This document shows, piece after piece, positions 1 to 57,950 of a DNA stretch of 57,950 nt. Position numbers and translations under genes: made by a program. The DNA lies in the NCBI GenBank assembly GCA_003161435.1, contig PMOS01000009.1, positions 40,078-98,027 on the forward strand, in the 5' to 3' direction. Numbering within the stretch: position 1 is the first letter of the stretch; each line of letters begins with the position of its first letter. Source of the DNA: Vulcanimicrobiota bacterium. GTDB taxonomy: Bacteria > Vulcanimicrobiota > Vulcanimicrobiia > Vulcanimicrobiales > Vulcanimicrobiaceae. Under the pieces are notes generated by a model. That model saw nothing but the letters and a program-made list of their open reading frames with translations. It had not been told where the DNA came from and ran no database searches.

Positions 1-614
1 TGCGGCTCGAGCGTGGTGAACGGATAGTCGGCGACCTTCGGGCGGGCCGCGCTGACGACGCTGAGCAGCGTCGACTTTCCGGCGTTGGGCAGACCGATCA
101 GCCCGGCGTCGGCGAGCAGCTTGAGCTCCAAGCGCAGCTCGCAGCGCTCGCCGGGCTCGCCGTTGTACGCGAAGTGCGGCGCCTGTCGCGCCGCGGTCGC
201 GAAGTGCTGGTTGCCCTGACCGCCGCGACCGCCGCGCGCGACGCGCAGCCGCTCGTTGGGCGTGCTCAAATCGGCGAACAACCGCGACACGCCCTTGTTG
301 CCTTCGGCGTCCAGCGCCGTGCGCGTCACCAGCGTGCCGACCGGGACACGGATCACCAGCTCGTCGCCGGCTTTGCCCGACTTGTTGTTCTGCGATCCCG
401 CGCGTCCGGCTTCGGCGGCGAACTGTTTCTTGAAGCGAAAGTCGACCAGCGTTCCGAGTTCGGGATCGGCGACCAGCACGACGTCGCCGCCGCGCCCGCC
501 GTCACCGCCGGCCGGGCCGCCTTTGGGAACGTACTTCTCGCGGCGCCAGGCCACGATGCCGTCGCCGCCGTTGCCGGCCGCGATCGTGATGCTCGCCTCG
601 TCGATGAACTGCAT
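1..614 (-). CDS. obgE: GTPase Obg (CgtA), N-terminal part
   Basis: Ribosome-associated GTPase that takes part in late assembly of the 50S subunit. About 204 residues are visible, from ATG at 614 to the window edge. They cover the glycine-rich Obg fold (for example [11 protein letters not shown] and [10 protein letters not shown]) and the start of the G domain. The P-loop GLPNAGKST lies near residues 172-181 and YPFTTL just before the cut. The rest of the G domain lies outside the window. It follows rpmA on the same strand, the usual order, with a hairpin terminator between them. Confidence 0.96.
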
Positions 615-625
615 CAGGGCAAAGC

Positions 626-650
626 AAAAAGAGCCGCGTCGGCGGCTCTT
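626..650 (-). terminator. Intrinsic terminator between rpmA and obgE
   Basis: Read on the minus strand, an 8-bp perfect stem (AAGAGCCG / CGGCTCTT, six-base loop) runs directly into a T-tract. It sits after the rpmA stop and about 12 bases before the obgE start codon. It could end rpmA transcripts or partly attenuate obgE. Confidence 0.65.
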
Positions 651-674
651 CTCGGCAAGCGGCTCGGAGCCGGT

Positions 675-956
675 TCAGACAGCGGCGGGGACGACGTTCA
701 CGTGCTTCCGATTCCTCGAGCTCGTGAACGTGACCTGACCTTCCACGACCGCGAAGATCGTGTGGTCTCTGCCGATCATCACGCCGTGGCCGGGATGGAA
801 CTTCGTGCCGCGCTGGCGGACGATGATGTTCCCCGGGATGACGGTCTCGCCGCCGAAGCGTTTGACGCCCAGCCGCTGCGCGTTCGAGTCGCGGCCGTTG
901 CGCGTCGAGCCGCCGCCCTTTTTGGATGCGAACAGTTGGAGGTCGAACCGGAACAT
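675..956 (-). CDS. rpmA: 50S ribosomal protein L27 with cleavable-type N-terminal extension
   Basis: L27 reaches into the peptidyl-transferase centre of the 50S subunit. The 93-residue product has the family core ([30 protein letters not shown]). I chose ATG 956 because it gives [14 protein letters not shown], closely matching the nine-residue N-terminal extension that the cysteine protease Prp removes in Firmicutes; a longer in-frame start at 974 lacks this support. The usual upstream partners rplU and prp are absent, and a cytochrome P450 gene ends 34 bases upstream instead. Confidence 0.95.
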
Positions 957-990
957 AGCCGCGAGAGTATACACTACGTCCGAGCGACGG

Positions 991-2355
991 TCAAACGGAA
1001 ACCTCGACCCGGCGAGCCTCGGCGCGCATCGTCACCGGGCGTCCAGGGCGCAGGGTGACCAGCGGCTGGAGGGGGATCGGCGAGAGGTCCAAGGCGCGGA
1101 AGCGGACCCGGCGAGCGATCGTCGCCAGGACCAGAACCGCCTCGGTCCAGGCGAAGCTCTCGCCGATGCACACGCGGTTGCCGCCGCCGAACGGGAAGTA
1201 CGCCCCGCGCGGGAGGGCCGCGGTTTCGCCGTTCGACCAGCGCTCCGGCCGGAACGCATCGGGCTCGTGCCAGAAGCGCGGGTTGCGGTGGGTGACGATC
1301 TGCGAGGTCAGCAGCACCGAGCCGGGGGCGATCTCCCAGTCGCCCAGCCGGAACGGCCGGATCACCCGCCGGCCGAGGATCCAGGCCGGCGGCCGAAGGC
1401 GCATCGCTTCGGCGACGACGTCACGGGTGTAGGTCAACCGCGGGTAGTCGGCCGGGACCGGATCGCGGTCGCCCAACACGGTGTCGAGCTCGGCGTGCAG
1501 GCGCGCCTCGGCGGCAGGGTCGCGAGCCAGCGCGTCCCACGTCCAGGTCAGCGCGTTCGCGGTCGTCTCGTGACCCGCGAGCAGCAGGGTGAGCGCCTCG
1601 TCGCGGACCAGCTCGGGCGGCATCGGCCGGTCCTCCTCGTCGCGGGTCGACAGCAAGATCGAGAGCAGGTCGCCGCGGTCGCGGGCGTCCAGGCGGCGCT
1701 CCTCGATCAGCCGGTAGATGATCGCGTCGAGGCCGGCCCGCGCCTGGCGGAAGCGGCGGGTCGCGGCGTGCCACGGTATGTAGTCGAGCAGCTCGGCAAA
1801 GGTGCTGATGCTGGCCGGGAAGCCGCTCATCGCGCCGGTCACCGCGGCGCCGATGGCGTCGGCCTCGTCGTCGATGTCGGCCGAGAACAGCGTCGCCGCG
1901 GCGATCCGTAGCGCCATCCGGTTCATCAGCGCGTCGACCGCGACTTCCTGACCGTCGGCCAGGGCCGCCGCGGCATCGCGCGCCGCCTCGATCATCGTCG
2001 CCGCGTAGCCGGCCACCCGCTCGCGATGGAACGCCGGCTGCACCAGCCGGCGCTGGCGCAGGTGGAGCGGCTCGTCGCTGGTCAGCAAACCCTGGCCGAG
2101 GAGCCGCCGCATCCGCCGTAGTCCGCGGCCCTTGATCACGTCGTAGCCGCCGGCGGTCAAGATCTGGTCGATCAGCGCCGGCTCGTCGACGAACCAGAAC
2201 CGCCCGCGCGGCATCCGCCACGACGCGACCGGTCCGTAGTCGCGCGCGACCGACGCAAGGAACGCCGGCATGCGCGCGAGGTTTCCGGAGGCGGAGAGGT
2301 TGCGAAGCGCCGTCATGGTCGGCGGACCGGCGGGGTAGCGCGCGCGGGAGATCAT
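991..2355 (-). CDS. Cytochrome P450
   Basis: Haem-thiolate monooxygenase of 454 residues, a normal length for a soluble bacterial P450. All signature motifs are present: the I-helix oxygen-activation motif AGHETT near residue 261, the K-helix ExxR as EAMRLRPP near 315, and the haem-binding loop [11 protein letters not shown] with its cysteine near 395. No reductase or ferredoxin is fused or adjacent, so redox partners must be encoded elsewhere. Substrate cannot be told from sequence. The start at 2355 is plausible; an internal Met at residue 14 is an alternative. It lies upstream of rpmA and could share its transcript. Confidence 0.93.
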
Positions 2356-2380
2356 CGCGCGCTCTGGTACTCGCGCGGCG

Positions 2381-3622
2381 ATGCGCGGTTACCGGGTGCG
2401 CCCTCGTTTGTTCGCTCCCCGGACTGGGCAGCTAGATTCCGTGCGCTCACGAGCCGTCGCTTTCGCGGTGGTCGCGGTCATCGCCGCTCTCGTCGCGGCG
2501 TACCGGCTGCATCACGACCGCGCGCTGTGGAGCGCGGACGGTCCGATCTACCTGCGCATGGCGCTCGAGGATCGCGGCCTGAACCCCGCCGCGGCGCTGG
2601 CGGTCACCGATCGATACGTCCTCGCCGGGACCAGCGAGGCCAAGAATCCCGACAGCCAAGGGTTCTACGGTCCGACGCCGCCGGAGCATTACCGCACGCA
2701 GGCCGCGCTGTTCGTGACGCGTCCGCTCTATCCGGCGGTCGCTGCGCTGCTGCTGCCGCGCTTCGGGCCGTTCGCGCTCAAGATCGTCAGCGCGGTCGCG
2801 TACGCGCTCGTCACGCTGGTGTTCTTCGTGCTGCTGTTGCGGTTCGTCACGCCGCCGATCGCTGCGATCGGCGGGCTCGCATTGCTGTTCTCGCCGGAGA
2901 TCGAGAGCATCGCCGCATTACCGCTGACCGACATGCTCGCGCTGCTCTTCTGGATCGTCGCGCTGCTCGCGCTGATCGCATACGTCGACCGGCCGGCGAT
3001 CGCGACGCTCGCCGCGTTCGCGGTCGCGACCGCGCTGCTCGCGATCACGCGTCCCGCCGTGTATCTGCCGTTTTTTGCGGCAGTGGGCGCGTTCGCCGCG
3101 CTGCCGCGCGCGTCGGCTGCGCGCGGCGCTGCGCTCAAGGCGGTCGCGGCGGCGTTCGTCGTCGCGCTCGCGTTCGGCGCCTACACGCTGCTCGGCCACG
3201 GTCCGGGACTGATCGAGCAGCTGCGCTGGGAGTACGCGTGGCAGCAAACGCTCCACGAACGTTTCGCGTCGCACGGGCTCGCGGTCTGGTGGCTGCTGTC
3301 GGTGCTCGTGGCGTCGGTCCAAGACGTCGCGATCGGGATCTATAAGGATAACCTGTTGTTGCTCCTCGCGCTGGCGGTCCTCGGCGCGATGCGAGCGCGC
3401 CGCTCGCCGTTCTTCGGGATCGCCCTCGGCTGCGTCGCCGGAGCGCTCGTCGCGGTGCTCGTGCACCCCCTCGACACGATCCGCACGGTGACGATCCCCC
3501 TCACCCCGATCGCGATCGTCTTCGCGGCCATCGCGCTTCAGGAGCTGGCCCGGGCGGCCGACGCTGATGGGCGGATCCTAGCCGAAGAGGATTTCGACGC
3601 TCGAGGCGGTTCGACGACCTAG
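2381..3622 (+). CDS. Multi-pass membrane protein, GT-C glycosyltransferase-like
   Basis: A 413-residue, very hydrophobic protein with roughly ten membrane segments separated by short loops. A larger non-membrane loop near the N terminus contains ADGPIYLRMALE and PEHYRTQ. This layout resembles GT-C type lipid-linked-sugar transferases, but I see no diagnostic catalytic motif, so the assignment is by overall shape only. It is divergent from the P450 gene with only 25 bases between start codons. A GTG about 60 bases downstream of the chosen ATG is an alternative start. Confidence 0.7.
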   Translation: MRGYRVRPRLFAPRTGQLDSVRSRAVAFAVVAVIAALVAAYRLHHDRALWSADGPIYLRMALEDRGLNPAAALAVTDRYVLAGTSEAKNPDSQGFYGPTPPEHYRTQAALFVTRPLYPAVAALLLPRFGPFALKIVSAVAYALVTLVFFVLLLRFVTPPIAAIGGLALLFSPEIESIAALPLTDMLALLFWIVALLALIAYVDRPAIATLAAFAVATALLAITRPAVYLPFFAAVGAFAALPRASAARGAALKAVAAAFVVALAFGAYTLLGHGPGLIEQLRWEYAWQQTLHERFASHGLAVWWLLSVLVASVQDVAIGIYKDNLLLLLALAVLGAMRARRSPFFGIALGCVAGALVAVLVHPLDTIRTVTIPLTPIAIVFAAIALQELARAADADGRILAEEDFDARGGSTT

Positions 3623-3664
3623 GAGCCGCTTGGCCGGTCGGGTGGAGCAGCGGTTTTTGGGGAG

Positions 3665-3680
3665 GGGCGCTCGGGCGCCC
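3665..3680. other. GC-rich hairpin before fabF
   Basis: GGGCGC and GCGCCC form a 6-bp perfect stem with a TCGG tetraloop, 18 bases upstream of the fabF start. There is no T-run behind it, so it may be a weak terminator for the upstream gene or a 5' leader element. Confidence 0.3.
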
Positions 3681-3698
3681 TTAGAACCGGATTGCGTT

Positions 3699-4949
3699 TT
3701 GGAGAAACGCCGCGTCGTCATCACGGGACTTGGCGCGATCACGCCGCTCGGAAATTCCTATCCCACCTTTTGGGAGGGGCTGGTCACCGGGCGCAGCGGG
3801 GTCGGCCCGACCATGGCCTTTGACCCGTCCAAGCTCAGCACGCGCATCTCGGCCGAGATCAAAGATTTCGACCCTGATGCGCTGTTCGGCCGCCGTGACG
3901 CGCGCCGCATGGATCGCTACGCACAGTTCGCGCTCGCTGCGGCGCGCGAAGCGCTCGAGGATGCGAAGTTCCCGGACGACCCGGAAGTTCGCGATCGCAC
4001 GGGCGCGATCGTCGCGACCGGGATCGGCGGGATCATCACCGTCGAGAACACGACCTTCGAGGTCGGTCCCACGCAGCGCTGGGATCGTATCTCGCCGTTC
4101 TTCGTCCCGATGCTGATGGGCAACGCCGCGTCGGCGCAGATCTCGATGAACTTCGGACTGCGTGGCCCGGTCTTCGCGGTCGGCAGCGCATGCGCGAGCG
4201 CGAACGACGCGTTCACCGTCGCCTACGATAAGATCGTGCTCGGCGATGCGATCGCGATCGTCACCGGCGGCAGCGAGGCGACCGTGATCCCGACCGCGAT
4301 GGGCGGCTTCTGCTCGATGAAGGCGATGACGACGCGCAACGACGATCCGACGCACGCGTCGCGGCCGTTCGACAAAGAACGCGACGGGTTCGTGCTGGGC
4401 GAGGGTGCCGGTGTGCTGGTGCTCGAGGATCGCGAGTTCGCGCTGGCGCGCGGCGCACGCATCTACGCCGAGGTGCTGGGCTACGGGCAGTCGGCCGACG
4501 CGTTTCACATCGCGCAGCCCGACCCCGAGTCGCGCGGCGTGATCCTCGCGATGCAACGAGCGCTCGAGCGCAGCGGCGTCGCGCCCGAGCAGGTCGGTTA
4601 CGTCAACGCGCACGGCACCTCGACGCCGCTGGGGGACAAGGCCGAATCGCAGGCGATCGAGCGCGTCTTCGGCGAGCACGCCACCAGCGGCAAGCTCGCG
4701 GTTTCGTCGACGAAGTCGATGCACGGGCATCTGCTCGGCGCTGCCGGCGCGATCGAAGGGATCGCGACCGCGCTGGCGCTGCACCACGGCATCGTGCCTC
4801 CGACGACCAACTACGAAGTGCCCGATCCCGAGTGCACGCTCGATTACGTGCCGAACGTCGCGCGCAAGGTCGACCTCAGCGTCGCAATGTCCAACGGCTT
4901 CGGGTTCGGCGGCCACAACACGACCGTCGTTTTCGGTAAGCACGCCTGA
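3699..4949 (+). CDS. fabF: 3-oxoacyl-[acyl-carrier-protein] synthase II
   Basis: Condensing enzyme that elongates acyl-ACP with malonyl-ACP in type II fatty acid synthesis (cytosolic). The 416-residue product has the Cys-His-His triad: Cys165 in GSACASA, His305 in NAHGTST and His344 in GHLLGAAGA, plus the C-terminal GFGFGGHN loop. I placed the start at TTG 3699 because it gives (M)EKRRVVITGLG, matching family N termini. The reading frame is open further upstream without family similarity, and no good ribosome site precedes either start. One base separates it from rnc. No acpP is adjacent. Confidence 0.94.
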   Translation: MEKRRVVITGLGAITPLGNSYPTFWEGLVTGRSGVGPTMAFDPSKLSTRISAEIKDFDPDALFGRRDARRMDRYAQFALAAAREALEDAKFPDDPEVRDRTGAIVATGIGGIITVENTTFEVGPTQRWDRISPFFVPMLMGNAASAQISMNFGLRGPVFAVGSACASANDAFTVAYDKIVLGDAIAIVTGGSEATVIPTAMGGFCSMKAMTTRNDDPTHASRPFDKERDGFVLGEGAGVLVLEDREFALARGARIYAEVLGYGQSADAFHIAQPDPESRGVILAMQRALERSGVAPEQVGYVNAHGTSTPLGDKAESQAIERVFGEHATSGKLAVSSTKSMHGHLLGAAGAIEGIATALALHHGIVPPTTNYEVPDPECTLDYVPNVARKVDLSVAMSNGFGFGGHNTTVVFGKHA

Positions 4950-4950
4950 G

Positions 4951-5754
4951 ATGGCCGGCGAGAGACGGCGCGCGCGGTTGCGCTCGCTGCTCAAGACGGC
5001 CGGGATCGACGACGTCGATCCGGCGCGGATCGAACGCGCCTTCGTGCACGCCAGCGCCGGCCGCGAGCAGACGCTAGCCTCGAACGAGCGGCTCGAGTTC
5101 TTCGGCGACGCGATCCTGGGTTTCGTCGCGTCGCGCTGGCTGATGACGAAGTACCCCGACGCATCCGAGGGGATGCTGACGCGCCGCAAGGCAAATCTCG
5201 TCAGCGGGACGGCGTGCGCCGAAACCGCGCGCCGGCTCGGCTTCTCGGAGCTGGTCGTGCTGGGACAGGGGATGGATCGCAGCGGCGGCAGCGGTCACGA
5301 AACGGTCCTCGCGGACGCGTTCGAGGCGTTCTTGGCGGCACTCTACGAGGCGAGCGATCTCGAGCACGTGCAGCGCTTCCTCGAGAAGGAGCACATCGTG
5401 CCGGCCGACCGGCGCGACGTCGGCGAGCGCGATGCGAAGACCGATCTGCAAGAGTTCGCCCAAGGGATGCTGCGGCAGACTCCGATGTACTTCGAGCGGG
5501 CCGAAGGGCCGCCCAACGACCGGCGTTTCACCTCGCAGGTGCGGATCGGCGACGAGATCCTGGGCGAGGGGATCGGCCCTTCGAAAAAGGTGGCGCAGCA
5601 AAGCGCCGCGGCGATGGCGCTCTCGACGCTCCGGCAGCGTCAGCCGCAAGCAGACGCGCGACCCGCGTCGAACGATGACGGCCGGGTGATCGCGCTCGAC
5701 AAGCGCCGCCGTCCGCGCACTCCGCGCTCCCCGGATCCCGGAGCCTCGGTATAA
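4951..5754 (+). CDS. rnc: Ribonuclease III
   Basis: Double-strand-specific endoribonuclease for rRNA and mRNA processing. The 267-residue product carries the signature NERLEFFGD at residues 45-53 and the second acidic cluster ADAFEAF around 121-127 (Asp122, Glu125), giving the four metal ligands. A double-stranded-RNA-binding domain follows at about 160-232 (DLQEFAQG to KKVAQQSAA). A basic, Pro-rich tail of about 30 residues is extra. The fabF-rnc-smc order is a common bacterial arrangement. Confidence 0.95.
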   Translation: MAGERRRARLRSLLKTAGIDDVDPARIERAFVHASAGREQTLASNERLEFFGDAILGFVASRWLMTKYPDASEGMLTRRKANLVSGTACAETARRLGFSELVVLGQGMDRSGGSGHETVLADAFEAFLAALYEASDLEHVQRFLEKEHIVPADRRDVGERDAKTDLQEFAQGMLRQTPMYFERAEGPPNDRRFTSQVRIGDEILGEGIGPSKKVAQQSAAAMALSTLRQRQPQADARPASNDDGRVIALDKRRRPRTPRSPDPGASV

Positions 5755-5824
5755 GTGTCCCGTCTCGCCAGTTCGCGCACGAAATCTCGCTCGTCTGTTC
5801 ATCCGGGCTCTTCGTCGCTCTTCG

Positions 5825-5840
5825 GTCACAACGCTGTGAC
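5825..5840. promoter_or_regulatory. Inverted repeat in the rnc-smc spacer
   Basis: GTCACA-ACGC-TGTGAC, a perfect 6-bp inverted repeat, in the 164-base non-coding gap between rnc and smc. It could be a regulator site or a short mRNA hairpin; nothing else in the gap is recognisable. Confidence 0.3.
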
Positions 5841-5918
5841 GTTGCTCCCTCATCGCTCCTCGATCCGAATGAACATCCTTCGCGATCTTTCGCACGGAAC
5901 TGACGAGACGGAACACTC

Positions 5919-8900
5919 GTGCGCCTAAAGTCACTCAAGGTCTTCGGCTTCAAGACGTTTGCCGAAGCGACGACGCTCGACTTCGTCGACGGCACGACCG
6001 CCGTGGTGGGGCCGAACGGTTCGGGGAAGTCCAACCTCGTCGACGCGATCCGCTGGGTGCTCGGCGAGCAGTCGACGCGTTCCCTGCGCTCGCAGAGGAT
6101 GGAAGACGTCATCTTCGCCGGGAACAACACGCGCAAGCCGCTGGGGATGGTCGAGGTTTCGCTGACCTTCGACAACCACGAGCACCAGCTCAAGCTCGAC
6201 TTCGACGAAGTGCAGATCACCCGGCGCGCGTACCGCGTCGGCGAGTCGGAGTTCTACATCAACCGCGAGCCGGTGCGGCTGCGCGACGTGCACGAGCTGC
6301 TGATGGGCACCGGCCTGGGCCCCGGCTCATACGCGATCGTGTCGCAGGGTCAGATCGACGCCGTGCTGTCGTCGAAGCCGACCGAGCGCCGCGCGCTGTT
6401 CGAGGAGACGGCCGGGATCGGACGGTTCCTCGCGCGCAAGCACGAAGCGCTGCGGCGGCTCGAGGCCACCGAGCAGAACGCGATTCGCGTCAACGATGTG
6501 ATCGCTGAGCTCGAGCGCCGCATCCCGGAGCTCGAGACGCAAGTGCGTCGCGCAAAGCGGTTTCGCCGGGTCACCGCACGGGTGCGCGATCTCGAGATCC
6601 TCACCTTCTTGCGCGCGTCGTCGTCGCGGCGCGCCGAACGCGAGCGCGTCGCCGCCGAGCTGGCGCAGCACGAGGACCGGCGCGCCCAAGCTGCCGCGCG
6701 TGCCGCCCAGCTCGGCGCGCAGCTCGCCGCCTTGCGCGAGCAATTGTACACGCTCGAGCTCCAACTCGACGCGCAGCGGGCCGACAGCCAGGCCGCGCGC
6801 GCCGAGTTGGCGCGGATCGAAGCCGACCTGGCGGCGGCCGTCGCGCGGCGCGACGGGCTCGAGCGGCAGTCGAGCGCGGTGATCGCCGATCGCGAGCGGG
6901 TCGAGAGCGAGCGCGTGCTGTTGCGCGAAACGATCGAGGCGCTCGAGGTGCGGCTCGCTCCGCTCACCGCGCAGACCGAAGGTTCACGCGAGCGCGAGCT
7001 CGCCGCGTCGACCGCGGTCGCCGATGCGCGCGGCGCACTCGATGCCGTCTACCAAGAGCTGCGCGCGGTCGAGGCGCTGGCCGCCGAACGCGCCGCGAAC
7101 GAAGCGGAGCGCCGCGCGCAGATCCACAGCGCGCGCGTCGAGATCGATCGCCTCGAGGGCGAGCACGCCGCGGCGCTGACCGAACGCGACGCGCACGCGG
7201 CCGCGGTCGACGAAGCGCGCGCGCGCTTCGGGGAGCGCGAGCTGTTGATCGCGCGCTACGAAGCCGAAGCGGCGGCGCAGCGCGAGCGCGCGCGGGTCGC
7301 GCGCGAGCACGGCGAGACGGCGGGCGGGCGGGTCGCCGAGCTGCAGCGCCGCCACCGTGAGATCGCCTCGGAGATCGCCGGCGCCGAGTCGCGGCTGCAC
7401 ACGATCGAAGAGCTCGAGGCCGCGCTGGAAGGTCACGCGCACGGGACGCGCGCGGTCGTGGAGGCGTCGCAGCGCGGCGAGCTCGGCGGTTTGCACGGCG
7501 TCGTCTCCAACTTGATCTCCACCGACGAGCGCTACGCGCGTGCGCTCGACGTCGCCTTCGGGCCCGGGCTCTCGAACGTGATCGCCGAGCGCTCCGAAGA
7601 TGCCGAGGCGGCGGTCGCGTACTTGCGCGCGCGCGAGCTGGGCCGCGCGACGTTTCTGCCTCTCGATACGCTCGCGCAACGCGAAGGCCGCGATCTGGGC
7701 AACCTGCGCGGACACGCGGGCGTGATCGGTTACGCGCACACGCTGGTTCGCGCCGAGCCGCGCTACCGCGGGATCGTGGCGTTTCTCGTCGGGCGCATTC
7801 TGGTGGTCGACGAGTTGCGAACCGGGATACGCCTGACGCGCGCCGAGGGCTTCCGCGACTCGATCGTCACCCTCGAGGGCGATCAGATCATGGGCGGCGG
7901 TGCGATCAGCGGCGGCCGCTTCCGCAAGGAACGCTCGATCCTCGCGCGGCGCGCGCAGGCCGAAACGCTCAAAGAACGCCTGCCGCAGCTGCGCGCGCAG
8001 CTCGAGACGATCGAGCGCGAGGGTGCAGCGGCGAAGGCCCAGCTCGACGCCGCCTCCGCCGAGCACGACGAAGCGACGCGACTCGCCAACGACGCTGAAG
8101 TCGCGTTGCAGGACGTGCGCACGCAGTTGCAAGGGCTCGTCGTCGAGATCGAGCGCGTCGACGCGGCGCTGGTGGTGACCGCGACGCGGCTGCGCGCGCT
8201 GGCCGGCTCGCGTGACGACGTCGTCTCGCGGCTGCACGCGCTCGAGCGCGTCGCCGACGATCACGTCGATCTCACGCAACAGCGCGCGATGCTCGAGGGA
8301 ACGCTGGCGGCTGCCCGAGCCCGGATCGCCGCCGTCGAGGCCGAACAGAGCGAGGTCGTCGCGTCCGCAAGCGCGCTGCGCGAGCAGATCGCCGCGCTGA
8401 GCGCCGAACGCGACGGCACGGTGACGCGGCTGGGATTGCTCGACGCGGACGCGGAGCGCGCCGGGGCAGCGCGCGAAACGATGCTGCGGGAGCTCGACGC
8501 GCTGCGGGCGCGCACCGTCGAGCTCGAAGCCTCGCTGGGCACCGCGCGCGAGCGCGTCGCCGCGGTCGACGCGGCGGTCGATGCGGGCCGCAAGCAGCGC
8601 GAAGCGACGGCCGACGACGCCGCGCAGCGCGAAGCCGACGAGCGCGCGGCGCAGAGCGACGACCGCGAAGCCGGCACGGCGGGTGAATCGGGCCGGCGCC
8701 GCTTGGCCGAGATCGACGCCGAGCTCGGGATGCTGCAGCAGAACTTCGCGCAGAACCCGGCCAGCGACGCCGAGCAGCGCGACGTGCTCGAGCGCTACGC
8801 GGGCGAGTCCCCCGAGATCGTCGACGAGCTGCCGCGGCTGCGCGAAGAGCTCGTGCGTTTGCAAGCAAACGTCAACCTCAACGCCGAGGCCGATCGTGAC

Positions 8901-9515
8901 GAGCTGACCGAACGCGAGCGTTTCCTGCGCGAGCAGATGGACGATCTGCACAAGGCGCGCGAGACGCTGCTCGCCACGATCGCGGAGATCGAAGTCTCGT
9001 GCCAGGCCCAATTCAACGAGACGTTCGACGCCGTCAAAGCCAAGTTCAGCGAGATGTTCGTCGAGCTGTTTCCCGGTGGCCGGGCGGAGATGTGGCAGAC
9101 CAATCCCGACAACCTGAGCGAAACCGGGATCGAGTTGGCCGTTCAGCCGCCGGGAAAGAAGATGACCGCGCTGGCCGCGCTCTCCGGCGGCGAGCGCGCG
9201 ATGACGGCGTCGGCGCTGATCTTCGCGCTGATCGCGGTCAAGCCGTCGCCGTTCTATCTGCTCGACGAGGTCGACGCGGCGCTCGACGACGCGAACGTCG
9301 AACGGCTCTCGACCAAGATCCGCAGCGTGTCGGCGACCTCGCAGATGCTGATCGTCACCCACAACAAGAAGACGATGGAGCTCGCGCAGCGCATGTACGG
9401 CGTGACGATGCAGGAGCCCGGCGTGAGCTCGATCGTCAGCGTGACGCTCGACGACCGGCCGGTCGCGCCGCCGCAGATCGAGCCGCAGCGTGAACCCGCC
9501 GTCGCCGGTGCCTGA
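5919..9515 (+). CDS. smc: Chromosome segregation protein SMC
   Basis: ATPase that compacts and segregates the chromosome with ScpA and ScpB. The 1198-residue length is typical. Walker A is GPNGSGKS at residues 31-38, the ABC signature is LSGGERAMTASAL near 1087 and Walker B is FYLLDEVDAAL near 1112. A hinge domain lies at about 520-640 (GGLHGVVSNLI onwards). Long Arg/Glu/Ala-rich coiled coils occupy about 165-510 and 660-1000. GTG 5919 gives the conserved N terminus MRLKSLKVFGFKTF. scpA, scpB and ftsY are not nearby; purH overlaps its 3' end. Confidence 0.97.
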   Translation: MRLKSLKVFGFKTFAEATTLDFVDGTTAVVGPNGSGKSNLVDAIRWVLGEQSTRSLRSQRMEDVIFAGNNTRKPLGMVEVSLTFDNHEHQLKLDFDEVQITRRAYRVGESEFYINREPVRLRDVHELLMGTGLGPGSYAIVSQGQIDAVLSSKPTERRALFEETAGIGRFLARKHEALRRLEATEQNAIRVNDVIAELERRIPELETQVRRAKRFRRVTARVRDLEILTFLRASSSRRAERERVAAELAQHEDRRAQAAARAAQLGAQLAALREQLYTLELQLDAQRADSQAARAELARIEADLAAAVARRDGLERQSSAVIADRERVESERVLLRETIEALEVRLAPLTAQTEGSRERELAASTAVADARGALDAVYQELRAVEALAAERAANEAERRAQIHSARVEIDRLEGEHAAALTERDAHAAAVDEARARFGERELLIARYEAEAAAQRERARVAREHGETAGGRVAELQRRHREIASEIAGAESRLHTIEELEAALEGHAHGTRAVVEASQRGELGGLHGVVSNLISTDERYARALDVAFGPGLSNVIAERSEDAEAAVAYLRARELGRATFLPLDTLAQREGRDLGNLRGHAGVIGYAHTLVRAEPRYRGIVAFLVGRILVVDELRTGIRLTRAEGFRDSIVTLEGDQIMGGGAISGGRFRKERSILARRAQAETLKERLPQLRAQLETIEREGAAAKAQLDAASAEHDEATRLANDAEVALQDVRTQLQGLVVEIERVDAALVVTATRLRALAGSRDDVVSRLHALERVADDHVDLTQQRAMLEGTLAAARARIAAVEAEQSEVVASASALREQIAALSAERDGTVTRLGLLDADAERAGAARETMLRELDALRARTVELEASLGTARERVAAVDAAVDAGRKQREATADDAAQREADERAAQSDDREAGTAGESGRRRLAEIDAELGMLQQNFAQNPASDAEQRDVLERYAGESPEIVDELPRLREELVRLQANVNLNAEADRDELTERERFLREQMDDLHKARETLLATIAEIEVSCQAQFNETFDAVKAKFSEMFVELFPGGRAEMWQTNPDNLSETGIELAVQPPGKKMTALAALSGGERAMTASALIFALIAVKPSPFYLLDEVDAALDDANVERLSTKIRSVSATSQMLIVTHNKKTMELAQRMYGVTMQEPGVSSIVSVTLDDRPVAPPQIEPQREPAVAGA

Positions 9516-11076
9516 CGTTCCCGAGGCCGCGCTGCTTTCGGTCTACGATCGCACCGGTGTCGTCGAGTTGGCGCGCGCGCTCGCCGAGCGCGGTGTTCCG
9601 CTGTATGCAACCGGTGGAACGCGCGCGCATCTGCACGAGCACGGCGTCGACGCCGAGGATGTCGGGGAGCTCACCGGCTACCCTTCGCTGTTCGACGGGC
9701 GCGTCAAGACGCTCCACCCCAACGTCTTCGGCGGGATCTTGCAGGACCGCGATGACCCGGTGCACCGCGGCGAGGCCGCGCAGCATCACATCCCGACGAT
9801 CTCGACCGTCGTCGTGAACCTCTACCCGTTCGAGTCGACGGTCGCGCGCGAGGGCGCGACGCTGCAGGAGGCGATCGAGCAGATCGACGTCGGCGGCGTC
9901 GCGCTGCTGCGCGCGGCGGCCAAGAACTTCGAACACGTCAGCGTGCTCAGCGATCCGTCGCAGTACGGATCGTTCATCGCCGCGCTGCCGAGCGGCGGGC
10001 TCGATCGTGCGACGCGGCGCGGCTACGCGACGCGCGCGTTCGAGCGCACCGCGGAATACGACAGCGCGATCGCGCGCTACCTCGAGTCGGGTCTGCTGAC
10101 GCACGAGTTGCCGGGCTCGCTGGCGCTGACGATCCCGATCGAGCAGCCGCTGCGCTACGGCGAGAACCCGCAAGACCGGGCGGCGTTCTATCTTGCCCGC
10201 GAAGCACAGCTCCCCGATCAGCTCGGCGGGAAGGCGCTGTCGTACAACAACCTCCTCGACCTCGATGCGACGCTGCGCGTGCTCGTCCGCGCACGGCTCG
10301 GCGCCGACGTGCCGGCGTTGCCGGCCGAGCATTTGACGCGCGCCGCGATCGTGAAGCACACGGTGCCGTGCGGCGTCGCGGAGCGCGACTCGGTGGCCGG
10401 CGCCGTGCGCGCCGCGCTCGACGCCGATCCGGTTTCGGCGTACGGCGGGATCATCGCGGTCGACGGGAAGGTCGATGCGGCGGCGGCCGAGCACCTTGCG
10501 GGCTTCTTTCTCGAGATCGTGGCGGCGCCGGCCTTCAGCGACGACGCGCTGGCGCGCTTGCGCAAGAAGAAGAACTTGCGCATCATGCGCTTTCGGGCCG
10601 GCATGCCCGAGCGAATCGCAGCCGAGCTGCGCGTGCGCAGCGCGCTGGGCGGCGTCCTCGCCGAGGACGACGATCCCGACGCGCCCGCCGAGCGCTGGAC
10701 GGTCGTATCGAAGCGGCAGCCGACGGCGGGCGAGTGGCGCGATCTCGTCTTCGCTTGGGACGTCGTGCGGCACGTAAAATCGAACGGCGTGGTGATCGTC
10801 CGCGACGCCGTTTCGCGCGGCATTTGCGCGGGGCAGACGAACCGCGTGAGCGCGGTGCAGATCGCGGCGCATCGCGCGCACGACTTCGCGCACGGCGCGG
10901 CCGCCGCGAGCGACGGCTTCTTCCCGTTCGCCGACGGGCTGATCGCCGCCGCGGAAGCCGGCTGCACGGCCGTCATCGCGCCGCAGGGCTCGATCCGCGA
11001 CGCCGAGGTGATCGCGGCCGCCGACGAGCGCGACATCACGCTCGTGTTCTCGACCTACCGCTACTTCTTACACTGA
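9490..11076 (+). CDS. purH: Bifunctional AICAR formyltransferase / IMP cyclohydrolase
   Basis: Catalyses the last two steps of de novo IMP synthesis. The N-terminal cyclohydrolase (MGS-like) domain shows LLSVYDRTG and GRVKTLHP. The transformylase domain shows RYGENPQD, the catalytic KH pair in KHTVPCG near residue 289, GQTNRVSAVQIA and ASDGFFPFADG. Many homologues have NPCG where this protein has VPCG. The 528-residue length fits the family. GTG 9490 overlaps smc by 26 bases; GTG 9508 is an equally good start. Confidence 0.95.
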   Translation: MNPPSPVPDVPEAALLSVYDRTGVVELARALAERGVPLYATGGTRAHLHEHGVDAEDVGELTGYPSLFDGRVKTLHPNVFGGILQDRDDPVHRGEAAQHHIPTISTVVVNLYPFESTVAREGATLQEAIEQIDVGGVALLRAAAKNFEHVSVLSDPSQYGSFIAALPSGGLDRATRRGYATRAFERTAEYDSAIARYLESGLLTHELPGSLALTIPIEQPLRYGENPQDRAAFYLAREAQLPDQLGGKALSYNNLLDLDATLRVLVRARLGADVPALPAEHLTRAAIVKHTVPCGVAERDSVAGAVRAALDADPVSAYGGIIAVDGKVDAAAAEHLAGFFLEIVAAPAFSDDALARLRKKKNLRIMRFRAGMPERIAAELRVRSALGGVLAEDDDPDAPAERWTVVSKRQPTAGEWRDLVFAWDVVRHVKSNGVVIVRDAVSRGICAGQTNRVSAVQIAAHRAHDFAHGAAAASDGFFPFADGLIAAAEAGCTAVIAPQGSIRDAEVIAAADERDITLVFSTYRYFLH

Positions 11077-11081
11077 CGAAG

Positions 11082-11357
11082 ATGATCGGCTTCATCATCC
11101 GTCTGGTCGGTTACGCCGTGCTGCTGGGCGTCGTCACGCGCGTCGCGTTGATCTGGTGGTCGCTGAACGGCCTCGACAACGTCGCGGCGTTGCAGCGCTT
11201 CCACGACCAAGGCATCGGCGTGCTGCTGATCGCGCCGGTCGTGTTGGCGCTGATCGGCTTCGGCCCGCTGCGCTCGCCGGCGATCTTCGCCGGCTTCTTT
11301 CTCGCCGGCGCCGCGCTGACCGCGCCCTTCGTCTGCGCACGCGTCGCCGGCGTCTGA
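11082..11357 (+). CDS. Small membrane protein, unknown function
   Basis: A 91-residue protein with about three hydrophobic segments (GYAVLLGVVTRVALIWW, LLIAPVVLALIGF, AGFFLAGAALTAPF) joined by short loops. ATG 11082 lies 5 bases after the purH stop, so it is probably co-transcribed. I do not recognise the family. Confidence 0.65.
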   Translation: MIGFIIRLVGYAVLLGVVTRVALIWWSLNGLDNVAALQRFHDQGIGVLLIAPVVLALIGFGPLRSPAIFAGFFLAGAALTAPFVCARVAGV

Positions 11358-11377
11358 GCCAAGCCGCTCAGACGCCG
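11348..11377. terminator. Bidirectional hairpin between convergent genes
   Basis: A 12-bp perfect stem (CGGCGTCTGAGC / GCTCAGACGCCG) with loop CAAGCC starts in the last codons of the small membrane protein gene. It lies between that gene and the convergent metallopeptidase gene. It lacks a T-run, but its position and symmetry suit termination from both sides. Confidence 0.55.
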
Positions 11378-11396
11378 CACGGTTGCGCGCAGCGCG

Positions 11397-13888
11397 TCAG
11401 TGCTGCGCGATGCCGGCTTCGAAGGTGAAGAGTCCGGTCTTCTCCTTGATGGTGTCCCGTGAGCCGGCACCCGGAACCGAGACCAGGATGTAGCCGCCGT
11501 TGAACGGGCCGGCAAAGAGTCCCGGACCCGGAGCGCCCGCGTTCACCGTCGCGGCCGTGTCCGCGGGTTGTGTGACCCCGGCGAACTGCGTCGTCAGCGT
11601 CGTGCCGAACGCGAACCCGGAGATCTTGTACCGGGCATCGGCCGTAGCCCCACTCGCCGCGAGGGTCAGGCCGAAGTCGCTCAGCAACAAGCCCTGCGAC
11701 TCGCCGGTGATCGTCGCGAGGTGCGCGAGTCCGACGGTCGTTCCGGACTCCGCCGCCGCGAGGTACGTGTCGCCGCCGAACCGATCGTGCAGGTAGCGCT
11801 GGAACAAGTAGACCTCGCCGTAACAGCCCGAGCAGTTGTAGGTGGGGGTCGTCGACTTCGTGGCGTCGTCGATCCCGCTGAAGCCCGTCAGGCTGAAGTT
11901 GGACGGCGCGTCGACGAACTCGTCCGCGTGTACCACCGCGTCGAGCGCGTCGTTGCTGAGCGCCGGGAACATTCGCGGCACGGCGAGATCCTGCGCGAGC
12001 ATCGACAGGCCCTCGTTGATGAACGTGTCTTCCGGCGTCTGGCCGGCCGGGGCGATGACGTGGTTCACGTAGTTGAGCAGGTGCTGATACTCGTGCGCGG
12101 CTCCGCGCACGAGATCTTCCTGCAGCGTGTAGGCCAACGAGCTTTGTCCGCCGCCCGGCCCGAACCAGCCGAAGTAGATCATCGGCGCTTCGTTCGAGTG
12201 CGCACCCGCGGCGCGCACCGATGCGAAGCACTGCAGCACCGAGTCGGTGAAGAAGTTGGTCGAGTCGAAGTACCCGCCGACGCCTCCGCCCAGCGAGTTC
12301 GGGTTGACGACGAACACGACGACGTGGCTATTGTACGGGACGAAGGGCTGCGCCGTACCGATGACGGTGCCGCTCGCGTTGCAGGCGTTCTGGGCCCCGT
12401 ACTGCGCCGCGTTGTACGAATCGTTCGCGAAGTGCGCGTTGTCGGACGCCCAGCCGTTCTCGTAGTCGTTCCCGATCGACGTGATCGTCGACGGGGTCGA
12501 CAGCACGCCCGTCAAGGAACTGTCGACCCAGATGTAGCCGTGGGTGGTGACCGCGGCGAGCGTGGCGGCGACTTGCTTGTAGCTGCCGTTGCTGGAGCCG
12601 ATCGCGGCGTTCTGCGCCCAGATCATGGCGGTCGAACCGACCGTCGTTGGCAGCGCGAGCGGACGGCGCACGGATGCCGGAGTCCGGCCGCGCGCAAGCG
12701 CGTCGTGCGCAACACCTCGCGAGTGATGCGCTGACCGGCCAGCGGTTGGAACTCGACGTGCAGGTTCCGCGTATCGATTCGGGGGCGCGCGACCGCGCGG
12801 CGGACGGAGTTGCCGCCGACGCCGTTCACGCCGACCGAGATCTGACCGATCGTCGTCACGGCTTTGCCGGTCGAAGCGAGGAGGCCGTTCGCGATGCCGA
12901 CGAGCGTGGCGCCATTGGACGTCACGCTCGTGGTGCCACCGAAGCCACCGCCGGCGATTGCCGACAGCAGGCCGATCGCCGGCGCAGCCTGGAGCGTCGG
13001 AGTTGGGGTTGGCGACGGGGTCGGCGTCGCGGTGGGCTTGGGCGTCGGCGTTGCGGTCGGCTTTGCGGTCGGCGTCGCCGTAACGACCGGCGTCGGGGTC
13101 GGTTTCGGTGTCGCCGTGGTGCCGGGCGTCGGGGTGACGGTCGGCGTCGCGCCGGGAGTGGGGGTCGAGCTCGGCGTCGGAGTCGGAGTCGGGCTCCCGG
13201 TCGGCGCGGGGCTCGGCGTCGTGACGGTGCCGGTTGCGATGAACAGCGCGTACACGTAGGTGACGCCGGCCTTGAAGGTCGTCGGGTACTGGCCGCCCGG
13301 GAACGTCCAGGTCGTCGACCCGCCGCCGATGGTCACTGGCCCGAGCAAGGTCTTCCAGCCCCCGGGCGCCGCCGGGTCGTAAAATGCGACGTAGGCCGAC
13401 GTAGCCGCGAGCCCCGTTTGCTGCGTACCCTGGAGAATGAACGTGAAGGCGGGCGTGGTCGGGAACGTGATGTTCGCCGACGACGTGAAGCTGACGTAGG
13501 CGATGCCCGTGATCCCGGTCGCGCCGATGTTCCGCGGAGCTCTGGCCGTGCTTTGAAGGGCCGGCGCGGGCGAGGGCAACGCGCTGAACACCTCGGTGAT
13601 CGTGGCGGTGCCGCTGGTCGCGATGGGCAACCCGACGAGGGCTTCGAGGCCGACCGCGATGGGCCCGAGGGTGGCAGTAGCCGGCGCCGCACCTGCGCCG
13701 ACCGAAGCGCTAGCGGAAACCGGCGTCGGCGTCGGGGTCGAGCTGGGCGTTCCGCCACCCGTTACGCTGCCGCCCCCTCCGCCACCACAAGCGACCAGCG
13801 CGGCCGGGACGGCAAAGATCGCAGCCAACAGAACGTCACGGAGACGAATCACGGCGAACCTGCACGATTCTGGACGATGTCTGGCCAA
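11397..13888 (-). pseudogene. Secreted M30 (hyicolysin)-like zinc metallopeptidase lipoprotein, frameshifted
   Basis: Two overlapping frames make one protein. The upstream frame (13888 to 12623) has a lipoprotein signal (LVAC followed by a Gly run), a beta-rich domain, a Pro/Thr-rich linker and the start of the protease region. The downstream frame (readable from about 12671 to 11397) has the zinc site HEYQHLLNY and the helper motif NEGLSMLAQDL, as in peptidase family M30. Joining them needs a -1 shift near 12625-12680, equivalent to one missing base. No slippery heptamer is visible, so mutation or assembly error is likelier than programmed shifting. The intact product would be a cell-surface protease of about 820 residues. 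Confidence 0.7.
12995..13220. repeat. Low-complexity Pro/Thr-coding tract
   Basis: Near-repetitive bases (ggcgtcgg, ggcgtcgcggt and similar) encode the TPTP/ATPTP linker of the split metallopeptidase. It is a spacer between domains of an exported protein and is prone to slippage. Confidence 0.75.
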
Positions 13889-14016
13889 CGCGCGACGCTT
13901 GGCCTACACTACGGCTTCAGGGAACGCTAGGGCCTCCCTGCTTGCCCGCCGAGGTGGCCGGCGGACGGAAGGCCGTCCCGCCGCATCCGCGGTTCCAGGC
14001 CGCGGGTCTTCCGATC

Positions 14017-14967
14017 GTGTCCGTTCGTTCCGTGCAGAACGTTCTTTTCATCGGCTTGGTGGGGTTGGGTTGGGGTCTGCTCGGCCCGGCCAGCAAGGTG
14101 CTGTTCGCCGCACAGCCGGGCGTTATCGACGGGGTCACATTGGCGATCGCACGCAGCGCCTGGGCCCTGCCGGTCTTCGTGCTCGCAATCGTGGTGAGTT
14201 GGCGCGCCGCAGCGCCGCGCCTCGACGCGCGCCGGTGGGCGGCCGTTGTCGCCGCCGGCCTGACCTTCGGCCTGGTCATCAGCGTCGTGTTCTCGATCGC
14301 GGCGCAACACACGTCGGTCGCGCACATATCGTTTCTGATCGGCCTGTCGCCGGTGACGAACACCGCGCTCGCAGCGCTCGTGTTTCGCACCGGGCTCGAC
14401 CGGCGCGCGATCCTCGCGTTGGTGCTCGGCATCGCGGGAGTCTCGCTGTTGGCGCTCTCGCACAGCGCGAACGGAACCGCGCTGCTCGGCGACGCGTTGA
14501 TGGTCGTCTGGCTGATCGCGTTCGCGGTCTACGCGTGTTTGTTGCGCTACATCGGTACGAGCGTTTCTACGCTGCTGTTGATGTCGGTGGTCGGAGCGAT
14601 CGGGATGGCGGCGCTGCTCGTCCCGGGGCTGCTGCTCGGCTACGGCGGCGCGATCGCTCATGTCACCGCCACGCCGTCGGCCGGCGGGTGGTTCTTCGGC
14701 GAAGTCGTGGTCGGCTCGACGCTCGTCGCCCCGACCGCCTATGCCGCGACCGTGCGCCGGCTCGGCGTCGCGGTCGCCACCATCGGGTCGGAGTACTTCG
14801 CACTTGCGGTCGGTATCGTGGCCTCGCTCGCCGCGCACGAAGCGTGGAATCCGCTAACCGTCGTCGCCGGCTGCATCCTGTGCGGCGCCCTCGCGGTAAC
14901 CTTTGCGCCGATCCCGAGCCTCAGCAAACCGGTCGTTACGCGGGAGCGCGGCGCTCGGGTCGCGTAG
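14017..14967 (+). CDS. EamA/DMT-family transporter
   Basis: An integral membrane protein with about ten segments and the two-fold internal repeat typical of the drug/metabolite transporter superfamily. The first half begins LIGLVGLGWGLLGPASK and the second LLGDALMVVWLIAFAVYACL. Substrate is not predictable. The frame is open from TTG 13942, but GTG 14017 directly precedes the first membrane segment and is preferred. It is followed 8 bases later by the glyoxalase gene. Confidence 0.82.
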   Translation: MSVRSVQNVLFIGLVGLGWGLLGPASKVLFAAQPGVIDGVTLAIARSAWALPVFVLAIVVSWRAAAPRLDARRWAAVVAAGLTFGLVISVVFSIAAQHTSVAHISFLIGLSPVTNTALAALVFRTGLDRRAILALVLGIAGVSLLALSHSANGTALLGDALMVVWLIAFAVYACLLRYIGTSVSTLLLMSVVGAIGMAALLVPGLLLGYGGAIAHVTATPSAGGWFFGEVVVGSTLVAPTAYAATVRRLGVAVATIGSEYFALAVGIVASLAAHEAWNPLTVVAGCILCGALAVTFAPIPSLSKPVVTRERGARVA

Positions 14968-14975
14968 CCAACTGC

Positions 14976-15374
14976 ATGTCGCGCTATCTGCACACGTCGA
15001 TCTTCGTTACCGACATGGACGCGTCGATCGAGTTCTACACCAAGAAACTCGGGCTCAAGCTGCTTGACGGCCCGCTCCACTATCCCGGCAACGCCGACAT
15101 GGCGTTCGTCGGCGCGAGCTGGGACTCGTACATCGAGCTCGTGTACGACTTGGAGGAGCACCCGCCGTACGAGCTCGGCAACCGGTATGAGCACCTTGCG
15201 CTCGAGGTCGACGCCGACTTGCCCGCCGTCATCGAGCGATTGCGCGCGCAGGGCGTGAAGATCGTCAAGGAGCCCAAGAAGTCGCCGGGCGGGACGCGCT
15301 CGATCGCGTTCGTCGAAGATCCCAACGGTATCCCGGTCGAGCTGCTCGAGCCGCGCGAAGGCGCGGTGACGTAA
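14976..15374 (+). CDS. Glyoxalase I-like protein (lactoylglutathione lyase family)
   Basis: A 132-residue vicinal-oxygen-chelate protein. The four expected metal ligands are visible: His in YLHTSIFVTD, Glu in YIELVYD, His in RYEHLALEV and Glu in PVELLEP. Length and motifs match GloA, which detoxifies methylglyoxal adducts. The thiol used is unknown and other VOC enzymes look similar, so no gene symbol is given. Confidence 0.85.
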   Translation: MSRYLHTSIFVTDMDASIEFYTKKLGLKLLDGPLHYPGNADMAFVGASWDSYIELVYDLEEHPPYELGNRYEHLALEVDADLPAVIERLRAQGVKIVKEPKKSPGGTRSIAFVEDPNGIPVELLEPREGAVT

Positions 15375-15396
15375 AGCCCGAAGGCGACGGGTCGAC

Positions 15397-16671
15397 GTGA
15401 ACCCGATCAGCGCCCCTCGCGGCACGCAAGACATCGTTCCGCCGGAGTCGGCGGATTGGAACCGGCTCGAGGCCGAATGTCGCGACATCGCCCACCGTTT
15501 CGGTTACGGCGAGATCCGCACGCCGATGTTCGAGGCGACCGAGTTGTTCGAACGCGGCGTCGGCGAGACGACCGACATCGTCGAAAAAGAGATGTACACG
15601 TTCCGCGACAAGGCGGACCGGAGCATGACGCTGCGTCCCGAGCTGACGGCCGGGACGGTGCGCGCGCTGCTGCAGCACAACCTGCTCGCCCAGGGCCCGC
15701 AGCGGCTCTACTACATCGGCCCGTTCTTCCGCTACGAGCGCCCGCAAGCGGGGCGTTATCGCCAGGCGAACCAGTTCGGCGTCGAGTGCTTCGGCGACGC
15801 CGGCGCCGAAGCCGACGTCGAGGTGATCCAGATCGCCGCGCGACTGATCGCGCGCTACGGGATCGACGACGCGGTGTTGCACCTCAACAGCGTAGGTGAC
15901 GCGACGTGCCGGCCGCGCTACCGCGAGGCGTTGCTCGCCCACTTCCGGCCGCATCTGGCCGAGCTCAGCGACGATTCGCAGCGCCGGCTCGAACGCAACC
16001 CGCTGCGCATCCTCGACTCCAAGGACGCGCGCGACGCGCCGTTCGTCCGAGACGCGCCGACCTTCATCGACCTGCTGTGCGAGCCGTGCCGCGCTCACTT
16101 CGACGCGTTGCGGGGTTACCTCGACGGGCTGGAGATCGCGTACGTGGTGAACCCGCGGCTCGTGCGCGGGCTGGACTACTACACCCGCACGGTGTTCGAG
16201 TTCACCTCGGCGGCGCTGGGCGCGCAGAGCACCGTGTGCGGGGGCGGCCGCTACGACGGTCTGGTCGCGGCACTGGGCGGCCCGCCGACGCCGGGCGTCG
16301 GGTTCGGCCTCGGCCTGGAGCGCTTTCTGATGATGGTCCGCGCCGTCGCCGGCGACCGCCCGCCGCTGCGCCGCGGGCTGCAGGCGATCGCGTTGGGCGA
16401 GGGGGCCCTCGCGCGGCTGGTCCCCATCGTCTCGGCCCTACGCGAGCGCTGGACTCAACCCACTTTTGCGGACTGGCAGGACCGCAAGCTGACCGCGCAC
16501 TTCAAGGTCGCCGACCGGAACGCGGCCCGCTGGGCGCTCATCCTGGGCGATCAGGAGCTCGAGGCGAACGAGTTCGTGCTGCGCGATCTGGACGTGCGGA
16601 CCGATCGGCGGCTGCCGCTCGCTTCCTCCGCAGCGGAGGTTGCGCGCGTGGTGGTCGAAGCCACCACCTGA
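15397..16671 (+). CDS. hisS: Histidine--tRNA ligase
   Basis: Class II aminoacyl-tRNA synthetase, 424 residues. Motif 1 region, motif 2 (FFRYERPQAGRYRQANQFG), the histidine-binding loops LVRGLDYYTRTVFE and CGGGRYDGL, and motif 3 (GVGFGLGLERF) are all present, followed by the C-terminal anticodon-binding domain. The start GTG 15397 gives the conserved APRGTQDI. Its stop overlaps the accB start as TGATG, marking the beginning of a long coupled gene run. Confidence 0.97.
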   Translation: MNPISAPRGTQDIVPPESADWNRLEAECRDIAHRFGYGEIRTPMFEATELFERGVGETTDIVEKEMYTFRDKADRSMTLRPELTAGTVRALLQHNLLAQGPQRLYYIGPFFRYERPQAGRYRQANQFGVECFGDAGAEADVEVIQIAARLIARYGIDDAVLHLNSVGDATCRPRYREALLAHFRPHLAELSDDSQRRLERNPLRILDSKDARDAPFVRDAPTFIDLLCEPCRAHFDALRGYLDGLEIAYVVNPRLVRGLDYYTRTVFEFTSAALGAQSTVCGGGRYDGLVAALGGPPTPGVGFGLGLERFLMMVRAVAGDRPPLRRGLQAIALGEGALARLVPIVSALRERWTQPTFADWQDRKLTAHFKVADRNAARWALILGDQELEANEFVLRDLDVRTDRRLPLASSAAEVARVVVEATT

Positions 16672-17141
16672 TGGAGCAGGACGAGACGGCGCGAGTTCGA
16701 GCGCTCGGCGAGATCGCCGCGGAGTTCGACCTCGACGCGATCCGCGTGCGGACCGGCGACACCGAGATCGAGATCGTGCGCCGCGATGCCGCACTGCCTG
16801 GGCCCGCGCCGGTAGCCGGCGTCCCGATCGCGCCCGGCGCCGAGCTTTCCGCGCAGCCGGGCAGCGGCGAGCTTCCCGCACCGGGGCCTATCGCAGGCGC
16901 GAACGTTCGCCGGGTCACCGCGCCGGTCGTCGGCGTTTTCTACGACGCGCCCGCGCCCGGCGCCGATTCGTTCGTCGAGATCGGCAGCCGCGTCACCGTC
17001 GGGCAAACGCTGTGCATCCTCGAAGCGATGAAGCTGATGAACGAGATCGCCAGCGATTACGCCGGTGTCGTCGTGCGCTGCCTGGTCGAGAACGGTGAGC
17101 TCGTCTCGCTGGGCCAAGAGTTGTTTTGGATCGAAGCATGA
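16671..17141 (+). CDS. accB: Biotin carboxyl carrier protein of acetyl-CoA carboxylase
   Basis: Carries biotin between the carboxylase and transferase parts of acetyl-CoA carboxylase for fatty acid synthesis. The 156-residue product has an N-terminal dimerisation-type region, a Pro/Ala/Gly-rich linker and a C-terminal biotinyl domain. The biotin-acceptor lysine is Lys121 in EAMKLMN. accC, its usual partner, is not adjacent; hisS precedes and gmhA follows, overlapping by four bases (ATGA). Confidence 0.94.
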   Translation: MEQDETARVRALGEIAAEFDLDAIRVRTGDTEIEIVRRDAALPGPAPVAGVPIAPGAELSAQPGSGELPAPGPIAGANVRRVTAPVVGVFYDAPAPGADSFVEIGSRVTVGQTLCILEAMKLMNEIASDYAGVVVRCLVENGELVSLGQELFWIEA

Positions 17142-17752
17142 GCGGCCCGGAGGTGCGCACGATGTCCAGACCCGTCGACCCGCGCGGGCGTCGCCCTTTC
17201 CACGAGCTACTGGCAGATCGCAAGGGGCAGCTCGACAAACCGCACTACCCCGAGCAGGTCGCTGCGATCGTCGCCGCGCTGGTCGATGCGTTCCGCAACG
17301 GCAACAAGGTGCTGTGGTTCGGCAACGGCGGCAGCGCGGCCGACGCGCAGCATCTCGCCGCCGAGTTCAGCGGACGCTTCCTGCGCGAGCGCAAGGGCTT
17401 GCCGTCGGAGGCGCTGACCGTCAACACCTCGGCGGTTACGGCGATCTCGAACGACTTCGGCTACGAGCATCTGTTCGCGCGAATGGTCGAGGCAATGGCG
17501 AAGCCCGGTGACGTCGTCGTCGGGATCACGACCAGCGGAACCTCGAAGAACGTCGTGCGCGGGCTCGAGGCGGCGCGCGCGGCCGGCGCGACGACCGTCG
17601 CGTTCACCGGCAACGGCGGCGGTCCGGCCGCCGACGTCTCCGACCTCGTGCTCATCGGTCCCGACGGTTACAGCGCGATCGTGCAAGAAGTCCACATCAC
17701 GATGGGTCACATCATCTGCGACCTCGTCGAACAAGAGTTGATCTTCGCGTGA
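17138..17752 (+). CDS. gmhA: D-sedoheptulose 7-phosphate isomerase
   Basis: First step of ADP-heptose synthesis for lipopolysaccharide cores: sedoheptulose 7-phosphate to D-glycero-D-manno-heptose 7-phosphate. SIS-domain motifs are clear: FGNGGSAADAQHLAAEFSGRF, TTSGTSKNV and EVHITMGHIICDLVEQ. I chose ATG 17138 because it forms an ATGA overlap with the accB stop; ATG 17162 is an alternative. Confidence 0.93.
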   Translation: MSGPEVRTMSRPVDPRGRRPFHELLADRKGQLDKPHYPEQVAAIVAALVDAFRNGNKVLWFGNGGSAADAQHLAAEFSGRFLRERKGLPSEALTVNTSAVTAISNDFGYEHLFARMVEAMAKPGDVVVGITTSGTSKNVVRGLEAARAAGATTVAFTGNGGGPAADVSDLVLIGPDGYSAIVQEVHITMGHIICDLVEQELIFA

Positions 17753-17916
17753 TCTTCACGACCGCAACGCCGCCCGCGTGTTACGCGACCGTCAATGCGT
17801 TTTACGCGGATCCGAACGATCGTGAGCGCGGGGGAGTCCACGTACGAATCTTTTTCGTCGGCGATCCGCGCGTGATCGCGGTGAAGCTCAACGCGAAGAT
17901 GAATCGAGGCGCGTGA
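17749..17916 (+). CDS. Unannotated small ORF coupled to gmhA and gmhB
   Basis: A 55-residue ORF that fills the gmhA-gmhB gap exactly. GTG 17749 overlaps the gmhA stop by four bases (GTGA) and its stop overlaps the gmhB GTG start the same way. Most codons end in G or C, like the neighbouring genes. The product begins MIFTTATPPACYATVNAFY and contains VRIFFVGDPRVIAVKLN. I do not recognise it. Coupling at both ends argues for translation; function would relate to heptose synthesis only by context. Confidence 0.55.
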   Translation: MIFTTATPPACYATVNAFYADPNDRERGGVHVRIFFVGDPRVIAVKLNAKMNRGA

Positions 17917-18542
17917 CGCGTCCGGTTGTGTTTCTCGACCGTGACGGAACGATCATCGAGGACAAGGGGCACCTCGCCGATCCGGCGGGCGTCGAGATCC
18001 TGCCGACGGTCGGTGACGCGTTGCGGTTGCTGCGCGAGCACGGTTTCGCGACGGTGGTCGTGTCGAATCAGTCCGGCGTTGCGCGCGGCTACTTCGGTGA
18101 CGATACGGTGCGTGCGGTGAACGGTGAGATCGTGCGGCGCCTCGCCGCGGACGGGCTCGCGATCGACGGCTGGTACTGGTGCTCGCACTTCGACCAGGGT
18201 TGCACGTGCCGCAAGCCTGCGCCGGGGCTCGTGCATCGCGCGGTCGACGAACGCAGGCTGACGCTCGAGGACAGCGCCGTCGTCGGCGATCGCGGCAGCG
18301 ACGTCGCGCTCGGTCACGCGGTCGGGATTCCGGGGATCTTGTTGCCCGGCCCGTATCCGTACGACGGCCCCGAGCCGGACTATCGCGCGCGCACGCTGCT
18401 CGAAGCCGCCGAATGGATCGTCGCCCGCGTCCTTCGACGAGCTCAGGGCGCTCGAGGGAACGGCGCCCTTCGACAAGCTCAGGATGACACGATGGTTGTT
18501 CAGGATGACACGATGGTTGCTCGGGGTGGCGATGGTGGCTGA
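17913..18542 (+). CDS. gmhB: D-glycero-beta-D-manno-heptose 1,7-bisphosphate 7-phosphatase
   Basis: HAD-family phosphatase removing the 7-phosphate in ADP-heptose synthesis. The nucleophile motif is FLDRDGT (Asp9, Asp11). VVSNQSG, the zinc-loop cysteines in CSHFDQGCTCRKP and GDRGSDVALG complete the active site. The last 35 or so residues look foreign: they are encoded by inserted dispersed repeats and contain the duplicated peptide QDDTMV. The natural end is probably near VARVL. Confidence 0.92.
   Translation: MTRPVVFLDRDGTIIEDKGHLADPAGVEILPTVGDALRLLREHGFATVVVSNQSGVARGYFGDDTVRAVNGEIVRRLAADGLAIDGWYWCSHFDQGCTCRKPAPGLVHRAVDERRLTLEDSAVVGDRGSDVALGHAVGIPGILLPGPYPYDGPEPDYRARTLLEAAEWIVARVLRRAQGARGNGALRQAQDDTMVVQDDTMVARGGDGG
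18431..18521. repeat. REP-like repeats and 21-bp tandem duplication inside the gmhB 3' end
   Basis: Two copies of a dispersed repeat core (cttcgacgagctcagg at 18432; cccttcgacaagctcagg at 18466) are followed by two tandem 21-base units (18480-18500 and 18501-18521) differing at one base. Related cores occur at 30202, 30339 and 54968. Confidence 0.75.
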
Positions 18543-19536
18543 GTTCATCGCGCCGCCGCGGGCCGCCGAGCTGCTGGCGCGCATGGCGGGCCGACGGATC
18601 GTGGTGGTCGGCGACGTGATGATCGACGAGTGGATCTGGGGCGACGTCACGCGGATCTCACCCGAAGCGCCGGTACCGGTCGTCGCGGTGCGCGACCATT
18701 CGTTCACGCTGGGCGGCGCCGGGAACGTCGCCAACAACTTACGCGCGCTCGGCGCGCGCGTCGCGTTCGTCGGCAGCGTGGGCGACGACGCGGAGGGTGC
18801 GCGGCTGCGCGCGATGTTCGACGACCTGGGCGTCGATGCGCGCGGGCTCATCACGCTGGGTGATCGGCCGACGACGCGCAAGACGCGGGTGGTCGCGCAT
18901 AACCAGCAGGTCGTGCGCGCCGACTGGGAGTCGACCGCGCCGCTGCGTGTCGACGACCGCGCGCGCGTCGTCGACGGCGTGCGGGCCGCGGTCCGCGATG
19001 CCGACGCCGTCGTGCTGAGCGATTACGCCAAGGGACTCTTCCACCGTGACGTCGTCGAGGCCGCGCTCGCCGCACCGATCGTGGTCGCCGATCCGAAACC
19101 CGCCGGCATCGCAATGTTCGCCGGCGTCACCTGCATCTCGCCGAACGTCGCCGAGGCTGCGCGTGCCAGCGGGATCGCGATCGTCGACGACGCGTCGCTC
19201 GAGCGCGCGGGGCGTGCGCTGCTCGCGATGCTCGGCTGCCGTTACGTGCTCGTCACGCGCGGCGAGCACGGGATGTCGCTGTTCGGCGCGGCCGGCGAGC
19301 GCGTCGACGTGCCGGCGGTCGCGCACACGGTCTACGACGTCTCCGGCGCCGGCGATACGGTGGCCGCCGTGCTGACCCTCGCGCTGGCCGCCGCCATCCC
19401 GGCCGAGGTGGCGACGCAGCTCGCGAACTTCGCCGCCGGCGCGGTGGTCGAAAAGCTCGGCACGGCGACGGCGCTGCCGCGCGAGATCGTCGACCTGATG
19501 GAACGGCCCGCGGCGAGCGAAGGAACGCGCACGTGA
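18532..19536 (+). CDS. rfaE1: D-glycero-beta-D-manno-heptose-7-phosphate kinase (HldE kinase domain as separate protein)
   Basis: PfkB-family sugar kinase that forms heptose 1,7-bisphosphate. Motifs: VVGDVMIDEW, the GGAGNVANNL substrate loop, VVLSDYAKG, and the catalytic anion hole DVSGAGDTVAA. It corresponds to the N-terminal half of fused HldE. ATG 18532 overlaps the gmhB stop by 11 bases; the upstream in-frame ATG at 18484 lies within the inserted repeats and is less likely. Confidence 0.92.
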   Translation: MVAEFIAPPRAAELLARMAGRRIVVVGDVMIDEWIWGDVTRISPEAPVPVVAVRDHSFTLGGAGNVANNLRALGARVAFVGSVGDDAEGARLRAMFDDLGVDARGLITLGDRPTTRKTRVVAHNQQVVRADWESTAPLRVDDRARVVDGVRAAVRDADAVVLSDYAKGLFHRDVVEAALAAPIVVADPKPAGIAMFAGVTCISPNVAEAARASGIAIVDDASLERAGRALLAMLGCRYVLVTRGEHGMSLFGAAGERVDVPAVAHTVYDVSGAGDTVAAVLTLALAAAIPAEVATQLANFAAGAVVEKLGTATALPREIVDLMERPAASEGTRT

Positions 19537-20024
19537 CGCCCGACGCGTTCGCCGGACTCGTGCTCGATGCCGATAGCGCCGTCGCGTGGCGCGAGCGGCT
19601 GCGCGCCGACGGGCGCCGCGTCGTCTCGACCAACGGCGTCTTCGACTTGCTGCATGCCGGGCACGTTGCGTATTTGGCTTGGGCGCGGGCGCAGGGCGAT
19701 GCGTTGATCGTGCTGGTGAACGAAGACGACTCCGTGCGGCTGCTGGGCAAGGGCCCCGGCCGTCCGCTGGTGCCGTTCGCCGATCGGGCTCGCGTCGTTG
19801 CAGCGCTGCGCAGCGTCGACGCCGTCGCCGGTTTCGCGCAGCGCACGCCCGAGACGCTGCTCGACCGCATTCGACCCGACGTCCACGTGAAGAGCGACCA
19901 GTACCGCGTCGAGGAACTGCCCGAACGCTTCGTGGTGGAACGGCATGGCGGAAGCATCGTCCTCGCGCCGCACCAACCCGGCCGCAGCACGACCGATCTC
20001 GTAGCGGCGATCCGCGCGCGGTGA
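19533..20024 (+). CDS. rfaE2: D-glycero-beta-D-manno-heptose 1-phosphate adenylyltransferase (separate HldE C-terminal domain)
   Basis: Nucleotidyltransferase forming ADP-heptose. The 163-residue product has the N-terminal nucleotide-binding pattern STNGVFDLLHAGHVAYL with the HxGH motif, GRPLVPFADRARVV and the C-terminal GRSTTDLV. It is the partner of rfaE1, from which it is split by a GTGA overlap, rather than fused as in Escherichia coli. Confidence 0.93.
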   Translation: MTPDAFAGLVLDADSAVAWRERLRADGRRVVSTNGVFDLLHAGHVAYLAWARAQGDALIVLVNEDDSVRLLGKGPGRPLVPFADRARVVAALRSVDAVAGFAQRTPETLLDRIRPDVHVKSDQYRVEELPERFVVERHGGSIVLAPHQPGRSTTDLVAAIRAR

Positions 20025-21238
20025 TGCGGATCGCGATCACCGCGAATGGCCCCGGCGAGTTCGCGGGCTGGGTGCGGCCGCTCGTCGCGGCGCTGCGAGC
20101 GCGCGACCCGGCGACCGAGATCCACGTCGTGTGCGTCCCCGACGACTTCGCGACCGGCCACGAAGCGCCGTACGTCGAGCGGCTTTTCCCCGGCGTGCGT
20201 GCGTACCCCACCTCGGACTACCTGCGGCTGGCCCTGGGCCGCGGCGTCGATGGCTTGCCGGCGCGTGTCGACCGCGTGCAGTACCTGGGCGGCGACCTTT
20301 CGCACGCCGTGCGCGTGCGCGCGCGGCTGGGCGGCGAAGCGACGTCGTACAAGTTCTCACGCAAGCGATTCGCGACAGTGTTCGAGCGCGTGTTCGCGGT
20401 CGATGAAGCGAATCGCGAGCAGCTCATCGGCTGGGGCACCCCGGACGCGCGCATCGAGGTCGTCGGGAATCTCGCCATCGACGGCGCACTGGGCGAAGCC
20501 GCCGGCGCGTTCGGCGAAGCACCCAGCGATGCGGCGCGCGACGGGATCGTGCTCTTCCCCGGTTCGCGCAAGCACGAGGTCGAGAACATGTTCCCGATGT
20601 TCGTGCGGGTCGCGCTCAACTTGCGCCGGATGTTGCCCGGTGTTCCGATTGCCTTCGCGGGCTCGCCCTTCGTCCCCGACGATGTCGTGCGCGCCGCGCT
20701 GGCTCGCGGCGGGGCGCACCCGCTCTCGTACGGTGCGCCGGCCGAGTTGACGGATGACGGCGAGATCGTCGCGTCCGGTCAACGCTTCCCGCTGTTGCGA
20801 GCAGCGATGCGCGCGGCCGCCGGCGCACGGTTGGCGGTCTCGATTCCCGGCACCAAAGTGATCGAGCTGGCGGCGCTGGGCGTTCCGGCCGTGGTGTGTA
20901 CGCCGTTCAACGCGCCGGAGCTGGTCGTCATCGGCGGTCCGCTGCAGTATGTCGGTAAGTTGCCGGTGATCGGCACCCCGATCAAACGCGCGGCGGTGCT
21001 GAGCTTCGCGAGCCGGTTCACCCACTTCGCGCAGCCGAACATCGACGCTGGGAAGGTCCTCGACGTCGAGATCGCGGGGACGCTGCTGCCCTCGCAGGTC
21101 GCGTACGTCGCGGCCGAACGCTGGCGCGACCCGGCGTGGTGCGCCGCGACCGGCGCCGAGCTGCGCGAGCTCTACCGGGATCAGGCCGGTGCCGCGGAGC
21201 GGATGGCGGCGTTCCTGCTCGAACCGGTCCGGTCGTGA
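20024..21238 (+). CDS. Lipid-A-disaccharide synthase-like glycosyltransferase
   Basis: A 404-residue GT-B protein resembling LpxB-related proteins. The N terminus is ITANGPGEFAGWVRPLV, mid-region VVGNLAIDGA and FPGSRKHEVENMFP, and C-terminal SIPGTKVIELAALGVPAVV. True LpxB has EASGD near the N terminus, which this lacks, so it may act on a different acceptor. It overlaps rfaE2 as TGATG and the next gene as GTGA. An envelope role is inferred from context. Confidence 0.75.
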   Translation: MRIAITANGPGEFAGWVRPLVAALRARDPATEIHVVCVPDDFATGHEAPYVERLFPGVRAYPTSDYLRLALGRGVDGLPARVDRVQYLGGDLSHAVRVRARLGGEATSYKFSRKRFATVFERVFAVDEANREQLIGWGTPDARIEVVGNLAIDGALGEAAGAFGEAPSDAARDGIVLFPGSRKHEVENMFPMFVRVALNLRRMLPGVPIAFAGSPFVPDDVVRAALARGGAHPLSYGAPAELTDDGEIVASGQRFPLLRAAMRAAAGARLAVSIPGTKVIELAALGVPAVVCTPFNAPELVVIGGPLQYVGKLPVIGTPIKRAAVLSFASRFTHFAQPNIDAGKVLDVEIAGTLLPSQVAYVAAERWRDPAWCAATGAELRELYRDQAGAAERMAAFLLEPVRS

Positions 21239-22098
21239 AGTTCTCGGTGGTCATCGCGACCAAGGACCGGGCGGCGCTGCTCGACGGCGCGCTGGCGTCG
21301 CTGCGCGCGCAGCGGGACGCGCCGGAGTTCGAGCTCGTCGTCGTCGACAACGGTTCGTCCGACGCAACGCCGGAGATCGCGCGCAGGTACGGCGCGCAGT
21401 ACGCGTTCGTCGCCGAGCCCAATCGCGGCAAGGCCCGCAACGCCGGCGTGGTGCACGCCACCGGCGATGCGATCGTGTTCGTCGACGACGACGTCGTGAC
21501 GCCGCCGCACTTCTTGGCGGCGCACGCGCGCGCTCACGACGAAACGGTCTTCCCGCTGGCGGTTTCGGGCCCGATCGTCAACGTCCCCGACGCGGCGCAG
21601 CGCCCCGAGCCGACGGCGGCCAACTTCTCCCGCGCGTTCTTCGTCACGTGCAACGTCTCGGTGCGCGCGGCGTCGCTGCGCGCGGTCGGCGGCTTCGACG
21701 AGTCGTTCGATCTGTATGGCTGGGAAGACACCGAGCTCGGCGCACGGCTGCGCGCGTACGGCGTGCGCCGCGCGTTCGCTTGGGACGCACACCTGTGGCA
21801 CATCAAGCCGCCGACGCCGGAGTCGCTCGAGGACGCGCTGGGAAAAGCGATCGAGAAAGCGCGCATGGCCGCGCGGTTCGTGCGCAAGATGCCGACCCGC
21901 CGGATCAAGCTCGCCACCGGCGCGTACGCCTTCAATCTGGTTCGCGCGCGGATCCTCGCGCCGCCGGTCGCGCAACCGCTGTTCGCCGGGCTGGCGTCGT
22001 CGACGCGGGTCCCGGCGGCCGTCGCGCAGCTCGCCCGCAACGCGCTGCTCGACAGCGTTTACACCGAAGAGCTCGCTCGACAACTGCGGCGAACCTGA
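21235..22098 (+). CDS. Family 2 glycosyltransferase
   Basis: GT-A fold glycosyltransferase of 287 residues. The N-terminal strand VVIATKDRAALLDGALASL, the nucleotide-binding VDNGSSDATPE, the metal-binding triplet in VFVDDDVVTP and the acceptor-side GWEDTELGARLR motif are visible. GTG start in a GTGA overlap. Probably adds a sugar to a surface glycan or LPS core; donor unknown. Confidence 0.88.
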   Translation: MKFSVVIATKDRAALLDGALASLRAQRDAPEFELVVVDNGSSDATPEIARRYGAQYAFVAEPNRGKARNAGVVHATGDAIVFVDDDVVTPPHFLAAHARAHDETVFPLAVSGPIVNVPDAAQRPEPTAANFSRAFFVTCNVSVRAASLRAVGGFDESFDLYGWEDTELGARLRAYGVRRAFAWDAHLWHIKPPTPESLEDALGKAIEKARMAARFVRKMPTRRIKLATGAYAFNLVRARILAPPVAQPLFAGLASSTRVPAAVAQLARNALLDSVYTEELARQLRRT

Positions 22099-22102
22099 CG
22101 CG

Positions 22103-23044
22103 ATGCGCGTCCTGCTGGTGCGTCTCGACGGGATCGGCGATGCGGCCGTCTGCGTCCCGCTGATCGCGGCTTTGCGCGAATCGGGCCACGACGTCGGCAT
22201 CGCGTCGACGACGCGCAACGCCGGCTTGTTCCTCCCGGGCGTGCTGATCGCCGAGCACGTCCTCGAGCGAATCGCGTGGCCGGCGCACGGTTCGACGCCC
22301 GACAGCGCCGTGCGGGCCGTCGCCGAGATCGCCGCGATGCAGTACGACGTCGCGCTGATCGCCAGCGAGGAACCCGAGGCGTTCGGGCTGGCGGCGCCGG
22401 CGCGCGAACGGGTCGGTTTCACGACCGGCTGGAGCCGGCCGTTCAAGACGCTCTGGGTGCGCGGGCGGACGACGCGGACCGTGAGCCGTTCCCAACGCAT
22501 CGGCGGTGAAGACGCGCACGAGGTCGAGATCATCTACCGGCTCGGCGCGGGTTTGGTGGGCCGCAACGAGCCGCCCGCCGACGTCGCGCAGCTCGCGCCG
22601 CTGCTCGTCGCGGCGTCGTCGCGCACGCGGTCGGGGATCCTGCTGCAGGCCGGACCGAAGTGGGGCGCGAGCGGCGTCGCCGGTGACGCATTGCGCGCGA
22701 TCGTCGAGCGGCTCGAGCCGCGCGGGCTGCGCGTCGTTGCATCGCCCGTCGACGCGGCTGCGGCCGGCGCAGCACTCGGCATCACGCCGGAGACGTTCGC
22801 CGACGTGCGCTCCTGGGTGACGGCAATCGACGCCGCCGCGGCGGTCGTCACGGTGGACACCGGCGCGGCGCACGTCGCCGGAATGCTCGGCGTGCCGATC
22901 GTCGACGTCTTTCCCGACGCGCAGTTCGACGCGCAGGTTCGGCGCTGGCGCCCGTGGGCGTCGGCCTATCGCGCATTGCGGGCATCCGAACTGCGCGGCG
23001 GTGCGGGCGCAGAGCTCATCGAATCGATCCTCGATGGCAGCTGA
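22103..23044 (+). CDS. Family 9 (ADP-heptose:LPS heptosyltransferase-like) glycosyltransferase
   Basis: A GT-B protein of 313 residues. The N terminus RVLLVRLDGIGDAAVCVPL and the C-terminal donor site VTVDTGAAHVAGMLGVPIVDVF are characteristic of GT9. With ADP-heptose genes just upstream, transfer of heptose to an LPS core is the likely role. It is the first of three GT9 genes in this cluster. Confidence 0.87.
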   Translation: MRVLLVRLDGIGDAAVCVPLIAALRESGHDVGIASTTRNAGLFLPGVLIAEHVLERIAWPAHGSTPDSAVRAVAEIAAMQYDVALIASEEPEAFGLAAPARERVGFTTGWSRPFKTLWVRGRTTRTVSRSQRIGGEDAHEVEIIYRLGAGLVGRNEPPADVAQLAPLLVAASSRTRSGILLQAGPKWGASGVAGDALRAIVERLEPRGLRVVASPVDAAAAGAALGITPETFADVRSWVTAIDAAAAVVTVDTGAAHVAGMLGVPIVDVFPDAQFDAQVRRWRPWASAYRALRASELRGGAGAELIESILDGS

Positions 23045-24029
23045 GCGCGCGCTCCTGGTCGCGGCCGGCGGAGGGATCGGCGACACGCTCTTGGCCGGCG
23101 TCGTCGCGCGCGCACTCCGGACGCGCTACGAAGCCGTCGACGCGGTCGTGCTTGCCGCGCATGCGGACGTCGCCGCGCACGTTCCTGCGATCGACCGTAC
23201 GATCGTCCTGGGCCAGCCGCTTCCGGCGCGCTATGCTGCGGCGGTCGTCACCTGGGCGACGCTGCGCACCGCGCTGGTGCCGTGGCTCGCGCGCATCCCG
23301 GTGCGCGCCGGGCAGGCTCGCCGGCTGTACTCGCCGCTGTTCACTCATCGCGTCGTCGTGCGCAGCGAGCTCGGCGACGGGACGACGCGCTGGCCGCAGA
23401 TCCTGCTCGACTACGCGCGCGCGATCGGTTGCGACGCCGACGACGACCGGCCGCAGTTCGCCGTGCGCGACGACGAGCGCGGCGCCGCCCGCATCCTGCT
23501 TCGGGTGCACGACGTCGGCGGGCCCTACTACCTGCTGCATCCGACGCGCGGTTTGTCGGCACTGCGTTCGCGTTGGCCGACTGAGGGCTTCGTCGCGCTC
23601 GCCGCGCGGTTGGCCGCGCGCGATCGCATCCCGGTGCTGGTGACGGGTTCGGCGGAAGACGCCCCGATCGCGGAGGCGATTGCGGCGGGCGCCGGGCGCG
23701 GCGTGATCTCGATCGCCGGCGCGACCACGATCGGCGCCTTTGCGGCGCTGGCCGAGACGGCGCGCGCGGTCGTCGCGATGGATTCCGGGCCGATGCACGT
23801 CGCGGCGGCCGTCGGCGCGCCGACGGTCGGAATCTTCGCGCTGCAATCGGACGAACCGGACCGCTGGGCACCCAATGGCCCGCGCGTCGCGGTGGTGCGT
23901 CCCAGCTACCCGTGCCCGCCCGGTCATCGCAAGGAAACCTGCCCCGACTTCGCCTGCGTCCGCGAGCTCGACGGCGCGCGCATTCTGGCCGCGCTCGACG
24001 GACTGCTCGGCGCTACCGCCGAACGCTGA
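23034..24029 (+). CDS. Family 9 (heptosyltransferase-like) glycosyltransferase
   Basis: A 331-residue GT9 protein with N-terminal ALLVAAGGGIGDTLLAG and C-terminal donor motif VVAMDSGPMHVAAAVGAPTVGIF. Near the C terminus a cysteine-containing segment (YPCPPGHRKETCPDFAC) resembles that of many heptosyltransferases. ATG 23034 overlaps the previous gene by 11 bases. Confidence 0.87.
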   Translation: MAAERALLVAAGGGIGDTLLAGVVARALRTRYEAVDAVVLAAHADVAAHVPAIDRTIVLGQPLPARYAAAVVTWATLRTALVPWLARIPVRAGQARRLYSPLFTHRVVVRSELGDGTTRWPQILLDYARAIGCDADDDRPQFAVRDDERGAARILLRVHDVGGPYYLLHPTRGLSALRSRWPTEGFVALAARLAARDRIPVLVTGSAEDAPIAEAIAAGAGRGVISIAGATTIGAFAALAETARAVVAMDSGPMHVAAAVGAPTVGIFALQSDEPDRWAPNGPRVAVVRPSYPCPPGHRKETCPDFACVRELDGARILAALDGLLGATAER

Positions 24030-24032
24030 CGC

Positions 24033-24365
24033 GTGATCGCCTACGATGACTTCCTGCGCGTCGACGTGCGCGCGGGCACGATTCTCGCCGTCGAGCCGCT
24101 CCCCAAGGCGCGCAAGCCCGCCTATGCGTTGCGCATCGACTTCGGCGCGGAGCTGGGCGAACGGCGCTCGTCGGCGCAGATCACCGGCCGCTACGCTCCG
24201 GCCGATTTGGTCGGCACGCAGGTCTGCGCGGTGGTCAACTTCCCACCCAAGCGCATCGCGGGCTTCGAGAGCGAGGTGCTGGTGCTCGGCATGGATGACG
24301 ACGCCGGCAACGTCGTGCTGGTGCGTCCGACGTTCCCGGTCCCCAACGGCCGGCGGCTGTACTGA
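24033..24365 (+). CDS. csaA: CsaA-like tRNA-binding domain protein
   Basis: A 110-residue single OB-fold protein of the family related to the tRNA-binding domains of methionyl- and phenylalanyl-tRNA synthetases. Typical residues: FLRVDVRAGTI, KPAYALRIDFG, SSAQIT, VVNFPPKRIAGFESEVLVLG. CsaA proteins have been linked to chaperone or export functions. GTG 24033 lies three bases after the GT9 stop. Confidence 0.88.
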   Translation: MIAYDDFLRVDVRAGTILAVEPLPKARKPAYALRIDFGAELGERRSSAQITGRYAPADLVGTQVCAVVNFPPKRIAGFESEVLVLGMDDDAGNVVLVRPTFPVPNGRRLY

Positions 24366-25642
24366 TGACCGCGACCGCTACCGGCTTGACGATCCGCGTG
24401 CTCGAGCGCGACGGAGAGAAGCCGGAGCTGATCGTCGCGCTGGCGCGCTTGATCGTCGACGCGTACCCGGGTTTGGGGATCGATACGAGCGCCGCCTTCG
24501 AACGCTCCGTCGAACGGGTCCGCGACATGCTCGCGTATCCGGAGGCGCGTTTCGCGATTGCCGAACGCGACGGCGAGCTCGCCGGCGCGATGCGTCTGTA
24601 CGACTACGAGATGAACGTGCGCGGGCGCGACGCGCTCACCGGCGGCCTCGGGTCGGTCGCGGTTTCGCTAGTCCACAAGCGGCGCGGCATCGCGCGCGCG
24701 ATGGTCGACTGGTACATCGACGATTATCGCCGCCGCGGCGCGTCGTTTGCCGCGCTCTATCCGTTTCGGCTCGACTTCTATCGCGCGCTGGGGTTCGGCT
24801 ACGGCACGCCGATGCAGCGCTATCGTTTCGCGCCTGCCGCATTGCGCGACGATGGTGCGCGCGGCACCCCGCGGCTGCTCGGCGAAACCGACCTCGATGC
24901 GATCCTCGACTGCTATGAGCGCGTTCGCGCGTCGACGCACGGGTTGATCAAGCGCCACCGCACCCCGATGGAACGCGCGCTGCGCGATGCGGAGCTGCGC
25001 TACGTCGGCGTTGAGGTCGGCGGGACGCTGCGCGGGTTCATGCAGACCAAGCCGATCGCCGGCGATCACCTCATGAACCGCGACGAGCTCGAAGTTCGCG
25101 ACCTGCTCGCCGAGGACGACGCGTACGCGGCCGCGCTGCTCGGCTATCTGCGCGCCCAGCGCGACCAGTTCGCCCGGGTCACGATCGAGACGCAGGACGC
25201 CGCGTTCTACCTCGCCGCCACCGACCCGCGTGACGGTTCCGACACGGCGGTCGCGCCGCCCGCCGGGCACCGCGTCGCCGAGACTGGGCTGGGCGTGATG
25301 TATCGCATCCTCGACGTCGAAAGCGCGTTCGCGACCTTGCCGGCAGCCGGTGTCCCGTTCGTTCTGCGAGTGGTGGTCGACGATCCGTTCATCGCTGCGA
25401 CGCGCGGCGCGTGGACGTTTCGTTTCGGCCCGCACGGCGCGCCGCGGCGCGACGACGGCGCGCAGCCCGATGCGACGCTGACGATCGGCATCCACGATCT
25501 GTCGTCGGTCGTGATGGGCTCGCTGCGCTTGCGCGATGCCGTGCACCATCGCTCGGCGAACCTCGAGCCGCGCGAGCGGCTCGAAACCGTCGACGCAGCG
25601 TTCGCCGTCGCGCAACCACCTTTTTGCGCGACGCGCTTTTAG
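24365..25642 (+). CDS. Eis-like GNAT N-acetyltransferase
   Basis: A 425-residue protein with an N-terminal acetyltransferase domain (acetyl-CoA loop VHKRRGIARAMVDWYIDDYR), a second GNAT-like part and a C-terminal sterol-carrier-like domain (from about residue 310). This is the architecture of Eis-type enzymes, which acetylate amines including aminoglycosides; the natural substrate here is unknown. It overlaps csaA as TGATG and the next gene as TAGTG. Confidence 0.85.
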   Translation: MTATATGLTIRVLERDGEKPELIVALARLIVDAYPGLGIDTSAAFERSVERVRDMLAYPEARFAIAERDGELAGAMRLYDYEMNVRGRDALTGGLGSVAVSLVHKRRGIARAMVDWYIDDYRRRGASFAALYPFRLDFYRALGFGYGTPMQRYRFAPAALRDDGARGTPRLLGETDLDAILDCYERVRASTHGLIKRHRTPMERALRDAELRYVGVEVGGTLRGFMQTKPIAGDHLMNRDELEVRDLLAEDDAYAAALLGYLRAQRDQFARVTIETQDAAFYLAATDPRDGSDTAVAPPAGHRVAETGLGVMYRILDVESAFATLPAAGVPFVLRVVVDDPFIAATRGAWTFRFGPHGAPRRDDGAQPDATLTIGIHDLSSVVMGSLRLRDAVHHRSANLEPRERLETVDAAFAVAQPPFCATRF

Positions 25643-26547
25643 TGCCGGTGCGCCTTTCGATCCAGCTCTGCACGTATAACCGCGCGGCCCTGCTCGAGCG
25701 GGTGCTCGCCGCGTGCTTCGATCAAACGATTCCGTCCGACGCGTACGAGGTGGTGCTCGTCAACGACGGTTCGCAGGACGACACCCCGGCGGTGATCGAG
25801 CGCGCACAACGAATCGCCACCTGCCGGTTCACGGTGGTGAACCAGCCCAACGGCGGGCTTGCCAAGGCGCGCAACGCGGGGATCGTGCGCTGCACGGGCG
25901 CGCGCATCGCCTTCATCGATGACGACGTGCTGCCGACGCCGGTGTTCGCCGCCGAGCACCTGCGGTCGGACGCGCGGTTCGGCGACGTCGTCGTGCGCGG
26001 CGCGGCGATCAACACCGAGTCGTTCGACACCCTCCCGCTGGCCGTATGGAGCTTGCGGAACTATAGCGCGAACTGGTTTTGGACGACCAACGTCTCGGTG
26101 CGGCGCAGCCGTCTCGACGCGGCCGGCGGACGGTTCGACGAATCGTTCAGCGAGTACGGGTGGGAGGACATCGAGCTGGGTCTGCGGCTGCGCGCGCTCG
26201 GCACGAAAGCGGTGTTCAACCGCTACGCCGTCGTCTTCCACTACAAGCCGCGCGCCAAGGGGACCAACGTCACCGGGATGCTGCGCCAAGTGCGCGCGCA
26301 AGCGCGGACCGCGGTGCGACTCGAGCGGCTGCATCCGAGCTGGCGCGTCGCGTTGGCGATCGGCGACACCGCGCCGCAACGGCTGCTCGGTGCAGCCCTG
26401 CGCCGCAGCGGGCTCATTCCCCGCCTCGAGCGGGTCGTGTCTCGAACGAGCGACGAAACGCGGCTCTCGCCACCCGAGCTCGCCGCGGCGCGCCTGCTCG
26501 CGGCGGCGGCGTACTACGACGAGCTCGACCAGGCAAAGCGCGTCTGA
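25642..26547 (+). CDS. Family 2 glycosyltransferase
   Basis: A 301-residue GT2 protein: SIQLCTYNRAALLERVLAA, VLVNDGSQDDTPAV, NGGLAKARNAGI, the metal site FIDDDVLP and EYGWEDIELGLRLR. GTG 25642 shares one base with the upstream stop. Similar to the GT2 gene at 21235, suggesting duplication inside the cluster. Confidence 0.88.
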   Translation: MPVRLSIQLCTYNRAALLERVLAACFDQTIPSDAYEVVLVNDGSQDDTPAVIERAQRIATCRFTVVNQPNGGLAKARNAGIVRCTGARIAFIDDDVLPTPVFAAEHLRSDARFGDVVVRGAAINTESFDTLPLAVWSLRNYSANWFWTTNVSVRRSRLDAAGGRFDESFSEYGWEDIELGLRLRALGTKAVFNRYAVVFHYKPRAKGTNVTGMLRQVRAQARTAVRLERLHPSWRVALAIGDTAPQRLLGAALRRSGLIPRLERVVSRTSDETRLSPPELAAARLLAAAAYYDELDQAKRV

Positions 26548-26551
26548 TCGC

Positions 26552-27529
26552 GTGCGCATCTTGCTCTCGCGCACCGATCGCGTCGGCGATCTGATCCTTT
26601 CGACGCCGGCGATCGCCTCGGTGCGGCGTTCGTTTCCGAGCGCGCACATCACGCTGTCGTGCAGCAGCTACAACGCCGTCGTCGTCGACCGGTCGCCCGA
26701 CATCGACGAGTTGGCGATCTACGCGCCCGACGCCGGCCCGTCCGCGTTCGGAGCACGCTTCCGCGGGGTGGACCTGGCGATCGCGCTCGCCCCGCGCGAC
26801 CTCGATCACCGGATCGTCGCCGCGACCCGGGCGCCCAAACGTGTCGGCTATACGTACGCGACGCGCTACCTCGCGCGGCTCTTCTTACGTGCCCGGCTGA
26901 CCGACGTGGTGCTCAGCCAAGCCGATCCCGCGATCGCGGAGCGGCACCAGGAGCTCCTCGTCGCCCACGAAGTCGATCAAGTCCTAGCGGTCGCCGTCGC
27001 GGCCGGGGCGACGGAGCTGGTGCGCGACCTCGTCTTGCCGGTCACCGACGAGGATCGTTCCGCCGTTGCGGGCCTGCCCGCGACGCCGATCGTGGTCCAG
27101 CTCGGCAGCCGCTGGACCGAGCACGGCTCGACGACGGAGAGCTGCGTGCAGCTGCTGCGGGACCTGCGGGTGCTCGACCGCCCGCTGGTGGTGACCTACG
27201 GCGACGACGCCGTCGCGCTGGCTGCCGCCGTCGCCGAGGCCGGGGTCGCCGACGCCCTGCTGGGCAACCTGCCGTTCCACGTCTGGGCGGCGGTGTTCGA
27301 GAAGGCCGCCTGCGTCGTGACGATCGACACGGGTGCGACGCATGTCGCAAGCGCGGTGCACGTCCCGACCGTCGTGCTGTTCGAGGACAAGTGGTTTCGG
27401 CTGGCCTCACAGGAATGGTCACCGTACCGCGTGCCGAACGCGATCCTGCGCAAACCGCCGGACGAAACCGAGGCTGCGCTGCGCGCATCGCGCAGCGAGA
27501 TCGTCGGCGCCGTCGCCTCACTGCTATGA
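26552..27529 (+). CDS. Family 9 (heptosyltransferase-like) glycosyltransferase
   Basis: A 325-residue GT9 protein: RILLSRTDRVGDLILSTPAI at the N terminus and VTIDTGATHVASAVHVPTVV at the donor site. Third GT9 gene of the run; the next gene's ATG overlaps its stop as ATGA. Confidence 0.87.
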   Translation: MRILLSRTDRVGDLILSTPAIASVRRSFPSAHITLSCSSYNAVVVDRSPDIDELAIYAPDAGPSAFGARFRGVDLAIALAPRDLDHRIVAATRAPKRVGYTYATRYLARLFLRARLTDVVLSQADPAIAERHQELLVAHEVDQVLAVAVAAGATELVRDLVLPVTDEDRSAVAGLPATPIVVQLGSRWTEHGSTTESCVQLLRDLRVLDRPLVVTYGDDAVALAAAVAEAGVADALLGNLPFHVWAAVFEKAACVVTIDTGATHVASAVHVPTVVLFEDKWFRLASQEWSPYRVPNAILRKPPDETEAALRASRSEIVGAVASLL

Positions 27530-28417
27530 ACGATCATCCGCGTATCTCCGTCGTCGTCCCGACGTACAACCGTCTCGAGACGCTCCGCCACGTAATCCCC
27601 TCGCTGCTCGCGCAGGATCAACCTCGCGCTGCCTTCGAGGTGGTCGTCGCCGATTCGAACTCGACCGACGGGACCGCCGAGTATCTGGCAGGCGTCGCGC
27701 AGGAGCATCCGTTCGTGCGGCACCTGCCCGGGCCGTACACCGGACGGGCGTCGGCGCGCAACGCCGGTATCGGCGCGGCGCGCGGCGACATCGTGCTGTT
27801 CACCGACGCCGATATCATCGCGTCGTCGGACCTGCTTGCGCGCCATCTCGCGCACCACGAGCGACCCGGAAGCCGCGCGGTCGTCGGGATGGAAGTGCAG
27901 GTTTCGTCCTACGACGACTACCTGAAGAAACGCGATGCGCGCGAGCTGCGCGCGCCGCTGCACGGCGAGAAGCCCAAGCGCTTGTCGTGGCTCTACTTTC
28001 TCACCGGCAACGCGTCGGCGCAACGGGCCGAGCTCGACCGTGTCGGGCGGTTCGACGAAGACTTCACCGGCTACGGGCACGAGGATCTCGAGCTCGGGTA
28101 TCGGCTGCAGCACGCCGGCATCGCGATCGAGTACGAACCTGCCGCCGTCAACTACCACTGGCATCCGGTGCCGTGGGACGAGCAGCAGCGCAAGTACGAG
28201 CTGGCGGGGAAGTCGACGGTCCGCTTCTATCGCAAACACCCAGCCTTCGACGTGCAGCTGCGGCTGGGGATGACGCCGGTTTCGCTGGCGCTGCACGACG
28301 TCGTGCGGCGCATCCCGCCGCTCGAAGCGTGGATCGAGCGCGGCGCTGCGCGCCCCGGCTTCGCGCGCACGCTGTCGTACCAGTATCACTACCTCACCGG
28401 GGTCAAGGCGGCGCTGC

Positions 28418-28425
<8 letters not shown>
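27526..28425 (+). CDS. Family 2 glycosyltransferase
   Basis: A 299-residue GT2 protein: SVVVPTYNRLETLRHVIPSL, VVADSNSTDGTAEYL, GRASARNAGI, FTDADII (the metal site here is DAD) and GYGHEDLELGYRLQ. It ends 8 bases inside aspS. Confidence 0.88.
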
Positions 28426-30193
<1,768 letters not shown>

Positions 30194-30201
30194 TTCGTCT
30201 C

Positions 30202-30410
30202 GTCACCCTGAGCTCGTCGAAGGGCGACGCACCGCGGCCAGCGACGAAAGCGGGCGGTCGTGCTTCGACTGCGCTCAGCACGATGTCACGATAGCGGCGA
30301 TATCGCCCTCGAGCGATCGAAAAGGCGACGTCATCCGTGGTTCGACAAGCTCACCATGACAACGAAAGGGGCGCGCCGCAAACGAAAGGGGCGCGCCGCA
30401 AACGAAAGGG
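30202..30410. repeat. Dispersed REP-like repeats and 20-bp tandem repeat after aspS
   Basis: The gap after aspS holds three repeat cores: gtcaccctgagctcgtcg at 30202, cttcgactgcgctcagca at 30263 and ttcgacaagctcaccatgac at 30341. These are followed by two and a half tandem copies of a 20-base unit beginning aacgaaagg at 30361. No gene is supported between 30194 and 30468. Confidence 0.75.
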
Positions 30411-30436
30411 GCGAGTCCGGTGGACTCGTCCTTTTT
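30405..30436. terminator. Strong bidirectional terminator after aspS
   Basis: A 14-bp stem (two G-T pairs) with loop GGT. A-rich on the left and followed by five T on the right, so it can act on both strands. It ends the hisS-aspS run and also the convergent small gene at 30469. Its left arm begins inside the third tandem repeat unit. Confidence 0.75.
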
Positions 30437-30468
30437 CGTCGGAGGGAACGCTCTGTGTCGGTGGCGCG

Positions 30469-30666
30469 TCAGAGGGGGTGCACGTCGCGGCGCGTTTCGC
30501 GGAACAGCATCTTCTTGTTGAGCTCGCGCAGCGCGTCGATCGACTTGCGGTGCTCGTCGGACCGGCCGTACTTGTTGGCCGCCCGCAGCGACGCATCGAG
30601 ACTCCGTTCCCGGGCCGCGTACACCAGGAAAGCGCAGAGGTCGCGGTCGTCGATGCTGTAGTTCAT
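30469..30666 (-). CDS. Small hypothetical protein
   Basis: A 65-residue, charged, soluble protein (MNYSIDDRDLCAFLVYAARE at the N terminus, ending RRDVHPL). ATG 30666 was chosen because the in-frame extension upstream looks non-coding. It reads toward the aspS terminator. No family recognised. Confidence 0.5.
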   Translation of the reverse strand: MNYSIDDRDLCAFLVYAARERSLDASLRAANKYGRSDEHRKSIDALRELNKKMLFRETRRDVHPL

Positions 30667-30773
30667 GACAGCGAAAATATGCCCATCGATTCTGCGGGCT
30701 ATACCTATGCGATTGGTGGAATTGCGCGCGCTCGCCGAGCGGCGCATCGTTCCCGCACGATTCTTCCACACTG

Positions 30774-30791
30774 TACCCTGCGCGTAGGGTA
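30774..30791. promoter_or_regulatory. Inverted repeat upstream of the small gene
   Basis: TACCCT-GCGCGT-AGGGTA in the 156-base gap between udgB and the small minus-strand gene. It could be an operator or a hairpin; nothing else is recognisable in this gap. Confidence 0.3.
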
Positions 30792-30822
30792 TTCAATCCC
30801 GGCCTCTACTAGGACTGGGGGC

Positions 30823-31542
30823 CTAATCGCCGAGGAGCTCGTGAGCGCGCGAGAAGACCGCGTCGAGCATCGGCTCGGTCAGCACGCCGGTGTTCGTGTT
30901 CTGCCGGCTCGGATGATACGACGCCAGGATGGTGACGCGCCGGCCCGCGGAGAGCTCGGCGACGGTTTCTGCAAGGTGCGCGAACGGCGCCCGCGGCGTG
31001 TGGTAGCCGCCGAGCTCTTTCACCAGCGCGTGCACCGTGTCGTCGGCGATCTTCCCGAGCGTGACGACGACGCGCGCATTGCCGAGCGCCGCGAACTCGT
31101 CACGCAAGTAGGGCAGGCAACGTGCGCGCTGATCGGGAGTCGGCTTGTTCGCCGGAGGCGCGCAGCGGACGGCGGCGGTGATGAAGACGTCGCGCAGCGT
31201 GAGGCCGTCGTGGCGATGCGTGGCGTCAGGGCGGTTCGCAAACTCGGCGCGATGCAGCGCGCGATACAGCCACTCGCCGCTGCCGTCGCCGGTGAAGACG
31301 CGACCGGTGCGATTCGACCCGTGCGCGCCGGGCGCCAGGCCGACCAGGACGACGCGCGCGCGCGGATCGCCCCAACCGGGCACCGGCTTGGCCCAGTAGT
31401 CCTCGGCCAGAAAAGCGCGCTTCTTCACCCGGCCGACCTCCGCGCAGTACGCGCGCAGCTCGGGACATCGGCGGCAAGCCACGACACGTTTTTCGATGGC
31501 CGCCAACGAGGAACTCACTGCGCTCCATCGCTTCGACGCCAT
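30823..31542 (-). CDS. udgB: Family 5 uracil-DNA glycosylase (UDGb), iron-sulfur type
   Basis: Base-excision repair enzyme removing uracil and related deaminated bases. The 239-residue product has the UDGb motif GLAPGAHGSNRTG at residues 68-80, whose active-site region lacks the catalytic Asp or Asn of other families. The C-terminal motif SYHPSRQNTNTG is present, as are four cluster cysteines (Cys23, Cys26, Cys127, Cys142). Useful in a high-GC genome where cytosine deamination is costly. Confidence 0.9.
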   Translation of the reverse strand: MASKRWSAVSSSLAAIEKRVVACRRCPELRAYCAEVGRVKKRAFLAEDYWAKPVPGWGDPRARVVLVGLAPGAHGSNRTGRVFTGDGSGEWLYRALHRAEFANRPDATHRHDGLTLRDVFITAAVRCAPPANKPTPDQRARCLPYLRDEFAALGNARVVVTLGKIADDTVHALVKELGGYHTPRAPFAHLAETVAELSAGRRVTILASYHPSRQNTNTGVLTEPMLDAVFSRAHELLGD

Positions 31543-31613
31543 CGTGCCGTCAACTTCCGACGAATGTCGGATGCGCAGGAACGCGGCGTTGCGGCGCGCG
31601 AGGATAACGGGTT

Positions 31614-32831
31614 GTGTCCCGTCTCGACGTTCGCTCCATGGCCTTGCTTGCGACCGCGCACGTCACCGACGACCTGAATCAGAGCTTCATCCCCGCGCTG
31701 CTGCCGTACTTGATCGTCTGGCGCGGGCTCAGCCATACCGACGCGGGAACCCTCGTGCTGGCGCAGGCGATCTCGTCGTCGGTGCTGCAGCCGGTGATCG
31801 GTTACGTCGCCGATCGCCGCTCGATGCCGTGGCTGATCGCGATCGGGCTGATGCTGGCCGGCGGCGGTGTCGCGCTGGTCGGCTTCATGCCGACGCTCCC
31901 TTTGATGTGGATCGGCGCGCTGATCAGCGGGATCGGCGTCGCGTCGTTCCACCCCGAGGCGGCGCGCTTCGCGAACTACGTCGCCGGCGCGAAGAAGGCG
32001 ACCGGGATGCGCTGGTTCGCGGCCGGCGGAAACGTCGGCTTCGCCGTGGGGCCGATCTTCGCGACCGCGGTCGTCGCGGCGTGGGGACTGCCGGGGACGC
32101 TCGCCGCTTGTATCCCGGTCACCGTCATCGGCATCATCGTGCTGCTCGAGTTGAAACGGTTGCGCACGTTCATCCCGGCGCACGCGACGTCGCGGAGCGG
32201 TCAGGGCACCGACGACTGGGCGTCGTTCGGCAAGCTCTCAGCGTTCGTCACGGTGCGCGCGATGGCGTATTTCGGCTTCGTCGCGTTCGTCCCGTTGTAC
32301 GTCGTCGAAGTGCTGCACGGCTCGCCGGCCGTCGGCGACTCGATGCTGACCGGTTTCCTGCTCGCCGGCGTGCTTGGAACGCTGTCGGGCGGGGTCATCG
32401 CCGACCGCTTCGGCCGGCGCATCGTCCTGTTCTCCTCGACCGTGCTCGCCGCGCTGATGACGGCGGTCTTGGTCGCGCTCACGCACCAGGGAAACTTGTT
32501 GCTCGCGATTCCTCTGCTGCTCGTGACCGGTTTCGTGTTCGTCGCGTCGCAATCGGCGTTCGTCGTGCTCGGCCAAGAGTATCTGCCCAATCGCATGGGG
32601 CTGGCGTCGGGCGTCACGCTCGGGCTGGCGGTGTCGCTGGGCGGCGCGTTCTCGCCGGTGATGGGCGCGATCGCGGACGCGCACGGCGTCTCCGCGACGA
32701 TCCTCGCTTCGGGCGTGCTATCGGTCATCGCCGCGCTCATCACGCTGACGCTGCCCGGCGAACGGCACGCGATCGCCGCGCGCGCCGCCCAAACGCCGGT
32801 CGACGTCGCGAATCAGTCCAAACCCGGATAG
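31614..32831 (+). CDS. MFS transporter, fosmidomycin-resistance (Fsr)-like
   Basis: A 405-residue, 12-segment major facilitator. The N-terminal AHVTDDLNQSFIPALLPYL and the cytoplasmic motif GVIADRFGRRIVLF resemble Fsr-type efflux pumps. The substrate is a guess. GTG 31614 start. Its 3' end overlaps trmL by 19 bases in convergent orientation. Confidence 0.87.
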   Translation: MSRLDVRSMALLATAHVTDDLNQSFIPALLPYLIVWRGLSHTDAGTLVLAQAISSSVLQPVIGYVADRRSMPWLIAIGLMLAGGGVALVGFMPTLPLMWIGALISGIGVASFHPEAARFANYVAGAKKATGMRWFAAGGNVGFAVGPIFATAVVAAWGLPGTLAACIPVTVIGIIVLLELKRLRTFIPAHATSRSGQGTDDWASFGKLSAFVTVRAMAYFGFVAFVPLYVVEVLHGSPAVGDSMLTGFLLAGVLGTLSGGVIADRFGRRIVLFSSTVLAALMTAVLVALTHQGNLLLAIPLLLVTGFVFVASQSAFVVLGQEYLPNRMGLASGVTLGLAVSLGGAFSPVMGAIADAHGVSATILASGVLSVIAALITLTLPGERHAIAARAAQTPVDVANQSKPG

Positions 32832-33337
32832 CCGAGCTGCGCCAGCGCGGCGTAGGTCAGCACGGCGACGGCCGCCGACAGGTTGATCGAGCGCACGGCG
32901 CCGCGGCGCATCGGGATGCGCAGCGTGCGGTCGGGATGCGCGTCGAGCAGCGCCTGCGGCAGGCCGGCGGTTTCTTTGCCGAACACGAGTGCGTCGCCGC
33001 GCCGAAACTCCGCCGCGGCGTAGGTGCGCGGCGCGCGCGTCGAGGCCAGCCACATGCGGTCGGGTGCGAACGTCGCCAGCATCGCGTCGAGCGACGAGTG
33101 GATCGCGACGTCGAGCGCTTCCCAGTAGTCCAGCCCGGCGCGCTTGAGCGCGCGATCGTCGATCCGAAAGCCCAACGGCTCGACGAGGTGCAGCGCGCAG
33201 CCGGTCGCCGCGCACAGGCGCGCGACGTTACCGGTGTTCGGCGGGATCTCCGGTTCGACCAGCACGACGTGCAACGGGACGTCGCGCAGCGGATCGGGCG
33301 CGACGAGCCGGTCTTGCGGTTGCGCCGCGCCGCTCAC
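32813..33337 (-). CDS. trmL: tRNA (cytidine(34)-2'-O)-methyltransferase
   Basis: SPOUT-family enzyme that methylates the wobble ribose of certain leucine tRNAs. Motif 1 is EIPPNTGNVARLCAATG. LVFGKETAGLP and the C-terminal knot IPMRRGAVRSINLSAAVAVL are conserved. 174 residues. GTG start overlapping the upstream C39-like gene as GTGA. Confidence 0.92.
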   Translation of the reverse strand: MSGAAQPQDRLVAPDPLRDVPLHVVLVEPEIPPNTGNVARLCAATGCALHLVEPLGFRIDDRALKRAGLDYWEALDVAIHSSLDAMLATFAPDRMWLASTRAPRTYAAAEFRRGDALVFGKETAGLPQALLDAHPDRTLRIPMRRGAVRSINLSAAVAVLTYAALAQLGYPGLD

Positions 33338-34251
33338 CGGGCGCCCCCGTTCGCCAGCGCAACGAGCTCGGCCGTGCGCTTGGGCGGCGCGATCAAGTAC
33401 GCCACGCCGCCCGCCGCCGTGAAGAGCGCGTCGAGGGCGGCGCGCGGATAGCGGGTCGCGACGGACGGGTGGGCCGGGTCGTTGACCGCGACGTGCGCGC
33501 CGTCGACCCCGCGCACGACGAGCAAATGGCCGTCGCTGTGCTCGAGCGGCGCACCCGGCAATTCGCCGTCACTCCACGAGACCGAGATCCCGACGGGCAA
33601 ACCGGCGTCGATGAAGGCGGCGACATGATCGATCCCGCGCAGGTGCGCGACGACGCCGCGCAGGCCGACCATGCCCGCATACGCGGCGTTGAACGACCAG
33701 TTCCCGGTCCCCGCGTACGACGCGTCGTAGACGCCGTGCGCGACCGTGGCCACGTCGACCATGACGCCGTGAAAGCGGAGCAGCATCGCCAGTGACGTCG
33801 CCGAGCACCAGCCGCGCTCGGCCGGATACGCGGGCACGTACTGCGAGAGCGCGGGGACGTCGAGCGTCGTGGTGTGCGTTCGCCCGTCGCGACCGTCGCG
33901 CGCGGGCGGTACGCTGACCGCGACCGCGTCGAGCTCGACGCTGCTCCGCACGCCGATGGCCGCGAACGGCACGTCGCTGCGCACGACGTCGACCTCGATG
34001 CGCGTCGACGAATCCGCGCCGTCGAGCGAACGGCGCTCATCGGGCGACCAGCGAACGTACGGTAGCGCCACCGACGTCGTCGCGTCGCCGCGGTGGACAA
34101 TGAGCGACAGCGCACCGACCGGCGCGGTGGTGTTCCAGGAGACGACCGCCTGCGATGCCGGAGAGATGCGCAGCAACGCGTCCTGGTCCGGCCGCTCGAT
34201 CAGCTGCAGCACGACGGAGCCGAATCCACTTAAATCGTCCACTCCCAGCAA
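33334..34251 (-). CDS. C39-like papain-fold peptidase family protein
   Basis: A 305-residue protein. The C-terminal half has the papain-like triad of C39-like proteins: Cys149 in RGWCSATS, His242 in SDGHLLVVRG and Asp258 in AVNDPA. The N-terminal 130 residues form a beta-rich domain without recognised family. No signal peptide is evident. TTG 34251 is the first start; GTG 34242 is an alternative. Both overlap the upstream binding-protein gene, so translation is probably coupled. Likely acts on peptides or muropeptides, from context. Confidence 0.78.
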   Translation of the reverse strand: MLGVDDLSGFGSVVLQLIERPDQDALLRISPASQAVVSWNTTAPVGALSLIVHRGDATTSVALPYVRWSPDERRSLDGADSSTRIEVDVVRSDVPFAAIGVRSSVELDAVAVSVPPARDGRDGRTHTTTLDVPALSQYVPAYPAERGWCSATSLAMLLRFHGVMVDVATVAHGVYDASYAGTGNWSFNAAYAGMVGLRGVVAHLRGIDHVAAFIDAGLPVGISVSWSDGELPGAPLEHSDGHLLVVRGVDGAHVAVNDPAHPSVATRYPRAALDALFTAAGGVAYLIAPPKRTAELVALANGGAR

Positions 34252-35849
34252 TTCCAGTAGTCGGAGATGTACGACGCGGGCTTCCAGTTGTGCAGGTCCG
34301 AGTTGACGGCCGCGTATGAGTTCTGCCAGTACAGGAACACGGCCGGCGTGAGCGCGCGGACGCGCTCGGCCTCACGCTGGAAGAGCGCGCGGCGCTTGGC
34401 CCGATCGAAGGTCAGGTTCGCGTCGTGACTCGTCTGCGTCAACACCGGGTCGTTCAGCCACGACGTGTTGGCACCGTGCGGGGGGATGAACTTCCCGCTC
34501 CAGTTGCCTTCGTTGTCGGGATCGGGCGCGTCGGTTTCGATGGTGAACTCGCTGTCGAACTTCCCGGTGTAGATCGGCCCGGTCTGCGCGAACAGCAGGC
34601 TGGTCGGATAGTTCTTGACGGCCAGATCGATGCCGGCCGCGCGCAGATCTTGCCGCATCTCCAGCTCGGCCTCGACGTTGGCCGGTTTGGCCGGCGTCGT
34701 CGAGACGGTGAACGAAAGCGGAACGCCGTCCTTGGCCCGCATCCCACTGGCCGCCGCGTTCCAGCCGGCGGCATCGAGCAGCCGCGCCGCGTCGGCGAGA
34801 TCGTGCTTGGGCGCGGTGATCCCATGCGGCGCGGCCCACGAGAGCGGGAAGATGTCGGAAACCGCGCGCTGATTGACGCCGTGATAGACCGTTTGGTTGA
34901 TCCGGTCCCAGTCGACCGCCTCGGCCGCGGCCAGCCGCACGCGCGGATCGGAGAGCTGCGGCTTGGACGTATTGAACTGCCAGCGCCGCAAGTTCGCGAT
35001 CAAGCGTTTGGAGACGACAAAACCTTGCAGTACGGAGAGACGCGCGATCTGATTCTCCGTGACGCTGTCGAAGACGTCGACCTCGTGCGTCTGCAGCGCG
35101 TTGAACAGCGTGTCGGCGTTAGGAACGACACGGTAGGTGATGCGATCCAGACCGGGCTTCCCGCGCCAGTAGCGCGGGTTCGCCGCGAACTCGAGCGACG
35201 AGCCGTGGTTCCAGGCGGTCAGCACGAACGGACCCGACGAGATCGGGCGCGAGTTGAACGGCGCGTGGTTGAGGTCGGGCAATCCGGCGAGCACGTGCGC
35301 GGGGAGCGGCGGATACCCGGCGCCGCCGACCGCGAAGATGCCCAGGATTCCGCCGTACGGCTGCTTGAGGCGAACGATGACCGTGTTCACGCCGCGCAGC
35401 TCCATCGCGGCGATGTCGTCCCAGCCGGTAGTTAGCCGCGTGTTGTTGCGCGGGTTCATCACGGCCTTCCAGGTGAAGACGAGATCGCGCCCGTCGTACG
35501 GCGCACCGTCGGACCAGGTCATGTGCGGGCGGATGTGCAGCGTGACCGTCTTGCCGCCGGCCGAGATCCCGCCGTTCTGCAGCGTCGGAACGACCGTCGC
35601 CGCCGCCGGCAGATACTCTCCGCTCGGACCGTAGCGGAACAGCGGCTCGAACAGAAACTGCGACACCTGGTCGGCCGCGTCGGTGTTGGCGAAGAGCTTG
35701 TTGAGCGTGTCCGGCTCCTCGCCGGCGGTCCCGATGATCAGATGGCCGGGCCGCGTCCACGGATGGCGCCCGCCGATCGAGCCTTGGTCCGTCTTGGCGC
35801 ACCCGCTCAGCAGCAGCACGAACGCCACCCAGGCGATGAGCTTACGCAT
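34230..35849 (-). CDS. Peptide ABC transporter substrate-binding lipoprotein (family 5)
   Basis: A 539-residue extracytoplasmic solute-binding protein of the DppA/OppA type. Lipoprotein signal LLLSGCAKT at the N terminus (ATG 35849), the family signature region GKTVTLHIRPHMTWSDGAPY and SGPFVLTAWNHG. No permease or ATPase genes are next to it. It overlaps the DgcN-like gene by 8 bases. Confidence 0.9.
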   Translation of the reverse strand: MRKLIAWVAFVLLLSGCAKTDQGSIGGRHPWTRPGHLIIGTAGEEPDTLNKLFANTDAADQVSQFLFEPLFRYGPSGEYLPAAATVVPTLQNGGISAGGKTVTLHIRPHMTWSDGAPYDGRDLVFTWKAVMNPRNNTRLTTGWDDIAAMELRGVNTVIVRLKQPYGGILGIFAVGGAGYPPLPAHVLAGLPDLNHAPFNSRPISSGPFVLTAWNHGSSLEFAANPRYWRGKPGLDRITYRVVPNADTLFNALQTHEVDVFDSVTENQIARLSVLQGFVVSKRLIANLRRWQFNTSKPQLSDPRVRLAAAEAVDWDRINQTVYHGVNQRAVSDIFPLSWAAPHGITAPKHDLADAARLLDAAGWNAAASGMRAKDGVPLSFTVSTTPAKPANVEAELEMRQDLRAAGIDLAVKNYPTSLLFAQTGPIYTGKFDSEFTIETDAPDPDNEGNWSGKFIPPHGANTSWLNDPVLTQTSHDANLTFDRAKRRALFQREAERVRALTPAVFLYWQNSYAAVNSDLHNWKPASYISDYWNCWEWTI

Positions 35850-36882
35850 GCAGCGCCGTGGTCTTGCGCAACGCCGGCGCGATCGCGTCGTAGAGCGCAT
35901 GCGGGCCGTTGCGCACAACGTCGTCACACGGCAAGCCGGTTTCGGCGCGCGCCCGTTCGAGGTGGGCGCGTGCTTCGTCGTCGCTCAAGTCGCGCGTGTT
36001 GAGCGCGATCGCGACGACCGGTGCGGGCTTCACCGTGGCGCATAGCCCTTCGTAGGTTCGGATCAGCACGCGGTACGAGAGGATCGGCACGTCGTAGTCT
36101 TCGATCACCGTGCGCGAGGGATTGTGCACGAGCACCAGCGCGTCGGGCGCGCCGCCGTACAGCAGCGCGAGGGTGACCGGCGCGAAGGCCGGATTGTTGA
36201 TCCCGCCCTGGCCCTCGAGCAGCAGCAGGTCGCGCGCTCGGCGATCGCCTTCGAGCACGAGCTGCTCGGCGGCGCCCGGCGCGAAATCGGCGACGACGCG
36301 GTCGATCGCGGTTCCCCAGCCGGCGATCGCGATCCCGATCTGGCCGGTCGGAACGAACGCCGCGTCGACGCCGCGCTCGCGCGCCGCGCGCACCAATTCC
36401 AGCGCGGCGGTCATCTTGCCGACCGCGGCGTCGCTGCCGACGGTCAGTACGATGGTCGCCTTGACGTCCCAGGCTGCACCCGAGAAGAGCGGTGCCGCCG
36501 GCGGCAGCCGCAGGTCCCAGATGCGCGTGTCGTGGTCGCGCGCCAGCGCGGCGAACTCGTCGTCGTCGTTGAGCATCGCGTGCAGGCCGCTGACGATCTC
36601 GAGCCGCGCGCGCAATGCGCTGCGGATCGCGGCCCGGAAATCCTCGGGCAATCGCCCACCGGCCGGCGCGATGCCGACCAACAGCGCGGTCGGGCCGTAC
36701 CGCAGACCGTCCTCGAACGACGCGACGATCGGCGCGTCGCTGCGCAGGTACGGCAGCACGTCGCGAACGTTCCGTCCGGCGAGATCGGGGTCGATCACGG
36801 CGACGACCGTATCGGTCGAGTACGCGATCACGCCGTGCGCCATCTTCGCGGCGCGCGAAGTGAACGCGTGCGGCGCGAGCAC
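35842..36882 (-). CDS. dgcN: DgcN-like (DUF1611) protein, putative D-glutamate N-acetyltransferase
   Basis: DUF1611 family protein of about 346 residues, with the family's P-loop-like segment TVGSDAAVGKMTAALEL and LLLEGQGGINNPAFAP. DgcN acts with the racemase DgcA in D-glutamate catabolism, and a DgcA-like gene lies directly upstream here. The start is unclear. GTG 36882 is the first normal start but cuts the first strand (RRYIVLAPH). A CTG at 36921 would overlap the upstream stop as CTGA and restore it. The symbol is tentative. Confidence 0.8.
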   Translation of the reverse strand: MLAPHAFTSRAAKMAHGVIAYSTDTVVAVIDPDLAGRNVRDVLPYLRSDAPIVASFEDGLRYGPTALLVGIAPAGGRLPEDFRAAIRSALRARLEIVSGLHAMLNDDDEFAALARDHDTRIWDLRLPPAAPLFSGAAWDVKATIVLTVGSDAAVGKMTAALELVRAARERGVDAAFVPTGQIGIAIAGWGTAIDRVVADFAPGAAEQLVLEGDRRARDLLLLEGQGGINNPAFAPVTLALLYGGAPDALVLVHNPSRTVIEDYDVPILSYRVLIRTYEGLCATVKPAPVVAIALNTRDLSDDEARAHLERARAETGLPCDDVVRNGPHALYDAIAPALRKTTALHA

Positions 36883-36917
36883 GATGTAGCGCCGCTTCGA
36901 GGCACCCGTCGATGCGC

Positions 36918-37928
36918 TCAGGACAAGCTCCCCGAAGTCTGCCGGACGCCCAATCCCGGCCCATCGGGGAGCACGATCTTGCCGTTCACGTAGCTGACCC
37001 CACTGAACGGGTCGCTCGCGGTCAGGAAGGGACCGTCGAGGTCTGCCCAGTCGACCAGCGGGCTCAGGTGCGCCGCCGCCGCGGTGAGGATCTGCGTCTC
37101 GAGCATGCAGCCCAACATGATTTTCAGTCCCATCGCCCGCGCGGTGTGGATCATCGCCAGCGCGCCGCGGATCCCGCCGCACTTGACCAGCTTCACGTTG
37201 ATGCCGTCGACGCAGCCCCGCAGCGCTGGGAGATCGCGCGCGTCCTTGGAGTCTTCGTCGGTGACGATCGGGATCGTCGACCGCTCGCGGATCCAGCGCA
37301 GCTTTTCGGGCGAACCGGCCGGGATCGGCTGCTCGCAGAACTCGATGTCGAACTTCGCCAGCTCGGCCAAGTTCTTGACGGCTTGCTCGGGCGACCATCC
37401 TTCGTTCGCGTCGACGCGGATCGTTCCGGTATAGATCGAGCGGATCGCTTCGATCGTCTCGAGATCGTTGCCGCCGCCGAGTTTTACCTTGAGGATCGGA
37501 TGCGTGCCGACCTCACGAACCTTGTCGAGCGTTTCTTCGGTGCCGGCGATCCCGACGGTGAACGACGTGCGCGGCGTGCGCGCGGGATCGAGACCGAACA
37601 GTCGCCATAACGGCAGGTCGAGATCTCTGCCGATGCAATCGTGCAGCGCGATGTCGAGCCCACACGCCTGCGCGGGCGGCAAACCGGTGAGAAGCCGTTC
37701 GAGCGCGTACGGGTCGTCGCCGAGCTCGAGCGCGTCGAGGCCGGCGATCACCGATGCGACGTCCTCGTTGTAACGCTCGCTGGGCGCGGACTCGCCGAGC
37801 GCCTCGATGCCGTTCCAGCGCAGCCGCACGATCGCGGTGCGCGCGACCGACGCGGACGAGCGCGCGATGGTGAACGTATGTTTGAGCGGAAGATCGAGCG
37901 CTTCGACCGTCAATCGAATCGGCGACAC
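36918..37928 (-). CDS. dgcA: Dipeptide epimerase / DgcA-like N-acyl amino acid racemase (enolase superfamily)
   Basis: Muconate-lactonising-type enolase-superfamily enzyme of 336 residues. Catalytic Lys pair in KVKLGGG, metal ligands in RVDANEG, FCEQP and TDEDSKD, and the second catalytic Lys in NVKLVKCGG. Relatives include L-Ala-D/L-Glu epimerase (murein recycling) and DgcA (N-acetyl-D-Glu racemase). Pairing with a DUF1611 gene favours DgcA. GTG 37928 was chosen because upstream residues do not match the family. Confidence 0.85.
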   Translation of the reverse strand: MSPIRLTVEALDLPLKHTFTIARSSASVARTAIVRLRWNGIEALGESAPSERYNEDVASVIAGLDALELGDDPYALERLLTGLPPAQACGLDIALHDCIGRDLDLPLWRLFGLDPARTPRTSFTVGIAGTEETLDKVREVGTHPILKVKLGGGNDLETIEAIRSIYTGTIRVDANEGWSPEQAVKNLAELAKFDIEFCEQPIPAGSPEKLRWIRERSTIPIVTDEDSKDARDLPALRGCVDGINVKLVKCGGIRGALAMIHTARAMGLKIMLGCMLETQILTAAAAHLSPLVDWADLDGPFLTASDPFSGVSYVNGKIVLPDGPGLGVRQTSGSLS

Positions 37929-38025
37929 ACCGTGCGGCTTCTCGCCACAGCAAGACAGCTCCGCTCTTGAGCTGCGTGGTGCAGCGTCCGTAGGGTGGGC
38001 CGGCCGAGCGAACGAAGCAGCGTCG

Positions 38026-38472
38026 ATGATCTCACGAATCGCCGCATCCGCGCTGTTCGCAGCCGCGCTCGCTGCCGTGCCGCTCGCGGCGATGCCGCAA
38101 ACTGACAATCAGGTCGTCAGCATCACCCGCAGCTCCGGCGCGTGCCCGAAGTCGATCGCCGTCACCGTCGTGACGAAGCAGTACCCCGGCGGCTTCACGA
38201 TGGACTACACGGCGCAGACGATGGGAGTCGCGAGCCCCGTCAGGGTCGTGGCGGCGCTGCCGCAGCGCATCGCCTTCATCGCCCAGTTGCACCCCGCGTA
38301 CGCGTCGTGCCGAGGGTCGGCCAAGTCGGGCGACATCACCTTCACGCTCTCAAACGGAACGCTCAGCTTCGTGCTCACGCCCGGGAAGGGCCCGAACAAC
38401 ACGTATCCCGGCGCGCTCCACGTGAACGTCGTCAAGGGCTTGCCGCACGCGAACATGTCCATCACCGACTGA
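38026..38472 (+). CDS. Small secreted protein, unknown function
   Basis: A 148-residue protein with a clear Sec signal peptide (SALFAAALAAVPLAAMPQ), then a beta-rich domain with two cysteines (SGACPKSI and YASCRGSA) that could form a disulfide. Divergent from the dgcA gene, so the 97 bases before it should hold promoters for both. Family not recognised. Confidence 0.65.
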   Translation: MISRIAASALFAAALAAVPLAAMPQTDNQVVSITRSSGACPKSIAVTVVTKQYPGGFTMDYTAQTMGVASPVRVVAALPQRIAFIAQLHPAYASCRGSAKSGDITFTLSNGTLSFVLTPGKGPNNTYPGALHVNVVKGLPHANMSITD

Positions 38473-38494
38473 TCGGCACGGAGCCGCAAGGCGC

Positions 38495-39361
38495 TCACCG
38501 CCGCGCGTGACCCGGCGCGACGATCCAGACGAGGCCGACGCCGACCGCATTCGACGCGGTGCCCAGCGTCGGCGACAGGTTGCGCTCGACGTCGAGGTCG
38601 AGCGCGAGCTGCGTTCCGACGGCGTGCTGGATCGCGAAGACGAGCCGGTTGCCGGCCGGGAGTATCGGGCTTTGGCGTGACAGCAACGCGTCCTGTACGA
38701 TCAGCGTGTCGTTGCTGGTGAGCGCATACGAGAGCGTGTACGACGGCGCGTACACGAAGTAGCGCCGGTTGCGGTTGGTCGCGTCGGCGCCGATCGCCGT
38801 GCCGACGACTTGGCTCATCGCCAGCGCGATGCGCGCGGTGATCGCGAGCGCAAGGTTTGCGCCGGCCGAGAACGTCGGAGCGCCGGCGGTGAACTCACCG
38901 CTTCCCGTCGGCGGGCTGTACGAGACGCCGATCGAGCCCTGCGCGCGCGCCGTGTCGAGCGTCAGATACTTCACCGCGAACACCATGTCGGTCGAACCGC
39001 GCGCCGCGTCGACCGGCGCACGCCCCACGATCGCGCGCGACTCGGGTTCAGGCGGCGCGATCGCGATCTCGAGCCGCGGCGTCACGCCGGCTCGAAGGAG
39101 CGTCAAAGGCCCGCTGGCGAGCGTCGAGCTCCCGCCGGCGTCGGTGGTGATTTGCCGTCGCACGCCCGTCTCGACCACCCATTCGCCGGGCAGCGCGACG
39201 CACGGCGCCCCTCCGGTCGACGTCGAGCGGCCCGTCCCCGGGCGGTCGGCGAGCGTCGCCGCGATCGGCATCGCGCACGGTGGCGCCATGGTCGCGTCGT
39301 CGGCACGCGCCGTTGCCGTCAGTGCGGGGAGCAGGGCGATCGTGAAAACGAACCAGCGCAT
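38495..39361 (-). CDS. Predicted outer-membrane beta-barrel / transporter-like protein
   Basis: A 288-residue protein with a signal peptide (WFVFTIALLPALTATARA) and alternating-hydrophobicity strands ending in an aromatic/hydrophobic strand (GVGLVWIVAPG). It resembles the phenol-degradation MetA-pathway-like barrels. ATG 39361 was chosen because AGAGG lies five bases upstream. An inverted repeat and a possible structured leader precede it. Confidence 0.65.
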   Translation of the reverse strand: MRWFVFTIALLPALTATARADDATMAPPCAMPIAATLADRPGTGRSTSTGGAPCVALPGEWVVETGVRRQITTDAGGSSTLASGPLTLLRAGVTPRLEIAIAPPEPESRAIVGRAPVDAARGSTDMVFAVKYLTLDTARAQGSIGVSYSPPTGSGEFTAGAPTFSAGANLALAITARIALAMSQVVGTAIGADATNRNRRYFVYAPSYTLSYALTSNDTLIVQDALLSRQSPILPAGNRLVFAIQHAVGTQLALDLDVERNLSPTLGTASNAVGVGLVWIVAPGHARR

Positions 39362-39364
39362 CAT

Positions 39365-39594
39365 TGCCTCTGTCAAGTCCTTGACGGCGGGTATACGATA
39401 CAGCAGCGACGACGACTGCGGCGGAGCGCGTAGGCGCCATAGTGGTTGGCCAACGTCAAAACCAAGGGAGCATCAGCTCCGGATACGACCGGTTGCCTAA
39501 CCCTTCATCGGGCTGGACACTGGGCGCCCGGGCCGCACCCACCTGCCATAGGCAGGTCTTCAACTAGGTTCCAGACGGCCGCTGCGGTTTCGTC
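39365..39594. ncRNA. Candidate structured RNA (6S-like on plus strand, or leader riboswitch on minus strand)
   Basis: The 198-base non-coding gap between two minus-strand genes is rich in hairpins: GGAGC-ATCA-GCTCC, ACCTGCC-ATA-GGCAGGT and GGTT-GCCT-AACC. On the plus strand GACGA..GCGGCGG (39411-39424) can pair with CCGCTGC..TCGTC (39579-39594), enclosing 184 nt with a CACCT..AGGT hairpin in the 3' half, as in 6S RNA. On the minus strand GCCCGATGAA and GGCAACC recall the SAM-I riboswitch core. Neither fit is complete. The 3' closing strand overlaps the end of the TIM-barrel gene, a point against the 6S reading. Confidence 0.25.
39372..39385. promoter_or_regulatory. Perfect inverted repeat upstream of the barrel protein gene
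   Basis: GTCAAG-TC-CTTGAC lies 11 bases upstream of ATG 39361 and includes a TTGAC box on the plus strand. It is a candidate operator or promoter element. Confidence 0.35.
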
Positions 39595-40324
39595 CACTTA
39601 CTTCGAAGGCTCGGTTCTCGCGAAGGCGCCGCTCGGCGCCCGCGTCGCGCAGGGCGGCAATCGCCGCCGCCAGCGTGTCCCAGGGCCGCTCGCCGGCGAG
39701 CGCGTCCAGCAGGACCCATGGCCGGCCGGCGTGCGCCAGGAGCGTCGCCGGATCGTCGTCCGGCGTCGCGGTGACGGCCGGAAACCGGTCCCTCGCGTCG
39801 AGCGTCGCCGCCTCGTCCAGGGCGCGCGGGCACGGTCTCAGCCAAGCGCTGTCGGCGTCTTTCAGCAGCCGCTTGACGGCCGGCAGATCCTCGCCCAAGG
39901 TCCCGGGAGCCGGCGGCACGAGCAGCGTGACGTTGGCCGCCTTCGCGGCACGTCCGAGCGCTTTGGCGATGGCGACGGTTTCGACGTAGGTCGCGGGCGG
40001 CACGTCGCCCGGCGGCGGCAGCGGCGAACGGACGACCAGGGCCCCGAGTGCGGTCGCCAGGGCGAGGGTGCTCTCGCGCGCCGCCGCAGCGTCGCGATCG
40101 AACAGCCCGGCGGTGTCCAGGCCGAACGGCACGAGCCCGAGATCGACCGCGACCTTGCGCAGCTGCGCCGTGTACTCGAGATCGGTCCGGGGAAAGTCAG
40201 CGAGGCCGGCCAGCACGCCGTCGGCGTCGAGCTGGGAGGCGCAGCGTTCGAGCCACTCCAACTGCGTCAGCTCGCCGGCCGCGAGCAGTTGTCGAAACGC
40301 CGAACTCGAAACCGCGATCCGCAT
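39560..40324 (-). CDS. Xylose-isomerase-like TIM-barrel protein
   Basis: A 254-residue protein with the repeating strand-helix pattern of sugar phosphate isomerase/epimerases (MRIAVSSSAFRQLL, GLVPFGLDTAG, WVLLDALAGER). The acidic metal ligands expected at strand ends are not obvious: where relatives have a Glu, this has LLVPPAPG. It may therefore be a non-catalytic or divergent member. The start ATG 40324 faces the small membrane protein gene at 40384. Confidence 0.7.
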   Translation of the reverse strand: MRIAVSSSAFRQLLAAGELTQLEWLERCASQLDADGVLAGLADFPRTDLEYTAQLRKVAVDLGLVPFGLDTAGLFDRDAAAARESTLALATALGALVVRSPLPPPGDVPPATYVETVAIAKALGRAAKAANVTLLVPPAPGTLGEDLPAVKRLLKDADSAWLRPCPRALDEAATLDARDRFPAVTATPDDDPATLLAHAGRPWVLLDALAGERPWDTLAAAIAALRDAGAERRLRENRAFEVSGRNRSGRLEPS

Positions 40325-40383
40325 CACCGTCGCTTTCACCGGGAGAACTCGTTGACCATCGTCAGCCTGCGGGCCGGGATCTG

Positions 40384-40638
40384 ATGGACCGCCAGACGCT
40401 CGCCAACGTCGTGCCGCTCGCCGCGGTCGTGATCGCGTTGGCCGAGTACCTGCTCGACCACACCTATCCGCGCTACGCAAGCCCGTGGTTCTGGATCGCG
40501 CTGGTCGCGACGATCAGTCTGCTCGTGCTGGTGCAGGTTCTACGCTTTACCGGGGCGTCCAAGCCGAGCGCGGCGAAACCCGATTATTCCGCAGCGTCGG
40601 TGATCCGCCGGCGCTCTGACTCCGATGACAAAGGTTGA
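40384..40638 (+). CDS. Small two-segment membrane protein
   Basis: An 84-residue protein with two membrane segments (LANVVPLAAVVIALAEYLL and FWIALVATISLLVLVQVL) and a charged tail ending VIRRRSDSDDKG. A second, diverged copy of its last 96 bases occurs just before glyA, after the MntA/HepT genes. Function unknown. Confidence 0.7.
   Translation: MDRQTLANVVPLAAVVIALAEYLLDHTYPRYASPWFWIALVATISLLVLVQVLRFTGASKPSAAKPDYSAASVIRRRSDSDDKG
40543..40638 (+). repeat. Left copy of direct repeat flanking the MntA/HepT module
   Basis: The 3' end of the small membrane protein gene. Its last 48 bases match 41501-41548 at 43 positions, and the match extends more weakly to the left. Confidence 0.8.
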
Positions 40639-40685
40639 CGAAGGCCGGCGTCGCGCCGGAGCACTACTCGAAGGGAGTACCGCAC

Positions 40686-41009
40686 GTGCCTGAACCACAG
40701 CCTGAAACGGCGCCGGATCGGCATGCACTGATAGCGCTGCTTCGAGCGGAGCGTCGTGTTCTCGAACGTTCAGGTGTGCGGCGCGCGGCACTCTTCGGTT
40801 CTACGGCGCGTGGTGATGCGAATGCCGCTTCGGACGTCGACATCCTCGTCGTCCTCGATCCGGCAGCGCACGTTGGTCTTATCCGCTTTGCCGCCCTGCA
40901 AGAGCATCTCCGGCGGTTACTAGGGCGCGACGTGGACCTCATTAGTCGCGGCGCTCTACGAGCAGACCGCGACGGGGCCATCCTCGACGAGGCAATCTGG
41001 GCGTTCTGA
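40686..41009 (+). CDS. mntA: MntA-like minimal nucleotidyltransferase antitoxin
   Basis: A 107-residue nucleotidyltransferase-fold protein with the GSx10DxD motif complete (Gly38, Ser39, Asp50, Asp52) and a third acidic site in GRDVDLIS. In the MntA/HepT toxin-antitoxin systems MntA inactivates HepT by adding AMP. GTG 40686 has AAGGGAG about nine bases upstream; a TTG at 40635 overlapping the previous gene is less likely. The hepT-like gene starts two bases after its stop. Confidence 0.85.
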   Translation: MPEPQPETAPDRHALIALLRAERRVLERSGVRRAALFGSTARGDANAASDVDILVVLDPAAHVGLIRFAALQEHLRRLLGRDVDLISRGALRADRDGAILDEAIWAF

Positions 41010-41011
41010 GC

Positions 41012-41383
41012 GTGGCTGACACGGCAAAGATTCGGAAACGAGCTCGTCTCGAAGACATCGTCGAGCACACGCAAGCGGCATGCGATGCGCTCGCTTCGAT
41101 ATCTCAAGGTGAATTCATGAGCGACGCGATCGTGCAGAAAGCAATTTGCTTCGATCTCCTTTGCATCTCCGAGGCGACGGCACGGCTTCTCGACCTCGAC
41201 CCGGGTATCGCGCAACGCTATGGCGACGTGCCTTGGCCTCAAGTGCGCGCCATTGCGAACGTGCTTCGCCATGAGTACCACCGGATCGATATGGACATTG
41301 TGTGGGACACGGTAAAGGCGGGCGACCTGGATAGCCTGATGGCTGCAGCCACGCGTGAGTTGGAGCTCTTGAGTTCGATCTGA
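41012..41383 (+). CDS. hepT: HepT-like HEPN-domain toxin
   Basis: A 123-residue all-helical HEPN (DUF86) protein, the partner of MntA. HEPN RNases use an Rx4-6H motif. Here the region is [13 protein letters not shown], with His87 and Tyr89 conserved but Ala82 where the motif arginine usually is; Arg79 and Arg86 are nearby. It belongs to the NVLRHEY subgroup, so catalysis by the standard motif is not certain. Confidence 0.83.
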
Positions 41384-41387
41384 AAGC

Positions 41388-41419
41388 GCTGCCAGCCAGC
41401 CCGGCGTCGCGCTGGCAGC
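41388..41419. terminator. Hairpin after hepT
   Basis: GCTGCCAG / CTGGCAGC, an 8-bp perfect inverted repeat with a 16-base loop, begins 4 bases after the hepT stop. It lacks a T-run. Confidence 0.4.
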
Positions 41420-41439
41420 CGCGCCCGGTTGGCACGCTG

Positions 41440-41451
41440 AACCGGCCGGTT
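41440..41451. other. 12-bp perfect palindrome beside the right repeat
   Basis: AACCGGCCGGTT lies 3 bases before the right-hand copy of the flanking repeat. It may mark the boundary of the inserted module or bind a regulator. Confidence 0.35.
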
Positions 41452-41454
41452 CCC

Positions 41455-41548
41455 CGCTTCACCGGGGCGCTCCGCTGGAGGCGGCGAAGCCTGCCCACGC
41501 GCAGCGTCGGTCATTCGCCGGCGCACCGACTCCGAAGACAAAGGTTGA
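41455..41548 (+). pseudogene. Right copy of flanking repeat: 3' remnant of the small membrane protein gene
   Basis: 94 bases resembling 40543-40638. Its last part still reads [15 protein letters not shown] then stop, against [15 protein letters not shown] in the intact gene. A net two-base length difference breaks the frame further upstream. The glyA start lies 7 bases after this remnant's stop. Confidence 0.75.
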
Positions 41549-41555
41549 TTCGCTG

Positions 41556-42803
41556 ATGCAAGTGCTCGAACCCCAAACGCTCGCTGCGGCGGATCCCGAG
41601 ATCTTCGCCGCGATCAGCAACGAAGAGCGGCGCCAGCGCGACAACCTCGAGCTGATCGCGTCGGAGAATTACGCCAGCCGCGAGGTGCGTGAAGCCAACG
41701 CGTCGGTCATGACGAACAAGTACGCCGAAGGTTATCCCGGCAAACGGTATTACGGCGGCTGCGAGTACGTCGACGTCGCAGAGACGTTGGCGATCGAGCG
41801 GCTGCGCAAGCTGTTCGGCGCCGAGCACGCAAACGTTCAGCCGCATGCGGGCGCGCAGGCGAACATGGCCGTGCTGATGGCGGTCCTGCAGCCGGGCGAC
41901 ACCCTCTTGGGGATGTCGCTGGCGCACGGCGGTCACCTCACCCACGGCACCAAGGTTTCGTTCAGCGGAAAGCTCTACAACGCCGTCGCCTACGGCGTGC
42001 GCAAAGAGGACGAGCTGATCGACTTCGATCAGGTGCGCGCGCTCGCCCGCGAGCACAAGCCCAAGCTGATCATCGCCGGCGCGAGCGCGTATCCGCGTAC
42101 GATGGAGTACGCGCCGTTCCGCGAGATCGCGAACGAGATCGGCGCGACGTTCCTGGTCGACATGGCGCACATCGCGGGGCTCGTCGCGACCGGCCTGCAC
42201 CCGTCGCCGGTCCCGCTCGCCGACTTCGTGACGTCGACCACCCACAAGACGCTGCGCGGCCCGCGCGGCGGGCTCATCCTGACGACCGCTGCCTACGCGC
42301 AGGCGATCGACAAGAGCGTGTTTCCCGGGATCCAAGGCGGACCGTTCATGCACACGATCGCCGCCAAGGCGGTCGCCTTCGCCGAAGCGCTCGAGCCCTC
42401 GTTCACGACGTACCAGCAGCAGGTGATCGTCAACGCTCGCGCGATGGGTGACGAACTGCAGCGCGCCGGCGCGCGTTTGGTCGGGGGCGGTACCGACACG
42501 CACTTGCTGCTGGTCGATCTCACGCCCAAGGGACTGACGGGGAAGGCCGTCGAGGCATACCTCGACGAGATCCGCATCACCGTGAACAAGAACGCGATCC
42601 CGTTCGATCCGCAGAAACCCGCCGTGACGAGCGGTATCCGCATCGGCTCGCCGGCGATCACCTCGCGGGGATTCGACGAGGCCGACGCGCGCGAGGTCGG
42701 CCGAATCATCGGCGAAGCCCTCGGCGATGTCGGCACCGAGGCGAAGAAGGCGACGCTCCTCGCCCGCGTCGCCGAGTTGACCTCACGCCACGACGTCCCA
42801 TAG
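41556..42803 (+). CDS. glyA: Serine hydroxymethyltransferase
   Basis: PLP enzyme interconverting serine and glycine with tetrahydrofolate, the main one-carbon source. 415 residues. Conserved: [37 protein letters not shown], and the PLP lysine Lys231 in [12 protein letters not shown]. Confidence 0.97.
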
Positions 42804-42899
42804 CGTTGGTGTCGTACATAGCCGACGTCTCGTGGAGGCGTGTCCCGGCGACGGCCAATCATCGTGCGTGTGGTTGCGTCGATCCGGTTCGCGTGTGCC

Positions 42900-43706
42900 T
42901 CAACCTGGGGGTTCGGAGGGTAATTGAGGTTCGGCCTCGTCCATTTCAGTAGACGGCGTCAGCAAGCGCCATCGCGTGCGAACATCGTTACGGTCGGTTT
43001 CAGCAGGCTGCACGATGGCAACGGTGGGTAGTCCTGCGACGTCGATGTTGCATCCACGCCAGCCGGCGCGACGTGCCGTCGTGGAAAGCGGTCGGCGCGG
43101 GATGATTCGCTCTTCGCCAATCATCGCACCAGGTAACGCGTCGGCATAGACGATCATCGACCGGCGCGTGTCGAACTCGGTGAGAATGTATTCGGGCATA
43201 AGTCCTGCCCTGACCGCATATAGCGTGGCGTCGTAGGCGGCACCGATTAAGAGGCCTCCAAAGCGCCCATCCTTTGCTTTCAACTGGTATCTCGTACTAC
43301 ATTCCGGACAGCGGAAGTCCGCGACCGGCGTATTGGGCGGCAGGCGTTCCAAGCCGTCCCAGGAGCAGCGCAAACAATAGAGGTTCATTTCCGCCCACGT
43401 TTCGATCAATACGCGCGCCACTTGAGCCCGGTTCGTGTACCCGTCCGCCAGTGTAGGATCGAAAAAGGCGCTGAAGACAGGTAGATTGTCGAGGCGCTCA
43501 TAGCGACCGGCTCCTAGGAAGCGCAGGACGCCTTGGTTTCGCAATACCTGAAGGCTCTGCCGAATTTTGGCTTCGACGAAGCGATTCGCTGGATATTCGG
43601 CCCGAAACTCATCCGCATGCTGAAGGATGTTCGCCAGGCTGAAGAGTCGCGGCTGCCGCCCGACGACCTCTTCTACTAGAGACTTCCAGGTGCGTCGGGA
43701 ACCCAC
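42900..43706 (-). CDS. DpnI-like methyl-directed restriction endonuclease with N-terminal winged helix
   Basis: A 268-residue protein clearly related to DpnI, which cuts adenine-methylated GATC. Nuclease part (about 105-235): zinc cysteines 111, 114, 133 and 136, Asp130 in PVADF, Gln141-Lys143 in RYQLKAK (DpnI has Glu at the first position), and RRPLSTTARRAGWRGCNID. The winged-helix part (about 15-72, with EAKIRQSLQVLRNQGVLRFL) comes first, whereas in DpnI it is last. No methyltransferase is adjacent, as expected for this class. GTG start. Base composition is lower in GC than glyA, suggesting transfer. Confidence 0.88.
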   Translation of the reverse strand: MGSRRTWKSLVEEVVGRQPRLFSLANILQHADEFRAEYPANRFVEAKIRQSLQVLRNQGVLRFLGAGRYERLDNLPVFSAFFDPTLADGYTNRAQVARVLIETWAEMNLYCLRCSWDGLERLPPNTPVADFRCPECSTRYQLKAKDGRFGGLLIGAAYDATLYAVRAGLMPEYILTEFDTRRSMIVYADALPGAMIGEERIIPRRPLSTTARRAGWRGCNIDVAGLPTVAIVQPAETDRNDVRTRWRLLTPSTEMDEAEPQLPSEPPG

Positions 43707-43796
43707 AATGGCGAAATGTTCGCTCCGAAACCGGTCCGGCCTTGCAGGTCACGTTGTTGCGAGGGACGAGACTCGCCTTGCGAGTAGCTTAGAACC

Positions 43797-44005
43797 GTGG
43801 TGGAATCTTCGCTGCAACTCCAGACGCCGCGCCTGGTGCTGCGGGAACTGACCGACAACGACGCGCCGGCGCTGCTCACGTATCCTAAGCGACGAGACGC
43901 GCTTTACGGCATGGGAGCCGAAGTGCGGCATCGAGTCGCGTTTGCAGTAGATCGAGTGCGGCCGGATGGAGGGCGAGGCGAATCGTGCGCGCACGGTGGA
44001 CGGTG
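43797..44005 (+). pseudogene. Broken GNAT acetyltransferase
   Basis: The N terminus (LQTPRLVLRELTDNDAPALL) matches the two intact GNAT genes downstream. It then shifts frame near 43885: the continuation RFTAWEPK is in another frame and meets an in-frame stop (TAG at 43945). The rest is missing; the DUF1801 gene starts inside it. Confidence 0.75.
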
Positions 44006-44380
44006 AAAGAAGAGGCTGCGACCTTCGACGAATATGTGCGCCGTTTCCCGATTGCCGTCCGGCGGCTCTTGAAGATGATGCGACAAACGATACGAGAGGC
44101 TGCTCCCAGCGCTGAGGAAACGATCAGCTATCGCATGCCGGCGTTCAAGCTGAAGAGAATTCTCGTTTGGTACGGCGCTCATACCGGGCATATCGGGTTT
44201 TATCCGGGCGCCTCTGCGATCGCCGAGTTCAAAGAGGACCTGTCGGTCTACAAGGGCGCGAAAGGGTCCGTGCAATTCCCGTTCGACCAGCCGCTTCCGC
44301 TCGATCTCGTGCGCCGCATCGTGAAGTTCCGGGTCAAGCAACAAGCGCGCACCGAGGGACTCGGAGCGGACGCCGAGTAG
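43985..44380 (+). CDS. DUF1801 family protein (YdhG/iron-chaperone-like)
   Basis: A 131-residue protein with family features: TFDEYVRRFP, AEETISYRMPAFKLK, HTGHIGFYPG and the C-terminal DLVRRIVKFRVKQ. Relatives are described as frataxin-like iron chaperones, but evidence for that role is thin. GTG 43985 follows a GGCGAGG box; GTG 44003 is an alternative closer to family N termini. Confidence 0.85.
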   Translation: MRARWTVKEEAATFDEYVRRFPIAVRRLLKMMRQTIREAAPSAEETISYRMPAFKLKRILVWYGAHTGHIGFYPGASAIAEFKEDLSVYKGAKGSVQFPFDQPLPLDLVRRIVKFRVKQQARTEGLGADAE

Positions 44381-44389
44381 CGTAGCGTC

Positions 44390-44938
44390 GTGGCGGAAAC
44401 ATCGCCGCAGCTGTGGACGGCGCGCCTAATGCTGCGGGAGCCCAATGACGACGACGCGGCGGCGCTGCTCGCATATCACATGCGCAATGAGCCGCGCTTT
44501 TCGCTGTGGGAGCCGAAGCGCGGTACCGACGTCGCGCAGCATTTGCAGTGGATCCAATGGCGCCGCGCGGAAGGCGAAGCGGGCCGCGCGCGCACCTTCT
44601 TGGGGTTCGATCGCGCAGATTCGGCGGGGCTCGTCGGGTCGTTCAACCTCGACAGCGTCACGCGGTACCCCGAGTCGAGCGCGATGCTGAGCTACTCGGT
44701 CGACGGCGCATATGAAGGGCAAGGCTACGCACGCGAAGCGGTGGCGGCGCTGGTCGCTCACGCGTTCGATGAACTCGCCCTGGGCAGCCTGAGCGCCACA
44801 TACGACCCCGCCAACGCCCGCAGCGGTGGCTTACTGGCGCGCTTGGGTTTCCGGATCGTCGCGCAGACGCCCGTCATCCCGGGGATGGAGCGGATCATGC
44901 GCGCGCAAGTGCTCGCGATGCTCGAACGTCCCGCGTGA
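44390..44938 (+). CDS. GNAT acetyltransferase, RimJ/RimL-like
   Basis: A 182-residue acetyltransferase of the type that modifies ribosomal protein N termini. LWTARLMLREPNDDDAAALL at the start and the acetyl-CoA loop YEGQGYAREAVAAL near residue 110. GTG start 9 bases after the DUF1801 stop. Paralogue of the next gene and of the pseudogene upstream. Confidence 0.87.
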   Translation: MAETSPQLWTARLMLREPNDDDAAALLAYHMRNEPRFSLWEPKRGTDVAQHLQWIQWRRAEGEAGRARTFLGFDRADSAGLVGSFNLDSVTRYPESSAMLSYSVDGAYEGQGYAREAVAALVAHAFDELALGSLSATYDPANARSGGLLARLGFRIVAQTPVIPGMERIMRAQVLAMLERPA

Positions 44939-45495
44939 GCGAGGAGATCACCACCGAGCGTCTGATCCTGCGCGAGCCGCGCGACGAAGACGCGCCGGCG
45001 CTGCTCGCGTATTACGTTCGCAACGAGGAGCGTTTCGCGCGCTGGGAACCTGAACGCGTCGACGATCTCGAGCACCATCTTCGTTGGATCGCGTGGCGCC
45101 GCGATGAAAGCGGCGCCGGGCGCGGCCGTTCGTTTCTGGCGTTCGACCGGGCGAACGACCACGCGCTGGTGGCGATCGTCAACCTCTACCAGATCGTCCG
45201 AGGTGCGAGCCAGAGCGCGGTCCTGGGTTATTCGGCCGACGGCGCCTACGAGGGGCGAGGCTACGCGAGCGAAGCGGTCCAGGCGGTCGTGAAGCATGCC
45301 TTCGACGCGCTACAACTGCATCGTATCACCGCGAACTACCAGCCGGCGAACGATCGGAGCGCGGCGCTCTTGCGGCGCTTGGGTTTCGTCGTCGAAGGCT
45401 ACGCGCGCGACATGCTGTACATGCGAGGCACGTTCCGCGACCACGTGCTGACGTCGCTCGCGAACCCCGCCTGGCAGCCGCCGCCGGCGCCGTAG
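44935..45495 (+). CDS. GNAT acetyltransferase, RimJ/RimL-like
   Basis: A 186-residue paralogue: TTERLILREPRDEDAPALL, YEGRGYASEAVQAV, and the typical end ALLRRLGFVVEGYARDMLYM. GTG start in a GTGA overlap with the previous gene. Substrate unknown. Confidence 0.88.
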   Translation: MSEEITTERLILREPRDEDAPALLAYYVRNEERFARWEPERVDDLEHHLRWIAWRRDESGAGRGRSFLAFDRANDHALVAIVNLYQIVRGASQSAVLGYSADGAYEGRGYASEAVQAVVKHAFDALQLHRITANYQPANDRSAALLRRLGFVVEGYARDMLYMRGTFRDHVLTSLANPAWQPPPAP

Positions 45496-45540
45496 CAGCG
45501 CGTTGCAGGGCCGGGCAAGCGCAGGCTCGATGACGTTCAC

Positions 45541-46197
45541 GTGCACCAGCCGCTGATCGTCGACCATCCTGCCGTTCAAGACCGCCTTGCGCGCCTGCGC
45601 GACGCGACCACCACGACGCCGGTCTTCCGGCGCCTGGTCGAAGAGCTCGGCCAACTGCTGGCGTACGAAGCGACGCGCGCGCTGCCGCTGACCGAGATCG
45701 AGCTCCAGACGCCGGTTGCACTGGCGAAGGTCCAGCGCATCGCGACCCGCCCCGTCGTGGCGCCGATCTTGCGCGCGGGACTGGGCCTGCTGCCGGGTTT
45801 CCTCGCCGTCGTCGACGACGCGGTGGTCGCGCACCTGGGTTTCTACCGCGACCCCAAGACGCTCGCCGCTGTGCCGTACTACGCGAACCTGCCTGACGAT
45901 CTCGCCGAGCGCGACGTGTTCGTGCTCGACCCGATGCTTGCCACCGGCCACTCCGGCTCGGCGGCGCTCACGACATTGGCCGAGCGCGGCGCGAAGGCAC
46001 CGACGTTCGTGTGCATCATTGCGGCACCCGAGGGAATCGCGACGCTCGCGCGCGAGCACCCCGGCGTCCGGATCGTGACCGCCGCGGTCGACGAACGCCT
46101 CAACGACCACGGCTACATCGTCCCCGGCCTCGGCGACGCCGGCGATCGCATGTTCGGCTCGACCAGCTCCGTCCCGGTGAGCGCTCGGACGCAGTAG
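45541..46197 (+). CDS. upp: Uracil phosphoribosyltransferase
   Basis: Pyrimidine salvage: uracil plus PRPP gives UMP. 218 residues. Conserved ILRAGLGLLPGF, the PRPP loop LDPMLATGHSGSAAL (many homologues have GGS where this has GHS) and the uracil-site YIVPGLGDAGDR. GTG start. Confidence 0.95.
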   Translation: MHQPLIVDHPAVQDRLARLRDATTTTPVFRRLVEELGQLLAYEATRALPLTEIELQTPVALAKVQRIATRPVVAPILRAGLGLLPGFLAVVDDAVVAHLGFYRDPKTLAAVPYYANLPDDLAERDVFVLDPMLATGHSGSAALTTLAERGAKAPTFVCIIAAPEGIATLAREHPGVRIVTAAVDERLNDHGYIVPGLGDAGDRMFGSTSSVPVSARTQ

Positions 46198-46327
46198 CGA
46201 GCGCGGAGGGTGCGCGCATTGCGCTGAGTGGCGGCGGCCGACCGCTCGTGCTACTCAACGAGGCCGCAGGGGGCGAGGTCGCGAGGGAGACGAACGCGCG
46301 CTACCTGCCCGGGAGGCTTCGCTCATA

Positions 46328-48055
46328 GTGAACGGTCTTTTTTGTGTCCGCGCTACATGCGTTGGGCTCGTTTTCGTGCTCGCGGGCTGCGCGGGCCGGT
46401 CGAGCTCGGTCGTCCCCGGTGACGGCGCGAAGCCCGCGGGGCACGGACGCACCACGGCGACGTTCACCATTCGCGTTCCGAAGCCGACCGCGGCACAGGC
46501 CGCTCGGCGCGCGCCGCGCTACATCTCCCCGGCCACCGAAAGCCTGACGCTCTTGGTGACGAATCACGTCGGCGGCGCGACGGTGCTCAACGAGACGGCC
46601 GGCCTGACACCGACGGCGCAGGGCTGCACCTCGACCCTCACCTCGACCATCTGCACACTGAACCTTGCGCTCTCGCCGGGCCAATACGACGCGTCGATCG
46701 CGACGTACGACGGCTACGACTCGGTGCACAACGCGGTGTCCGGGAACCAGCTGTCCGCCGGCCAGCTGATCGACTTCACCATCAGCGCCGGGGTCGCGAA
46801 CACCGTCTCCGTCACGCTGTCCGGTATTCCAGCGTCGATCGTCGTGACCGGCACGTCGAGCAAGGTGCGCGGCACGCAGGCCGCGGGCTTCACGACGCTG
46901 GGCAGAAATGCGCGGTCCATGCTTGTGTTCGCGCTCGACGCGGACGGCGACATCATCGTCGGGCCGGGGTCGCCGGCGTTCACCGTCGGCGTAACGAGCG
47001 GCAGCGGCTTCACGGTCACCAATCCTACGACGACCGCTCCGAACACGTTCTCGATCAAACCCCAAGGCGCGGCCGGGCAAACGACGTCGTTCACGGCGAC
47101 GGCTGCATATACCGATAGTACGTGCTCGCTGCCGGGCGCCGTGTGCACGACGACGTTCAGCGCGACCGACTCGGCGCAGACGCTCTTCGTCTCGAATCGA
47201 GACCAAAACAGCGTCACCGTCTACAACGCGCCGTACGGGACGCCGTCGGCGACCGTCACCGCGAATCTGACCTCCCCGTTCGGTATCACGACCGATGCGG
47301 CCGGCGATCTCTTCGCTACGAATAACAGCACAGCGGACGTCTACGAGTTCGCGCCGCCGTACACCGGAACGCCGAACGCGATCTCAACCGGTATCTACAC
47401 GCCGTCGGACGTCCTGATTGCACCGAACGGGACGTTGTTCGCCGCCGGCGGAGCCTACCTCACCGAGTCGGCGCCGCCGTACTCGAGCTCGTCGCAGATC
47501 TCGACCTTGATGGCCGGCGCGAAGGGGATGGCACTGGACGCATCCGGGAACCTCTTCGTCGCCAACCAGAACAGCAACTCGGTCCAGGTGTTCGCGCCGC
47601 CGTATACCGGCGCGCCGACCTCGATCACGAACGGCGTCTCCGAACCGCAAGACGTCCTGCTCGACCCCTCGGGCAACCTGTTCGTCGCTAACTTCGGAAG
47701 CACGTGCTGCGGTTTCGTAACGATCTATGCGCCGCCGTCCTACACCCTGACGACGACCATCACGAACAGCATCTTCGAGCCTTCGTGGATCGTGATGGAC
47801 GTGTCCCGCAATCTCTTCGTCGCGAACAACGGGGGCGGCGTCCTGATCTACGCGCCGCCCTATACCGGGAGTCCGGTCACCGTCGCGACCGGCTTGAGTC
47901 CAGATTCGCTCGCGCTCGACATCGACCAGAACCTGTTCGTGGCGGACTTCGGCACCAATGACGTCGAAGAGTTCGCGCCGCCGTACACGGGTGCGCCGAT
48001 CGCCACGATCACCACTGGGGTCAACGGCCCCACGTCGATCACGCTCAGCCAGTAA
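46328..48055 (+). CDS. Secreted lipoprotein with NHL-type beta-propeller repeats
   Basis: A 575-residue lipoprotein (signal ending VFVLAGCAG). The first half (about 40-280) looks like Ig/beta-sandwich domains rich in Thr, Ser and Val. The second half is a propeller of about six repeats of 40-50 residues, each with a variant of FAPPYTGAP and of DxSGNLFVAN. Likely on the cell surface; ligand unknown. GTG 46328 start. The 130 bases upstream hold nothing recognisable. Confidence 0.82.
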   Translation: MNGLFCVRATCVGLVFVLAGCAGRSSSVVPGDGAKPAGHGRTTATFTIRVPKPTAAQAARRAPRYISPATESLTLLVTNHVGGATVLNETAGLTPTAQGCTSTLTSTICTLNLALSPGQYDASIATYDGYDSVHNAVSGNQLSAGQLIDFTISAGVANTVSVTLSGIPASIVVTGTSSKVRGTQAAGFTTLGRNARSMLVFALDADGDIIVGPGSPAFTVGVTSGSGFTVTNPTTTAPNTFSIKPQGAAGQTTSFTATAAYTDSTCSLPGAVCTTTFSATDSAQTLFVSNRDQNSVTVYNAPYGTPSATVTANLTSPFGITTDAAGDLFATNNSTADVYEFAPPYTGTPNAISTGIYTPSDVLIAPNGTLFAAGGAYLTESAPPYSSSSQISTLMAGAKGMALDASGNLFVANQNSNSVQVFAPPYTGAPTSITNGVSEPQDVLLDPSGNLFVANFGSTCCGFVTIYAPPSYTLTTTITNSIFEPSWIVMDVSRNLFVANNGGGVLIYAPPYTGSPVTVATGLSPDSLALDIDQNLFVADFGTNDVEEFAPPYTGAPIATITTGVNGPTSITLSQ

Positions 48056-48082
48056 CGCAGCACGCCGTCGCGGGCGCTGCGT
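48055..48082. terminator. Hairpin between convergent genes
   Basis: ACGCAGC / GCTGCGT with a GC-rich loop sits exactly between the lipoprotein stop and the DUF5995 gene stop. No T-run, so a factor-dependent or weak terminator. Confidence 0.4.
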
Positions 48083-48798
48083 CAGAGCAGCAGGCTGCGT
48101 CCCAGCACGCCGGTGATCTGGTCCTGCGCGTCCAGCGTCGCCTGGCGCACGACGCCGGCCAGCGGTCTGAGCGTGTCGGCGAAGCTCCAGGCGAGATCGC
48201 GCGCGGCGCGGACATTCCAGATCGCGGTATAGCGGCCGATCTTGCCGGTGTCCTGCGCCGCTTGTCCGATGATGCCGGTCGCGAGAAAGGTCAGCGCCTG
48301 CGGTATCTCCGCCTCGAGTAAGCCGTTCACGAGCTCGAAGTCGGCGTGTTCGGGGCTGGTCATCGACGGGACGAGGTTCAACTCGGCGTCGGTCTGCAGG
48401 AGCGCCAGCGCGAGGTCGTGGTTGATGTGCGCGTTCATCCCCGCGAGCGCGAACTGGATGCGGTCGATGTCCACGGTGAAGCGCGCTTCGCACAGTGCCT
48501 GCCATGAGCTCGGGACGCCGGCGTTCGCGATCCAATCCTTGATCGCGGCGAAATAGAAGCCGGCGAAGACGACGTCGAGGCGGGTGAGCCACGCCGCGTC
48601 TTGCCAGCCTCCGGGCGGCGGAGCCGTATCGACCTTCGTCGTCACGTCGAGGTAGAGCCGGTTGAACCACTTGAGGCCGTCGTTCGGCGGCAGCACGCCG
48701 TCGATCGCGGTCATCGTCGCGACGGCGTCCGCGATCGTGACGACGTTCGCGCCGTCGACGATCTGGGCGAGCTGTTGATCGCCGCCTGAAGCGTTCAT
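48082..48798 (-). CDS. DUF5995 family protein
   Basis: A 238-residue soluble helical protein. The segments GLKWFNRLYLDVT and LAGMNAHINHDLALAL, with two His and several Asp, are typical of DUF5995 and could bind metal. Biochemical function is unknown. ATG 48798. Confidence 0.8.
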   Translation of the reverse strand: MNASGGDQQLAQIVDGANVVTIADAVATMTAIDGVLPPNDGLKWFNRLYLDVTTKVDTAPPPGGWQDAAWLTRLDVVFAGFYFAAIKDWIANAGVPSSWQALCEARFTVDIDRIQFALAGMNAHINHDLALALLQTDAELNLVPSMTSPEHADFELVNGLLEAEIPQALTFLATGIIGQAAQDTGKIGRYTAIWNVRAARDLAWSFADTLRPLAGVVRQATLDAQDQITGVLGRSLLL

Positions 48799-48903
48799 GA
48801 TCCCGCGCTATTTGTCGTCGACGAACTCCGTCCCGGTCGGCGCGCGCACGCAGGGACCCCCGCCGGGCGCGGGAGTTGCCCGTTGAATTTCGGCCTGCGA
48901 AGG

Positions 48904-49101
48904 TTAGTGGTTGCCTGGAACCTTGTGGTGCGGATCCGTCGGGTGCGGACGCGGCGTCGGCGGGTTGGTCTTGAGGGCGATCGGAACGTGGGTCGCGATG
49001 GTGCGCGGATGGGTCGACGTTACCGCGTCGGCGGCGAACGCGCCCGCGCCAAAACCGCACAGCACCACCGTAGCAACGGTCACGTTGAGAAAACGACGCA
49101 T
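48904..49101 (-). CDS. Small secreted Pro/His-rich protein
   Basis: A 65-residue protein with a signal peptide (TVATVVLCGFGAGAFAAD) and a mature part of about 40 residues rich in Pro, His and Thr (PTPRPHPTDPHHKVPGNH). GAGG lies 9 bases upstream of ATG 49101. The histidines could bind metal; no family recognised. Confidence 0.55.
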   Translation of the reverse strand: MRRFLNVTVATVVLCGFGAGAFAADAVTSTHPRTIATHVPIALKTNPPTPRPHPTDPHHKVPGNH

Positions 49102-49303
49102 GGGAGATCCTCTTCGCATGATGATGGCGCGAGTGTAGCGCCGCCTGCGTTCCCGGAGCATTCCGGCGTGCCTCGAAGCGCCACGGTGAGGCTTGGCGCC
49201 GGAGGTCCCTCGGTCGGCGTCGGGCGGTGCGGGTTGCCGAGACCGCGTCGGCCCCGAGGCAGGAACGGTCCGCGGCTCTCGTTCGGCGAATACGGAGACT
49301 TCG

Positions 49304-49789
49304 GTGCACGAGGACGAGCGAACGAGCGGCGGACGGCCGTCCGACAACGGGACGACGCGGCCGGGCTGGGACGAGTATTTCATGGAGATCGCGCGGACGG
49401 TCGCGACGCGGGCGACCTGCCCGCGGGCGAGCGTCGGGGCTGTCCTCACGCGCGAGCGCCGCATCCTCACGACCGGCTACAATGGCGCGCCGCGCGGGGT
49501 CGCGCACTGTACCGACGCAGGCTGCCTGATCGCCGACGCTCATTGCCTGCGGGCGACGCACGCCGAGGCCAACGCGATCGTCCAGGGCGCGCTGCACGGG
49601 GTCAGCCTGCAAGGCGCGACCGCCTACTGCACCCACCAGCCGTGCTCAGGCTGCTCGAAACTTTTGATCAGCGCAGGAATCGTCCGTATCGTCTACCGTG
49701 ATGCGTATCCCGATCCGATCGCGTCGCTGCTGCTCGACGAGGCCGGCGTGATCCTCAAGCGCTACGAGCCGGAAACCGCCCGGGCGTGA
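49304..49789 (+). CDS. dCMP deaminase (ComEB-like)
   Basis: Zinc-dependent deaminase giving dUMP for thymidylate synthesis. 161 residues with the zinc/catalytic motifs THAEAN (His86, Glu88) and QPCSGC (Cys114, Cys117), and NGAPRGVAHC. GTG 49304 has GGAG six bases upstream. The 202 bases before it show no other feature. It overlaps wecA as GTGA. Confidence 0.9.
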   Translation: MHEDERTSGGRPSDNGTTRPGWDEYFMEIARTVATRATCPRASVGAVLTRERRILTTGYNGAPRGVAHCTDAGCLIADAHCLRATHAEANAIVQGALHGVSLQGATAYCTHQPCSGCSKLLISAGIVRIVYRDAYPDPIASLLLDEAGVILKRYEPETARA

Positions 49790-50793
49790 ACGCCGTCTTC
49801 ATCGCGGCCGCGCTCGCGCTGGCCTTCGCGACGTCGTTCCTGACCACGCCCTACATTCAGCGCTTGGCGCACAACGTCGGGATGCTCGACTCGACCGGCG
49901 AGCGCCGCATGCACGATCAGCCCAAACCGCGCATCGGCGGGATCGCCGTCTACCTAGGGTTCGCGTTCGCGCTGTTCTCGGCACTCGGCTACCTCTTCAA
50001 CCAGCACGCGCTGCACGGGTCGCGCGATCTGCAGAACGTCCACGACGTCGTCGGCCTGATCTTCGGCGGCACGCTGATCTGCATGCTGGGCGTGTGGGAC
50101 GACGTGATGGGGATGACCCCGCGCGTGAAGCTCCTCGCGCAGACCGTCGTCGCCGGGATCTCGATGCTGTACGGCTTTCTGATCCCGTACGTCAACAATC
50201 CGTTCCATCACGGCGACATCATCTATTTCCCGCTCTGGCTGAGCATCGTCCTCACGCTGGTCTGGTACGTCGGGATGATGAACGCGATCAACTTCATCGA
50301 CGGCCTCGACGGTTTGCTCTCGGGGCTGACAGCAATCGCCGGGACGTTCTTGCTCGTCATCAACTTGCAGCACGGCCATCCCGAGATCGCGCTGGTGCTC
50401 GCGGCGCTCGTCGGCGGGGCGTTGGGCTTCCTGCCGTACAACTACAATCCGGCCAAGATCATCCTGGGCGACTCGGGCGCGCTCTTCATCGGATACGTGT
50501 TCGCGACGGTTTCGATCATCGGCGCCAGCAAGACCGCGTTCACGATCTCGCTGCTCGTACCGCTGATCGTCCTCGGGCTGCCGATCGTCGACACCGCGGC
50601 CGCGATCGTGCGGCGCACGCGCGCCGGAAGGAAGATCTACGAAGCCGATCGCGGGCATTTCCACCATCAGCTCATCTTCCGCTTCGGCCTCAACGTGCGG
50701 CAGGCGGTGCTGCTGATCTACGCGCTATGCGTCGTCCTCGGCGTGCTGGCGCTCGTGCTCTCCGGCGGCCTGGGCGCGCTCAAGCTCGCGTGA
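49786..50793 (+). CDS. wecA: Undecaprenyl-phosphate GlcNAc-1-phosphate transferase (WecA/TagO type)
   Basis: Polytopic membrane enzyme (335 residues, about 10-11 segments) that starts lipid-linked glycan synthesis by moving GlcNAc-1-P to undecaprenyl phosphate. Conserved: PKPRIGG, LGVWDDVMGMTPRVKLLAQ, NAINFIDGLDGLLSG, ILGDSGALFIGY and the His-rich loop GHFHHQL. Related MraY is less likely because the HFHHQL loop is of WecA type. Confidence 0.92.
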   Translation: MNAVFIAAALALAFATSFLTTPYIQRLAHNVGMLDSTGERRMHDQPKPRIGGIAVYLGFAFALFSALGYLFNQHALHGSRDLQNVHDVVGLIFGGTLICMLGVWDDVMGMTPRVKLLAQTVVAGISMLYGFLIPYVNNPFHHGDIIYFPLWLSIVLTLVWYVGMMNAINFIDGLDGLLSGLTAIAGTFLLVINLQHGHPEIALVLAALVGGALGFLPYNYNPAKIILGDSGALFIGYVFATVSIIGASKTAFTISLLVPLIVLGLPIVDTAAAIVRRTRAGRKIYEADRGHFHHQLIFRFGLNVRQAVLLIYALCVVLGVLALVLSGGLGALKLA

Positions 50794-51950
50794 ACCGCGC
50801 ACCGCTGCGCGTCATGACCGTGATGGGGACGCGGCCCGACACCATCAAGATGGCGCCGGTCGTGCAAGCGCTGCGCGCCGCGCGCCCCGACGTCGAGCCG
50901 ATCGTCTGCGTCACCGCGCAGCACCGCGAGCTGCTCGACGAGGTCCTGGCGCTGTTCGGAATCGTCCCCGACATCGATCTGGACATCATGACCAAGTCGC
51001 AGTCGCTGACCGACATCACGACCCGCGTGCTGATCGGGATGGAACGCGCGCTGATCGAAGCGCGGCCCGACGTCGTGCTGGTCCACGGCGACACGACGAC
51101 GTCAACCGCCGCGGCGCTGGCGACGTTCTACCAAAAGATCCCGGTCGGTCACGTCGAGGCGGGACTGCGCACGTCGAGCATCGCCGAACCGTTCCCCGAA
51201 GAGGCCAATCGCCGCCTCACCGGTGTCCTCACCTCGTTCCATTTCGCCCCGACGGCGCGCGCCAAAGCGAACCTGCTCGCCGAGCGGACCGCGCACGCGT
51301 ACGTCGTCGTCACCGGCAACACGGTGATCGACGCATTCCTCGCGACCGAGCGGCGAGTGCGCGCGGGCGCGGTCGCCGTGCCGGCGCTGGATGGGCTCGA
51401 CCCCGGCCGCCCGATGATCTTCGTGACGGCGCACCGGCGCGAGAACCACGAAGCGATGCGCGACATCGCCCGCGCCGTGCAGACGATCGCCGCGTTCCCC
51501 GAACGGCCGCAGGTCCTCTGGCCGGTCCACCCCTCGCCGCAGGTCGCGCCGGTGATTCATGAGGTGCTCGACGGGATAGCCGGTGTCCGGCTGGTGGCCC
51601 CGATGGGCTATGCCGAGACCGTCGCCGCGGTGGCGGCCTCGGCGTTCGTGCTGACCGACTCCGGCGGGCTCCAAGAAGAAGCCCCGACGCTGGGCAAGCC
51701 CGTCCTGGTCATGCGGCGCGAAACCGAACGCCCCGAGGGGCTCGAGGCCGGAACCCTGCGGCTGGTCGGCGCCCGCTACGAGGATATCGTCGCCGAAACC
51801 CGGCGGCTCCTGACCGACCCGGCCGCGTATGCGCGCATGGCGCAGGCGTCGAACCCGTACGGCGATGGGCGAGCAGCCGAGCGAATTGTCGCCTCGCTGC
51901 TCCACGTCCTGCGCAACGGCCCGGCGCCGCCCGAGTTCGAGGCGCCGTGA
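50790..51950 (+). CDS. wecB: UDP-N-acetylglucosamine 2-epimerase (non-hydrolysing)
   Basis: Makes UDP-ManNAc for surface polysaccharide. 386 residues. Conserved: VMGTRPDTIKMAPV, VHGDTTTSTAAALA, VGHVEAGLRTSS, PFPEEANRRL, VTAHRRENH and LTDSGGLQEEAPTLGKPVLV. GTGA overlap with wecA indicates a shared glycan pathway and transcript. Confidence 0.94.
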   Translation: MNRAPLRVMTVMGTRPDTIKMAPVVQALRAARPDVEPIVCVTAQHRELLDEVLALFGIVPDIDLDIMTKSQSLTDITTRVLIGMERALIEARPDVVLVHGDTTTSTAAALATFYQKIPVGHVEAGLRTSSIAEPFPEEANRRLTGVLTSFHFAPTARAKANLLAERTAHAYVVVTGNTVIDAFLATERRVRAGAVAVPALDGLDPGRPMIFVTAHRRENHEAMRDIARAVQTIAAFPERPQVLWPVHPSPQVAPVIHEVLDGIAGVRLVAPMGYAETVAAVAASAFVLTDSGGLQEEAPTLGKPVLVMRRETERPEGLEAGTLRLVGARYEDIVAETRRLLTDPAAYARMAQASNPYGDGRAAERIVASLLHVLRNGPAPPEFEAP

Positions 51951-51972
51951 AGCGAATCGGACGCGCGATCCG

Positions 51973-52398
51973 ATGAAAGTCCAGGAGGTCAGGAAAGAAA
52001 TTTGCGACAATACGGGGGGCGCCGACTCGGCCGACCTGCGCGACTATAACGCGCGGAAGCGGTCGGTCGCCCTGCGCTCGTCGCTGCTGCTCGCTGGGAT
52101 CGCCATCGTGATGGCGATCCGCTCTCCGGTCCTGGGGCTCGACCTCGCGATCGGAGGGGGCTGCGGCGTCATGAACATGCTGCTGATCATGCACAACAAC
52201 GAGCGCCTCCTTGATGGGAGACGCTCGCGTGGTGTGTACGGGATCAACAACGTGGTACGAGTGCTGGGTATAGGTGTTCTCCCGGCGTTGGCGGGATTTA
52301 CCGGTCCTTTTTGGACCCTAGGGATCTCCTATGCCGGATTCTTCGCGCCGCTCGTATCGTACGCGATCGTGCTGCGCAACGCATATCGGGGAAAGTAG
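51973..52398 (+). CDS. atpI: ATP synthase protein I-like membrane protein
   Basis: A 141-residue protein with about four membrane segments, directly before atpB, matching the position and size of AtpI, which helps c-ring assembly. Sequence similarity in this family is low, so the call rests on context and topology. Confidence 0.75.
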   Translation: MKVQEVRKEICDNTGGADSADLRDYNARKRSVALRSSLLLAGIAIVMAIRSPVLGLDLAIGGGCGVMNMLLIMHNNERLLDGRRSRGVYGINNVVRVLGIGVLPALAGFTGPFWTLGISYAGFFAPLVSYAIVLRNAYRGK

Positions 52399-52400
52399 TT

Positions 52401-53153
52401 TTGCACGAGCAAGTCGGCTCGCACCTGACGTGGCAATGGCCGCTGATCGGGTCCGTGCACGCCGATACCATTCTGACGACCTGGCTGGTGATGCTGGTTT
52501 CGTTGGCGTTCTTCTGGTATTTGGGCCGCTCGTACAAGACCAATCGCGTCAACAAGCGCCAGGCGACGTTCGAAGGCATCGTCAACTATCTGGCCGACCT
52601 CACGCAGAGCACCATCGGCAAGCACGGTGAGCGGTACGTCCCGATCTTCATCGGGATGTTCTTCTTCATCTTCATCCTCAACCAGATCGGGTTCTTCCCC
52701 TTCAAGCAGTTGGGCTTGCCGTTCGGCGGCGCACCGACCGCCGACTTGAACACCACCGTCGCGTTCGCGCTGCTGGTGTTCTTCGGGATCCAGTTCGTCG
52801 CGGTGCGCCAGAGCGGGATCAAGGCGTACGCTCACCTGTTCAAGCCGTTTCCGGTGCTCTTTCCGCTCAACTTGATCGAAGAGCTCGCCCGGCCGGTCGT
52901 CCTCGCGCTGCGTTTGTTCTTCAACATCTTCGTCGGCGAGCTGTTACTCTTCGTCGTCGCCACCATCATCGCGTCGAACGTCAAAGTCGGCCCGGTGAAC
53001 CTCTCGCTCGGCGCGGCGATCGTGCCGTTCTTCCTGCAATTCTTCAACTTCTTCGTCGGAACGCTGCAGGCGTTCGTCTTCACCCTGCTCTCCATCGTCT
53101 ATCTCTCCTTGGCAACGGCCGAGGAAACACTGAGAAAGGTTCAGACCACGTGA
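52401..53153 (+). CDS. atpB: ATP synthase F0 subunit a
   Basis: Proton-channel subunit of 250 residues with five or six membrane helices. The essential arginine is in VLALRLFFNIFVGELLL. C-terminal FFVGTLQAFVFTLLSIVYL is conserved. TTG 52401 is preferred, with GGGGAAAG a few bases upstream; the longer frame upstream overlaps atpI and lacks similarity. Confidence 0.94.
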   Translation: MHEQVGSHLTWQWPLIGSVHADTILTTWLVMLVSLAFFWYLGRSYKTNRVNKRQATFEGIVNYLADLTQSTIGKHGERYVPIFIGMFFFIFILNQIGFFPFKQLGLPFGGAPTADLNTTVAFALLVFFGIQFVAVRQSGIKAYAHLFKPFPVLFPLNLIEELARPVVLALRLFFNIFVGELLLFVVATIIASNVKVGPVNLSLGAAIVPFFLQFFNFFVGTLQAFVFTLLSIVYLSLATAEETLRKVQTT

Positions 53154-53467
53154 CCTCGGATGCACTGATCCTGGCAATGATGGTGATCGGCTTCTCGCTG
53201 ATTGTCGCGGCCGTCGCCTTCGGCTCGGCGATCGGCGACGGTATCGTCGCATCGAAGGCCGTCGAAGCGATCGCGCGTCAGCCCGAAGCCCGACCAAACA
53301 TCTTCACGTTCTTCTTCCTCGGCGTCGGCATCTTGGAGGCGTTCCCGATCATCGGTCTGGGGCTGGGCCTCTACCTGTTCTTCGCCGTCACCAATGTGCC
53401 GTCGCACATCGCGGCGATCGTCGATCACACGGTGACGACGACGGCGCCGGCGACCACCACCAAGTAA
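53150..53467 (+). CDS. atpE: ATP synthase F0 subunit c
   Basis: Rotor-ring subunit with two helices and polar loop ARQPEARP. The ion-binding carboxylate is Glu63 in GILEAFPII. The Gln and Ser/Thr neighbours that mark sodium-type rings are missing, so a proton ring is likely. A Thr/Ala-rich tail of about 20 residues (TTTAPATTTK) is unusual. GTGA overlap with atpB. Confidence 0.94.
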   Translation: MTSDALILAMMVIGFSLIVAAVAFGSAIGDGIVASKAVEAIARQPEARPNIFTFFFLGVGILEAFPIIGLGLGLYLFFAVTNVPSHIAAIVDHTVTTTAPATTTK

Positions 53468-53488
53468 CGCTCGGGAGCGCGTAGCCTC

Positions 53489-53923
53489 TTGTTCCTGCAG
53501 ATCGACGGAACGCTGATCGTTCAGGTCGTCAACTTCGTCCTCTTCATCATCCTGCTCGACATCGTCTTCCTCAAGCCGGTCGGAGCCGCGATCGCGAAAC
53601 GCCGTGCGTACATCGACGGCCTCAAGCGCGACGTGGAAGCCGCCGAGACGGAGATCAAGGCGGCGCACGGCACGGCCGAGGGGCGGCGCGCCGCCGCGCG
53701 CCGTGAGGCGGAAGCGGAGATCACGAAGGCGCGTGCTGCCGCGCAGACCGAGGCGCTCGACCTGCTCGCCGGCTACCAGAGCCGGGCCACCACGATCGTG
53801 GAGCAGGCGCACGAGGAAGTTCGGCGCGAGATCGTGTCGGTTCGCGCGAGCGAACCGCAGGTCGTGGAGTCGATCGCTCAGTCAATGCTCGACCGTGCGA
53901 TCGGTCCCGAAGCGGTGGCCTAG
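53489..53923 (+). CDS. atpF: ATP synthase F0 subunit b' (first b-type subunit)
   Basis: A 144-residue stator subunit: one N-terminal membrane helix (VVNFVLFIILLDIVFLKPV), then an Ala/Glu/Arg-rich coiled coil. TTG 53489 is the only start that keeps the membrane helix. Followed without gap by a second, different b-type gene. Confidence 0.88.
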   Translation: MFLQIDGTLIVQVVNFVLFIILLDIVFLKPVGAAIAKRRAYIDGLKRDVEAAETEIKAAHGTAEGRRAAARREAEAEITKARAAAQTEALDLLAGYQSRATTIVEQAHEEVRREIVSVRASEPQVVESIAQSMLDRAIGPEAVA

Positions 53924-54427
53924 ATGACGGCGGAAGATGCGTTCTTCGAGACGGTCGCGCTCTGGTCGCAGGTAGCCGGCGCGATCGTGTTTCTGGTAGC
54001 CCTGATCTTGTTGTTCCGCAAGTACCTGATCCCGGCGGTCGTCGCGAACGAGCAGGCGCGCAACGCCGAGATCGTCGACGCCGAGAAGCGGCTGGCGCGC
54101 ATGCGCGCCGACGCCGCGAAGGCGCGCGTCGAGGTCGAAACCGCCGATCGGGATGCCGCCGAGATTCTCGCCCGGGTCGAACGCGTCATCGAACGCGACC
54201 GCGAGCACACGCTCGCGGAGGCGAAGGCCGAGGGCGATCGCCTGGTTCGCAACGCCGAGGGCGAGCTCGAACGCGCGCGGTTGGTGGCGCGCGACCGGCT
54301 GCGCATCGAGTTCATCGAGAAGGCACTCGCGCAAGCCCGCGCGGAGGCGCCCGCCCGCGTCGATGCGGCGATGAACGCCGCGCTGGTGAAGCGCACGGTC
54401 GACGATCTCGCCCGAGGGAACGCCTGA
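53924..54427 (+). CDS. atpF: ATP synthase F0 subunit b (second b-type subunit)
   Basis: A 167-residue stator subunit with membrane helix VAGAIVFLVALILLFRKYL and a long coiled coil. Two different b-type genes imply a b/b' heterodimeric stalk, as in cyanobacteria and some other phyla. Overlaps atpH as TGATG. Confidence 0.88.
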   Translation: MTAEDAFFETVALWSQVAGAIVFLVALILLFRKYLIPAVVANEQARNAEIVDAEKRLARMRADAAKARVEVETADRDAAEILARVERVIERDREHTLAEAKAEGDRLVRNAEGELERARLVARDRLRIEFIEKALAQARAEAPARVDAAMNAALVKRTVDDLARGNA

Positions 54428-54963
54428 TGCCCAACGAGACGCTCGCCCGGCGTTACGCGACCGCCGTGTTCCAGCTGGCGCAGGAAGCCGGCAAGATCGA
54501 CACCGTGCAGGGCAACCTTCACGACGTCGTTCGCGTGCTCGACGCCGACCAAAACGTGCGCAAGTTCTTCCGCTCGCCGGTCGTCGACCGCAAGGAGAAG
54601 GAGGCGATCGTCGCCCAGGTCTTCTCGACGCTCGACCCGATCGCACTCCATACGGTACTCCTCCTGATTCGCAAGCGCCGCGAGAACATGATCGAAGAGA
54701 TCGTCACCCAGTTCGACGTTCTCGAGCGTGCGGCACGCGGCGCGCGCCCGCTCCGCATCGCCAGCGCGCGCGAGCTCTCCAAGGGCGAGCTCGACGCCAT
54801 CGTGGCGCGCCTGTCGACCGCATTCAAGACGACGTTCGACGTCGATCAGACCGTCGATCCGGCACTGATCGGCGGTGTTCGCATCATCCTCGGCGACGTG
54901 CAAGCCGACGGTACCGTCGCCGGCCGTCTCGACGACATCGCCCGCCTCTTGAGCACGAACTAA
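54427..54963 (+). CDS. atpH: ATP synthase F1 subunit delta
   Basis: Links the stalk to the F1 head. 178 residues. LARRYATAVFQLAQEAGK at the N terminus and the C-terminal VDPALIGGVRIILGD signature. Confidence 0.94.
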   Translation: MPNETLARRYATAVFQLAQEAGKIDTVQGNLHDVVRVLDADQNVRKFFRSPVVDRKEKEAIVAQVFSTLDPIALHTVLLLIRKRRENMIEEIVTQFDVLERAARGARPLRIASARELSKGELDAIVARLSTAFKTTFDVDQTVDPALIGGVRIILGDVQADGTVAGRLDDIARLLSTN

Positions 54964-54967
54964 CCCT

Positions 54968-54990
54968 GTCACCCTGAGCCTGTCGAAGGG
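54968..54990. repeat. REP-like repeat between atpH and atpA
   Basis: gtcaccctgagcctgtcg followed by aaggg, the reverse-orientation form of the repeat core seen at 18466 and 30202. It fills most of the 41-base spacer ahead of atpA. Confidence 0.75.
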
Positions 54991-55004
54991 CCAGAAAGCA
55001 AGTT

Positions 55005-56504
55005 ATGATCAACGCCGACGAAATCGCCGGAATCATCAAACAGCGCATCGCCAGCTACGCGACGGGGACGAACGAAGCCGAGATCGGCACCGTCATCAAG
55101 GTCGGCGACAGCATCGCGCGCATCTACGGCCTGGACAACGCGCAGTCGTCGGAGCTCGTCGAGTTCCCCAACGGCCTCAACGGCATCGTGCTCAACCTCG
55201 AAGAGGACAGCGTCGGCGTCGCGATCATGGGCCCCGACACCGACATCAAGGAAGGCGACAAGGTTCGCCGGACCGGGCGCATCGCGTCCGTTCCGGTCGG
55301 CGACGCCGTGCTGGGCCGCGTGGTCAACCCGCTGGGTCAACCGGTCGACGGCAAAGGCCCGATCGCCTCGAGCGAGTACCGCACGATCGAGAACATCGCG
55401 CCGACCGTCGTCGAGCGCCAGGGCGTCAAGCAGCCGCTGCAGACCGGCATCCGCGCCATCGACGCGCTGATCCCGATCGGCAAGGGCCAGCGCGAGTTGA
55501 TCATCGGCGACCGCGGCACCGGCAAGACGGCGATCGCGGTCGATACGATTCTCAACCAAAAGGGCAAGGACGTCATCTGCATCTACGTCGCGATCGGGCA
55601 GAAGAACTCGACCGTCGCTTCGCTGCTGCAGACGTTCGAGCGCGCCGGTGCGATGGAGTACACGACGATCGTGACGGTGTCGGCCGCCGAGCCGGCGTCG
55701 CTGAAGTGGATCGCCCCGTTCGCCGGTTGCGCGATGGCCGAGTACTTCATGTACCAGGGCAAAGACGTGCTGGTCGTCTACGACGATCTCACCCGCCACG
55801 CGCAGGCCTACCGCGAGGTTTCGCTGCTGCTGCGCCGTCCGCCGGGCCGCGAAGCGTATCCGGGCGACATCTTCTTCCTGCACTCGCGCCTGTTGGAACG
55901 CGCCGCCAAACTCTCCGACGAGAAGGGCGGCGGGTCGATCACCGCGCTGCCGATCATCGAGACGCAGGCGGGCGACGTTTCGGCGTACATCCCGACCAAC
56001 GTCATCTCGATCACCGACGGTCAGATCTACTTGCAGAACGGGTTGTTCTTCCAGGGCATCCGTCCGGCCGTCGACGTCGGCATCTCGGTCTCGCGCGTCG
56101 GTTCGGCCGCGCAGACCAAGGCGATGAAGTCGGTCGCGGGGCGGCTCAAGCTCGACCTCGCGCAGTACCGCGAGCTGGCCGCGTTCGCCAAGCTGGCCTC
56201 CGACCTCGATAAGGCGACGCAGCAGCAGCTCAACCGCGGCGACAAGATGACCCAGGTGCTGGTGCAGCCGCAGCTCGCCCCGCAGCCGATGGAAGATGAG
56301 GTCGCCGTGATCTTCGCCGCGACGCGCGGCCATCTCGACGCGATCCCGACCAACCGCGTCGGCGAGTGGGTGAACCGCTTCGTCGATTACCTGCACGAGA
56401 AGCACGAGGCCGTCCCGGATGCGATCCGCACGTCGGGTGCGCTCTCCGAAGAAACCGAGAAGCAGCTCATCACCGCCATCGAAGACTTCAACAAAGGCTT
56501 TTAG
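55005..56504 (+). CDS. atpA: ATP synthase F1 subunit alpha
   Basis: Non-catalytic nucleotide-binding subunit, 499 residues. P-loop GDRGTGKT at residues 168-175, [16 protein letters not shown] and the family segment near [15 protein letters not shown]. Normal length. Confidence 0.97.
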
Positions 56505-56512
56505 CACCAACC

Positions 56513-57367
56513 ATGCCGTCAGTTCGCGATCTTCGCGACCGGATTCGGTCGCTGAAGAACACGCAGCAGATCACCAAGGCGATGAAGCAAGTCGCCGCGG
56601 CGAAGATCCGCCGCGCCGAGGCCCTGCAGAAGCAGTCGCGTCCGTATGCCGACGCGATCGGGGCGATGCTGCGCGACCTCATCGCCAACGTGGGCTCGAT
56701 CGACCACCCGTTCATGAAGGGTGGCCGTGGGGGCGCGCCGGGCGGTGTGATCCTGATGACCGCCGACAAGGGGCTGGCCGGCTCGTTCAATTCGAACCTG
56801 ATCCGCGCGGCCGAGATCCACGCGCGCGAGAACGCCGATCTGGCCTGGTACGCGATCGGGATCAAGGCCCGTAACGCGCTCCGCCGGCAGAGCCGCGAGA
56901 CGCTCCAGTTCTGGCCGCTCGCGCAAGGCGTGATGTTCGACAGCGCGCAGGAGCTCGCGCACCGGGTCACCGACGACTTCACCGAGGGGCGCATCTCGTC
57001 GATCACGCTCGTCTCGCCGAAGCTGGTCAACATGATGACGCAGCGGCCCGAGGTGCGACAGATCGTGCCGATCGCCGCGGAGCAGACCGAGAAGAAGCCC
57101 GCCCAGGGCTCGGTCGAGTTCGAGCCGTCACCCGAGTTCGTGCTCGGCCGGCTGTTGCCCAAGTACCTCGAGTTCACGCTCTACTCGGCGATGCTCGAGA
57201 CGAACGCATCGTTCTACGCGGCGCAGCTCGTCGCCATGAACAACGCCACCGACAACGCCAAGAAGCTGATCGACGAAAACACCGTCGAGATGAACAAAGC
57301 GCGCCAAGCAGCGATCACCAAGGAGATCTTGGAGATCGTCGGCGGCGCCGAAGCCCTAGCAGGTTAG
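56513..57367 (+). CDS. atpG: ATP synthase F1 subunit gamma
   Basis: Central rotor shaft, 284 residues. N-terminal helix [36 protein letters not shown] and the C-terminal helix ending [22 protein letters not shown] 56513. Confidence 0.96.
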
Positions 57368-57384
57368 AAGGAAAGAAGCACACC

Positions 57385-57950
57385 GTGACCGCCACCGCCA
57401 ACACTACGAAGCTCGCGACCGGCAAGGTCGTTCAGGTTCTGGGCAACGTCGTCGACGTCGAGTTCCCCAGCGACGCGCTACCCAACATCAACGACGCGCT
57501 GACCGTGCACGTCGGCGGGCAGAGCACGGCCGGTACGAACGGCGCGAGCGCGCACATGGACGGGATCAAGCTGTCCGGCACCGCCATGGCCGAGCGCGAC
57601 CTCGTGCTCGAAGTTCAGAGCGAGCTGGGCAACAACCAGGTGCGGTGTCTCGGCATGGGATCGACCGACGGTTTGGTGCGCGGGGCGTCGGTGACGAACA
57701 GCGGCGCGTCGATCACGGTGCCGGTCGGCGAAGGGACGCTGGGCCGCATCTTCAACGTGCTCGGCAAGACGATCGACTCCGACGAACCGGTGAAGGCCGC
57801 CGCGATGTGGCCGATCCACCGCGACGCCCCGACGTTCGCGCAACAGGAACCGACCCCGAAGATCTTCGAGACGGGGATCAAGGTCGTCGACTTGATGGCC
57901 CCCTACACGCGGGGCGGCAAGGTCGGCCTCTTCGGCGGCGCCGGCGTCGG
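57385..57950 (+). CDS. atpD: ATP synthase F1 subunit beta, N-terminal part
   Basis: Catalytic subunit. About 188 residues are present from GTG 57385, with [16 protein letters not shown] and [15 protein letters not shown]. The window ends inside the P-loop at GGAGVG. The frame is open to the edge. Confidence 0.95.

Follow-up and report, generated by a model that had tools for sequence, protein, structure and literature searches.

Reversed order of the two DpnI domains in a predicted methyl-dependent nuclease of the Vulcanimicrobiaceae

Results

The window analysed here is a stretch of 57,950 nucleotides from a Vulcanimicrobiota bacterium of the family Vulcanimicrobiaceae (assembly GCA_003161435.1, contig PMOS01000009.1, positions 40,078 to 98,027). 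On its minus strand lies a gene with a GTG start (42900..43706) that encodes a protein of 268 amino acids with about 30% identity to DpnI; close relatives begin at about the same place in the alignment. The first part of the protein is a winged helix (residues 1-72, 43491..43706, minus strand), matched over residues 3-70 by the Pfam family DpnI_C (PF17726, E 1.6e-16, 60.7 bits compared to a cut-off of 23). A short inter-domain linker (residues 73-77, 43476..43490, minus strand) leads into a complete DpnI catalytic domain (PF06044, residues 78-253, 42948..43475, minus strand), likewise above the Pfam cut-off. AF2 predicts both domains with high confidence within one chain and gives the winged helix the elements H7-16, E21-23, H24-28, H31-37, H44-57, E61-65 and E68-71, while residues 78-253 are matched structurally to DpnI 1-179. 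VIA-align, which re-examines only what Foldseek had matched, recovered the winged helix in residues 1-75 of the model. Folded on its own and alignment-free, the winged helix gave a poor model (mean pLDDT 69.8). The preliminary description, made from the sequence, had proposed a DpnI-type core with four zinc cysteines and a winged helix moved to the N terminus, and Pfam, alignment and structure comparison bear out this reversed order. PADLOC assigns the protein to mREase_II (E 6.8e-41, best over the catalytic domain), hence it is a variant of an already recognised kind.

Residue numbers and roles follow DpnI as described in parts of PMC4117772, where Ser17, Gln18, Asn48, Arg126, Leu129, Arg135, Trp138 and Gly140, together with Lys229 and Arg231 of the winged helix, contact Gm6ATC or its methyl groups. 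The window protein keeps the catalytic residues Asp53 and Lys66 (its Asp130 and Lys143) as well as Gln18, Asn48, Arg126, Leu129, Arg135, Trp138 and Gly140, the last five within a methyl-reading loop from Arg204 to Gly218 (43053..43097, minus strand). Lys229 and Arg231 are retained as Lys47 and Arg49 in the helix 44-57 (43536..43577, minus strand), and four zinc-type cysteines are found at residues 111, 114, 133 and 136 (43299..43376, minus strand). The protein departs from DpnI at Glu64, which is Gln141 in the active site Asp130-Gln141-Lys143 (43278..43319, minus strand), and at Ser17, which is Ala94. Among the 120 close relatives listed, Asp53, Lys66, the five loop residues, the four cysteines and Arg231 are found in every protein; Gln18 and Lys229 are present in 117 each and Asn48 in 114. 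The position of Glu64 is occupied by Gln in 120/120 of them and that of Ser17 by Ala (92), Ser (21) or Thr (7). Because the Gm6ATC-reading residues of DpnI are almost all kept, in the window protein with the exception of Ser17 and nearly so across these 120 relatives, the earlier suggestion of a different recognition site finds no support. The other suggestion, a different preference for site spacing, may still hold. That the protein is a methyl-dependent nuclease, as was also suggested, is likely and predicted from the same kept domains and residues.

Domain order was scored with our own domain profiles in the products of three protein searches, with the window protein (497 matches, 120 listed), the Neisseria Drg protein (1735 matches, 120 listed) and a divergent copy from genome G113 (118 matches, all listed) as queries. 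The winged helix stands first in 208 of the 359 proteins and last in 142, nine being not scorable for both domains; these counts are not family-wide frequencies, since similarity searches supplied the sets and only a minority of the matches of the first and second search was listed. Set by set, the winged helix comes first in 121/121 proteins of the first (window protein counted twice), 0/120 of the second and 87/118 of the third, and the catalytic domain in 0, 119 and 23, respectively, which leaves one protein of the second and eight of the third set not scorable. The few reversed relatives that bear names among the matches listed are from Eremiobacteraeota, Vulcanimicrobiaceae, Cybelea and Velthaea, and the latter two we take to belong to the Eremiobacterota. 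A scan of the genome collection with peptides of the window protein gave three loci, all in Eremiobacterota. Within the phylum of the window, PF06044 is encoded in 18 of 148 genomes, with the winged helix first in 18/18 (one copy frameshifted); 17 of these carriers belong to the window's own family and one to another family of the class. About 200 relatives share the reversed build.

In trees of the single domains, one branch splits the reversed from the canonical rows and one order change is needed, with SH-aLRT values for this branch of 99 (catalytic domain) and 90 (winged helix). These are quick trees without a fixed root, built from a sample of 60 rows (26 reversed, 34 canonical) with few columns for the winged helix, and either order may be the older one. 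The open-licence literature searched gave no description of a winged helix followed by a DpnI-type core, nor is one listed in the sections of PMC11037411 covered. The reversed order is common in the sampled relatives of one phylum, but no characterised member was found in the literature searched.

The distance between the two domains is uniform. Of 207 reversed proteins, 193 show both the KIRQ motif in the winged helix and Gln18 in the catalytic domain, and in 187 of these the two anchors lie 48 residues apart, so that the linker is length-locked in the clade. On the canonical side, the Cys141 position is separated from the winged-helix motif by 85-89 residues with little variation (119 measured of 142). 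All 120 Neisseria-like relatives listed from the second search have Glu at the Glu64 position, and their Trp138 position is held by Tyr (60), Trp (52), His (7) or Leu (1). Gln at the Glu64 position as a hallmark of the reversed order is weakened by the third set, in which 3 of 23 canonical homologues share it. In a midpoint-drawn tree these three proteins branch first on the canonical side, and Gln as the older state would fit this early branching. A motif scan did not find D-x10-[EQ]-x-K in 9/87 reversed and 1/23 canonical proteins of the third set or in 1/119 canonical proteins of the second, and some of these proteins are fragments. The clade is marked by two features, Gln in place of Glu64 and the locked spacing between winged helix and catalytic domain.

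The G113 query revealed a clade of about 85 relatives. In the reversed G113 copy itself (L021:1249-2954), the fourth zinc cysteine is replaced by Ala, and the gene overlaps a downstream ORF for an HNH endonuclease, a neighbour seen in G113 only. Relatives of the window protein were found neither in phage records nor in two viral-contig scans with limited word sets, and the plasmid collection returned two Neisseria records only, so that a mobile or viral origin was not retained, although viral copies may exist. Drg as query gave three partial matches in phage records, to its C-terminal winged-helix part. NZ_CP119142.1 (L024), a Neisseria gonorrhoeae record of 2.17 Mb, is filed as a plasmid, and its size suggests a chromosome.

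No D12-class (Dam-type) methylase was found in the window's own genome, which is 83% complete, and none by Pfam among the seven neighbouring genes tested; the genome gave only a weak, sub-cut-off match to an N6_N4 methylase in a long ORF with a DPPF motif (L023:679-3363, minus strand). Across the family, D12-class methylases above the cut-off occur in 4/17 carriers of the gene versus 13/82 non-carriers (hand count, Fisher p 0.48), and an avoidance of Dam-type methylases by carriers was thus not found. In two of the four D12-bearing carriers the methylase lies within a complete DpnII system (L055:3269-6357 and 9665-10435; L056:6040-9355 with L057). These systems, in genomes G016 and G055 of the same family, comprise a Dam-family methylase (DpnM-like), a second methylase (DpnA-like) and the DpnII endonuclease, and each genome also has an intact-looking copy of the reversed protein (wH-DpnI) that does not deviate at any of the 67 columns in which the clade is conserved to 95% or more. 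In G016 the gene and the DpnII system are about 3.3 kb apart on one contig. DpnII is restricted to carriers among the 99 family genomes (2/17 versus 0/82, p 0.028). Genome G030 combines a Dam-family methylase with a copy split by a frameshift (L058), which could be a real loss or a sequencing error, and in G069 the copy is more divergent and accompanied by a D12 methylase that falls slightly short of the Dam-family cut-off. The window contains 648 GATC sites (observed/expected 1.02), and no avoidance of GATC was seen in the stretches examined, G008 being left out.

The nuclease gene faces glyA, its convergent neighbour (41556..42803, plus strand; Pfam SHMT, E 4.7e-162), which marks a recurrent position, and the other border of the variable interval is formed by the uracil phosphoribosyltransferase gene upp (45541..46197, plus strand; Pfam UPRTase, E 1.8e-64). 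With a threshold of E 1e-100, we found glyA in 89 of the 99 family genomes and read the stretch behind it in 84, two with almost no contig left; five with glyA at the contig end were omitted. In 7/17 family carriers, from five genera (the window's own genome, G036, G123, G132, G091, G064 and G090), wH-DpnI is the gene immediately behind glyA and points towards it. In 15 other genomes upp follows within 50 bp of glyA, and further genomes have unrelated-looking genes there. Genome G059 shares its genus with G064 and G090, which have wH-DpnI at this position, but its place directly behind glyA is taken by an AlwI-type R-M system (L100:5366-9020) made up of the endonuclease (PF09491, E 1.5e-93) and a double D12 methylase. 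AlwI recognises GGATC, hence the G059 system would protect by the methyl mark that a DpnI-type enzyme would cut. A dedicated defence slot between glyA and upp is not supported: in 24 loci, with ORFs filtered by third-position GC and judged by eye, the contents look metabolic or envelope-related except in G059. A single insertion at glyA followed by vertical descent is likewise unsupported, as the gene tree does not unite the glyA-adjoining copies in one clade. It does unite those of the window's genus, even though two of these sit about 11-12 kb upstream of glyA.

Discussion

Sequence and structural model agree that both DpnI domains are present in reversed order, along with the PD-QXK residues, the zinc-type cysteines and the Gm6ATC-reading residues. 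The protein is probably a stand-alone m6A-dependent endonuclease that has kept the site of DpnI and re-tethered its second reader. Incoming DNA with N6-methyladenine in GATC would be cut by wH-DpnI acting alone. By analogy to DpnI, the catalytic domain would read and cut Gm6ATC, and the winged helix would read a second methylated ApT site and thereby raise activity or specificity. The geometry of the two sites is likely unlike that of DpnI, because the winged helix is now attached, by a short linker of fixed length, to that end of the catalytic domain which in DpnI touches the minor groove through its first helix. The host would be expected to survive, since no Dam-type methylase was found in its incompletely recovered genome. 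FcyTI, a DpnI relative of the usual order, cuts within Gm6ATC and reduces transformation more than 1,000-fold (Dam+ host; parts of PMC11037411).

R.DpnI from Streptococcus pneumoniae (type IIM/IIE; PDB 4esj, 4kyw) has the same two domains, the Asp and Lys, the zinc-type cysteines and nearly all Gm6ATC readers, but its catalytic domain comes first and it has Glu64 and Ser17 where the window protein has Gln and Ala. The dam-replacing gene product Drg/NmeBII of Neisseria is likewise a DpnI-family protein encoded at a recurrent position (leuS/dam), with a reported Gm6ATC specificity (PMC4269198, in part); it also has the catalytic domain first and, in the copy compared, Glu at position 64 and His at the Trp138 position. 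FcyTI and Psp4BI are described in parts of PMC11037411 as m6A-dependent, stand-alone DpnI relatives, as is predicted here for the window protein, but by the name of their class, PD-(D/E)XK-wH, they have the DpnI order. The other architectures given in the covered sections of that paper are PUA-wH-HNH, wH-HNH, wH-GIY-YIG, PLD-wH, NTPase fusions and wH-Mrr-NTPase. A winged helix N-terminal to the nuclease is thus also found in wH-GIY-YIG, wH-HNH and wH-Mrr-NTPase, however, their nuclease domains are unrelated to the DpnI-type core. According to the same sections, new fusions other than PD-(D/E)XK-wH cut near but outside their site, whereas the DpnI-type core carries its own site specificity. The features of the DpnI family (PF06044 plus PF17726) are all present in the window protein, namely both domains, the zinc-type cysteines and the Leu129/Arg135/Trp138 loop. 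Because of the reversed order we do not file it under the PD-(D/E)XK-wH architecture of DpnI, FcyTI, Psp4BI and Drg, whose acidic second catalytic residue (Glu64) is absent and replaced by Gln141.

Since GATC is not avoided, methylation together with an active enzyme is expected to be lethal, and DpnII and wH-DpnI in one cell would be so if the methylases work and the nuclease acts as DpnI. Their coexistence in G016 and G055 speaks against the preferred reading, as do D12-class methylases that are no rarer in carriers, Gln for Glu64 and Ala for Ser17. It could be explained by mixed strains, which are possible because the genomes are mostly many-contig assemblies, by a silent gene or by a gated enzyme. 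Gating would mean that the reversed joint has changed cutting, such that cleavage depends on a further signal, be it the spacing of sites, a different methylated context or the state of foreign DNA, and methylated host GATC is tolerated. The complete DpnII systems together with intact-looking copies in G016 and G055, with DpnII seen in carriers only among 99 genomes, and the locked linker point in this direction. However, nearly all base and methyl contacts of DpnI are kept, the co-occurrence concerns two genomes, and a Dam-type methylase was not found in the window's own genome. A DpnI-type nuclease whose winged helix, moved to the front, makes cutting conditional on two-site geometry or on another signal and so lets it share a cell with a working DpnII system is rather unlikely in our view; if true, both halves of the pneumococcal either/or pair, DpnI and DpnII, could coexist.

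Coexistence with methylases would also be understandable if the enzyme were silent, and Gln in 120/120 close relatives listed may be taken to mean that the catalytic Glu was lost and that the protein serves to read methylation or to regulate, with no useful cutting. We hold this to be improbable, as Asp and Lys are invariant in the same 120 relatives, Gln also occurs in 3/23 canonical homologues, and a PD-QXK nuclease domain of the Mrr type is among the modification-linked fusions in the covered parts of PMC11037411. An artefact, whether an ORF arising by chance, an assembly chimera or two genes fused by a frameshift, has next to no probability: there is the frameshifted copy in G030, but the same order recurs in 208/359 proteins, the spacing is fixed in 187/193 and both domains are confidently predicted in one chain, and on the grounds of conserved order and spacing this explanation is rejected. 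Thus, the stand-alone m6A-dependent endonuclease with DpnI's site is the reading that we prefer.

DpnI is a model for a double reading of adenine methylation, once per domain. A clade in which nature has swapped the domains while keeping the contacts and locking the linker length lets one ask, as in a ready-made experiment, if a particular reader geometry is needed. Likewise, genomes with wH-DpnI and DpnII make the exclusion rule between a methyl-cutter and a methyl-protector testable in a natural setting.

The exchange behind glyA in G059, which is one case, recalls by analogy the choice in pneumococcus, which has either DpnI or DpnII (PMC3573125, in part), and the drg/dam locus of Neisseria, a recurrent site of a DpnI-family gene (PMC4269198, in part). 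Two adjacent genes for GNAT acetyltransferases (Acetyltransf_3; 44390-45495 of the window, plus strand) adjoin the nuclease gene, and GNAT genes like these are also found behind glyA in several genomes of the window's genus. On the far side of glyA, a nucleotidyltransferase and a HepT-like gene (40635-41383, plus strand) form a pair that, by Pfam, resembles an MNT/HepT toxin-antitoxin module.
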